A stretch of 33,733 nt of DNA from Alphaproteobacteria bacterium (GTDB taxonomy: Bacteria > Pseudomonadota > Alphaproteobacteria > CAAHEQ01 > UBA3637), in NCBI GenBank assembly GCA_017412085.1, contig JAFPYS010000001.1, forward strand, positions 1 through 33,733, given 5' to 3'. Within the stretch, counting starts at the first letter, position 1. The number at the start of each line of letters is the position of its first letter. Of this stretch, positions 1 through 33,733 are shown in pieces. A model generated the notes under the pieces. That model had not been told where the DNA came from and searched no databases. It was given only the letters and a program-made list of their open reading frames with translations. Made by a program: the position numbers and the translations under genes.

Positions 1-399
1 ATATTCAATTGCTTTCACAACATTCTTACTGTTACCAGAGCCGCTGATACCAATCACATAGTCCCCTGGTTCAAAGAAATTTTTCAGCTGTTCCACCATT
101 GCATCTTCATAAGCCACATCGTTGGAATAAGCCATCATGGTGGCGGTATTATCATTTAGACAGATAAATTTAAAACGTCTGTCATATCCATAGGAAGCTC
201 CCTTGTTAAAATCGCAACAAAAATGGGAAGCTGTTGAGGCAGAACCACCATTACCCATAATAAAAATAGTCCTTCCTTCGTCTCTTGCCGTAATTAACAT
301 ATTAATAAAAACACTGATTTCATCCCGCGATAAACGATCAATCGTATTTTTTAACTTTGTTAAATAACTTTCAATATCTTCCTTAAAATCTATCATCAT
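1..399 (-). CDS. gmhA: Sedoheptulose-7-phosphate isomerase (GmhA-like), 3' part outside window
   Basis: This is a SIS-domain sugar isomerase expected to convert sedoheptulose 7-phosphate to D-glycero-D-manno-heptose 7-phosphate in the cytoplasm, the first step toward activated heptose. I translated 133 codons from the raw sequence. They begin MMIDFKEDIESYL and contain the phosphosugar-binding stretch IMGNGGSASTASHF followed by CDFNKGA, then GDYVIGISGSGNSKN, all typical of GmhA (usually about 190 residues), so about one third lies beyond base 1. Two tandem ATG codons (399 and 396) follow a GGAG; either could be used. The start overlaps the 3' end of the HddA-like kinase gene by 17 bases, so the two are co-transcribed and probably translationally coupled. 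The neighbouring kinase, phosphatase and nucleotidyltransferase support the assignment. Confidence 0.9.
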   Translation of the reverse strand, partial: MMIDFKEDIESYLTKLKNTIDRLSRDEISVFINMLITARDEGRTIFIMGNGGSASTASHFCCDFNKGASYGYDRRFKFICLNDNTATMMAYSNDVAYEDAMVEQLKNFFEPGDYVIGISGSGNSKNVVKAIEY

Positions 400-1396
400 T
401 ATTCTCCAACATTTTTGCTTTATTGTAATAAATTACATTTGTGCCCTTGTAATCAAACATAAATGGCATCTCTTTTAAATCAGAAAGTGTCTCACGAACT
501 TTTTCCTGATTGCTTTCATCAACATAAAACAACAGGAATCCCCCACCACCAGCACCCAATAATTTTCCACCTGCAGCACCGGCTTTTATGGCCCTTTCAT
601 AACATTCATCAATGAATGGATTGGAAACACCGCTGGCTAAACTTTTTTTCAAATCCCAGTTTGTCTTCAAAATCTCCCCCATAGCGTCCACCCGATCGTG
701 AAGCAATTCTGTTCTTAAATCTTTTGCCAACTGAACCATCTTGTGTAAGTTCTCTATCTTGCGGGCATCCTCGGTTGTATTTTTCTTTTGCTCCTGCAAA
801 ATATCACCCGCTTTATGAGTTTTTCCCGTATAAAATAATAATAAATTTTTTTGTAATTTTTCATATCCATCTTGGGGCAGATAAATTTTTTCTACATTCA
901 CTTGACCATTCTGTTCAAATTCTATAAAATTCAGCCCCCCGCACGCACAGGCATATTGATCTTGCTTTCCAATAGGTTCTTTTAACAAATCAATTTCAAC
1001 CTGACAAGCCTGAGCAGCAATTTGCTCCTTCTCCAAATATGTCCCATTCCACGCATTACATAGGTGAATCAGCCCAACCGCAAAGGCCGAAGAAGAGGCC
1101 AACCCGGTTCCAGCAGGAATGTCGGCATCAGAACTTAAATTAACCCCTTTTATATTATACAGTTTAAAAACTTCTCTAATAATAGGATGCTCAATTTCTT
1201 CTAGGGAAGAAACATGTTCTGTCTTGGAATATTTTAACAAATACTCATTTTTGAAAAAATAAGGATGCATAGACAAATAAACATACTTATTAATAGCTGT
1301 TGAAACAACAGCACCCCCAAATTTTTCATAATAGTTGGCCAAATCACTACCACCACCCGCGAAACTGACACGAAAAGGTGTTCTAGTTATAATCAT
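383..1396 (-). CDS. hddA: D-glycero-alpha-D-manno-heptose 7-phosphate kinase (HddA-like GHMP kinase)
   Basis: This is a GHMP-superfamily kinase of 337 residues. HddA phosphorylates D-glycero-D-manno-heptose 7-phosphate at C1 to the alpha-1,7-bisphosphate, the branch point for GDP-heptose rather than ADP-heptose. The N-terminus reads RTPFRVSFAGGGSDL, the ATP-loop motif PAGTGLASSSAFAVG lies at residues 94-108, and the C-terminal glycine-rich motif is GAAGGKLLGAGGGGFLLF. Length and motifs match HddA and related fucokinase-like sugar kinases. The start has an AAGGA five bases upstream and overlaps the stop of the preceding transferase/phosphatase gene by four bases (ATGA). The flanking GmhA, HddC and GmhB activities make HddA more likely than another GHMP sugar kinase. 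Confidence 0.88.
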   Translation of the reverse strand: MIITRTPFRVSFAGGGSDLANYYEKFGGAVVSTAINKYVYLSMHPYFFKNEYLLKYSKTEHVSSLEEIEHPIIREVFKLYNIKGVNLSSDADIPAGTGLASSSAFAVGLIHLCNAWNGTYLEKEQIAAQACQVEIDLLKEPIGKQDQYACACGGLNFIEFEQNGQVNVEKIYLPQDGYEKLQKNLLLFYTGKTHKAGDILQEQKKNTTEDARKIENLHKMVQLAKDLRTELLHDRVDAMGEILKTNWDLKKSLASGVSNPFIDECYERAIKAGAAGGKLLGAGGGGFLLFYVDESNQEKVRETLSDLKEMPFMFDYKGTNVIYYNKAKMLENNDDRF

Positions 1397-2673
1397 TTTG
1401 TTCCTTTCATAATCAAATCGATCGCTTCATTTAAATTGGGACACACATAATCCGCAGCATCTGTTTGCAAAACATCATTGTTCACCAAAATCGTTTTGCA
1501 TCCTGCCGTTTTTCCTGCCTTCATGTCCGCTTCGCGATCACCAATCATCCACGATCTTGCTAAATCAATATTAAAATCTTTTTGAGCTTTCAAAAACATA
1601 CCAATCTTTGGTTTGCGACAATCACAATCTATTTTTAATTCAGGAACTTCACCTTCAAACCCCTTTTCTGGGTGATGAGGGCAATAATAAATTCCATCCA
1701 GATAGGCATGATCTTTTCCCAGCACCGTCTCCATTTTTTTATGAACATTTTCCACATCTTCAAATGTCACAAAACCTTTAGCAATCATCGGTTGATTTGT
1801 CACAACTATACTCAAATAATCGCTATTATTTATTTTAGATATCGCCTCTGATACGCCCTCTAACAGCTGAAAATCATTAACGTTGGGATTCTTATCCATA
1901 TCTTTATTCAATGTCCCATCACGATCCAAGAAAATTGCAGGCCTTGCATTTTTTCTGTTTAAACGGGCCACCTTTCCGCTTTCTAAATCCTGACACACCA
2001 ACGGGAAACGATCCTTTGTTCCCATATCTTTAATATATTCTGGCGTTTGATAGGCATAAATTTTTTGATTTTGCTCAAGTAATTTTGGGAAAATATGCTT
2101 TCCAAAATCACTGGAAACACCCGACTCAATATAATCCATCACTTTAGGCGATAAAATATAAACGGCCGCATTAACTAAATTTCTGTAAATCAAATCATCC
2201 GGATGAGGCTTAGGAAGAAATGACTTAACAGATTGGTCCTCATTAATTTCTACCAAATCACTATCATAAGGATGGCTGTTTGGATGAACTAAAATATCTG
2301 CAATTCCATCATGGCACACATCAAACTTCTGAAAAGCTTCAATATCAAAATCCATAACAACATCGCCATAAAAAACCAAAAAACGATCTGTTAATTGACC
2401 TTCCAACAACTTCAACGCCCCCGCTGTTCCCAAAGGACAAGGTTCCACTATATGATGAATCTTCATTCCCCATTTAGAACCATCACCGAAATAATCACTA
2501 ATCACATGTGCCAAATGCCCCGAAAGAATAAAAACTTCATCAATGCCATAACTTTTAGCCAATTCAATTTGGTGCTCTAACAACGGCTTTCCCGCCATAG
2601 GCACCATCGGTTTGGGGATGTCAGTCAACCCCAAACGTGTTCCCTTCCCGCCGGCTAAAATAACTAATTGCAT
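1393..2673 (-). CDS. Fusion: HddC-like heptose-1-phosphate nucleotidyltransferase + GmhB-like bisphosphate phosphatase
   Basis: This 426-residue protein joins two enzymes. Residues 1 to about 235 are a sugar-phosphate nucleotidyltransferase, with LAGGKGTRLG at 6-15, the KPM lysine at 21 and FYGDVVMDFD around 101-110. Residues from about 245 are a HAD phosphatase of the GmhB type. They carry DRDGTLN at 250-256, VVTNQP at 290-295, a zinc-loop pattern C331-x-H333 and C350-x-C352, RKP at 353-355 and GDREADM at 378-384. GmhB removes the 7-phosphate from heptose 1,7-bisphosphate, and HddC then transfers GMP to heptose 1-phosphate; the guanylyl specificity is inferred from context. The start has a clear AAGGAG and overlaps the upstream gene by 10 bases. 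These activities are usually encoded separately, so consecutive steps may be coupled here. Confidence 0.87.
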   Translation of the reverse strand: MQLVILAGGKGTRLGLTDIPKPMVPMAGKPLLEHQIELAKSYGIDEVFILSGHLAHVISDYFGDGSKWGMKIHHIVEPCPLGTAGALKLLEGQLTDRFLVFYGDVVMDFDIEAFQKFDVCHDGIADILVHPNSHPYDSDLVEINEDQSVKSFLPKPHPDDLIYRNLVNAAVYILSPKVMDYIESGVSSDFGKHIFPKLLEQNQKIYAYQTPEYIKDMGTKDRFPLVCQDLESGKVARLNRKNARPAIFLDRDGTLNKDMDKNPNVNDFQLLEGVSEAISKINNSDYLSIVVTNQPMIAKGFVTFEDVENVHKKMETVLGKDHAYLDGIYYCPHHPEKGFEGEVPELKIDCDCRKPKIGMFLKAQKDFNIDLARSWMIGDREADMKAGKTAGCKTILVNNDVLQTDAADYVCPNLNEAIDLIMKGTK

Positions 2674-3815
2674 GTTGACTCCTTAGAACGAGAAACTTTA
2701 ATGATTAACTCCACCAACTTTTTTGAGGCATCCCCTTTGTCGTAGACACCTCTATCCTTTAAAAATTTTTCAACAGCGCGTAAATACTTTTTCGAATCAA
2801 ACTGAGTTATATTATCAATCAATTTTTTATTATTATATGCAATCGGGAAAGGAGTTCCCTCCAAAGGAATCTTAAATCCTCTTTCTGCCTCATATCGTTT
2901 TTTATCCAGAGCAAAAATAAAACCGGGACGTTTGGTAATCAAAAAATCAAATATTGAAGACGAATAATCCGTGATTAACAAATCTGATACGCACAATAAC
3001 TCCTGCATATCCGGATACTTTGATACATCAAACAACCACTCATAATTTGGTATGATATTTTTTTCCTTAATCATGTTTGGGTGTAATCTTGAAAAAATAA
3101 TCCATTCCCCTCGAAACTTTTTTTGCAAAGCTTTCTTCAGCCCGGCATAGTCTATCTGATAAACGCTCTGGTCATGGCTCTTGCGAAAAGTTGGCGCATA
3201 CATCGCTATCTTAACGCCCGGGGACAATTTATATTTAGAAACTATCTTTTTCTTAATATCTTTTGGATTTTTGAACAGAACATCATTTCGCGGATTGCCC
3301 CCTCTAAAATACTTTCCCGCATACCAGAAACTCCCTTTAAATAAGGCATTTTCTGCCCATTTTGAACCAGACGACAAATAGTCAATATTTTTGGAATCAT
3401 TTTTTGCGCTCTTAACATATCCTTTTGACAAATTCAGAGCATCCGCTTCAATTTTCTTAAAGCTAAAGGAACCATGCCATGTTTGAATATATATTTGTTG
3501 TTTTTTCTTTTTAAAACCTTTTTTCCAGAAAGAAAGTCTCATATTAGAAATCAGCACGTGGCATGTTGACATATAATATAATCCCAACAATGAATTCAAT
3601 TTGATCAATTTTATATCTTTTGGAAATTCCGAAAAATCTATATTATTATTGGAATCATACAACCACACCAATTCAAACTCTTTATGTTTCAACATCTCCA
3701 AAGCAATATATTTCGGATTATCCCCAAATCCTTGACCACTATAACTAACAAAGCAAACTCTATTTTGCCTAATTGGAAAAAGATTAAATATGAAGCTTGA
3801 CAATCTACGAGACAT
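2664..3815 (-). CDS. CDP-glycerol glycerophosphotransferase family protein
   Basis: The 383-residue product resembles the TagB/TagF-type polyol-phosphate transferase family. Visible marks are an early FNLFPIRQNRVCFVSYSG segment, TWHGS near residue 115, a middle APTFRKS motif, and LLITDYSSSIFDFL followed by KRPGFIF. Family members transfer glycerol phosphate or related groups from CDP-activated donors; in Gram-negative bacteria they act on capsule or O-antigen repeats. The acceptor here is unknown. I chose the ATG at 3815 because AAGGAGG lies a few bases upstream. A longer reading to 3848 has no such site. The chosen start overlaps the end of the XRE regulator gene by 11 bases. With the heptose genes downstream, it probably decorates or builds a phosphate-containing surface glycan. 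Confidence 0.82.
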   Translation of the reverse strand: MSRRLSSFIFNLFPIRQNRVCFVSYSGQGFGDNPKYIALEMLKHKEFELVWLYDSNNNIDFSEFPKDIKLIKLNSLLGLYYMSTCHVLISNMRLSFWKKGFKKKKQQIYIQTWHGSFSFKKIEADALNLSKGYVKSAKNDSKNIDYLSSGSKWAENALFKGSFWYAGKYFRGGNPRNDVLFKNPKDIKKKIVSKYKLSPGVKIAMYAPTFRKSHDQSVYQIDYAGLKKALQKKFRGEWIIFSRLHPNMIKEKNIIPNYEWLFDVSKYPDMQELLCVSDLLITDYSSSIFDFLITKRPGFIFALDKKRYEAERGFKIPLEGTPFPIAYNNKKLIDNITQFDSKKYLRAVEKFLKDRGVYDKGDASKKLVELIIKVSRSKESTCN

Positions 3816-4071
3816 ACACCCTCCTTCTATTTGATTTTGGAGAGGCAAAATTTTCTGGAATCATAACTAATTGTTCTGGTTTTACACCCAGTGCATCAGA
3901 AATTTTTTTTAACGTTTTTGTGGTTGTCCCCGCCTTACCACATTCAATCGTCGCAATCGTGATTAATTGCAAACCTATCTGGGCGGCAAATTCTTTTTGA
4001 GAAAGTCCGGACAACTTGCGATAATACGCGATGTTTCTGCCTACAATACGCAAAAAATCATTTTCTGTCAT
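3805..4071 (-). CDS. XRE-family helix-turn-helix regulator
   Basis: A small 88-residue Cro/C1-type DNA-binding protein. The HTH covers roughly residues 10-65: GRNIAYYRKLSGLSQKEFA supplies the first two helices, and the later IATIECGKAGTTTKTLKKIS and ALGVKPEQL segments match the rest of the fold. The C-terminus is a short basic tail (SNRRRVYVS), so no effector domain is visible. It is the first gene of the glycan operon and its promoter carries two 17-base direct repeats, which suggests autoregulation (inference). The Shine-Dalgarno is weak (GGA six bases before ATG). The stop overlaps the next gene's start. Confidence 0.85.
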   Translation of the reverse strand: MTENDFLRIVGRNIAYYRKLSGLSQKEFAAQIGLQLITIATIECGKAGTTTKTLKKISDALGVKPEQLVMIPENFASPKSNRRRVYVS

Positions 4072-4089
4072 TTATTTTCCATTAAACTC

Positions 4090-4126
4090 GCATACAATGA
4101 TACACATTTGCATACAATGATACACA
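4090..4126 (-). repeat. Two direct repeats over the -10 and start region, candidate operator
   Basis: GCATACAATGATACACA occurs at 4090-4106 and again at 4110-4126, a period of 20 bases or about two helical turns. The copy at 4110-4126 contains the -10 box and the other lies in the leader of the XRE gene. This is a likely binding site for the XRE protein itself (inference). Confidence 0.7.
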
Positions 4127-4145
4127 AACGTACCTTTAATGTCAA
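4117..4145 (-). promoter_or_regulatory. Promoter of the surface-glycan operon
   Basis: On the minus strand, -35 TTGACA (4145-4140), a 17-base spacer TTAAAGGTACGTTTGTG, and -10 TATCAT (4122-4117). This places the start of transcription near 4110. The spacer is nearly identical to that of the pilin promoter at 33606-33634. Confidence 0.75.
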
Positions 4146-4267
4146 TATATTTTTTGTACCTTTTTAAGTCTAGATATTAGGGGCTAAAATCAAAGAAAAA
4201 TGTATTAAATTCAATAACTAACTTATATTTTAAAATTATTTCTAAAAATTTTTAAATTTCACCGACA

Positions 4268-4281
4268 TAAAGGTACCTTTA
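4268..4281. promoter_or_regulatory. 14-bp perfect palindrome TAAAGGTACCTTTA
   Basis: A perfect palindrome whose half-site AAAGGTAC also occurs (minus strand) in the glycan-operon promoter spacer near 4131-4138 and upstream of that promoter near 4156-4163. It lies in the 254-base gap between the XRE gene and the flavodiiron gene. That gap otherwise holds only the operon promoter and a weak AT-rich hairpin (about 4281-4306) just downstream of the flavodiiron gene. Confidence 0.5.
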
Positions 4282-4325
4282 AAATATATGGTTTTTCCCA
4301 TATTTTAGGGCTTTACTTGTCCAAA

Positions 4326-5522
4326 TTAATTTTCCTGAACTAAAGCGTTCGCCAACTCTGTCAATTCCGTCTCCTGAGATGGAGCCAGCGCAGATTTTAT
4401 GCTTATTACCGGCGAAACAACTTGCATATCTTTCATTGTTTCTAACAATTCTTGCATTTTTTTTGCCGCCACAGATGCCCAAGACCCATTTTCAATCAGC
4501 GCAACCTTTCGTCCCTGCACACCGTGTGATTTCATTTCACGCAACAAATATTCCATGGGCTCAAACAACTCACCATCATGTGTTGTCGCCGCCAACACCA
4601 AATGAGAAACACGAAATACTTCGCTCAAAACAACACTTCTATCCGTTTTTGACAAGTCATATACACATACAGGGCAACCTTTCTTAACCAAGGTTTCTGC
4701 AATTGTTTCTGCTGCTTTCGCTGTATGACCATACATAGAAGCATACGCCACCACAACGGCCTTTTCTTCTGGTTGATACGTGGACCAGTGTTGATATTTA
4801 TCCAACAAAAAAGATAAATCTTTTCGCCACACAAAACCATGTAACGGACAAATCATTTGAATATCCAGACCAGCTGCCTTCTTCAAAACAGCCTGAACGG
4901 GCGCTCCATATTTGCCGACAATATTCGCATAATATCGGCGCGCTTCCATCAAATAATCTCCTTTAAAATCAACCTCATCTGCAAAAAGAGCCCCATCCAG
5001 CGTGCCAAACGAACCAAATGCGTCGGCCGAAAATAAAATTTTAGCCGTTTGATCATAGGTCATCATGACTTCTGGCCAATGCACCATTGGTGCCATTGTG
5101 AATTGTAATATATGCTGTCCTAATGGCAACGTGTCTCCTTCTTTAACAATCTGACATTTAAAAACCAAATCCTCATGAAAAAACTGATGAATCATTCCCT
5201 CTGTTTTTGCATTACACACAACCGTTACATCTGGATATCGACGAATTAAATCCATCAACGTTGCGGAATGATCCGGCTCCATATGTTGCACCACAACATA
5301 ATTCAACGGACGACCATTCAATGCAGCATCAATATTTTCAAAAAAGAGGTCTGCTACGGACGCATCTGCTGTATCCATTAACGCAGTTTTCCCGTCCAAG
5401 ATCAAATAACTGTTATATGAAACACCCTTTGGTAAAGGATAAATATTTTCAAACAACTCCAAACGTCTGTCGTCTGCTCCAACCCACACCACATCCTTTA
5501 GCGCATTTTTCGTATTTGCCAT
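4326..5522 (-). CDS. fprA: Flavodiiron protein (FprA-type A-type flavoprotein)
   Basis: A cytoplasmic flavodiiron protein that reduces O2 to water and/or NO to N2O, protecting anaerobic or microaerobic metabolism. The N-terminal metallo-beta-lactamase-like diiron domain (about residues 1-250) keeps the expected ligands: HMEPDH with H80, E82, D84 and H85, then H148 (VHWPE), D167 (SADAFGSFG) and H228 (PLHGFVW). The C-terminal flavodoxin domain opens with VVVAYASMYGHTAKAAE. No extra rubredoxin domain follows, so an external electron donor is needed. I start at 5522 (398 residues) because GGGAGG sits seven bases upstream; a start at 5537 lacks this. It is the last gene of the PBP1A operon, 14 bases after the AsmA-like gene. 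NO versus O2 preference cannot be read from sequence. Confidence 0.92.
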   Translation of the reverse strand: MANTKNALKDVVWVGADDRRLELFENIYPLPKGVSYNSYLILDGKTALMDTADASVADLFFENIDAALNGRPLNYVVVQHMEPDHSATLMDLIRRYPDVTVVCNAKTEGMIHQFFHEDLVFKCQIVKEGDTLPLGQHILQFTMAPMVHWPEVMMTYDQTAKILFSADAFGSFGTLDGALFADEVDFKGDYLMEARRYYANIVGKYGAPVQAVLKKAAGLDIQMICPLHGFVWRKDLSFLLDKYQHWSTYQPEEKAVVVAYASMYGHTAKAAETIAETLVKKGCPVCVYDLSKTDRSVVLSEVFRVSHLVLAATTHDGELFEPMEYLLREMKSHGVQGRKVALIENGSWASVAAKKMQELLETMKDMQVVSPVISIKSALAPSQETELTELANALVQEN

Positions 5523-5536
5523 GGTCTTCCCTCCCA

Positions 5537-8500
5537 TTAAAAAATATAACCCAGTGCACCCGGGGCAATACTAGACAGCGGATGAAATTCCACGTTTGGA
5601 TTTGTGGGGCGTCCCGTAACAGAATATTTTACACCAATCAAGCCCCCACCTTCACCTTCGCGGAACAACGCGCCAATCAATGGAATTTTTCCCGGCAAAC
5701 TGTTCACAGCATAAGCTGGGATCACATCCCCCTCTAAGTCAAGAGCGTCAAGATTAATTATTCCTCTAAACGTAACACCGATGTTGGAACTTGCCGCATA
5801 AGCATCCCTTAATTTAAATTCTCCTTCCGGCGCAAATTCAAATGGAATATGAATTTCATCAAAAACAATATTTTTGCCACGGATTGCATCCACAATTCCC
5901 AAGATAGATACAGCTTGCAACATAAATCCCGTTTCATTTAGTTCGGTATTATCCACTTTGATTTTCCCTTTAATCAAACCTGTACTATCTTGTTCAGAAT
6001 CCAACCGTAATTTCCCGCCCGAGAAACGATCTGAAACACCCGCATAAGATAGCAACGCCCCAAGATCACCAAATTCCCCTTCAAATCTTTTTTTATCGGG
6101 GTCAAACACTATTACAAATGGTTCTTTCGCCACAGCCTCGGCATGGAAATATTTCCAAATATTATCCTTTCGCTCCCCATTCAAAATAACGTTTTCCATG
6201 GGCTTTTCTTTATTCAAAATCAATCTAGTCAACGAATTTTCAAATTTAATATTCGGCGGCAAAATCGTTTTGTTCTCTTTATCCACACTTTCCTTTTTCA
6301 ACAAAGGCATGTTTTTGAGTTCAGACAAATCCCAACTGTCTCCTTTAATGAGAAGGGATAATGTTTTTTCTTTTTGTTCTATACGCCCTGAAAAGGAATT
6401 TCCGGGCATTTGAACGTCGTCCAAACTGATCATCCACTCTGATCCCCAAGTGGCGTTGCCTGTAAAGTGTAACTTTTCTCCATTTATTTTTCCATCCAAT
6501 TCAACACCCCCAACACCTTCGGAAAAATCTGGCGTTCCTTTATCCAATTTGACCTTTAACAGTGCTTGATTTGCCTTTTCTTTGGTAAGACCAAAAGGAT
6601 ACAACATCGCTTTGCTATCTGTCAGGTCAAACTCTGCCATCCCTTGCCACAACCGATCGGGTGCTTTCCTTGTTAAATCTACCTTAAATGGCACCATCCC
6701 CGAAATATATTGCTCAATATCCGGCACCAATTCATTCAAACTAACCGCATCTACAACACCCGAAACATTATACGTTGCCGTTGTTCCGCTTGTTGGCGTA
6801 AAATCCTCCGTCCAAACAAAGGCCATTGGCTGATCCTTAAATCCAACCTTTCCTTCCAATTTTAGGCCCACACGATCCACAAATAATTCTGCTTTCCCAT
6901 CCTTTATCTCAAGTTTTGGCGTATCCAACGCTATTCCAATATTTTCTCCCGTTGCAGTTACATCAACCTTTAATTCTGGCACCAAGCGCTCTTCGACTAA
7001 TGGGAAATTTAAATGGACACGCGTCTCGGCATTCCCTTTGATTTTGTTCCAATCAAAATCCACATTTTCTAACAATTTAAGAGGCTTTTTATTAATTGCC
7101 AACAACATTTCAGAAATTGGGCCATCCAAATCAAGCAAGATATCCAGGAAGGTTGTTTCCTCGCCTAAGGGATTGAACAATAAATGTGCATTCATTAACT
7201 TAATTTTATTTGCTTGTCCTTTGTCCGCAATAATTTCAACTTTGTCTGGATACAGCAAAACCTGCGCCGACGCATTTTCTATTGCTGGCATCTGTGGTAA
7301 ATAATCCACCCGAGCCCCCTCCACACGCACATCGCCAAAAACGTCTGTCAACTCCGACCCATTAAAAGTGAGCTTAAAATCTGCTTCATATACACGTCCT
7401 TGACTTAAGTGTTTTTTTACCCATTCATGTGCTGACGTTCCCTGTTCTTGTGGCCAAACTTTGGGCACATCCGACATCGGAACATTTTGAACTTTCGCCG
7501 TCAGTATCGTCTGAAGATTTTCGACCTTTTGGTCTTCCAAAAATTGTGGCAAACCTTTTAAAACAACTTCTATATTACCATCAATATTATTTGCTAACTC
7601 CAATTTTGATTCTGCAATTTTAATAGTCTTAAACCCGGCTGATGCCGCTCCATTTATTTCCGCGCTCTTCACATCATACGAAGCTTTGATAGGGCTGGGC
7701 AAATTTAAAACGCCTTCTGACAATGCCTTCACCTGAAACTTCATTTTTTCCAAACATTCTGCAAAAATTTTATACTTCTTGCGCAAGTTAAAATCCGCAA
7801 CCAACGATACAGCAACAGGCAAGTCAATACCGTCCAACACAGGTATAAAACGTCCCAACGGAGAAAGATATAAAGGCGTGATCCCGGCTTCAATTTTTAA
7901 ATTTTTGGTAATACGCCCGTACATTGCCTGAGCTTTGATGTCGGTTAAATGATCATCCATCTTAGCAACCGCCGAAAAACGAGCCATATGTCGTAACCCA
8001 CCGTAACGCCGATGTAAATGTAAATCAAACTGTGGCAAACTTAATTTTTGCTTCATCGCCAAATCTTCAACAATCATAACACCATCTGTCACCGAAATAT
8101 CATAGAATGATAAGGCGTGTCGCAATAACGTGCGCATTGAAATTGGTTTTATTTTTTTAATGTCATCATCCGTGCTTTCCTTCTCATCCAAAAACCGCCA
8201 CTGTCCTTCTTCATCAATCACAACACGCACATCCGGATGTTCAATTGTTAACTTATTCGGCATATAATTCAGCGTAACAATGTGCCAAAAACCATACGAC
8301 AAATTGACTGTTGGTAGATTTATCGCCACCGTTTGATCTGGCCTAATAAGTTGTAATCCCTTCATATCCAAATGAAACAGCCCGTCCTCTTTAAAGCCGG
8401 CACTCAAAATCGCACTATCCACATTCAAATGATATCCCGAATTTTTAGGCAACAACTGTTCTTCCAATGTGGGCAACATAAACTTGGCATCCATTGGTTC

Positions 8501-8620
8501 GGTGTAAAGCTTCCAAAATGCCAATCCAAAAATTACCAATATGAAGGCCACAATGGCTTCAAAAAAACGATAAAGCCAAACAGTTGTTTTTTTAGATAAA
8601 CGCCACAGCTTCTTTTTCAA
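5537..8620 (-). CDS. AsmA/YhdP-like inner-membrane-anchored protein (TTG start)
   Basis: A large 1027-residue protein with a basic N-terminus, one membrane segment (about residues 15-37, WLYRFFEAIVAFILVIFGLA) and a long beta-rich periplasmic body. The C-terminus (LPGKIPLIGALFREGEGGGL, then NVEFHPLSSIAPGALGYIF) matches the AsmA_2/DUF3971 ending of alphaproteobacterial YhdP-like proteins. This family is linked to lipid transport to, or homeostasis of, the outer membrane; the exact role here is inferred. A longer reading to 8728 would add 36 Cys-rich residues lying inside the transporter gene. I prefer the TTG at 8620: it has TGGAGGGG upstream, gives a normal K-rich anchor, and forms a TTGA overlap with the transporter stop. 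Confidence 0.82.
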   Translation of the reverse strand: MKKKLWRLSKKTTVWLYRFFEAIVAFILVIFGLAFWKLYTEPMDAKFMLPTLEEQLLPKNSGYHLNVDSAILSAGFKEDGLFHLDMKGLQLIRPDQTVAINLPTVNLSYGFWHIVTLNYMPNKLTIEHPDVRVVIDEEGQWRFLDEKESTDDDIKKIKPISMRTLLRHALSFYDISVTDGVMIVEDLAMKQKLSLPQFDLHLHRRYGGLRHMARFSAVAKMDDHLTDIKAQAMYGRITKNLKIEAGITPLYLSPLGRFIPVLDGIDLPVAVSLVADFNLRKKYKIFAECLEKMKFQVKALSEGVLNLPSPIKASYDVKSAEINGAASAGFKTIKIAESKLELANNIDGNIEVVLKGLPQFLEDQKVENLQTILTAKVQNVPMSDVPKVWPQEQGTSAHEWVKKHLSQGRVYEADFKLTFNGSELTDVFGDVRVEGARVDYLPQMPAIENASAQVLLYPDKVEIIADKGQANKIKLMNAHLLFNPLGEETTFLDILLDLDGPISEMLLAINKKPLKLLENVDFDWNKIKGNAETRVHLNFPLVEERLVPELKVDVTATGENIGIALDTPKLEIKDGKAELFVDRVGLKLEGKVGFKDQPMAFVWTEDFTPTSGTTATYNVSGVVDAVSLNELVPDIEQYISGMVPFKVDLTRKAPDRLWQGMAEFDLTDSKAMLYPFGLTKEKANQALLKVKLDKGTPDFSEGVGGVELDGKINGEKLHFTGNATWGSEWMISLDDVQMPGNSFSGRIEQKEKTLSLLIKGDSWDLSELKNMPLLKKESVDKENKTILPPNIKFENSLTRLILNKEKPMENVILNGERKDNIWKYFHAEAVAKEPFVIVFDPDKKRFEGEFGDLGALLSYAGVSDRFSGGKLRLDSEQDSTGLIKGKIKVDNTELNETGFMLQAVSILGIVDAIRGKNIVFDEIHIPFEFAPEGEFKLRDAYAASSNIGVTFRGIINLDALDLEGDVIPAYAVNSLPGKIPLIGALFREGEGGGLIGVKYSVTGRPTNPNVEFHPLSSIAPGALGYIF

Positions 8621-9615
8621 AGACTCGCCCCTCCATTTATCAAGATAGCCAATATCGCATAACAAATCAAGCCCGAAATCACAGGAACAAATACCCATGA
8701 CGCAACAACTTTCATCAAAGCCGGCCAATGAATACCCGCGTGTCCCTTTGCCATACCAATACCAATGATGCTACCAATTAACACGCTAGAGGTTGGAACG
8801 GGAACCAAAGGAAATGCTGGTAAATTATAGCGTAGCAACAATCCTTCCAAACCGCTGCCCGAAAAACAATACAAGGTCACTCCACACGACAAGACAACAA
8901 TCAACGCTTCCATTGGCGATAAAGGATATAAGCCAGAGCTCACCGTCGCAATAACGCGCTTATCCGCCATCAACGCCCCCAAAGCAATAGCCAAACCAAC
9001 ACCGACAACCACAACAAATGGATTTAAGGCGCCAACGCCCAAGTAAGGCCCCGCAATAGCCGGCATATTATTTGCCCCTAAAAAATACGCTGAATAGATA
9101 CCACTTATGATTAACAGCGTCCGAACCCACACATCTCGATATAACAAAGGAATTTTGATTTTTTTCAATAATGCTCGCGTCCCATAAAAACCAAGCACAG
9201 ATAAAAGTGCGGCAAGAATTGGGCTGTAAAACCACGCTCCAATCATGTCCACTACGACACCCCAATTATTACTTATTTGAAAGAAAATATTCCAACCAAT
9301 CAACGCCCCCACAGAACTTTGTGCAATAGAAACAGGAATACCAAAACGCCCAGCCATTAAAATCGTTAATGCGATAGAAATACTTACCAAAAGCGCACCA
9401 AAGGCCGAAGGGATATGTGCTAATTGCAACATCGAATCTGTCGTTTCGGAACTAGATAATAATGCACCCAACAAAATAAAAAAGCCCGCCAAGATGGCTG
9501 CCGTCTTGAATTGCACCATACGCGTCCCAATGGCTGCCCCAAATACATTGCTCAGGTTATTGCGTCCAAAGCTCCATCCAAGAAACAGACCGCCAAGTAA
9601 AAATAAATATATCAT
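8617..9615 (-). CDS. PiT-family inorganic phosphate transporter
   Basis: A 332-residue polytopic membrane protein with two related halves. The first half carries GWSFGRNNLSNVFGAAIGTR (residues 13-32), the second YFLGANNMPAIAGPYLG. These correspond to the PiT signature GANDxAN, but the usual Asp is Asn in both. PiT proteins import phosphate with Na+ or H+. Partnership with phosphate is supported by the DUF47/PhoU-like gene directly upstream, whose stop overlaps this ATG by four bases (ATGA). There is no good Shine-Dalgarno, so translation probably depends on coupling. The 3' end overlaps the AsmA-like gene start. A changed substrate or coupling ion cannot be excluded because of the Asn substitutions. 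Confidence 0.83.
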   Translation of the reverse strand: MIYLFLLGGLFLGWSFGRNNLSNVFGAAIGTRMVQFKTAAILAGFFILLGALLSSSETTDSMLQLAHIPSAFGALLVSISIALTILMAGRFGIPVSIAQSSVGALIGWNIFFQISNNWGVVVDMIGAWFYSPILAALLSVLGFYGTRALLKKIKIPLLYRDVWVRTLLIISGIYSAYFLGANNMPAIAGPYLGVGALNPFVVVVGVGLAIALGALMADKRVIATVSSGLYPLSPMEALIVVLSCGVTLYCFSGSGLEGLLLRYNLPAFPLVPVPTSSVLIGSIIGIGMAKGHAGIHWPALMKVVASWVFVPVISGLICYAILAILINGGASL

Positions 9616-10265
9616 AGTGCGTGTTTCACCGAAATAATTTTTAATTTATCCGCCGCGTCTTCCGCCAAATCTGATATTTTTTCCAACGTTGCTATAAACT
9701 CTCTTAACTGTAATTGCTTGGCTAATGGTATTTTCTTTTTAAAGATATTTTCTTTGATTGCAAAAGCCAGTTCGTCCACGGAATGTTCTAAGAAATAACA
9801 TTCTTGAACTTCCTCTTCCACGTTTGACGCCCCATCAAAAAACTCTTTCGCACCAGTGGTCAAGACGCCCACACAATCTCGGGTAATTGCCACCAACTTT
9901 AACACATCGTCAAATAAATCTTTTGGCACTTTCACTTGTTCAATTGACCACATCAACACCACATGTTCATACTGATTGATAACATGATCACACGCCTCCA
10001 TCAAATCCAAAATATCTGATCGAATCCCGGGTAAAATCATTTGACGATAAAGAGCGGCTTCAATCTCGCGACGCAATTTATCGTTCTCCGATTCCAATGA
10101 TTGAATCTTGTTTTTCAATTGAGTAAAACGTTTATCCGCTTGTTTTTTCAAAAAAACATCTGTCGCTTCACAAAAGATAACAGCCGCTGTTGTAATGTTC
10201 ATCAAAAAAGTTTTGAACTTTACATCCAATTTTTGTGCGCGTTTAAAAAATGCAATTTTCTTCAT
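9612..10265 (-). CDS. DUF47 / PhoU-like accessory protein of the phosphate transporter
   Basis: A 217-residue, all-helical cytoplasmic protein. It begins MKKIAFFKRAQKLDVKF and has a coiled-coil-like stretch (about residues 45-70, KNKIQSLESENDKLRREIE). It continues with the helical repeats typical of the DUF47/TIGR00153 family, for example ILDLMEACDHVINQYEHVVL. Genes of this family are commonly paired with PiT transporters and are thought to regulate them, as PhoU does for Pst. The start codon directly follows the prfB stop (TAA ATG), using a G-rich site inside the prfB 3' end. The gene overlaps the transporter by four bases. Confidence 0.85.
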   Translation of the reverse strand: MKKIAFFKRAQKLDVKFKTFLMNITTAAVIFCEATDVFLKKQADKRFTQLKNKIQSLESENDKLRREIEAALYRQMILPGIRSDILDLMEACDHVINQYEHVVLMWSIEQVKVPKDLFDDVLKLVAITRDCVGVLTTGAKEFFDGASNVEEEVQECYFLEHSVDELAFAIKENIFKKKIPLAKQLQLREFIATLEKISDLAEDAADKLKIISVKHAL

Positions 10266-11376
10266 TTATCCCCCCTTTTTCCTTGCTAATCCTGCCAAAC
10301 TAGCCCGCATAAAATCATCCAAATCTCCGTCTAAAACGCCCGTTGTATCCGATGTTTCATATCCGGTTCTTAAATCTTTTACCATCTGATAAGGTTGCAA
10401 CACATAAGACCGAATTTGATTGCCCCAACCATTGTCGCCCTTTTGAGCTTCAATAGCCCCTTGAGCCGCACGACGTTTTTGCAATTCCAATTCATATAAA
10501 CGAGCTCTTAGCATGCGCCAGGCCTCATCTCGATTCGCAAATTGACTGCGTTGCGTTTGACAGGCCGCCACAATCCCCGTTGGAATATGTGTAATACGTA
10601 CAGCGCTTTCTGTTTTATTCACATGCTGTCCACCGGCACCACTAGACCGATAAACGTCTATGCGACAATCCGCCGGATTGATGTCTATTTTCACACTTTC
10701 GTCCACCACAGGATACACCCACACAGAACAAAAGCTTGTATGTCGACGCGCATTTGCATCAAATGGTGAAATACGTACCAAGCGATGAACCCCCGATTCA
10801 AATTTCAACCATCCATAGGCATTCAAGCCAATCACTTTTAATGTAGCAGACTTGATGCCAGCTTCTTCTCCGTCTGACAGTTCCATGATTTCCGCTTTAT
10901 AACCCGCTTTTTCCGCCCAATGTTCATACATACGCAAAATCATGCTGGCCCAATCTTGTGCCTCTGTGCCACCCGCACCCGAATGAATTTCCAAGAACGC
11001 GTCGTTGGAATCGCCTTCCTGACAAAGCAGTGATTCCAATTCAAATTTATCCATTTCACTTTCCAATGCGGCAAAACTTTTTTCAGCGTCCGCCAACAAA
11101 GTTTCATCCTCTTCGGCTTCAGCCAACTCGATCATGCCATACCCATCCGCCACGGCGTTGCTTAAATCTTCAATTTTTTTGATTTGATTAGATAATCCCG
11201 TGCGTTCACTCATTAATTTTTGAGCACGTTCCGCATCATTCCATAAATTAGGATCCGATGTTAAATTATCTAACTCTTTTAAACGACTTTGGGCTTTCTC
11301 CCAGTCAAAGACGCTCCTTGACAAGTGCAAGCACATTGTCGAATTTTTCTTTTAAAGCAATCATTTCTGCCTTCAT
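10266..11376 (-). CDS. prfB: Peptide chain release factor 2, made by programmed +1 frameshift
   Basis: RF2 recognises UAA and UGA stop codons and triggers peptide release. Translation starts at ATG 11376 (AGGAG six bases upstream) and runs 23 codons, ending VKERL at an in-frame TGA (11307-11305). A +1 shift there continues as DWEKAQSRLKELD to the stop at 10266, giving about 369 residues. In that numbering the stop-codon-recognition motif SPF is at 203-205 and the catalytic GGQ at 248-250, close to the E. coli positions. The shift site CTT-TGA-C is preceded by an AAGGAG three bases upstream, as in the known RF2 autoregulatory site. The gene begins 15 bases after the PBP1A stop and is followed immediately by the DUF47 gene. 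Confidence 0.95.
11304..11319 (-). promoter_or_regulatory. Programmed +1 frameshift site of prfB
   Basis: On the minus strand the site reads AAGGAG CGT CTT TGA C. The internal Shine-Dalgarno lies three bases before the CTT slip codon, the in-frame UGA follows, and then C. Low RF2 favours the shift, giving negative feedback on RF2 synthesis (established mechanism). Confidence 0.93.
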
Positions 11377-11391
11377 GTCCTGCTCCTATCG

Positions 11392-13776
11392 TTAATAAAT
11401 GCCGCCCAAATCCGGTGTGGTATCATCATTCGAATGTAATGTAATATCTTTGCCCAATACTTTTTCGGGTTTCGTTAAATCTGTATCCAAACGGAAAGCC
11501 TCCATAATCACATTGGCATCTCCTGCCTTTGCGGGCTTGCCCGTTGAAGCGTTGACACGCACCAATTTCACACTATCCGGCACACGGAAAGGCACATCTG
11601 GTTTCCCGGCCAACGCCATTTTCATAAAATCACGGAAAATTGGCGCAGCCACGCCACCACCTGTATCATGCGGGCCCAATGGCTCTGGATTATCTTTACC
11701 AACCCAAACACCAACCACTAAATCCGGCGAGAATCCAATAAACCACGCATCAACGTTGTCATTACTTGTCCCAGATTTACCGCCCAAGTTCCGTTTCAAT
11801 GGACGCACCACAGAACCAGTACCGCGTGTAATCACACCCGTCAAGATGTTGACCATCTGATATGCGCTTGCTGGATCTTGAATCTGTTCGCGATCATCCG
11901 GAATAATTGGTTGATCTTCTGCGGAAGCTTCCGTTCCAGAACAATTATCACATGCGCGCTCGTCTGCTTTATAAATTGTTTTACCATTTCTGTCTTGAAT
12001 ACGGTCAATAAATATCGGTTTAATTTTTTTACCACCATTAACCAACATGCCATAGGCAGTTGTTAACCGCAACAAGGTTGTTTCACTGGCTCCCAAGGCT
12101 GTTGCTAAATTTCGTTCCATTTTATCCGAAATATTAAATTTCTTTCCATATTCCAAAACTTTTCGCATACCAATAGCCTGAGCCAAACGAATCGTCATTA
12201 AGTTTCTGGATTTTTCGATTCCAACACGCAACGTTGTTGGGCCATAAAATTGCTTGGAATAATTCTCTGGCTTCCACTTGGTGCCATCCACATTTTGCAT
12301 CACAATCGGTGCATCCAAAATGATGCTAGATGGTGTATATCCGGAATCCAAAGCCGCAGTATAAACAAAAGGTTTAAAAGATGAACCAGGCTGACGCAAG
12401 GCCTGAACTGCACGGTTAAATTGATTGCGTTCAAAAGCAAAACCACCCTGCATTGCCAGCACGCGTCCGGTGTGCGGATCAATTGCTACCAACGCTCCTT
12501 CCGCGGCTGGAATTTGATGTAATGTGTAAACACCATCTTTTTTGCGACTTGTTAAAATGATATCACCCACGCTTAAAACATCAGAAACTTTTTTCACATC
12601 TGTAACTGAAATTCGCCCTCTTTCCAAAGCCTTTTTGGCCCATGTCATCTCAGACAACGGGATAAAAACTTCAGAACCATCTAATAAATAAATACCCGCT
12701 TTATCGTCCGTCACGCTTTCAACCAACGCATATTCCCAATCCTTTGGCGCATATTCTTTCGCATACTGCTTTAATTCTTCGCGCCCATTGGCATCAACAT
12801 GTGCAACGGGGCCACGCCATCCATGTTTTTTGTCATGGCTAATTAATCCATCTTGCAAAGCTTCCACCGCGTAATTTTGCAAATTCGGATCCAAACCTGT
12901 ACGAATCGATAATCCCCCCAAATAGATTGAATTTTCGCCCATCTGGTTCACCACAAAACGCCGTACTTCCTCTGCATAATACTGACCATCCTGTGTTAAT
13001 TTTTTGATCCTTCGTTTTAATACAATGGGTTCTTGAATGGCCTGAGCCGCTTCCTGTGCTGTAATATATCCATTTGCAAACATTTGCTGCACCACATAAT
13101 CTCGCCGTTCTTTAGCTGCCTCTGGGTGCCTTTCGGGATGATAGTTGTTTGGCGCTTTGGGTAATGCTGCCAAGTAAGCCATTTCGCCCAATGTTAACTC
13201 GCTCATTGATTTATCAAAATAATTCAGGGCGGCACTGGCCACACCATAAGATCCCATTCCTAAATAAATTTCATTCATATACAGTTCCAAAATGTGATCT
13301 TTTGAAAATGTTTTTTCAATTTTACGCGCCAACAAAGCTTCTTTAATTTTACGAGCTAAAGTCCGATCGGATGTCAACAAAAAGTTTTTGGCAACTTGTT
13401 GTGTAATAGTCGATGCCCCAACTGGGCGACGATTTTTCCCAAAATTTTGAATATTGATAAAGACTGCACGTATCAAACCCGTTAAATCAATACCACCGTG
13501 TTCATAAAATGTTTTATCCTCCGCGGACAAAAATGCTTCCTTCAATTTCTGAGGAATCTTATCTACCGGAACAAATGTTCGTTTTTCTGTCGCATATTCC
13601 ATTAATAAAGAACCGTCATTTGCATACAAACGCGTCGTAATGGGTGGTTCATAATTTTCCAACTGATGGTAATCGGGCAATCCAATAGAATAATGCAACA
13701 CCACCAAAAATGCGATGATTGCTACGGCCAAACATCCAAAGAAAAACAAACTCACAAGCGTAGATAAAAAACGCAT
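11392..13776 (-). CDS. mrcA: Penicillin-binding protein 1A (bifunctional transglycosylase/transpeptidase)
   Basis: A class A PBP of 794 residues that polymerises and cross-links peptidoglycan from the inner membrane. The membrane anchor spans about residues 5-30. The GT51 domain shows EDKTFYEHGGIDLTGLIRA, RRPVGASTITQQVAKNFLL and the EIYLGMGSYGVASAA motif. The transpeptidase domain shows the catalytic serine motif in GSSFKPF, SRN in KSRNLMTIRLA and KSG in GGKSGTSNDNVDAWFIGF. An OB-like insert lies between the two, as in PBP1A. I use ATG 13776, preceded by AAAGGG at six bases; an upstream TTG at 13791 would add only MKGKG. It heads the operon mrcA-prfB-DUF47-pit-asmA-fprA. Confidence 0.95.
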   Translation of the reverse strand: MRFLSTLVSLFFFGCLAVAIIAFLVVLHYSIGLPDYHQLENYEPPITTRLYANDGSLLMEYATEKRTFVPVDKIPQKLKEAFLSAEDKTFYEHGGIDLTGLIRAVFINIQNFGKNRRPVGASTITQQVAKNFLLTSDRTLARKIKEALLARKIEKTFSKDHILELYMNEIYLGMGSYGVASAALNYFDKSMSELTLGEMAYLAALPKAPNNYHPERHPEAAKERRDYVVQQMFANGYITAQEAAQAIQEPIVLKRRIKKLTQDGQYYAEEVRRFVVNQMGENSIYLGGLSIRTGLDPNLQNYAVEALQDGLISHDKKHGWRGPVAHVDANGREELKQYAKEYAPKDWEYALVESVTDDKAGIYLLDGSEVFIPLSEMTWAKKALERGRISVTDVKKVSDVLSVGDIILTSRKKDGVYTLHQIPAAEGALVAIDPHTGRVLAMQGGFAFERNQFNRAVQALRQPGSSFKPFVYTAALDSGYTPSSIILDAPIVMQNVDGTKWKPENYSKQFYGPTTLRVGIEKSRNLMTIRLAQAIGMRKVLEYGKKFNISDKMERNLATALGASETTLLRLTTAYGMLVNGGKKIKPIFIDRIQDRNGKTIYKADERACDNCSGTEASAEDQPIIPDDREQIQDPASAYQMVNILTGVITRGTGSVVRPLKRNLGGKSGTSNDNVDAWFIGFSPDLVVGVWVGKDNPEPLGPHDTGGGVAAPIFRDFMKMALAGKPDVPFRVPDSVKLVRVNASTGKPAKAGDANVIMEAFRLDTDLTKPEKVLGKDITLHSNDDTTPDLGGIY

Positions 13777-13803
13777 TCCTTTCCCTTTCAAAAAGTGAGA
13801 TTT

Positions 13804-13832
13804 ATTTTACCATTTTTTTTGAAAAATTTCAA
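13804..13832 (-). promoter_or_regulatory. Promoter of the mrcA operon
   Basis: Minus strand: -35 TTGAAA (13832-13827), 17-base spacer, -10 TAAAAT (13809-13804), about 28 bases before the mrcA ATG. Confidence 0.7.
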
Positions 13833-13851
13833 GGTTCAATTCCTTATTTTC

Positions 13852-13877
13852 AAAAGCCCCTCTCATGCGGGGCTTTT
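13852..13877. terminator. Rho-independent terminator after the PpiC gene
   Basis: Nine-base stem AAAAGCCCC / GGGGCTTTT with an eight-base loop, just after the PpiC stop and upstream of the mrcA promoter. The T-run on the relevant strand is only four bases. Confidence 0.8.
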
Positions 13878-13881
13878 ATCT

Positions 13882-14826
13882 TTATATCGTTGGCCTTAAA
13901 ATTTCGACCTTCATCTTTTGGCGTTCTTCCATTAAAACCGCCGGCAATTGCTTTTCCATCACGGCACGTTCAATATCATCACGCACATCTTCAAAGGCCG
14001 GAGGATTGGCCAAACGTTTGTCTTCCACAAAAACAACATGCCATCCAAATGGCGTTTTAATAGGAGCGGACAATTGACCTTTTTTCATATCAAACACAGC
14101 ATCGCCAAATTCTGGGATCATCATTGATTTTGTGAAATATCCCAAATCACCACCTTCTGTATTCTCGTCCAATGATTTCTTGTTCGCCAATTCCGCAAAA
14201 TCGGCACCAGCTTTCAATTGAACGATCACATCTTTTGCCTCTTTTTCTGTCTTCAACAAAATATGTCTTGCATGAATTTCTTCATCTCGACGGAAATTTT
14301 TTACTTCTTCATCATATAAAGCACGCATTTCTGCCTCGGTTACATGAGCCTTTAACAACTCATCTAAGTATGTTTGTCCAACAATCTGTTCCTTTGCTAA
14401 ACGAAGTTGTCTTTTAATTTCGGGACGATCTAAAACACCCGCCTTTTGGGCTCCCTGCATAATAACCCGATTATTAATCAACATTTCCAGCAGATTTGGA
14501 TAAATTGTTTCAAATGGCAACTCTGCTAATTGAGGGGCATCTTGGATCATATCTTTTACTTCTGACAAAGAAATTGCCTCCCCGTCAACAACAGCTACGG
14601 CATCCAATACAACGGGTTTCTTTTTGGCTTTCATACGCATCAAAAGAGTTTGGCGTTGTGCCCGTTCTGCATATTCCGAAGCATCACAAATCACCCGGAC
14701 ACGATAACTAAAATAAGCCCAGATTGCTGAATTGACCACAATCAAAATAACGACAAGCAACAGATACCCAAATTTACAACCTTTTTTTTCGGGCTTCTTT
14801 GTATTTTCCTTTTTCTTTTTAAACAT
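13882..14826 (-). CDS. Membrane-anchored PpiC/SurA-type peptidyl-prolyl isomerase
   Basis: A 314-residue protein with a very basic N-terminus (MFKKKKENTKKPEKKG), one membrane segment (about residues 19-42) and a periplasmic SurA/PrsA-like body. The N-terminal chaperone part has VVDGEAISLSEVKDMI and YPNLLEMLINNRVIM. The parvulin domain has EIHARHILLKTEKEAKDV, then GGDLGYFTKSMMIPEFGDAVF and PFGWHVVFVEDKR, all hallmarks of the PpiC fold. It is expected to assist folding of exported or outer-membrane proteins. ATG 14826 is chosen because AAAGGGGGAAAT precedes it. A promoter at 14857-14885 separates it from the upstream cNMP-like gene, and a terminator follows. Confidence 0.88.
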   Translation of the reverse strand: MFKKKKENTKKPEKKGCKFGYLLLVVILIVVNSAIWAYFSYRVRVICDASEYAERAQRQTLLMRMKAKKKPVVLDAVAVVDGEAISLSEVKDMIQDAPQLAELPFETIYPNLLEMLINNRVIMQGAQKAGVLDRPEIKRQLRLAKEQIVGQTYLDELLKAHVTEAEMRALYDEEVKNFRRDEEIHARHILLKTEKEAKDVIVQLKAGADFAELANKKSLDENTEGGDLGYFTKSMMIPEFGDAVFDMKKGQLSAPIKTPFGWHVVFVEDKRLANPPAFEDVRDDIERAVMEKQLPAVLMEERQKMKVEILRPTI

Positions 14827-14856
14827 ATTTCCCCCTTTCTCATTCCTCTTGTTCAC

Positions 14857-14885
14857 ATTTTAAAAAACTTTTTTATAAAAAGCAA
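14857..14885 (-). promoter_or_regulatory. Promoter of the PpiC gene
   Basis: Minus strand: -35 TTGCTT (14885-14880), 17-base spacer, -10 TAAAAT (14862-14857), leaving a leader of about 25 bases with a strong ribosome binding site. Confidence 0.62.
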
Positions 14886-14893
14886 TCTTTTTT

Positions 14894-15295
14894 TTATTTG
14901 CGAATCATCAAACTTAGTTCATTCAAAATTACACCAGCTAAAGACGGGTGCAATGCCATCATCCGATATAACTTACCACGCTCAACAACCAAAACAATAG
15001 ATTCTTGCTGGGCGACGACATCTTTTCCCGCCTGCGCCATCAAAAAAACACTCTCTAATCCAACCACAGCATGCGCCGTGATATTTTTCTTGTTGTTTTT
15101 TTCAGACTCTTCCAAACTGCCAGACAGCAAAAAATATACATAGCGATTTTGTTGATCTTTAACAATCAAACGTTCTCCTTTTTTGATGGTTTTTTCTTCC
15201 GAAACAGCCATTAAATCGGATAAGGCCATATTTGAAACAGTTTTAAAAACAGGTATTTGTTTTAATAATAACACTTTTTCAATGGTGACTAACAT
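14894..15295 (-). CDS. Small cyclic-nucleotide-binding-like domain protein
   Basis: A stand-alone 133-residue domain resembling the cNMP-binding (CAP_ED) fold: LLLKQIPVFKTVSNMALSDL for the leading helices, KKGERLIVKDQQNRYVYFLL then SGSLEES for the early beta-roll, and VVAQQESIVLVVERGKLYRM for the last strands and hinge helix. The usual phosphate-binding cassette (FGE...RxA) is not recognisable (VVGLESVFLMAQAG is in its place), so nucleotide binding is doubtful. GGAGG lies six bases before ATG 15295, and the gene overlaps the 3' end of the membrane/HEAT gene by 17 bases, so the two are probably made together. It may be a detached regulatory domain of that protein (inference). Confidence 0.7.
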   Translation of the reverse strand: MLVTIEKVLLLKQIPVFKTVSNMALSDLMAVSEEKTIKKGERLIVKDQQNRYVYFLLSGSLEESEKNNKKNITAHAVVGLESVFLMAQAGKDVVAQQESIVLVVERGKLYRMMALHPSLAGVILNELSLMIRK

Positions 15296-18056
15296 ATTTT
15301 TCCTCCAATAATTTTTCAAAATCTTGTTGTAGTAAGTATTGCGTGGGTATATTCAACACCATTTCTTGCGCCTTTGCTTTGTCTTTTTCCAACTTACCCA
15401 ATGCAGACAATGCCGCCTCCAACACAATCCAATCTCGCGCCTTTAATCCCTCTTTAACAGCTATCAAACCAGCGGCATCCTCCAATCTACGCCATCCATA
15501 TAAAGCTAACGCCTGCAACCATGCATTGGTCCATGTCACTGGATTTAAAATAAAACGATTCAAAAACACACCAACAGGCATCTTATTATCTAATCGCGGA
15601 GGTTCATTCACTGTAGGATATAATAAAACCTCATATACCTCCTTATATAACACCCTTGATAAAATATCTTGTAAGCAGCTTGCCGCTCCGGCATATATAT
15701 TAAAATCCGTACCTTTTAATGCCTCCACGGCCTTCAGCGCCAATGGTTCTTTGGTGTACAACGCTATTTGATCCAAAATCAGGCAACGCGTCCGATTCAA
15801 CTCTTCGCGCAGAGCCTCTTGGAAAAGTATTTTTGTTTCCACCAAATTTTTATCCTCTAAATTTTCTGCGTGCACTAGCATTTTATTTATTTCTTCCCAT
15901 TCCAAAACGGCGGTTCTTATCGCTTTTTCCAAAATGTTTCTTCGATCCTTATGAACCCATACAATCTCTGAATCGCCCAAGCTTTCAATAATTGTTAGAC
16001 GCAACAATCTGTTGGCGCTAAACAAGGTTCGCAACAAAATTTGTTTTCCTTCTCCGCTTGGCAGCCGTCCTAAAAACAGTACTAATTCTCTTTGTCTTTC
16101 TAATGGCGCTGTTTCGCTTATAATCATTTTTTCGATAATTGGAAATGCCTGTTTTCCATATTCGTTCAGCGTTTCTAAAACGGGATCCCGCCAACGCACT
16201 TCATCTAACATCGGCAAAAAACGATTTAACAGCGCCGGCGCTTTTAACTTGCCCGCCGCCACCAAGGCGGCCCTCACAACAGAGGCATCAGATTTATTCA
16301 GCAATCTTTCAACAGGATCAATCCACTCTGTTCTCGGGTGAAGATTCATAATCGACAGGGCTATTAAATTATCCTTTTCTTTTGTTGAATTAGCCAATTC
16401 TAAGACCTTAGAAATAATTTTATCCAACCAGGCGCCGCGTCCCGATAAAAAGCCCGCACAAGCACCCCAAACCCATTTTTTGTCCTGCAAATATTCCTTA
16501 TATTTATGCCAAGCGGCGTTTCCTTGACTTTCCAAAGCATCCGTTATTAAAAGAGCCAGCGCCATATTTTTCACTTCTTCATTTGAATCCGTTGTCATCA
16601 GGTGAGAAAGTTGACGTTTTTCCTTCAGCGTCAAACCCAATTTCATCATTTTATTTAAGGCCAATAAACGCACAGAAACTGCCGGATGATTTAATGCTGA
16701 AAACAATAATCTTCTGTAACTCCCTGTATAACCAGCATGCAACATGTTTAAAAAGTAAATGGCTTCGGCGGGATTTGTCTTACTAAGCCCTTGCTCGATC
16801 ATTTGCTTTAAAGGCGGATAACTTAACATCACTGGGGCACCACACCACATCCGAAGGCTGCACATCTTTAAAAGTTGTCTGCCATACAAGTGCGCAGATA
16901 CAACAAACAACATAAGCAGGATAATCATCCCTCCCATTAAAATCCAATCCAATACAAATGCGGGCACGGTTAACAACAAAGATCCCAACAAAATAAACGC
17001 ACAAGGACGCATGATTAACCAACGCATTTTTTTCAAGCGCATTCCCTTTCCTTGTGCTAATGGACGAGGCAATAACGATAAATATGGTAAAATATAAAAA
17101 TTACTTGTCACAAAAAACAAAATTGCACCGGCATAGACCAATTCATCTATGTGTACAAGACTTCCCAATGCACAGATACCCGACGACACTGCACACAAAC
17201 AAAGCCCCAGTCGCATTGTGTATAAAAATCTTGTCTGTGATAAAAAAATCAAGCCAATTAAAGTGCATACGGAACAAGCCTTAAAGATCATGCCTAAAAT
17301 CTGTTGAGGATTTTCGCCACTTTCCACAATCCGCGCATACACTTGAAATTCAGCCAATGCATACAAAAAGGTCCAGCAAAAACTAATCGCCAAAATTGCA
17401 TCCACAATAACTCGTTCTGCGACATCTTGTACCCCACCAATTTTATGAATAAACGTTTCCTTTGGTACAACAATCATCAGCCCCAAAATTTTAAATAAAA
17501 TCGTCACAAAAAGCACACAAATTATACTTGCTTCCAACACGATTATCGGCATCCCTTTTTGTGCTAAAATAGCCCCCAAACCCATTCCCAATGTTTGGAA
17601 AATCAAAACACCCAAGAACTTCAAAGAACTCATTGATAAATCGATATATCTTTTGGCTAATGACCAAAAGGCTATATTCCATAAAAATATCACGCCATAT
17701 TTTGCAGCAAATATAATATCTAATCCTATTTGAGACGGGTAATGCTTTATCCAACAAACCATCATCCCCAAAAGAACAGTCATAATTAAACTGGTACGGG
17801 CCACACCAAAGCCCCGACGACGTTCCAACCTTAAAGCAACAACACCCGATGCCGCCATTCCAAAAGCAGCCAACAGATAATTAAATCCCAATCCTGTGAT
17901 ATCTTTTCTTTCAAGTAATAGTGAGGTTACTGAAATATCCAACCCCGTTAAACCTGCCGCTAAAAGAAATGCCGTCAAACACAAGACCATCAATCTTCGA
18001 ATGTCTTGCCACTTTAAACGTTTTAATCTGGCCCAAATGTGCAGAAGTTTTTTCAT
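15279..18056 (-). CDS. Transporter-like membrane protein with C-terminal HEAT repeats
   Basis: A 925-residue protein of unknown function. Residues 1 to about 395 contain many hydrophobic segments (for example LMVLCLTAFLLAAGLTGLDI and GVLIFQTLGMGLGAILAQ), resembling an MFS or nucleotide-transporter-like bundle. From about residue 430 to the end the protein is helical and repetitive, with HEAT-like units such as NHPAVSVRLLALNKMMKLGL, DASVVRAALVAAGKLKAPAL and KARDWIVLEAALSALGKLEK. Related transporter-HEAT-cNMP architectures are known in bacteria; here the cNMP-like part is the next, overlapping gene. The ATG overlaps the ftsY stop (ATGA). The substrate, if any, cannot be predicted. Confidence 0.72.
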   Translation of the reverse strand: MKKLLHIWARLKRLKWQDIRRLMVLCLTAFLLAAGLTGLDISVTSLLLERKDITGLGFNYLLAAFGMAASGVVALRLERRRGFGVARTSLIMTVLLGMMVCWIKHYPSQIGLDIIFAAKYGVIFLWNIAFWSLAKRYIDLSMSSLKFLGVLIFQTLGMGLGAILAQKGMPIIVLEASIICVLFVTILFKILGLMIVVPKETFIHKIGGVQDVAERVIVDAILAISFCWTFLYALAEFQVYARIVESGENPQQILGMIFKACSVCTLIGLIFLSQTRFLYTMRLGLCLCAVSSGICALGSLVHIDELVYAGAILFFVTSNFYILPYLSLLPRPLAQGKGMRLKKMRWLIMRPCAFILLGSLLLTVPAFVLDWILMGGMIILLMLFVVSAHLYGRQLLKMCSLRMWCGAPVMLSYPPLKQMIEQGLSKTNPAEAIYFLNMLHAGYTGSYRRLLFSALNHPAVSVRLLALNKMMKLGLTLKEKRQLSHLMTTDSNEEVKNMALALLITDALESQGNAAWHKYKEYLQDKKWVWGACAGFLSGRGAWLDKIISKVLELANSTKEKDNLIALSIMNLHPRTEWIDPVERLLNKSDASVVRAALVAAGKLKAPALLNRFLPMLDEVRWRDPVLETLNEYGKQAFPIIEKMIISETAPLERQRELVLFLGRLPSGEGKQILLRTLFSANRLLRLTIIESLGDSEIVWVHKDRRNILEKAIRTAVLEWEEINKMLVHAENLEDKNLVETKILFQEALREELNRTRCLILDQIALYTKEPLALKAVEALKGTDFNIYAGAASCLQDILSRVLYKEVYEVLLYPTVNEPPRLDNKMPVGVFLNRFILNPVTWTNAWLQALALYGWRRLEDAAGLIAVKEGLKARDWIVLEAALSALGKLEKDKAKAQEMVLNIPTQYLLQQDFEKLLEEKYVSHH

Positions 18057-18919
18057 TTCTCCCCCAATAACGAGGACACATAATCCTGGGCCGCAAAGGC
18101 ATTTAAATCTTCCACATCTTCGCCCACACCGACGGCATATACGGGAAGATTATTTTTGCTTAGAGCAACCAATACCCCTCCCTTTGCTGTGCCATCCAAT
18201 TTTGTCATAATTAATCCAGACAAACTACATACTTCATTAAAAATTTTCACTTGTGAAATGGCATTTTGTCCCACCGTCGCATCCAAAACCAAAATCGTTT
18301 CGTGCGGCATGCGGTCGTCTATCTTTCGAATAACGCGTACAATTTTTTTTAATTCATCCATCAAATCCGTCCTGTTTTGCAGACGCCCAGCCGTATCAAT
18401 AAACACGATGTCTGTCCCCTTTTGCTTGGCCGTTTTAATGGCATCAAAAATCAAACCCGCGGCATCGCATCCTTGTGCACCACAATAAAAATCTGTCCCT
18501 GGCTTTTCGGCCCATTTTTTTAATTGTTCCACGGCACCTGCACGAAAAGTATCCCCCGCGACACACGCAACTGTTTTACCTTGTTTGCGATATTGTGCCG
18601 CCAACTTGCCAATCGTTGTTGTCTTGCCCGCGCCATTAACGCCCACCATCAAAATAACCACAGGCTTTGAATCAGGCAACACCAATGGCTTCGCGATGGG
18701 GTCAATCTTTTTGTTTAATTCTCGCTTTAAAATAGCTTTCATTTCTTCCGGCGTTTTAGGTTTTTCATTTTTTATAATATTCACCAACTCAGAAACGGTT
18801 TCCACGCCCATATCTGATAAAATAAGCGCTTCCTCTAATTCATCCACATCCACAGATGCAAATGACAACACGGAAGCTGTCTTCTTTAACCCTTGTTTTA
18901 ATTTATCCAACCAACGCAT
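18053..18919 (-). CDS. ftsY: Signal recognition particle receptor FtsY
   Basis: The SRP receptor GTPase docks ribosome-SRP complexes at the inner membrane. The 288-residue form here has a short N region (MRWLDKLKQGLKKTASVLS, an amphipathic lipid-binding helix) and a standard NG domain. It shows the P-loop GVNGAGKT at 93-100, DTFRAGAVEQL, DTAGRLQNRTDLMDEL and TKLDGTAKGG. It lacks the long acidic A domain of E. coli FtsY, as in many alphaproteobacteria. I use ATG 18919 because the protein then starts at the conserved amphipathic helix and an AAGGG lies upstream; a longer reading to 18967 lies inside mtaB. The gene overlaps mtaB by 17 bases and the following membrane/HEAT gene by four. Confidence 0.95.
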   Translation of the reverse strand: MRWLDKLKQGLKKTASVLSFASVDVDELEEALILSDMGVETVSELVNIIKNEKPKTPEEMKAILKRELNKKIDPIAKPLVLPDSKPVVILMVGVNGAGKTTTIGKLAAQYRKQGKTVACVAGDTFRAGAVEQLKKWAEKPGTDFYCGAQGCDAAGLIFDAIKTAKQKGTDIVFIDTAGRLQNRTDLMDELKKIVRVIRKIDDRMPHETILVLDATVGQNAISQVKIFNEVCSLSGLIMTKLDGTAKGGVLVALSKNNLPVYAVGVGEDVEDLNAFAAQDYVSSLLGEK

Positions 18920-20096
18920 GATCTTTGATTCCCTTAACAGTAACGTCCACAATTTTCCCCGGGACATAATTTTTGCTCAGTATAACATGTAAATAGTTTT
19001 CTGTCCAGCCCATCCCATCATTTTCCACCAGAACAGAAACATTTTGCCCCAACATCTTTTTTAAAAGCATTGCATACATCTTATCGCCTAGTGATCGTAA
19101 ATCAGCCGCTCTGGCACGACGTTCTTGCATGGGTACTTGGCTCATTTTTGCAGCGGGTGTTCCTGGCCGCTCCGAATAAGGGAACACATGCAAATGCGTT
19201 AACCCAGCTTCTTCAACCAATTTTTTCGTGTTTTCAAATTGTTCTTGCGTCTCCGTCGGGAATCCAGTAATAAAGTCTGCCCCAAAAACAACTTCCGACC
19301 GTACCGCACGCAACTTTTGAGTCAACTCAATAACATCTTCCCGCGAATGCCGACGTCCCATGCGTTTTAAAATCAAGTTGTCTCCCGCTTGAATTGATAA
19401 GTGGAAATGAGGCATGACTTGCGGATAATTTTTGACCAACGACACAAAGTCATCTTTTAATGCCGCCGGATCCAATGATCCATACCGTAAGCGCTTAATC
19501 GCCGGCACTTCATCCAAAATACATTTCGTTATTTCAACAAGCCCGTGTGGATATGAAGCAACATCTGCGCCTGTTAAAACAATTTCCTGAAATCCCGCCT
19601 GTGCAAACGCTTTAGCTTGCTCAATCACTTGATCTACAGGCAATCCTTTATTGTGGCCCCGCGCAAATCGAACCACACAGAATGTACATTGATGGTCACA
19701 GCCTTGTTGAATTTGTAAAAAAGCCCGATTGCGCCCTTCAAAATCACTGACAATTGGCAAATCAAGGGGTTGTTCAATATCGCCCACCATTTTCTTTTGA
19801 GCACTTGCTAATATTTCTTTATTCAGCTTTTCATGATTGCCCAGCACACGATCCACCTCTGGCATGGAAGCATATTTTTCCGGATTTAATTGTGCCGCAC
19901 ATCCTACCACAACAACCGTTGCTTTTGGATTTTCGCGTTTTAATTTTCGAATCGTCTGACGACATTGACGCTCCGCTTCGCCGGTCACAGCGCAAGTGTT
20001 CACTACAATCACATCATCCGGAATATCTTTTCCCAACCGTGCCATCACGGCCGATTCAAAAGTATTCATCCGACATCCAAAAGTAACTATTTTCAT
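18903..20096 (-). CDS. mtaB: tRNA t6A37 methylthiotransferase MtaB
   Basis: A radical-SAM methylthiotransferase that converts t6A37 to ms2t6A37 in tRNAs. The 397-residue protein has the N-terminal UPF0004 cluster cysteines C8, C35 (VVNTCAVT) and C66 (VVGCAAQ), and the radical-SAM motif C133-x3-C137-x2-C140 (GCDHQCTFC). A TRAM-like C-terminal end follows (GQNVSVLVENDGMGWTENY). The MKIVTFGCRMN start and CAVT motif favour MtaB over MiaB or RimO. A longer start at 20105 overlaps the -10 box, so I use ATG 20096, which lies seven bases after a consensus -10. The mRNA is therefore probably leaderless. First gene of mtaB-ftsY-HEAT-cNMP. Confidence 0.93.
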   Translation of the reverse strand: MKIVTFGCRMNTFESAVMARLGKDIPDDVIVVNTCAVTGEAERQCRQTIRKLKRENPKATVVVVGCAAQLNPEKYASMPEVDRVLGNHEKLNKEILASAQKKMVGDIEQPLDLPIVSDFEGRNRAFLQIQQGCDHQCTFCVVRFARGHNKGLPVDQVIEQAKAFAQAGFQEIVLTGADVASYPHGLVEITKCILDEVPAIKRLRYGSLDPAALKDDFVSLVKNYPQVMPHFHLSIQAGDNLILKRMGRRHSREDVIELTQKLRAVRSEVVFGADFITGFPTETQEQFENTKKLVEEAGLTHLHVFPYSERPGTPAAKMSQVPMQERRARAADLRSLGDKMYAMLLKKMLGQNVSVLVENDGMGWTENYLHVILSKNYVPGKIVDVTVKGIKDHALVG

Positions 20097-20103
20097 GGGC
20101 AAC

Positions 20104-20132
20104 ATTATACCTTATTTTGCAAGAAAAAGCAA
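20104..20132 (-). promoter_or_regulatory. mtaB promoter
   Basis: Minus strand: -35 TTGCTT (20132-20127), 17-base spacer, -10 TATAAT (20109-20104). Only seven bases separate the -10 from the mtaB ATG, so transcription should start at or next to it. Divergent from the prepilin promoter. Confidence 0.8.
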
Positions 20133-20151
20133 TTCCGCCTTCTTTTTCCAC

Positions 20152-20180
20152 TTGCACCCACTTTGAAAAAGTGCTATAAG
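20152..20180 (+). promoter_or_regulatory. Promoter of the discoidin prepilin gene, with spacer palindrome
   Basis: -35 TTGCAC (20152-20157), 17-base spacer, -10 TATAAG (20175-20180). The spacer holds the inverted repeat CACTTT-GAA-AAAGTG (20159-20173), a candidate repressor site. AGGAG lies in the leader before ATG 20203. Confidence 0.7.
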
Positions 20181-20202
20181 GTTTTCATCAAGGAGATGTG
20201 AA

Positions 20203-21456
20203 ATGACACAGTTCGTCCAAAAGGACTCTATCTTAATTTCGAAAAAGAATTCCGAATCGGGTCGTACCATGCTGGAAGTATTGGCGGTAATTGCTTTGAT
20301 TGCTTTATTGTCCATTGGAACGATTGCGATGTATCAACGCATTATGAATTCACAAAAAGCTGAGTCACTTTATAACGATTTTCGCCTGCGCGCATTGTTG
20401 ACGGCTGAGCAAAAAGATCGGGGCAACAATATTTTTACCACTGCGTTCAAAGAGAAATCAACCTATAATCTGCCGATGACCGTTCTGCAAGATCTTCCTT
20501 CTTCTGGATATTTTTTAATTCAAGCACACAACGTCAAACCCACTGTATGCAATATGTTGCTTAAAAAGGGGTGGTTAAGTGATTCCGTGAATCAATCTCT
20601 GATACCTGCCCGTTTTTATATTGATAACACACCTTATGAACCAAACGCTCTGCCCAGCACATGTCCCAACAGAGATATTACCTTCAAAGTTGCCTATCGT
20701 TCCAAAAAGGCCGATCAAGAGGATCGGTTAGGTAACATATGCACCAGTGACAGCGATTGCGATACAGGATGTAGCACATGTTACAAAGAAAGCGGAGAGA
20801 CTCGGGGTGTTTGTACAGGGCGCTGCTGTGCTTTAAATGAGTCTTTATCTTCTGGTTGCACCTGTCCTGCACACAGAGATACAACAGGCGGCCAATGTGG
20901 AGGTTGTGTGGCGGAACAAGTCTGGGTTCCATGGACTCAACCAGTCCTTGCTGGGTACGGAACGATGGGGGGAAATAGCACACTTGCAACTCGGGCTTCA
21001 TCCGAACAAGACACCAACAGAAGAGCATGGAAAGCCTTTGATGGATTAAATAGAAACGAAGGAACTGATTGTTGGCATAGTAGTAATTTCTCACCCTCTT
21101 GGCTTGCGTGGTACACCAAAAACCCCATCAAAATCAGCTCCATTACTATCACAAACAGATATTGTACGACTGGAGATCAAAATCTAAGCTATACTGTGAA
21201 AGATTTTACGATACAATATTCAGATAATGGCTCTAATTGGCAAGATGTACTAAGCGCCACAAATCAAAAAGGGCACTTAAAATCTTCAACATTTAATATA
21301 ATATATGATGCAGCTCATCAATACTGGAGATTATATATCACCTCCAATTACCATTCCACAAATAAATATGTATCTATCGGTGAATTGACCATTGAGGCCG
21401 TCGAACAACAAACGGTGGAATACACCTTCAATTCCTCTACACGTTTGTGTGAATGA
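20203..21456 (+). CDS. Prepilin-like protein with Cys-rich linker and C-terminal discoidin (F5/8 type C) domain
   Basis: A 417-residue secreted pilin-like adhesin candidate. A 20-residue leader ends in SESG, followed by RTMLEVLAVIALIALLSIGT. This is a type IV prepilin N-terminus with the conserved Glu at +5 but Arg instead of Phe or Met at +1. Residues about 40-175 are a pilin-like body. Residues 180-235 are a Cys-rich segment (CTSDSDCDTGCSTC, RCC, CTC, CGGC). Residues about 255-405 resemble a discoidin fold: AWKAFDGLNRNEGTDCWHS, SITITNRY, VKDFTIQYSDNGSNW and YWRLYITSNYHS. Discoidin domains often bind carbohydrates. Assembly into a pilus tip or pseudopilus is inferred; no assembly genes are in the window. 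AAGGAG lies upstream, and the gene stands alone behind its own promoter. Confidence 0.83.
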   Translation: MTQFVQKDSILISKKNSESGRTMLEVLAVIALIALLSIGTIAMYQRIMNSQKAESLYNDFRLRALLTAEQKDRGNNIFTTAFKEKSTYNLPMTVLQDLPSSGYFLIQAHNVKPTVCNMLLKKGWLSDSVNQSLIPARFYIDNTPYEPNALPSTCPNRDITFKVAYRSKKADQEDRLGNICTSDSDCDTGCSTCYKESGETRGVCTGRCCALNESLSSGCTCPAHRDTTGGQCGGCVAEQVWVPWTQPVLAGYGTMGGNSTLATRASSEQDTNRRAWKAFDGLNRNEGTDCWHSSNFSPSWLAWYTKNPIKISSITITNRYCTTGDQNLSYTVKDFTIQYSDNGSNWQDVLSATNQKGHLKSSTFNIIYDAAHQYWRLYITSNYHSTNKYVSIGELTIEAVEQQTVEYTFNSSTRLCE

Positions 21457-21473
21457 GAACTAAAAAAACGACC

Positions 21474-21502
21474 TTGCAAATAAACTGGTTTTCTGTTACG
21501 CT
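21474..21502 (+). promoter_or_regulatory. lnt promoter, leaderless geometry
   Basis: -35 TTGCAA (21474-21479), 17-base spacer, -10-like TACGCT (21497-21502), then ATACAC and the lnt ATG at 21509. No ribosome binding site is visible. The -10 is imperfect. Confidence 0.5.
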
Positions 21503-21508
21503 ATACAC

Positions 21509-22990
21509 ATGAAAAAATTAAAGACTTTTTTGACATCACGATTATTTTTATTCCTGTGTGGATTGGCCAGTTGTTTGGCTTTCGCGCCTTACTTTATATT
21601 CCCTGTTTTATGGTTTTCGTTCGCCCTGTTGGCGGTTAAAAACAATCAAGCGGGACACAGGGCCTGTTTCTTTAATGCCTTTTGTTTTGGAGCGGGATTA
21701 GGTGTCACGGGGATGAACTGGCTGGCACACGCCATGTTGTTGGGCGATGGTTATTATGCTTGGCTTGTTCCCTTGATTTGGATCGGATTTGGTTTTGTAT
21801 TTGGGGCTTATTATGGCGTCACTGCGTGGCTTGCCAGTTTTGCTAAACCCGGTGTTCCCCGCTGGCTGGCTTTTGCCGGATGGTTTTGTGTGATAGAATG
21901 GGTGCGCGGATGGGCCTTTTCCGGCTTCCCATGGAATGTCGTTGGCAACATTTGGAATGGGTACCTGCCTATCTTACAAAGCGTCAGTGTTATCGGTGTA
22001 TATGGTTTGGGCTTTTTAACTGTCCTTTTGTTCACCACCCCTTATTTTGGACGCAAGCTGCGGCCAACACTATGGGCACTGCTTGCACTTACCGCCCTCT
22101 ATGGGCTGGGGGCGTGGCGTCTATATGATGCGGCGAATGAGGCCGTTTGGGGAATTAAGGTACGCGTTGTCCAACCTAATGTTCCCTGCACTCTTAAATG
22201 GGATCCGCGTGAAGCACAAAACAACATCAACAAAATGATCCGCCTTTCCAAAACCAACAACGATGAAATCACACATATTGTTTGGCCAGAATCCGCTGTT
22301 TCATTTTTAATTAACTACAACGAGCCGGCTCGGCTGCAACTGATGGCTGCCATGAAACAAGGCTCTGTTTTGATTACAGGTGCGATGCGCGGAATTGATC
22401 CCGTTGAACAATCTGTAGCCAACAGTTTAGTTGTGCTGGACGATTTAACCAACATTACCGCTTCATACGACAAAGCTCACCTTGTGCCGTTTGGCGAATA
22501 TACGCCTTTGCGAGGCATCTTGCCTCTGGAAAAGTTTGTGCCATTTGACTCTGATATTGTGGCTGGACCTGGACCACGAACGATCCCCGTGGAACGCGCC
22601 CCAGCTGCCGGACCTTTGGTTTGCTATGAAGCTATTTTTTCTGGACAAGTTGTTGAAAAAAAACACCGGCCACAATGGATAATTAATGTTACAAATGATG
22701 GGTGGTATGGCTTGTCCGCTGGACCCCATCATCACTTTGCTATGGCTCAAACACGCGCCGTGGAAGAAGGATTGCCACTTGTTCGTTCTGCTAACACGGG
22801 CATCAGCGCTGTTATTGACCCTTACGGACGAATTTTGGGCAGTTTAGGGCTTGAAGACGAAGGCGTTATAGATTCTCCACTTCCAAAAGCGATCCCGCCG
22901 ACACCCTTTGCACAATACGGAAATATCATCCCCTTGTTACTGGCTGGATTATGCATTTTGCTGTCCATTCGCCACAAAAAAAGTACTTGA
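21509..22990 (+). CDS. lnt: Apolipoprotein N-acyltransferase
   Basis: Lnt adds the third acyl chain to the N-terminal cysteine of lipoproteins at the inner membrane. The 493-residue protein has an N-terminal multi-pass region (about residues 10-210) including GMNWLAHAM and WVRGWAFSGFPWNVVG. A nitrilase-like periplasmic domain follows, with the catalytic triad E261 (VWPESAVSF), K322 (YDKAHLVPFGEY) and C372 (VCYEAIF). A final membrane helix (IIPLLLAGLCILLSI) ends the protein. Length and motifs match the family. No Shine-Dalgarno precedes the ATG, and a promoter-like -10 lies six bases upstream. The stop codon overlaps the -35 box of rpmJ. Confidence 0.96.
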   Translation: MKKLKTFLTSRLFLFLCGLASCLAFAPYFIFPVLWFSFALLAVKNNQAGHRACFFNAFCFGAGLGVTGMNWLAHAMLLGDGYYAWLVPLIWIGFGFVFGAYYGVTAWLASFAKPGVPRWLAFAGWFCVIEWVRGWAFSGFPWNVVGNIWNGYLPILQSVSVIGVYGLGFLTVLLFTTPYFGRKLRPTLWALLALTALYGLGAWRLYDAANEAVWGIKVRVVQPNVPCTLKWDPREAQNNINKMIRLSKTNNDEITHIVWPESAVSFLINYNEPARLQLMAAMKQGSVLITGAMRGIDPVEQSVANSLVVLDDLTNITASYDKAHLVPFGEYTPLRGILPLEKFVPFDSDIVAGPGPRTIPVERAPAAGPLVCYEAIFSGQVVEKKHRPQWIINVTNDGWYGLSAGPHHHFAMAQTRAVEEGLPLVRSANTGISAVIDPYGRILGSLGLEDEGVIDSPLPKAIPPTPFAQYGNIIPLLLAGLCILLSIRHKKST

Positions 22991-23015
22991 CATCATATCA
23001 AAAAAAGGTTATAAT
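22987..23015 (+). promoter_or_regulatory. rpmJ promoter
   Basis: Perfect -35 TTGACA (22987-22992), 17-base spacer, perfect -10 TATAAT (23010-23015). The -35 overlaps the lnt stop. This is the strongest promoter match in the window, fitting a ribosomal protein gene. Confidence 0.88.
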
Positions 23016-23047
23016 GCCCGCAAGTTTAATTAAGGAAAGGAAAAACC

Positions 23048-23188
23048 ATGAAAGTTCGTTGTTCATTAAAATCTGCCAGAGCGCGCGATAAGGATTGCAA
23101 AATCGTGAAACGCAAAAACAGCAAAGGCAAAACACGCGTTTATGTGATTAACAAGAAAAAGCCAAAATTAAAGGCTCGTCAAGGTTAA
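23048..23188 (+). CDS. rpmJ: 50S ribosomal protein L36
   Basis: A 46-residue basic protein beginning [20 protein letters not shown] and ending KPKLKARQG, the L36 pattern of alphaproteobacteria. Of the four zinc-ligand positions of zinc-binding L36 only one cysteine (C17) seems to be kept, so this is a zinc-independent (C-minus) type. A short AAGGAAAGG leader precedes the ATG. As in many alphaproteobacteria the gene stands alone, away from the ribosomal operons, with its own promoter and terminator. Confidence 0.93.
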
Positions 23189-23213
23189 TTACCTTTACAC
23201 TCTTATAAGAATG

Positions 23214-23247
23214 AAACTCTCCGTTTTTTCGGGGAGTTTTTATATTT
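23214..23247 (+). terminator. rpmJ terminator
   Basis: Stem AAACTCTCCG / CGGGGAGTTT (one G-U pair) with a TTTTTT loop, followed by a T-rich tail. Confidence 0.88.
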
Positions 23248-23251
23248 TTTG

Positions 23252-23280
23252 TTGACCTGGCTTATGAAAAAGTATATGCT
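23252..23280 (+). promoter_or_regulatory. Promoter of the small ORF and murA, leaderless geometry
   Basis: -35 TTGACC (23252-23257), 17-base spacer, -10 TATGCT (23275-23280), then six bases to the ATG at 23287. No Shine-Dalgarno. Confidence 0.68.
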
Positions 23281-23286
23281 AAAGTC

Positions 23287-23445
23287 ATGAATAAAAATTT
23301 AGAGCAAATCGCAGAAAAAGATTTACATTTAACGGGCGCAAAAAAAGACCGATTTGTGCGAGAAGCCGAGGCTTTGCGTGCAAATTTGCTGTTGCGCCAA
23401 AAACAAAAGAAAGAGAGAGATAAGAAATGTACGCATTCAAAATAA
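23287..23445 (+). CDS. Hypothetical 52-residue charged protein upstream of murA
   Basis: A short ORF (starts MNKNLEQIAEKDLHLTGAKK, ends KKERDKKCTHSK) rich in Lys, Glu and Arg and probably helical. I do not recognise a family. It begins six bases after a good -10 box and overlaps the murA start by 19 bases in another frame. It is therefore probably translated from a leaderless mRNA and could deliver ribosomes to murA, which has only a weak AG-rich ribosome binding site. The position and charged composition make it more than a chance ORF, but coding is unproven. Confidence 0.6.
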   Translation: MNKNLEQIAEKDLHLTGAKKDRFVREAEALRANLLLRQKQKKERDKKCTHSK

Positions 23446-24692
23446 ACGGGGGTAAAGTTTTACACGGCACGACTGAAATCAAGGCTGCAAAAAATGCCGC
23501 CCTTCCGTTGTTAATTTGTGCTCTTTTAACAAAAGAAACGCTTACAATTCACAATGTGTCTCAATTGAGCGATATCAAAGTATTGATTGATTTGCTGCGT
23601 GGTATAGGCTCGGACATTCAAATAGATGGAGATACAATTCATTTGACAACACCCCAAATCACCAGTGTTGAAGCTCCGTATGAATTATTAAGCAAAATGC
23701 GGGCCGGTTTTTGGGTGATTGGTCCTTTATTGGGGCGCATGCATAAAGCACATGTTTCCTTACCTGGCGGCTGTGCAATTGGCGCCAGAAAATTGGATAT
23801 TTACTTTTCTGCTTTGGAAGCCATGGGGGCACAGATCGATATTGATGGCGGATATGTTTCGGCAAGCGGCCAATTACATGGTGCAGAAATATTCCCGCAC
23901 CGCATTACTGTCGGTGGAACAATCACCACTTTAATGGCTGCTGTTTTGACAAAAGGTACAACAATTATCCATAACGCCGCAATGGAACCCGAAGTTGTAG
24001 ATGTTCAAAAAATGTTGGTTCAAATGGGCGCCAAAATTCAAGGCATCGGAACCAATACTTTAACCATTGAAGGTGTTGATGAATTACACGGGACACAGTG
24101 GTATCCCGTCCCCGATCGAATTGAAACAGCCACATTTGCAACCGCTGCGGCCGTAACTCATGGCAATATCTTTTTAAAAGGTGCTCGATTAGACTTAATG
24201 GGCAACACAGCGGGTATCTTGCAACATAGTGGCGTTATTTTCACTCAAAAAGAAGATGGCTTGCAAATAGATGCAACCAATGCCACTTTGATCGGTCAAA
24301 CTATTCAAACCGCCGAATATCCAGGACTTGCAACGGATGATCAGCCCTGCCTGACCACCATGTCTTGTCTGGCACAAGGAGAAAGTTTAATCACAGACAC
24401 TATTCATGATAATCGTTTCATGCATGTACCAGAATTACAACGCATGGGCGCTCATATTGATGTCATCAACAATCAATCCGTTTTAGTGCATGGTGTTGAT
24501 CATTTAACGGGTGCTATTGTAACAGCCTCGGATTTGCGTGGTGGTGCTGCGTTAACGGTGGCGGCCCTTGCTGCACACGGAGAAACAACCATTCAACGTG
24601 TTTACCACATAGATCGTGGTTATTATAAATTAGAAGAAAAGTTGACCGCCCTTGGGGCGGACATCCAGCGAATTTGGCAAGAATATCCGTAG
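23427..24692 (+). CDS. murA: UDP-N-acetylglucosamine 1-carboxyvinyltransferase
   Basis: MurA transfers enolpyruvate from PEP to UDP-GlcNAc, the first committed step of peptidoglycan synthesis. The 421-residue protein has K22-N23 in AAKNAALPL, MRAGFWVIGPLLGR at 91-104, and LPGGCAIGARKLDI with the catalytic C116, the residue targeted by fosfomycin. Later come GATGGT-like and DLRGGAALTVAALAA motifs. The length is typical. The start lies inside the 3' end of the 52-codon ORF and has only a purine-rich AGAGAGA stretch upstream. Confidence 0.97.
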   Translation: MYAFKINGGKVLHGTTEIKAAKNAALPLLICALLTKETLTIHNVSQLSDIKVLIDLLRGIGSDIQIDGDTIHLTTPQITSVEAPYELLSKMRAGFWVIGPLLGRMHKAHVSLPGGCAIGARKLDIYFSALEAMGAQIDIDGGYVSASGQLHGAEIFPHRITVGGTITTLMAAVLTKGTTIIHNAAMEPEVVDVQKMLVQMGAKIQGIGTNTLTIEGVDELHGTQWYPVPDRIETATFATAAAVTHGNIFLKGARLDLMGNTAGILQHSGVIFTQKEDGLQIDATNATLIGQTIQTAEYPGLATDDQPCLTTMSCLAQGESLITDTIHDNRFMHVPELQRMGAHIDVINNQSVLVHGVDHLTGAIVTASDLRGGAALTVAALAAHGETTIQRVYHIDRGYYKLEEKLTALGADIQRIWQEYP

Positions 24693-24707
24693 GTTATTCC
24701 TTTTCAA

Positions 24708-24736
24708 TTGACTTTTTTTGGAAAGTGTGGTATAAT
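24708..24736 (+). promoter_or_regulatory. Promoter of the 24763 gene and trpS
   Basis: -35 TTGACT (24708-24713), 17-base spacer, -10 TATAAT (24731-24736). A GGAAGGAG ribosome binding site lies in the leader before ATG 24763. Confidence 0.82.
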
Positions 24737-24762
24737 ATTCCTTACCTAGGAAGGAGTTCTAT

Positions 24763-25779
24763 ATGTCGTCATTGCCGTTGTTAAAAAAGTTATCCATGCT
24801 TGCCCTTCAAGTTGGTGCAGCTTCCACGTTGCAGGCCACACAACCTGCTAACACACAAAACGCTGGCGCACAACGGGCTCCAGCAATCACGGCGCCTTTT
24901 GATCGGCACGCTTTTGAACGGGAACAATTGGTTACTACCTATGCCCCTTTAAACGCCGATTTTGAAGGAATGTTTCCAGCACTTTATGATGATCATGGAG
25001 AAATAGCTGGTCCTGGTGGCGTTCATTTGGACCCCAAAACTGTTTTAACATGTCAAAAACTGACCCCTCTTAATCCTAATATCCCCGTAACGGTTATTTC
25101 GTATAAAAAAGCAATCCGCGACGAATTGGATGAAATGGCCGCGGGACGCTTACCACAACGTTTAAAAGGAATCTATGCTTTAGAAGAGGTTACCATTACC
25201 GTCGGTGATTTGAATATTAAAGACTTGCCCAAACAAGGGGTAAAAACACATCCCAAAGCCGTTTATTTAATGTCACTTGCTGATCGTAATAAGTACCATC
25301 TTCAAGCCGTGCGTGAACATTTACAACGCGTTGAAAAGAGTTTTGGCGGCGCGGATAATTTTTATTCTATGCCATTCCTCATCCAGGCCGTTGCCTTGGA
25401 TTTAGGATATACACGTGGTTTGGAAAACATGAAATGTGGTCGGGCTTTATTACAAATGAACCTCGATGCTCCTAGCCCAGAAATTCCCGGCAAGACAAAT
25501 CGTCAGGTCTTATTTGATGAAGCTTATACCTCCAGCAAAGAACACAACGCGCGGCGTCATAGAATTCGACAATTCTTCACCGACAAAAAGAGCTTGTTCG
25601 CCGAGTTACCAGAAGAAGATCAAAAAAACGATCGTTCAGCATTAATTGCAGTTCTAGGGCCCGGTGAGATACATCTCATTGACTTGGCCATTGCGGTCGC
25701 AGATTTTGCAGCCGAACGTGAAGCCAGTCAACCAAAACAACCATTACAAATCAGGGGGAGCAATGGATTTACAAAATAA
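24763..25779 (+). CDS. Exported protein of unknown function, possibly lysozyme-like
   Basis: A 338-residue protein I do not firmly recognise. It begins with a plausible Sec signal (MSSLPLLKKLSMLALQVGAA, about residues 1-25) followed by an Ala/Thr/Asn/Gln-rich spacer. From residue about 60 it reads LNADFEGMFPALYDDHGEIA, recalling the FEGxxxxxYxD start of GH24 (T4-type) lysozymes. Later FYSMPFLIQAVALDLGYTRG resembles the helix-rich centre of such enzymes. The TIGYGH block of GH24 is absent, so any relation is distant. The C-terminus is polar. The strong promoter and AAGGAG indicate good expression. The stop overlaps the trpS start by 17 bases. Confidence 0.7.
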   Translation: MSSLPLLKKLSMLALQVGAASTLQATQPANTQNAGAQRAPAITAPFDRHAFEREQLVTTYAPLNADFEGMFPALYDDHGEIAGPGGVHLDPKTVLTCQKLTPLNPNIPVTVISYKKAIRDELDEMAAGRLPQRLKGIYALEEVTITVGDLNIKDLPKQGVKTHPKAVYLMSLADRNKYHLQAVREHLQRVEKSFGGADNFYSMPFLIQAVALDLGYTRGLENMKCGRALLQMNLDAPSPEIPGKTNRQVLFDEAYTSSKEHNARRHRIRQFFTDKKSLFAELPEEDQKNDRSALIAVLGPGEIHLIDLAIAVADFAAEREASQPKQPLQIRGSNGFTK

Positions 25780-26785
25780 AATTGTTTTAACAGGGGTAAA
25801 ACCAACAGGAACCTTACATATCGGCAATTATGTTGGGGCTTTGAAGCCCGCGATTGAACTGGGGCATGAAGTCCTAGCTAACGGTGGCAAACATGTCATG
25901 TTTATTGCTGATTACCACGCTGTCAATTACTTGAAAAATCCGGAAGAAATGCAACAGTTTACCCGACAAATTGCCTGCGCATATTTGGCATGTGGCGTCA
26001 ATCCAGATCAAACCATCTTTTACCGTCAATCGGACGTACCTGAGGTGTTTGAAATGACAACGCTTCTAACAAACTTTACCCCAAAAGGATTCATGAACAA
26101 AGCACACGCCTACAAGGCTGCTGTGGATAAGAATGTGGCAAAGGGCGAGCCAGCAGATGCCGGTATCAACATGGGCCTTTATAACTACCCAATTTTGATG
26201 GCTGCTGATATCTTAACATACGGATCCGATTATGTACCCGTTGGCAAAGATCAGGTGCAACATGTGGAAATTACAGCCGACATTGCTGGCGCTGTCAATG
26301 CCTGCTACGGTAAACAAGTTTTAAAAATTCCACAAGCCATCACTCAAGAATTTGCTGCTGTTTTGCCTGGAATAGATGGACGGAAAATGAGCAAAAGCTA
26401 TAACAATGTGATTCCTTTGTTTGGCAGTGCTGAAGAAATTAAAAAAGCTGTGATGTCTATTAAAACAGATTCACAAGACATCAATGCCCCTAAGAATCCA
26501 GAAGAAATTTTATTGTTCCAAATCGCGCGCGGTTTTTGTGCGCCCGAGTTGGTGCAAGAAATTGAAGAAGGCCTTAAAAAAGGCGGAATGGGATATGGCA
26601 CCATCAAAAAGATGTTGGCCGAAGCCATTGCCACCGAATTAGGGCCCATTCATGATAAATATGTGGACTATATGGCCCACTATAACAAGGTAGAGGAAAT
26701 GTTGCGCGAAGGCGCCCAAAAGGCCCGAGTCTTAGCTCGTCCTGTTTTGGACAACTTCAAAGCAACTGTGTTAAACCAAAAATAA
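25763..26785 (+). CDS. trpS: Tryptophanyl-tRNA synthetase
   Basis: A class I aminoacyl-tRNA synthetase charging tRNA-Trp. The 340-residue protein has the HIGH-type motif HIGN at 19-22 (PTGTLHIGNYVGAL) and KMSKS at 208-212 (GIDGRKMSKSYNN). TrpS-specific stretches include FIADYHAVNYL, QSDVPEVFEMTTLL and YPILMAADILTYG then VPVGKDQVQHVE. I place the start at 25763, just after GGGGGAGCA and inside the end of the preceding gene. A longer frame exists upstream but overlaps coding sequence. The lipoprotein gene follows 17 bases later, probably co-transcribed. Confidence 0.96.
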   Translation: MDLQNKIVLTGVKPTGTLHIGNYVGALKPAIELGHEVLANGGKHVMFIADYHAVNYLKNPEEMQQFTRQIACAYLACGVNPDQTIFYRQSDVPEVFEMTTLLTNFTPKGFMNKAHAYKAAVDKNVAKGEPADAGINMGLYNYPILMAADILTYGSDYVPVGKDQVQHVEITADIAGAVNACYGKQVLKIPQAITQEFAAVLPGIDGRKMSKSYNNVIPLFGSAEEIKKAVMSIKTDSQDINAPKNPEEILLFQIARGFCAPELVQEIEEGLKKGGMGYGTIKKMLAEAIATELGPIHDKYVDYMAHYNKVEEMLREGAQKARVLARPVLDNFKATVLNQK

Positions 26786-26802
26786 ACCAAGAGGAAACTA
26801 AC

Positions 26803-27120
26803 ATGAAAAAAACTTTATTAATTTGTGCTCTCGCAGCTTGCGTTGCCGGCTGTGTGGAACAACAACGTCGTGACGAATACGCCATGGGTTATGAGTTCGT
26901 GCCAGCTTATACAACTGGCTGCTCTACATGCGCTCAACCTGTCACAACATGCAACACATGTAATACATGCTTACGTCCTGTATTACACCAACAACCAAAA
27001 CAAGTTGTTGTCGTGATGCCTGCTCCTCAACCAGTTGTGGAACACGAAATCGTTTATGAACCACAACCGACTTGTGGCTGCTCCACATGCAATTGTGGCA
27101 AGAAAAAAGCTAGCAAATAA
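26803..27120 (+). CDS. Small Cys-rich lipoprotein
   Basis: A 105-residue putative lipoprotein of unknown function. The signal MKKTLLICALAACVAGC has a lipobox (VAGC) with the acylated Cys at residue 17. The mature part is short, with CxxC-like repeats (CSTC, CNTCNTC and CGCSTCNCG near the end) separated by a Pro/Val/Gln-rich segment, and ends in a Lys-rich tail. Such repeats could bind metal or form disulfides. GAGG precedes the ATG. It follows trpS closely and ends seven bases before the convergent mnmA gene. Confidence 0.82.
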   Translation: MKKTLLICALAACVAGCVEQQRRDEYAMGYEFVPAYTTGCSTCAQPVTTCNTCNTCLRPVLHQQPKQVVVVMPAPQPVVEHEIVYEPQPTCGCSTCNCGKKKASK

Positions 27121-27134
27121 CAACTAGTTATTTT
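27115..27134. terminator. Weak hairpin between convergent genes
   Basis: AT-rich stem AAATAAC / GTTATTT with loop AACTA, overlapping both stop codons, with T-rich flanks. Possibly a bidirectional terminator. Confidence 0.4.
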
Positions 27135-28183
27135 ATAAAACCGCCCCCGAGCACCAAATCACCGTCATATAAGACGGCAGATTGGCCGGGGGTTAGTGAT
27201 TTCTGAGGTGTTTCAAAATCAATTTGAAAAACGCCATCCTTTGTTTCAAAAACATGTGCTGGAACCAATTGTCCCGCTGAACGATATTTTACCAAACACT
27301 TAAAGTCTGTTTTGCCATTTGCCAACACACCCCACACAGGACGCACGATATTACATGAGGTGCGTTTTGTTTCGGCCTCTGTTCCAACAATCACACGATT
27401 ATGATGCGGATCCAAATCAACCACGTATAAAGGCTCTGGATAGGCGATTCCTAATCCCTTTCGTTGCCCAATTGTATAATGCCAAAAACCATTATGTTTT
27501 CCCAAAACTTTTCCATCTGTTAAAACAATTTTTCCCTCTTTATCCTCCACCTGCAACAAATCCGCATAGTCGCCAGCATAAAAATCCTGACTATCTGGCT
27601 TATCTGCCACCGCCAAGTCGCGTTCTTTTGCCATCTCGCGAACTTGTGCTTTGGTATATTGTCCCAACGGAAAAATAGTGTGTGCCAATTGCTCTTGTGT
27701 TAAACGATACAAAAAATAGCTCTGATCTTTTTTTGCTTCCACGCCTCTCATCAAAATAAAACCATCTGGACCTTTTTCAATGCGTGCATAATGCCCCGTA
27801 GCAAAGGCATCAAAATCAGTTTGTTTTTTAGCTTCATCAATTAACAAACCAAACTTCATACCCGCATTACACATGATACAAGGATTTGGGGTTTCTCCTG
27901 ATAAATATGTGTCACGAAAATATTTTAAAACAGTACTTTTATAGGCTTCCGACAAATTAATAACATGATGTTCTATTCCAACAGATTTACACCACGCTGC
28001 CACTTCTTTAATATCTTGTTTTTCTGTTGGTCCATAACACGCATCACCGGCAACCTTTAAATTGGGAATATCTCCGTTGTATAAAGCCATTGTTAATCCC
28101 ACAACCTCGTGGCCCTGTTCTTTTAATAATAACGCCGTTAATGTTGAATCAACACCGCCTGATAAACCAACTGCAATTTTCAT
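27128..28183 (-). CDS. mnmA: tRNA 2-thiouridylase MnmA, three-cysteine variant
   Basis: MnmA activates U34 of Lys, Glu and Gln tRNAs with ATP and inserts sulfur. The 351-residue protein has the PP-loop LSGGVDST at 7-14, NPCIMCN with C102-x2-C105 (C105 aligns with the E. coli catalytic Cys102), FATGHYARI and YTIGQRKGLG. Two features differ from E. coli. A CxxC replaces DxxC, and the second catalytic Cys of the DSQxxCF segment is missing (here KPDSQDFYAG at 195-204). An extra Cys lies in DACYGPTEKQDI (C49). The three cysteines could hold an Fe-S cluster (inference). ATG 28183 has GAGGAG upstream and lies 18 bases after the antiporter stop, so one operon. Confidence 0.9.
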   Translation of the reverse strand: MKIAVGLSGGVDSTLTALLLKEQGHEVVGLTMALYNGDIPNLKVAGDACYGPTEKQDIKEVAAWCKSVGIEHHVINLSEAYKSTVLKYFRDTYLSGETPNPCIMCNAGMKFGLLIDEAKKQTDFDAFATGHYARIEKGPDGFILMRGVEAKKDQSYFLYRLTQEQLAHTIFPLGQYTKAQVREMAKERDLAVADKPDSQDFYAGDYADLLQVEDKEGKIVLTDGKVLGKHNGFWHYTIGQRKGLGIAYPEPLYVVDLDPHHNRVIVGTEAETKRTSCNIVRPVWGVLANGKTDFKCLVKYRSAGQLVPAHVFETKDGVFQIDFETPQKSLTPGQSAVLYDGDLVLGGGFIK

Positions 28184-28201
28184 GATACTCCTCAAATATT
28201 A

Positions 28202-29146
28202 TTATGCTTTCAATGCTAAATATGCAATGTACACAACATACAGCGCACAAAACAGCCAACCGCCGCGTTTTGTTAACTTGCCTCGGCGACCAAAATACAA
28301 CAATAGCGCCGTTACACCAACCATAATAAGCGTATCTATCATAACATTTTTGGGCACTTTAACAGGAACAAACAATGCTGTCACACCCAAAATAAACAAA
28401 GCATTATAGATATTAGACCCAACAACATTTCCCCAAGCTAAATCACTATGTTTCTTTAATGAAGCAATAATAGATGTTGCCAGCTCTGGTAAACTTGTTC
28501 CTAATGCAACAATTGTCAAACCAATAATCGTTTCTGAGACTCCCCAACGTTCAGCCAGCACCACAGAGTTTGTTACCAATACGCGAGCACCAATAACCGT
28601 CAAAACGATTCCTAAAATTGTTTTAGCAATAGAAAGGCCCAACTCAATATGATTGCTTTTCTTGTTTCGCACGACCTCAGTTTTTGTGGGATCTAATTTG
28701 GCCTCTTTTTTCTCTGTTTGATATGAATAGTACACATAATATCCCAACGTAGCACACATAATAAAGCCTAAAATAAATCCAATACGCCCCCAAAATAGCG
28801 CCAAAACCAAAACACCGGTTGCTATTGACAAAAACAAGCTATCACGCTTAAAAGAAGTTTTGTTCACAGAAATAGCCCGTATAACCGCCGCCACACCCAA
28901 AACAAGCAAAATGTTTGCAATATTTGATCCAACAACATTTCCCACCGCAATACCTTCCGCATCTATACTGGCCGCGAACAAACTTGTCATCAATTCCGGC
29001 GTGGATGTACCAAAACCGACCAACGTTAATCCAATCAACAATGGAGAAACCTTCATGCGCCGCGCCACAGAAACAGCGCCATCCACCAATATATTCCCCC
29101 CATAAATCAACATTGCAAACCCAATTAAAATCAATATATAAATCAT
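28202..29146 (-). CDS. Calcium/sodium antiporter (CaCA family, YrbG-like)
   Basis: A 314-residue inner-membrane cation antiporter with two inverted halves. Each half carries the alpha-repeat signature: GFGTSTPELMTS then GNVVGSNIANILLVLG in the first, ALGTSLPELATSI then GNVVGSNIYNALFILG in the second. The acidic residues in PEL are the expected cation ligands. The hydrophilic centre (KKEAKLDPTKTEVVRNKKSN) is the cytoplasmic loop. Ca2+ versus other divalent or Na+/K+ exchange is not predictable. ATG 29146 follows AAGGAG at five bases; an upstream start at 29233 would cross the promoter. It is the first gene of the antiporter-mnmA unit. Confidence 0.9.
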   Translation of the reverse strand: MIYILILIGFAMLIYGGNILVDGAVSVARRMKVSPLLIGLTLVGFGTSTPELMTSLFAASIDAEGIAVGNVVGSNIANILLVLGVAAVIRAISVNKTSFKRDSLFLSIATGVLVLALFWGRIGFILGFIMCATLGYYVYYSYQTEKKEAKLDPTKTEVVRNKKSNHIELGLSIAKTILGIVLTVIGARVLVTNSVVLAERWGVSETIIGLTIVALGTSLPELATSIIASLKKHSDLAWGNVVGSNIYNALFILGVTALFVPVKVPKNVMIDTLIMVGVTALLLYFGRRGKLTKRGGWLFCALYVVYIAYLALKA

Positions 29147-29165
29147 GTTTTCTCCTTTTTTTATA

Positions 29166-29194
29166 ATTATACAGCCTTTTTCAATGAATCGCAA
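29166..29194 (-). promoter_or_regulatory. Promoter of the antiporter-mnmA operon
   Basis: Minus strand: -35 TTGCGA (29194-29189), 17-base spacer, -10 TATAAT (29171-29166), 19 bases before ATG 29146. Confidence 0.72.
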
Positions 29195-29207
29195 GCCCCC
29201 TTTTGTG

Positions 29208-29243
29208 ACACTTTTATGACACAAAAAATACACTTATATGACA
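29208..29243 (+). repeat. Two 14-bp direct repeats between divergent promoters
   Basis: ACACTTTTATGACA (29208-29221) and ACACTTATATGACA (29230-29243) match at 13 of 14 bases with a period of 22. They lie between the antiporter promoter and the porin promoter; a shared regulator site is possible. Confidence 0.55.
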
Positions 29244-29268
29244 TTTTTAATTCAAGCGCTTGATTTAA

Positions 29269-29296
29269 TTGCTATTCGTTTTTTCCCGTGTACAAT
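29269..29296 (+). promoter_or_regulatory. Promoter of the FadL-like porin gene
   Basis: -35 TTGCTA (29269-29274), 16-base spacer, -10 TACAAT (29291-29296), then AAAGGAG before ATG 29328. Confidence 0.55.
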
Positions 29297-29327
29297 GGGT
29301 TACTGGAACGAAAGGAGTTCTATAACT

Positions 29328-30563
29328 ATGAAAAAAATTATTTTATTATCAGCTGTAATGATGTCCTCTTCTGCCGCATTGGCAGCCGGCTATCAATTAC
29401 AAGAATATTCTGTTACCGGTTTGGGCCGCGCCATGGCGGGTGCTGGCATTATGGGCGACGACTACTCTGCCCCAGCATTTAACCCCGCAGGAATGGATTT
29501 TGTAGAAAAATCAGGCGCACAATTTGGTTTAATCGGCGTTGATTTGCGCAGCCGCGTAGAGGGATCACAAACGACCCCATTAGGCAAACAAGAAGGAAAA
29601 GACTTTACACATATTTTCCGTTTGTTACCAAATGTATTTGGACAATATAAGTTAAACGATAAAGCCACATTGGGTATCGGTCTTTATACACCGTTCGGAT
29701 TAGCAACCGATTACCGTAACAATTGGTTTGCCTCTGCACAGGGTCAATATTCCGCTATTACTGTTGTGGACTTAAGTCCTTCTTTGTCGTACAAGATAAC
29801 AGATAAAGTGACATTGGGTGCAGCCATCAATTTACAATATGCTGTCGCACATTTAACTAGCGCGACATTCGATAATGGCTGGACAAACATGAAAGAAGCC
29901 GACGATATTAACGCCGGTTATACCATCGGTATTACATTCCAACCGTGGAAAACAACCCGTTTAGGCGTTTCTTATCGCAGTAAAGTTGATCACAAATTAC
30001 ACGGGAAAAACTCCGGACGTGCCGGCATTTCTGGTCAAACTGGATTTTTGGATGGCACACACAAAGTTCATGCAAGCATTACAACGCCTGAAACAATTAT
30101 TTTTTCAGCCGCCCAGGATATTGGTTCTCAATGGACATTATCCGGAACCGCACGTTTTACACGTTGGACACGCTTCCATGATTTGGTCATTTACCAAGAT
30201 AATTACCCTATCCCGGGGCAACCTTTAAGCGCTGTTCATGAGCACTGGCGCAATACGTGGTTCTTTGCCGCCGGCGCTGATTACAAGTTCTGCAAAAACT
30301 TAACCTTCCGCTTTGGCACAGCTTACGATCAAACGGCGATTAAATCCCCCAAATATCGCACAGTACGCATTCCAGACGAACGTCGTATTTGGACAAGTAT
30401 TGGTGCAAGCTATCAACGTGACAATTGGCAAGTTGATGTCGGATATGCGCATTTGTTTGTTCGCAAAGCCAGGGGCGAAGCCCAAACAGGTCTTGTCAAA
30501 GTGGATAGCACGTGGAAAACACAATCCAATATTTTAGGGCTGCAATTCCAATATAAATTTTGA
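29328..30563 (+). CDS. FadL/TodX-family outer-membrane transporter
   Basis: A 411-residue outer-membrane beta-barrel for hydrophobic substrates such as long-chain fatty acids. The Sec signal MKKIILLSAVMMSSSAALA is followed by AGYQLQEYSVTGLGRAMAGA and DDYSAPAFNPAGMDF, the FadL hatch signature (NPAGM). Alternating beta-strands follow, and the protein ends in an aromatic residue (LQFQYKF), as usual for BAM substrates. I start at 29328, after AAAGGAG; an in-frame start at 29238 would lie upstream of the promoter and remove the signal peptide from the N-terminus. The gene is monocistronic with a strong terminator. Confidence 0.92.
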   Translation: MKKIILLSAVMMSSSAALAAGYQLQEYSVTGLGRAMAGAGIMGDDYSAPAFNPAGMDFVEKSGAQFGLIGVDLRSRVEGSQTTPLGKQEGKDFTHIFRLLPNVFGQYKLNDKATLGIGLYTPFGLATDYRNNWFASAQGQYSAITVVDLSPSLSYKITDKVTLGAAINLQYAVAHLTSATFDNGWTNMKEADDINAGYTIGITFQPWKTTRLGVSYRSKVDHKLHGKNSGRAGISGQTGFLDGTHKVHASITTPETIIFSAAQDIGSQWTLSGTARFTRWTRFHDLVIYQDNYPIPGQPLSAVHEHWRNTWFFAAGADYKFCKNLTFRFGTAYDQTAIKSPKYRTVRIPDERRIWTSIGASYQRDNWQVDVGYAHLFVRKARGEAQTGLVKVDSTWKTQSNILGLQFQYKF

Positions 30564-30571
30564 TTTTCACC

Positions 30572-30611
30572 AAGCAAGAGGAAAAATTAAAAAAATCCTC
30601 TTGCTTTTTTT
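30572..30611 (+). terminator. Terminator of the FadL-like gene
   Basis: Eleven-base perfect stem AAGCAAGAGGA / TCCTCTTGCTT with an A-rich loop and a run of T. The 3' arm also contains the -35 box of the next promoter. Confidence 0.9.
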
Positions 30612-30629
30612 AAAAAACTGTTTTATAAC
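30601..30629 (+). promoter_or_regulatory. Promoter of the DsbA-like gene, overlapping the upstream terminator
   Basis: -35 TTGCTT (30601-30606, within the terminator stem), 17-base spacer, -10 TATAAC (30624-30629). Confidence 0.65.
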
Positions 30630-30657
30630 AAAAATGTTTTTATAAGGAGAACTCAAC

Positions 30658-31497
30658 ATGACAAAACAAATTATTAAAAAACATCATACAGTCGTTAAAA
30701 AGGAAACAGCCCACGCTTGTAAGTGTGGTTGCGAAAGCGATGGCCAATGCTCTTGCTGTAAATGCGGACCAGCCAAGGTTGCTTTATTTGGCGTCTCTGC
30801 ATTAGCTTTGGTTTTATCCATTTGCGCATTGGTGAAAAAACCATGTGACAAAGCTATGACAGAATGGGTCAACAACAATCCAAAAGTAATTGCTGATTCT
30901 GTTGAAAAATATTACAAAGAATTAGATGCAAAACAACGTGCCGCAGAAAAGGCTCAACCGAAGGTAGCTCCTGCCGATTTGGTGGCAAAAATTTTAAATG
31001 ACAAAGCCAATTACTCTTTGGGTAATCCAAATGGGAAATACGTCATTATTGAATTTTTCGATTATAACTGCGGTTGGTGCAAACGGACCAACGCTGCTTT
31101 GAAAGAAGCTTTGGCAAAACCAGAAGCCAAAAACATTCGCTGGGTTCCAATTGATACACCAATCTTTGGCGAAAATTCCGAGATGATTGCTCGTTATGTT
31201 TTGGCCGCCGGCAAACAAGGAAAATATGCCGCAATGCATGATGCCGTTGGCGAATACAAGGGCAAAATTGACGAAGCTGCTTTGATGGAAATGGGCAAAA
31301 AAGTTGGCGTAAATGCTGATAAGATGAAGAAAGATGCCAACAGCCAGGAAATCAAAGATAAATTGGTGGCAAACCGCGAATTTACACGTGCTTTGAACAT
31401 TGGTGGCGTTCCAATGTTGATTGTGAACGGCAACATTCACCCAGGTGCTTTGTTCGGCGACGAATTGAACGAAGTTGTGGCTGAATCCGCCAAATAA
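30658..31497 (+). CDS. Membrane-anchored DsbA/Com1-like thiol-disulfide oxidoreductase
   Basis: A 279-residue protein whose thioredoxin-fold domain faces the periplasm. Residues 1-40 are a cytoplasmic, basic, Cys-rich tail with seven cysteines between 21 and 36 (CKCGC ... CSCCKC). One membrane helix spans about 40-60. A helical linker follows, then YVIIEFFDYNCGWCKRTN with active-site C138-GW-C141 and the cis-proline loop IGGVPMLIVNG. This matches DsbA/ScsC/Com1-type oxidoreductases; whether it oxidises or isomerises is not clear. Its likely clients include the many Cys-rich surface proteins nearby. AAGGAG precedes the ATG, and it has its own promoter and terminator. Confidence 0.9.
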   Translation: MTKQIIKKHHTVVKKETAHACKCGCESDGQCSCCKCGPAKVALFGVSALALVLSICALVKKPCDKAMTEWVNNNPKVIADSVEKYYKELDAKQRAAEKAQPKVAPADLVAKILNDKANYSLGNPNGKYVIIEFFDYNCGWCKRTNAALKEALAKPEAKNIRWVPIDTPIFGENSEMIARYVLAAGKQGKYAAMHDAVGEYKGKIDEAALMEMGKKVGVNADKMKKDANSQEIKDKLVANREFTRALNIGGVPMLIVNGNIHPGALFGDELNEVVAESAK

Positions 31498-31514
31498 ATC
31501 TTCTCTAGATTTAA

Positions 31515-31546
31515 AACAGGGGCTCTTCGGGGCCTCTGTTTTTTTG
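31515..31546 (+). terminator. Terminator of the DsbA-like gene
   Basis: GC-rich stem AACAGGGGC / GGCCTCTGTT (one G-U pair) with a short CUUC-type loop and seven T. Confidence 0.85.
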
Positions 31547-31585
31547 TGCTTGATTTTTATGGTAAAAAATGTCACTCTTAAACTT

Positions 31586-32437
31586 ATGAATACAATCAAA
31601 TATCACCTATTGGCCTCCACCCTCCTTTGTTGTTTTCTAGCAGCGTGTAATGTCGTGCGCGTCAACAAAGGAGATACACTGTATAGCATTGCCAGACGTG
31701 AAAATGTATCCGTTCGAGCCTTAATTGAGCGCAATAATTTAAAAGCGCCCTACCGCATTTTTCCGGGACAACGGCTGGTGATTCCCAAGCAGCGTTATTA
31801 CACCGTACGTAAAGGCGACACATTATACAGCATTGCCAAAAAGAACAATATGTCCGTCGCTCAATTAGCACGTATTAACAACTTAAAATATCCTTATACA
31901 CTCTCTATTAAACAACGTTTACAACTAACAGAATGGGATAACACAAAATCTTCCAACACCTCTTCAAGCAAAAACACTTCTGCACAAAAAACCGCAAACA
32001 AGCAGACACCAACCACCAAGGCTGCGACTACAACTAAGAACATCACAATCCCCAAATCTGCACAATCAAAACGTTTTGATCGACCCGCTAGTGGTAAAAT
32101 TATTCAAGGATTCAGCTCAACCGAAAATGCGCACAACGAAGGCATTAATATTGCCGGAAAAATTGGTGATCCAATTAAAGCCGCCGATTCGGGCCAAGTG
32201 GTGTATGCAGGCAACGAATTAAAAGGCTATGGCAATCTGATGCTTATTAAACACAAAGACGGCTGGATCACAGCATATGCGCATAATGATAAATTATTAG
32301 TGAAGAAAGGCGACCAAGTGGCTCGCGGGCAAAAGATTGCCACCATGGGAAAAACGGGCAATGTTAAAACGCCACAGTTACACTTTGAAGTGCGGTATAA
32401 AACAAAAGTTGTGGATCCACAGAAATATTTGAAATAA
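31586..32437 (+). CDS. nlpD: NlpD-like lipoprotein with two LysM domains and a degenerate LytM domain
   Basis: A 283-residue lipoprotein activating cell-wall amidases at division (role known for E. coli NlpD). The signal ends in a lipobox with C21 (FLAAC). Two LysM repeats follow (VNKGDTLYSIARRENVS and VRKGDTLYSIAKKNNMS), then a Ser/Thr/Lys linker and an M23/LytM domain (NEGINIAGKIGDPIKAADSG, GYGNLMLIKH, AYAHNDKLL, QLHFEVRYKTKVVDPQKYL). The metal ligands are incomplete: Asn replaces the Asp of GIDI, and Gln replaces the first His of HLHFE. It should thus be an activator, not a peptidase, exactly as in E. coli NlpD. The start at 31586 gives the signal peptide; a longer frame from 31475 overlaps the previous gene and its terminator. 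Confidence 0.88.
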   Translation: MNTIKYHLLASTLLCCFLAACNVVRVNKGDTLYSIARRENVSVRALIERNNLKAPYRIFPGQRLVIPKQRYYTVRKGDTLYSIAKKNNMSVAQLARINNLKYPYTLSIKQRLQLTEWDNTKSSNTSSSKNTSAQKTANKQTPTTKAATTTKNITIPKSAQSKRFDRPASGKIIQGFSSTENAHNEGINIAGKIGDPIKAADSGQVVYAGNELKGYGNLMLIKHKDGWITAYAHNDKLLVKKGDQVARGQKIATMGKTGNVKTPQLHFEVRYKTKVVDPQKYLK

Positions 32438-32465
32438 AAGCTCCTCATTGAAACGAGGAGCTTTT
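32436..32465. terminator. Bidirectional terminator between nlpD and the left pilin gene
   Basis: Eleven-base perfect stem AAAAGCTCCTC / GAGGAGCTTTT with an eight-base loop. A and T runs on both sides serve the convergent genes. Confidence 0.9.
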
Positions 32466-32476
32466 ATTAAGATTTA

Positions 32477-33427
32477 TTAAGGAATACAGCGCCAATAGCC
32501 ATTTTGTGCAAAGAATTCATGATCCACACCCTTCTCACAAAAAACGGTCTCATTGTCTACGTTAAAATCCCAATAAGCTTCTGTTGAGCCAATTGGGCCA
32601 CAAGCACAGCCGGAAATTCTGTCAGTATAAGGATCGTACTTGGGCACAGCAACACTTCCTCCCTCGCAACAACAACCGGATGTGACATATCCCCCTGCAT
32701 TATATATTTCGGTGCTATTACAACAATCATCATAAGAAGACAGATTATAGTAGTGATAAGGTGTTTGATTTGGATGGCAACAAAGAGCAATCTGACCATC
32801 GGTCTCATCCTGAGCATACCCATCACAACATTCATAGGCATCAGCGGTGGCATCTGGATCTGAAGTATAAGCTCTATATGGCACCTCTCCCTCTGGACAA
32901 ACTTTGCCAGCCCTTGTACACCTGTTTGTTGCTGCATCACATGTTGAACCATTTGTACAGCATGTCTCGCCACATTTTACTCCCGCGCAGGATTCCCCTT
33001 CATCACTTGAACCTGTGTTTTCGCTTAAATCATTGTTAAATTGGAAGGTCATATCGCTTGTACCAGAACAAGATTCTGGTGTAATCACGGGAATCTTCCA
33101 TTCCATCGTGATAATTTTACTGCACACACTCTCTGGTATATTTTGGATTGTCAATTTAAACTTTCCTTCCGTATTTGTATCTACATTATTAGGAATTGTA
33201 TAAGCTCCATCATTTTCGTTAAATCCAGAAAGCGAGGCCGTTTGTCCTAGCTGACGTTGACCAGATACTACAACCGCCCGATTCATAAGCCGCCCAATTG
33301 TTTCATTAGCTCTATGTTTGTTCATCGCCATTGTATAGCCAGCAATACCACCAACGGACAAAACGCCGATAATGGCTAATACACCTAACATTTCGACCAT
33401 TGAACGGCCGGATTCTGTATTTCTCAT
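32477..33427 (-). CDS. Cys-rich prepilin-like protein (left copy of divergent pair)
   Basis: A 316-residue pilin-like protein. A 7-residue leader MRNTESG is followed by RSMVEMLGVLAIIGVLSVGG: type IV prepilin N-helix, Glu at +5, Arg at +1. A pilin-type body follows. From residue about 150 the sequence is packed with cysteines (about 22 in all, often as pairs: KCGETCC, ECC, LCC, DDCC, GCCC), so it must be disulfide-bonded outside the cell. I recognise no carbohydrate-binding fold. ATG 33427 is chosen because AAAGGA lies upstream; a longer frame from 33460 lies in the leader. The first 41 bases and the 5' leader are identical to the right copy. The -35 box is not shared. Confidence 0.85.
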   Translation of the reverse strand: MRNTESGRSMVEMLGVLAIIGVLSVGGIAGYTMAMNKHRANETIGRLMNRAVVVSGQRQLGQTASLSGFNENDGAYTIPNNVDTNTEGKFKLTIQNIPESVCSKIITMEWKIPVITPESCSGTSDMTFQFNNDLSENTGSSDEGESCAGVKCGETCCTNGSTCDAATNRCTRAGKVCPEGEVPYRAYTSDPDATADAYECCDGYAQDETDGQIALCCHPNQTPYHYYNLSSYDDCCNSTEIYNAGGYVTSGCCCEGGSVAVPKYDPYTDRISGCACGPIGSTEAYWDFNVDNETVFCEKGVDHEFFAQNGYWRCIP

Positions 33428-33495
33428 TTTATGTTCCTTTCGTTTGTTAACAAATCTCAATTTACTTTCCCAACATACAAAAACGTTCCTTTAAA
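33387..33495 (-). repeat. Left arm of 109-bp perfect inverted repeat
   Basis: Matches the reverse complement of 33611-33719 over 109 bases. It covers the -10 box, leader, ribosome binding site and first codons of the left pilin gene. Beyond it, toward 33373, only synonymous third-base changes are seen as far as the window allows. Confidence 0.95.
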
Positions 33496-33500
33496 ATGCG
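33472..33500 (-). promoter_or_regulatory. Left pilin promoter, -35 position not conserved
   Basis: Minus strand: same spacer motif and -10 TATGTT (33477-33472) as the right copy, but CGCATT (33500-33495) at the -35 position. Expected to be weak or activator-dependent. Confidence 0.5.
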
Positions 33501-33610
33501 TGGCAAAAAACGGGAACATAAAATTAACAGAAAATGTAAATTATATAATATAATCAGTTGATTAATCAAAAAAACATAAAATTTTCAAAAATCAATAAAA
33601 ACCTATTGAC
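33496..33610. other. 115-bp AT-rich spacer between inverted-repeat arms
   Basis: Non-coding, strongly AT-rich, with the 12-bp palindrome TTGATTAATCAA at 33558-33569. It supplies the -35 box of the right pilin promoter (33606-33611, last base in the arm) but no recognisable -35 for the left one. Confidence 0.75.
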
Positions 33611-33634
33611 TTTAAAGGAACGTTTTTGTATGTT
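33606..33634 (+). promoter_or_regulatory. Promoter of the right pilin gene
   Basis: -35 TTGACT (33606-33611), 17-base spacer TTAAAGGAACGTTTTTG, -10 TATGTT (33629-33634). It matches the glycan-operon promoter at 23 of the first 26 bases. Confidence 0.72.
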
Positions 33635-33719
33635 GGGAAAGTAAATTGAGATTTGTTAACAAACGAAAGGAACATAAAATGAGAAATACAGAATCCGGCC
33701 GTTCAATGGTCGAAATGTT
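33611..33719 (+). repeat. Right arm of 109-bp perfect inverted repeat
   Basis: Reverse complement of 33387-33495. It includes the -10 box, leader and first 41 bases of the right pilin gene. Confidence 0.95.
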
Positions 33720-33733
33720 GGGCGTGTTAGCCA
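33679..33733 (+). CDS. Prepilin-like protein, right copy, cut by window end
   Basis: Only 18 codons are visible: MRNTESG then RSMVEMLGVLA, identical in protein to the left copy, with the last codons differing only by synonymous changes (TTG/TTA, GGC/GGT, GTG/GTA). AAAGGA precedes the ATG. A full prepilin gene is expected beyond the window. Its variable C-terminal part cannot be seen. Confidence 0.85.
   Translation, partial: MRNTESGRSMVEMLGVLA

Follow-up and report, generated by a model that had tools for sequence, protein, structure and literature searches.

Gut Bacteroidales offer the best-known cases of multi-locus invertible promoters controlled by one master invertase. In Campylobacter fetus, at the sapA locus, a promoter lying between opposed genes whose 5′ ends are identical inverts and selects the surface protein that is expressed, in a RecA-dependent reaction using the long conserved 5′ ends. 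In Moraxella bovis, pilin coding sequence lies within the segment that is inverted, and the recombinase involved is Piv. The M. bovis pilin inversion goes back to Marrs et al. (1988, as listed in PMC11868660). The Mpi inverted repeat of Bacteroides fragilis reads ARACGTTCGTN and that of B. intestinalis GTTCGTTTAA, with invertible promoters of 183-186 bp (PMC8375218). According to a survey, Proteobacteria have invertible-promoter loci of this kind far less often, and in smaller numbers per genome (PMC8748976).

We report here on a locus that resembles the Mpi-controlled promoters of the B. fragilis and B. intestinalis capsule loci. As in Bacteroides, dispersed non-coding elements bounded by nearly the same short inverted repeats contain a promoter-like sequence and adjoin genes for surface structures, in a genome that encodes an Mpi-family serine invertase. 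The differences are that the host belongs to the Alphaproteobacteria and not to the Bacteroidales, that prepilin genes take the place of capsule operons, that the element measures 137 bp instead of 183-186 bp, and that the copy studied here possibly serves two genes, its 109-bp arms running into coding sequence. As for M. bovis, DNA inversion is proposed to decide which of two type IV-like pilins, alike in their N-terminus, is used, but the segment here is non-coding and the candidate enzyme is a serine invertase of the Mpi type. With sapA the locus would share an inverting promoter that separates opposed genes having the same 5′ end; unlike sapA, it has short conserved Mpi-type sites.

The window, that is, the whole stretch of DNA analysed, is a complete contig (C1, 33,733 bp) of an assembly totalling 966,948 bp in 21 contigs. 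Near its end, positions 33387-33495 and 33611-33719 are perfect reverse complements of 109 bp around an AT-rich spacer of 115 bp (33496-33610), which reproduces the exact arm coordinates of an earlier, sequence-only reading. The inverted match continues to 123 bp at 98% identity, and is far stronger than the next-best inverted repeat with arms within 1 kb found by scanning the window (29 nt at 76%). Each arm holds an Mpi-type site with one half of a promoter, a leader, a ribosome-binding site and the first 41 nt of a prepilin gene, the left arm for the left gene and the right arm for the right one. The left prepilin (32477-33427, minus strand, ATG at 33427) is a Cys-rich protein of 316 aa with the signal ESG/RSMVEMLGVLAIIGVLS. 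The right gene (plus strand, ATG at 33679) is cut after 55 nt by the end of C1, at 33733. By inspection, the class III signal (ESG/RSMVEMLGVLAIIGVLSVGGIAGY), with E5 and a hydrophobic stretch, is that of type IV prepilins; the Pfam N_methyl match is weak (E 0.06 for the left protein) and stays below the cut-off. A second prepilin-like protein of 417 aa with a class III signal is encoded in the window at 20203-21456 (plus strand); its C-terminal part is an F5/8 type C (galactose-binding-like) domain (Pfam E 6e-12).

The right prepilin probably continues on contig C11, judging from the sequence. This contig starts with ACGCAT, the 109-bp arm and GGGCGTGTTAGCCA, and continues with a prepilin gene of 134 aa and then a gene for an ATPase of the T2SSE family. 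C1 is linked to C11 by 14 pilin bases, which are found in the C3 pilin too. The sequence-only reading spoke of two Cys-rich pilins, a description that suits the left protein but not this probable continuation of the right one, which is short and has two cysteines. In comparison with the C11 gene, the arm showed 0 differences over 109 bp and the following 66 bp showed 10, all synonymous, the first non-synonymous changes appearing at codon 36. This bears out the earlier remark that differences past the arms are synonymous, and points to an N-terminal stretch held by selection. The same boundary indicates that the leader and the first 13 codons were recently homogenised, as had also been proposed. 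Identity over 109 bp outside the sites is unnecessary for inversion, and the best explanation for the long arms is that a whole cassette was recently copied or converted between two pilin loci.

The proposed invertible unit extends over 137 bp, from the GTTC of the left site to the GAAC of the right site (33485-33621), a length that recurs in other copies. The left site, TTTAAAGGAACGTTTTTGTATG (33474-33495, minus strand), has AA as central dinucleotide, and the right site (33611-33632, plus strand) is the same sequence inverted. Read inward, the arm carries AAACGTTCCTTTAA, in which AAACGTTCCT and GTTCCTTTAA match the B. fragilis ARACGTTCGT and the B. intestinalis repeat, respectively, at 9 of 10 positions each (PMC8375218), so that the pair forms an inverted repeat of the Mpi type. 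A composite of the two published repeats, which we overlapped ourselves and scored over 14 positions, is matched at 13/14 only at the two arms in the window; among random 24-mers, a match of this quality has a probability of 1e-5. The sole other match of at least 12/14 (12/14) is a site in the promoter of an XRE-type regulator gene. This promoter carries (TTGAC)ATTAAAGGTACGTTTGTGTATC at 4119-4140 on the minus strand, and a further site, TTTAAAGGTACCTTTATGTCGG, lies 143 bp upstream of it (4262-4283, minus strand). These two copies in the regulator region (3805-4283, minus strand) are direct and not inverted, with TA as central dinucleotide and a self-complementary centre. In the paired sites, the central dinucleotide agrees inside each pair and varies between families (AA, GA).

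The spacer has two distinct edges, an L-end reading ACGCAT outward on the left and an R-end with TTGAC on the right. At the R-end, the promoter-like sequence TTGACT-N17-TATGTT (33606-33634, plus strand), recognised by its match to the consensus, has its -35 box in the spacer and its -10 box in the arm, and points towards the right pilin. The match is modest (9/12), and the same arrangement recurs at the pilins of C3 and C13. Inside the spacer, another consensus match, TTGATT-N18-TATAAT (33540-33569, minus strand), points left, and its TATAAT core is kept in all spacers. Given this second site of opposite direction, and promoters predicted from their consensus, the ON and OFF assignment is uncertain; a conserved TATAAT-type site pointing the other way and a 9/12 promoter fall short of establishing exclusive expression.

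Copies of the element occur at several dispersed loci of this genome (C1, C3, C13, C10/C19 and C9/C16), with spacer homologues on C3, C13, C16 and C19. The exact pattern TTWAAGGNACNTTTNTGT is present 13 times, versus 0 for the reversed-pattern control. Nearly all spacer homologues terminate at the core site TTTAAAGGNACNTTTNTGT, the left site on C13 having diverged from it, and the distance from GTTC to GAAC (or their equivalents) is 137 bp on C1, C13 and C19, and 136 bp on C3. Spacers end with TTGAC on the R side and with ACGCAT or ATGCAT on the L side. The R-end is turned towards the pilin at C3 and C13, and on C19 towards the pilin of its probable partner C10, while the left pilin of the window is faced by an L-end. 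Eight of the 13 exact sites lie at most 260 bp from a contig end, as would be expected if alternative junctions coexisted, repeats and low coverage contributing as well. The start of C2 (G000, 17-693) carries the site variant ATTTAAGGAACATTTATGTAAT with TTGTAA-N17-TAATAT before an outer-membrane beta-barrel gene at the contig end, possibly another switched surface gene. The 700-bp ends looked at on C4, C5 and C7 (1.6 kb each) read as N.

Evidence on orientation came from two sources. On C11, the bases 3′ of the arm are those of the window's right gene, and the six bases before the arm are those of the window's left spacer edge: the arm of the right pilin is joined to the opposite end of the spacer, as spacer inversion would produce. 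These 6 bp at a contig tip are the sole evidence of this kind at the window's own locus. The second source is the uncultured Alphaproteobacteria bacterium BRZ_DV__bin2 (G013), of another genus in the same family, which was matched, together with one Pseudidiomarina, when named genomes were scanned for the site pattern. It has nine inverted GTTCSTTT...AAASGAAC pairs, all 137 bp long (0 for the reversed-pattern control), and a prepilin start adjoins all nine, two of these prepilins being cut by contig ends. Both orientations are present: the pilin stands at the L-end in 7 cases and at the R-end in 2, the TTGCA end pointing away from the pilin in 7 and towards it in 2. The elements C8b and C39 are identical (137/137) and lie in opposite orientations relative to the pilin, next to 67 bp of one pilin start that they share and that is unique among the nine; their far flanks differ, and contig C39 stops there. 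C8b and C39 represent either a single pilin found in two arrangements or a duplicate of very recent origin; both readings imply that the element was inverted with respect to the pilin.

The genome encodes three recombinases of the serine type and three of the tyrosine type. One serine recombinase (C10:21359-21958), with a resolvase N-terminal domain, scores 273.5 bits against the Mpi family model NF009949, above its cut-off of 272, and DNA invertases are its nearest solved structures (E 1.6e-11). The second (C2:27559-28230) reaches 233.7 bits, under the same cut-off, and the third (C2:26110-26670) is more distant. The invertase family was found in 32 of 43 related genomes versus 0 of 14 controls. 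The exact site pattern was absent from the other ten genomes of the genus, though several of them carry the invertase family; since family and exact site do not go together within the genus, other members may use other site variants. When spacer and arms were searched for in 57 relatives, the spacer was not found and the prepilin 5′ end alone matched.

We consider it quite probable that the 115-bp spacer and its two sites form an invertible promoter element of the Mpi type, by which prepilin expression would be phase-varied. The sequence evidence that the element is invertible is strong across two genera, its activity and control being predicted. One of the candidate Mpi-family invertases of the genome would pair the two sites, whose central dinucleotides match, and flip the spacer; the -35 box of the R-end would thereby join the -10 box in the arm of either pilin, and the orientation of the spacer would turn one pilin on and the other down. 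The earlier proposal that recombination switches pilin expression is thus retained in the form of an inversion choosing the expressed pilin. Its other part, an exchange of C-terminal parts through the homologous 5′ coding ends, is not upheld. The conserved unit is non-coding, 137 bp long and delimited by Mpi-type sites, and the pilin coding sequence lies outside the enclosed segment. The element recurs at other loci and in another genus, where the arm sequence outside the sites is short and differs from locus to locus. The promoter, and not coding sequence, is what should switch. Genome-reduced, uncultured Alphaproteobacteria appear to vary their prepilins with such sites and enzyme, with nine elements in one genome. 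This would provide pilus variation with a concrete basis in a lineage that has many paralogous prepilins, and would extend the Mpi site code across phyla.

How the two pilins of the window came to stand head to head is a separate matter. There may have been two cassettes, each of non-pilin flank, element and pilin, one of them derived from the other by copying or conversion; a later crossover between one site of each would have placed the pilins head to head and joined two terminators. C9 starts with the pnp terminator, a site and two bases of the R-end, C16 with the groEL terminator, a site and the L-end, and the two share an exact arm of 45 bp. C1 and C16 carry different spacer alleles, in keeping with this history of cassette copying and crossover. 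The head-to-head junction may also be an artefact of assembly or of a mixture, a serious possibility that we lean slightly against. Two cassettes, one with the pnp side, element, right pilin and T2SSE ATPase gene, the other with the groEL side, element and left pilin, would have been joined through their near-identical arms, the true partner flank of each pilin being non-pilin. A pilin stands indeed on one side only at every G013 element and at the copies on C3 and C13, and in genome G010 the T2SSE gene is immediately preceded by pnp. The starts of C9 and C16 have matching terminator-side arms, and contig ends cluster at sites. Against this, the shared exact stretches do not exceed 123 bp, compared to overlaps of k=141 elsewhere in the assembly, so that repeats alone should not have forced the join, and the C1 spacer is unlike that of C16. 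The groEL and M23/DsbA synteny is too rearranged in relatives to fix the ancestral neighbour of the left pilin. The earlier worry about an artefact at the contig edge is justified as far as the pilin-to-pilin junction goes, but it does not touch the 137-bp element, and the invertible-element reading is intact even if the junction is false.

A broader idea, which we hold to be rather doubtful, is that the elements make up a recombination network spanning the genome, in which the invertase joins sites of different pilin loci as well as those within one element. If so, large chromosomal inversions would exchange pilins and upstream flanks, coupling the choice of pilin to genome architecture, and one such exchange would have yielded, as its two products, the head-to-head pilins of the window and the pair of pnp/groEL terminators.

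Apart from inversion, the paired sites could be operators in a fixed bidirectional regulatory region, bound for example by the XRE protein encoded at 3805-4071; the DNA between them, 137 bp or 13 helical turns, might be looped. The motif does lie between a -35 and a -10 box, the palindrome AAAGGTACCTTT is part of some copies, the XRE gene is itself preceded by two copies, and other genomes carry single copies in promoters. We nevertheless judge this improbable, as it leaves unexplained the near-identical G013 elements in both orientations, including the pair with the same pilin start, the C11/C1 discrepancy, the agreement of central dinucleotides within pairs and the match to the published Mpi repeats. 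A static inverted duplication, in which the pilin 5′ region was recently copied in inverted form or converted through RecA and no switching takes place, would account for the sharp boundary between arm and downstream differences; it is very improbable, and in its simple form was rejected, since the 137-bp element recurs with conserved sites and with spacer ends both ways, also in a second genus. A MITE-like mobile element with a promoter, suggested by a short dispersed element with inverted ends, is hardly credible and was rejected as well, the arm ends being locus-specific and not uniform (19, about 24, 45 and 109 bp) with no shared end found, and the search of the 57 relatives having yielded no spacer.

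Outside the family, the Pseudidiomarina match, in the gammaproteobacterium P. terrestris (1893-1916 of the stretch taken from that genome), is a single exact copy of the R-end promoter plus site, and may be due to chance. In genome G065, two outward-facing promoter motifs of the TTGCATTAAAGGYACGTTTAT type (309 and 1138) lie about 830 bp apart, one of them before a prepilin gene, and this pair possibly bounds a larger invertible segment.
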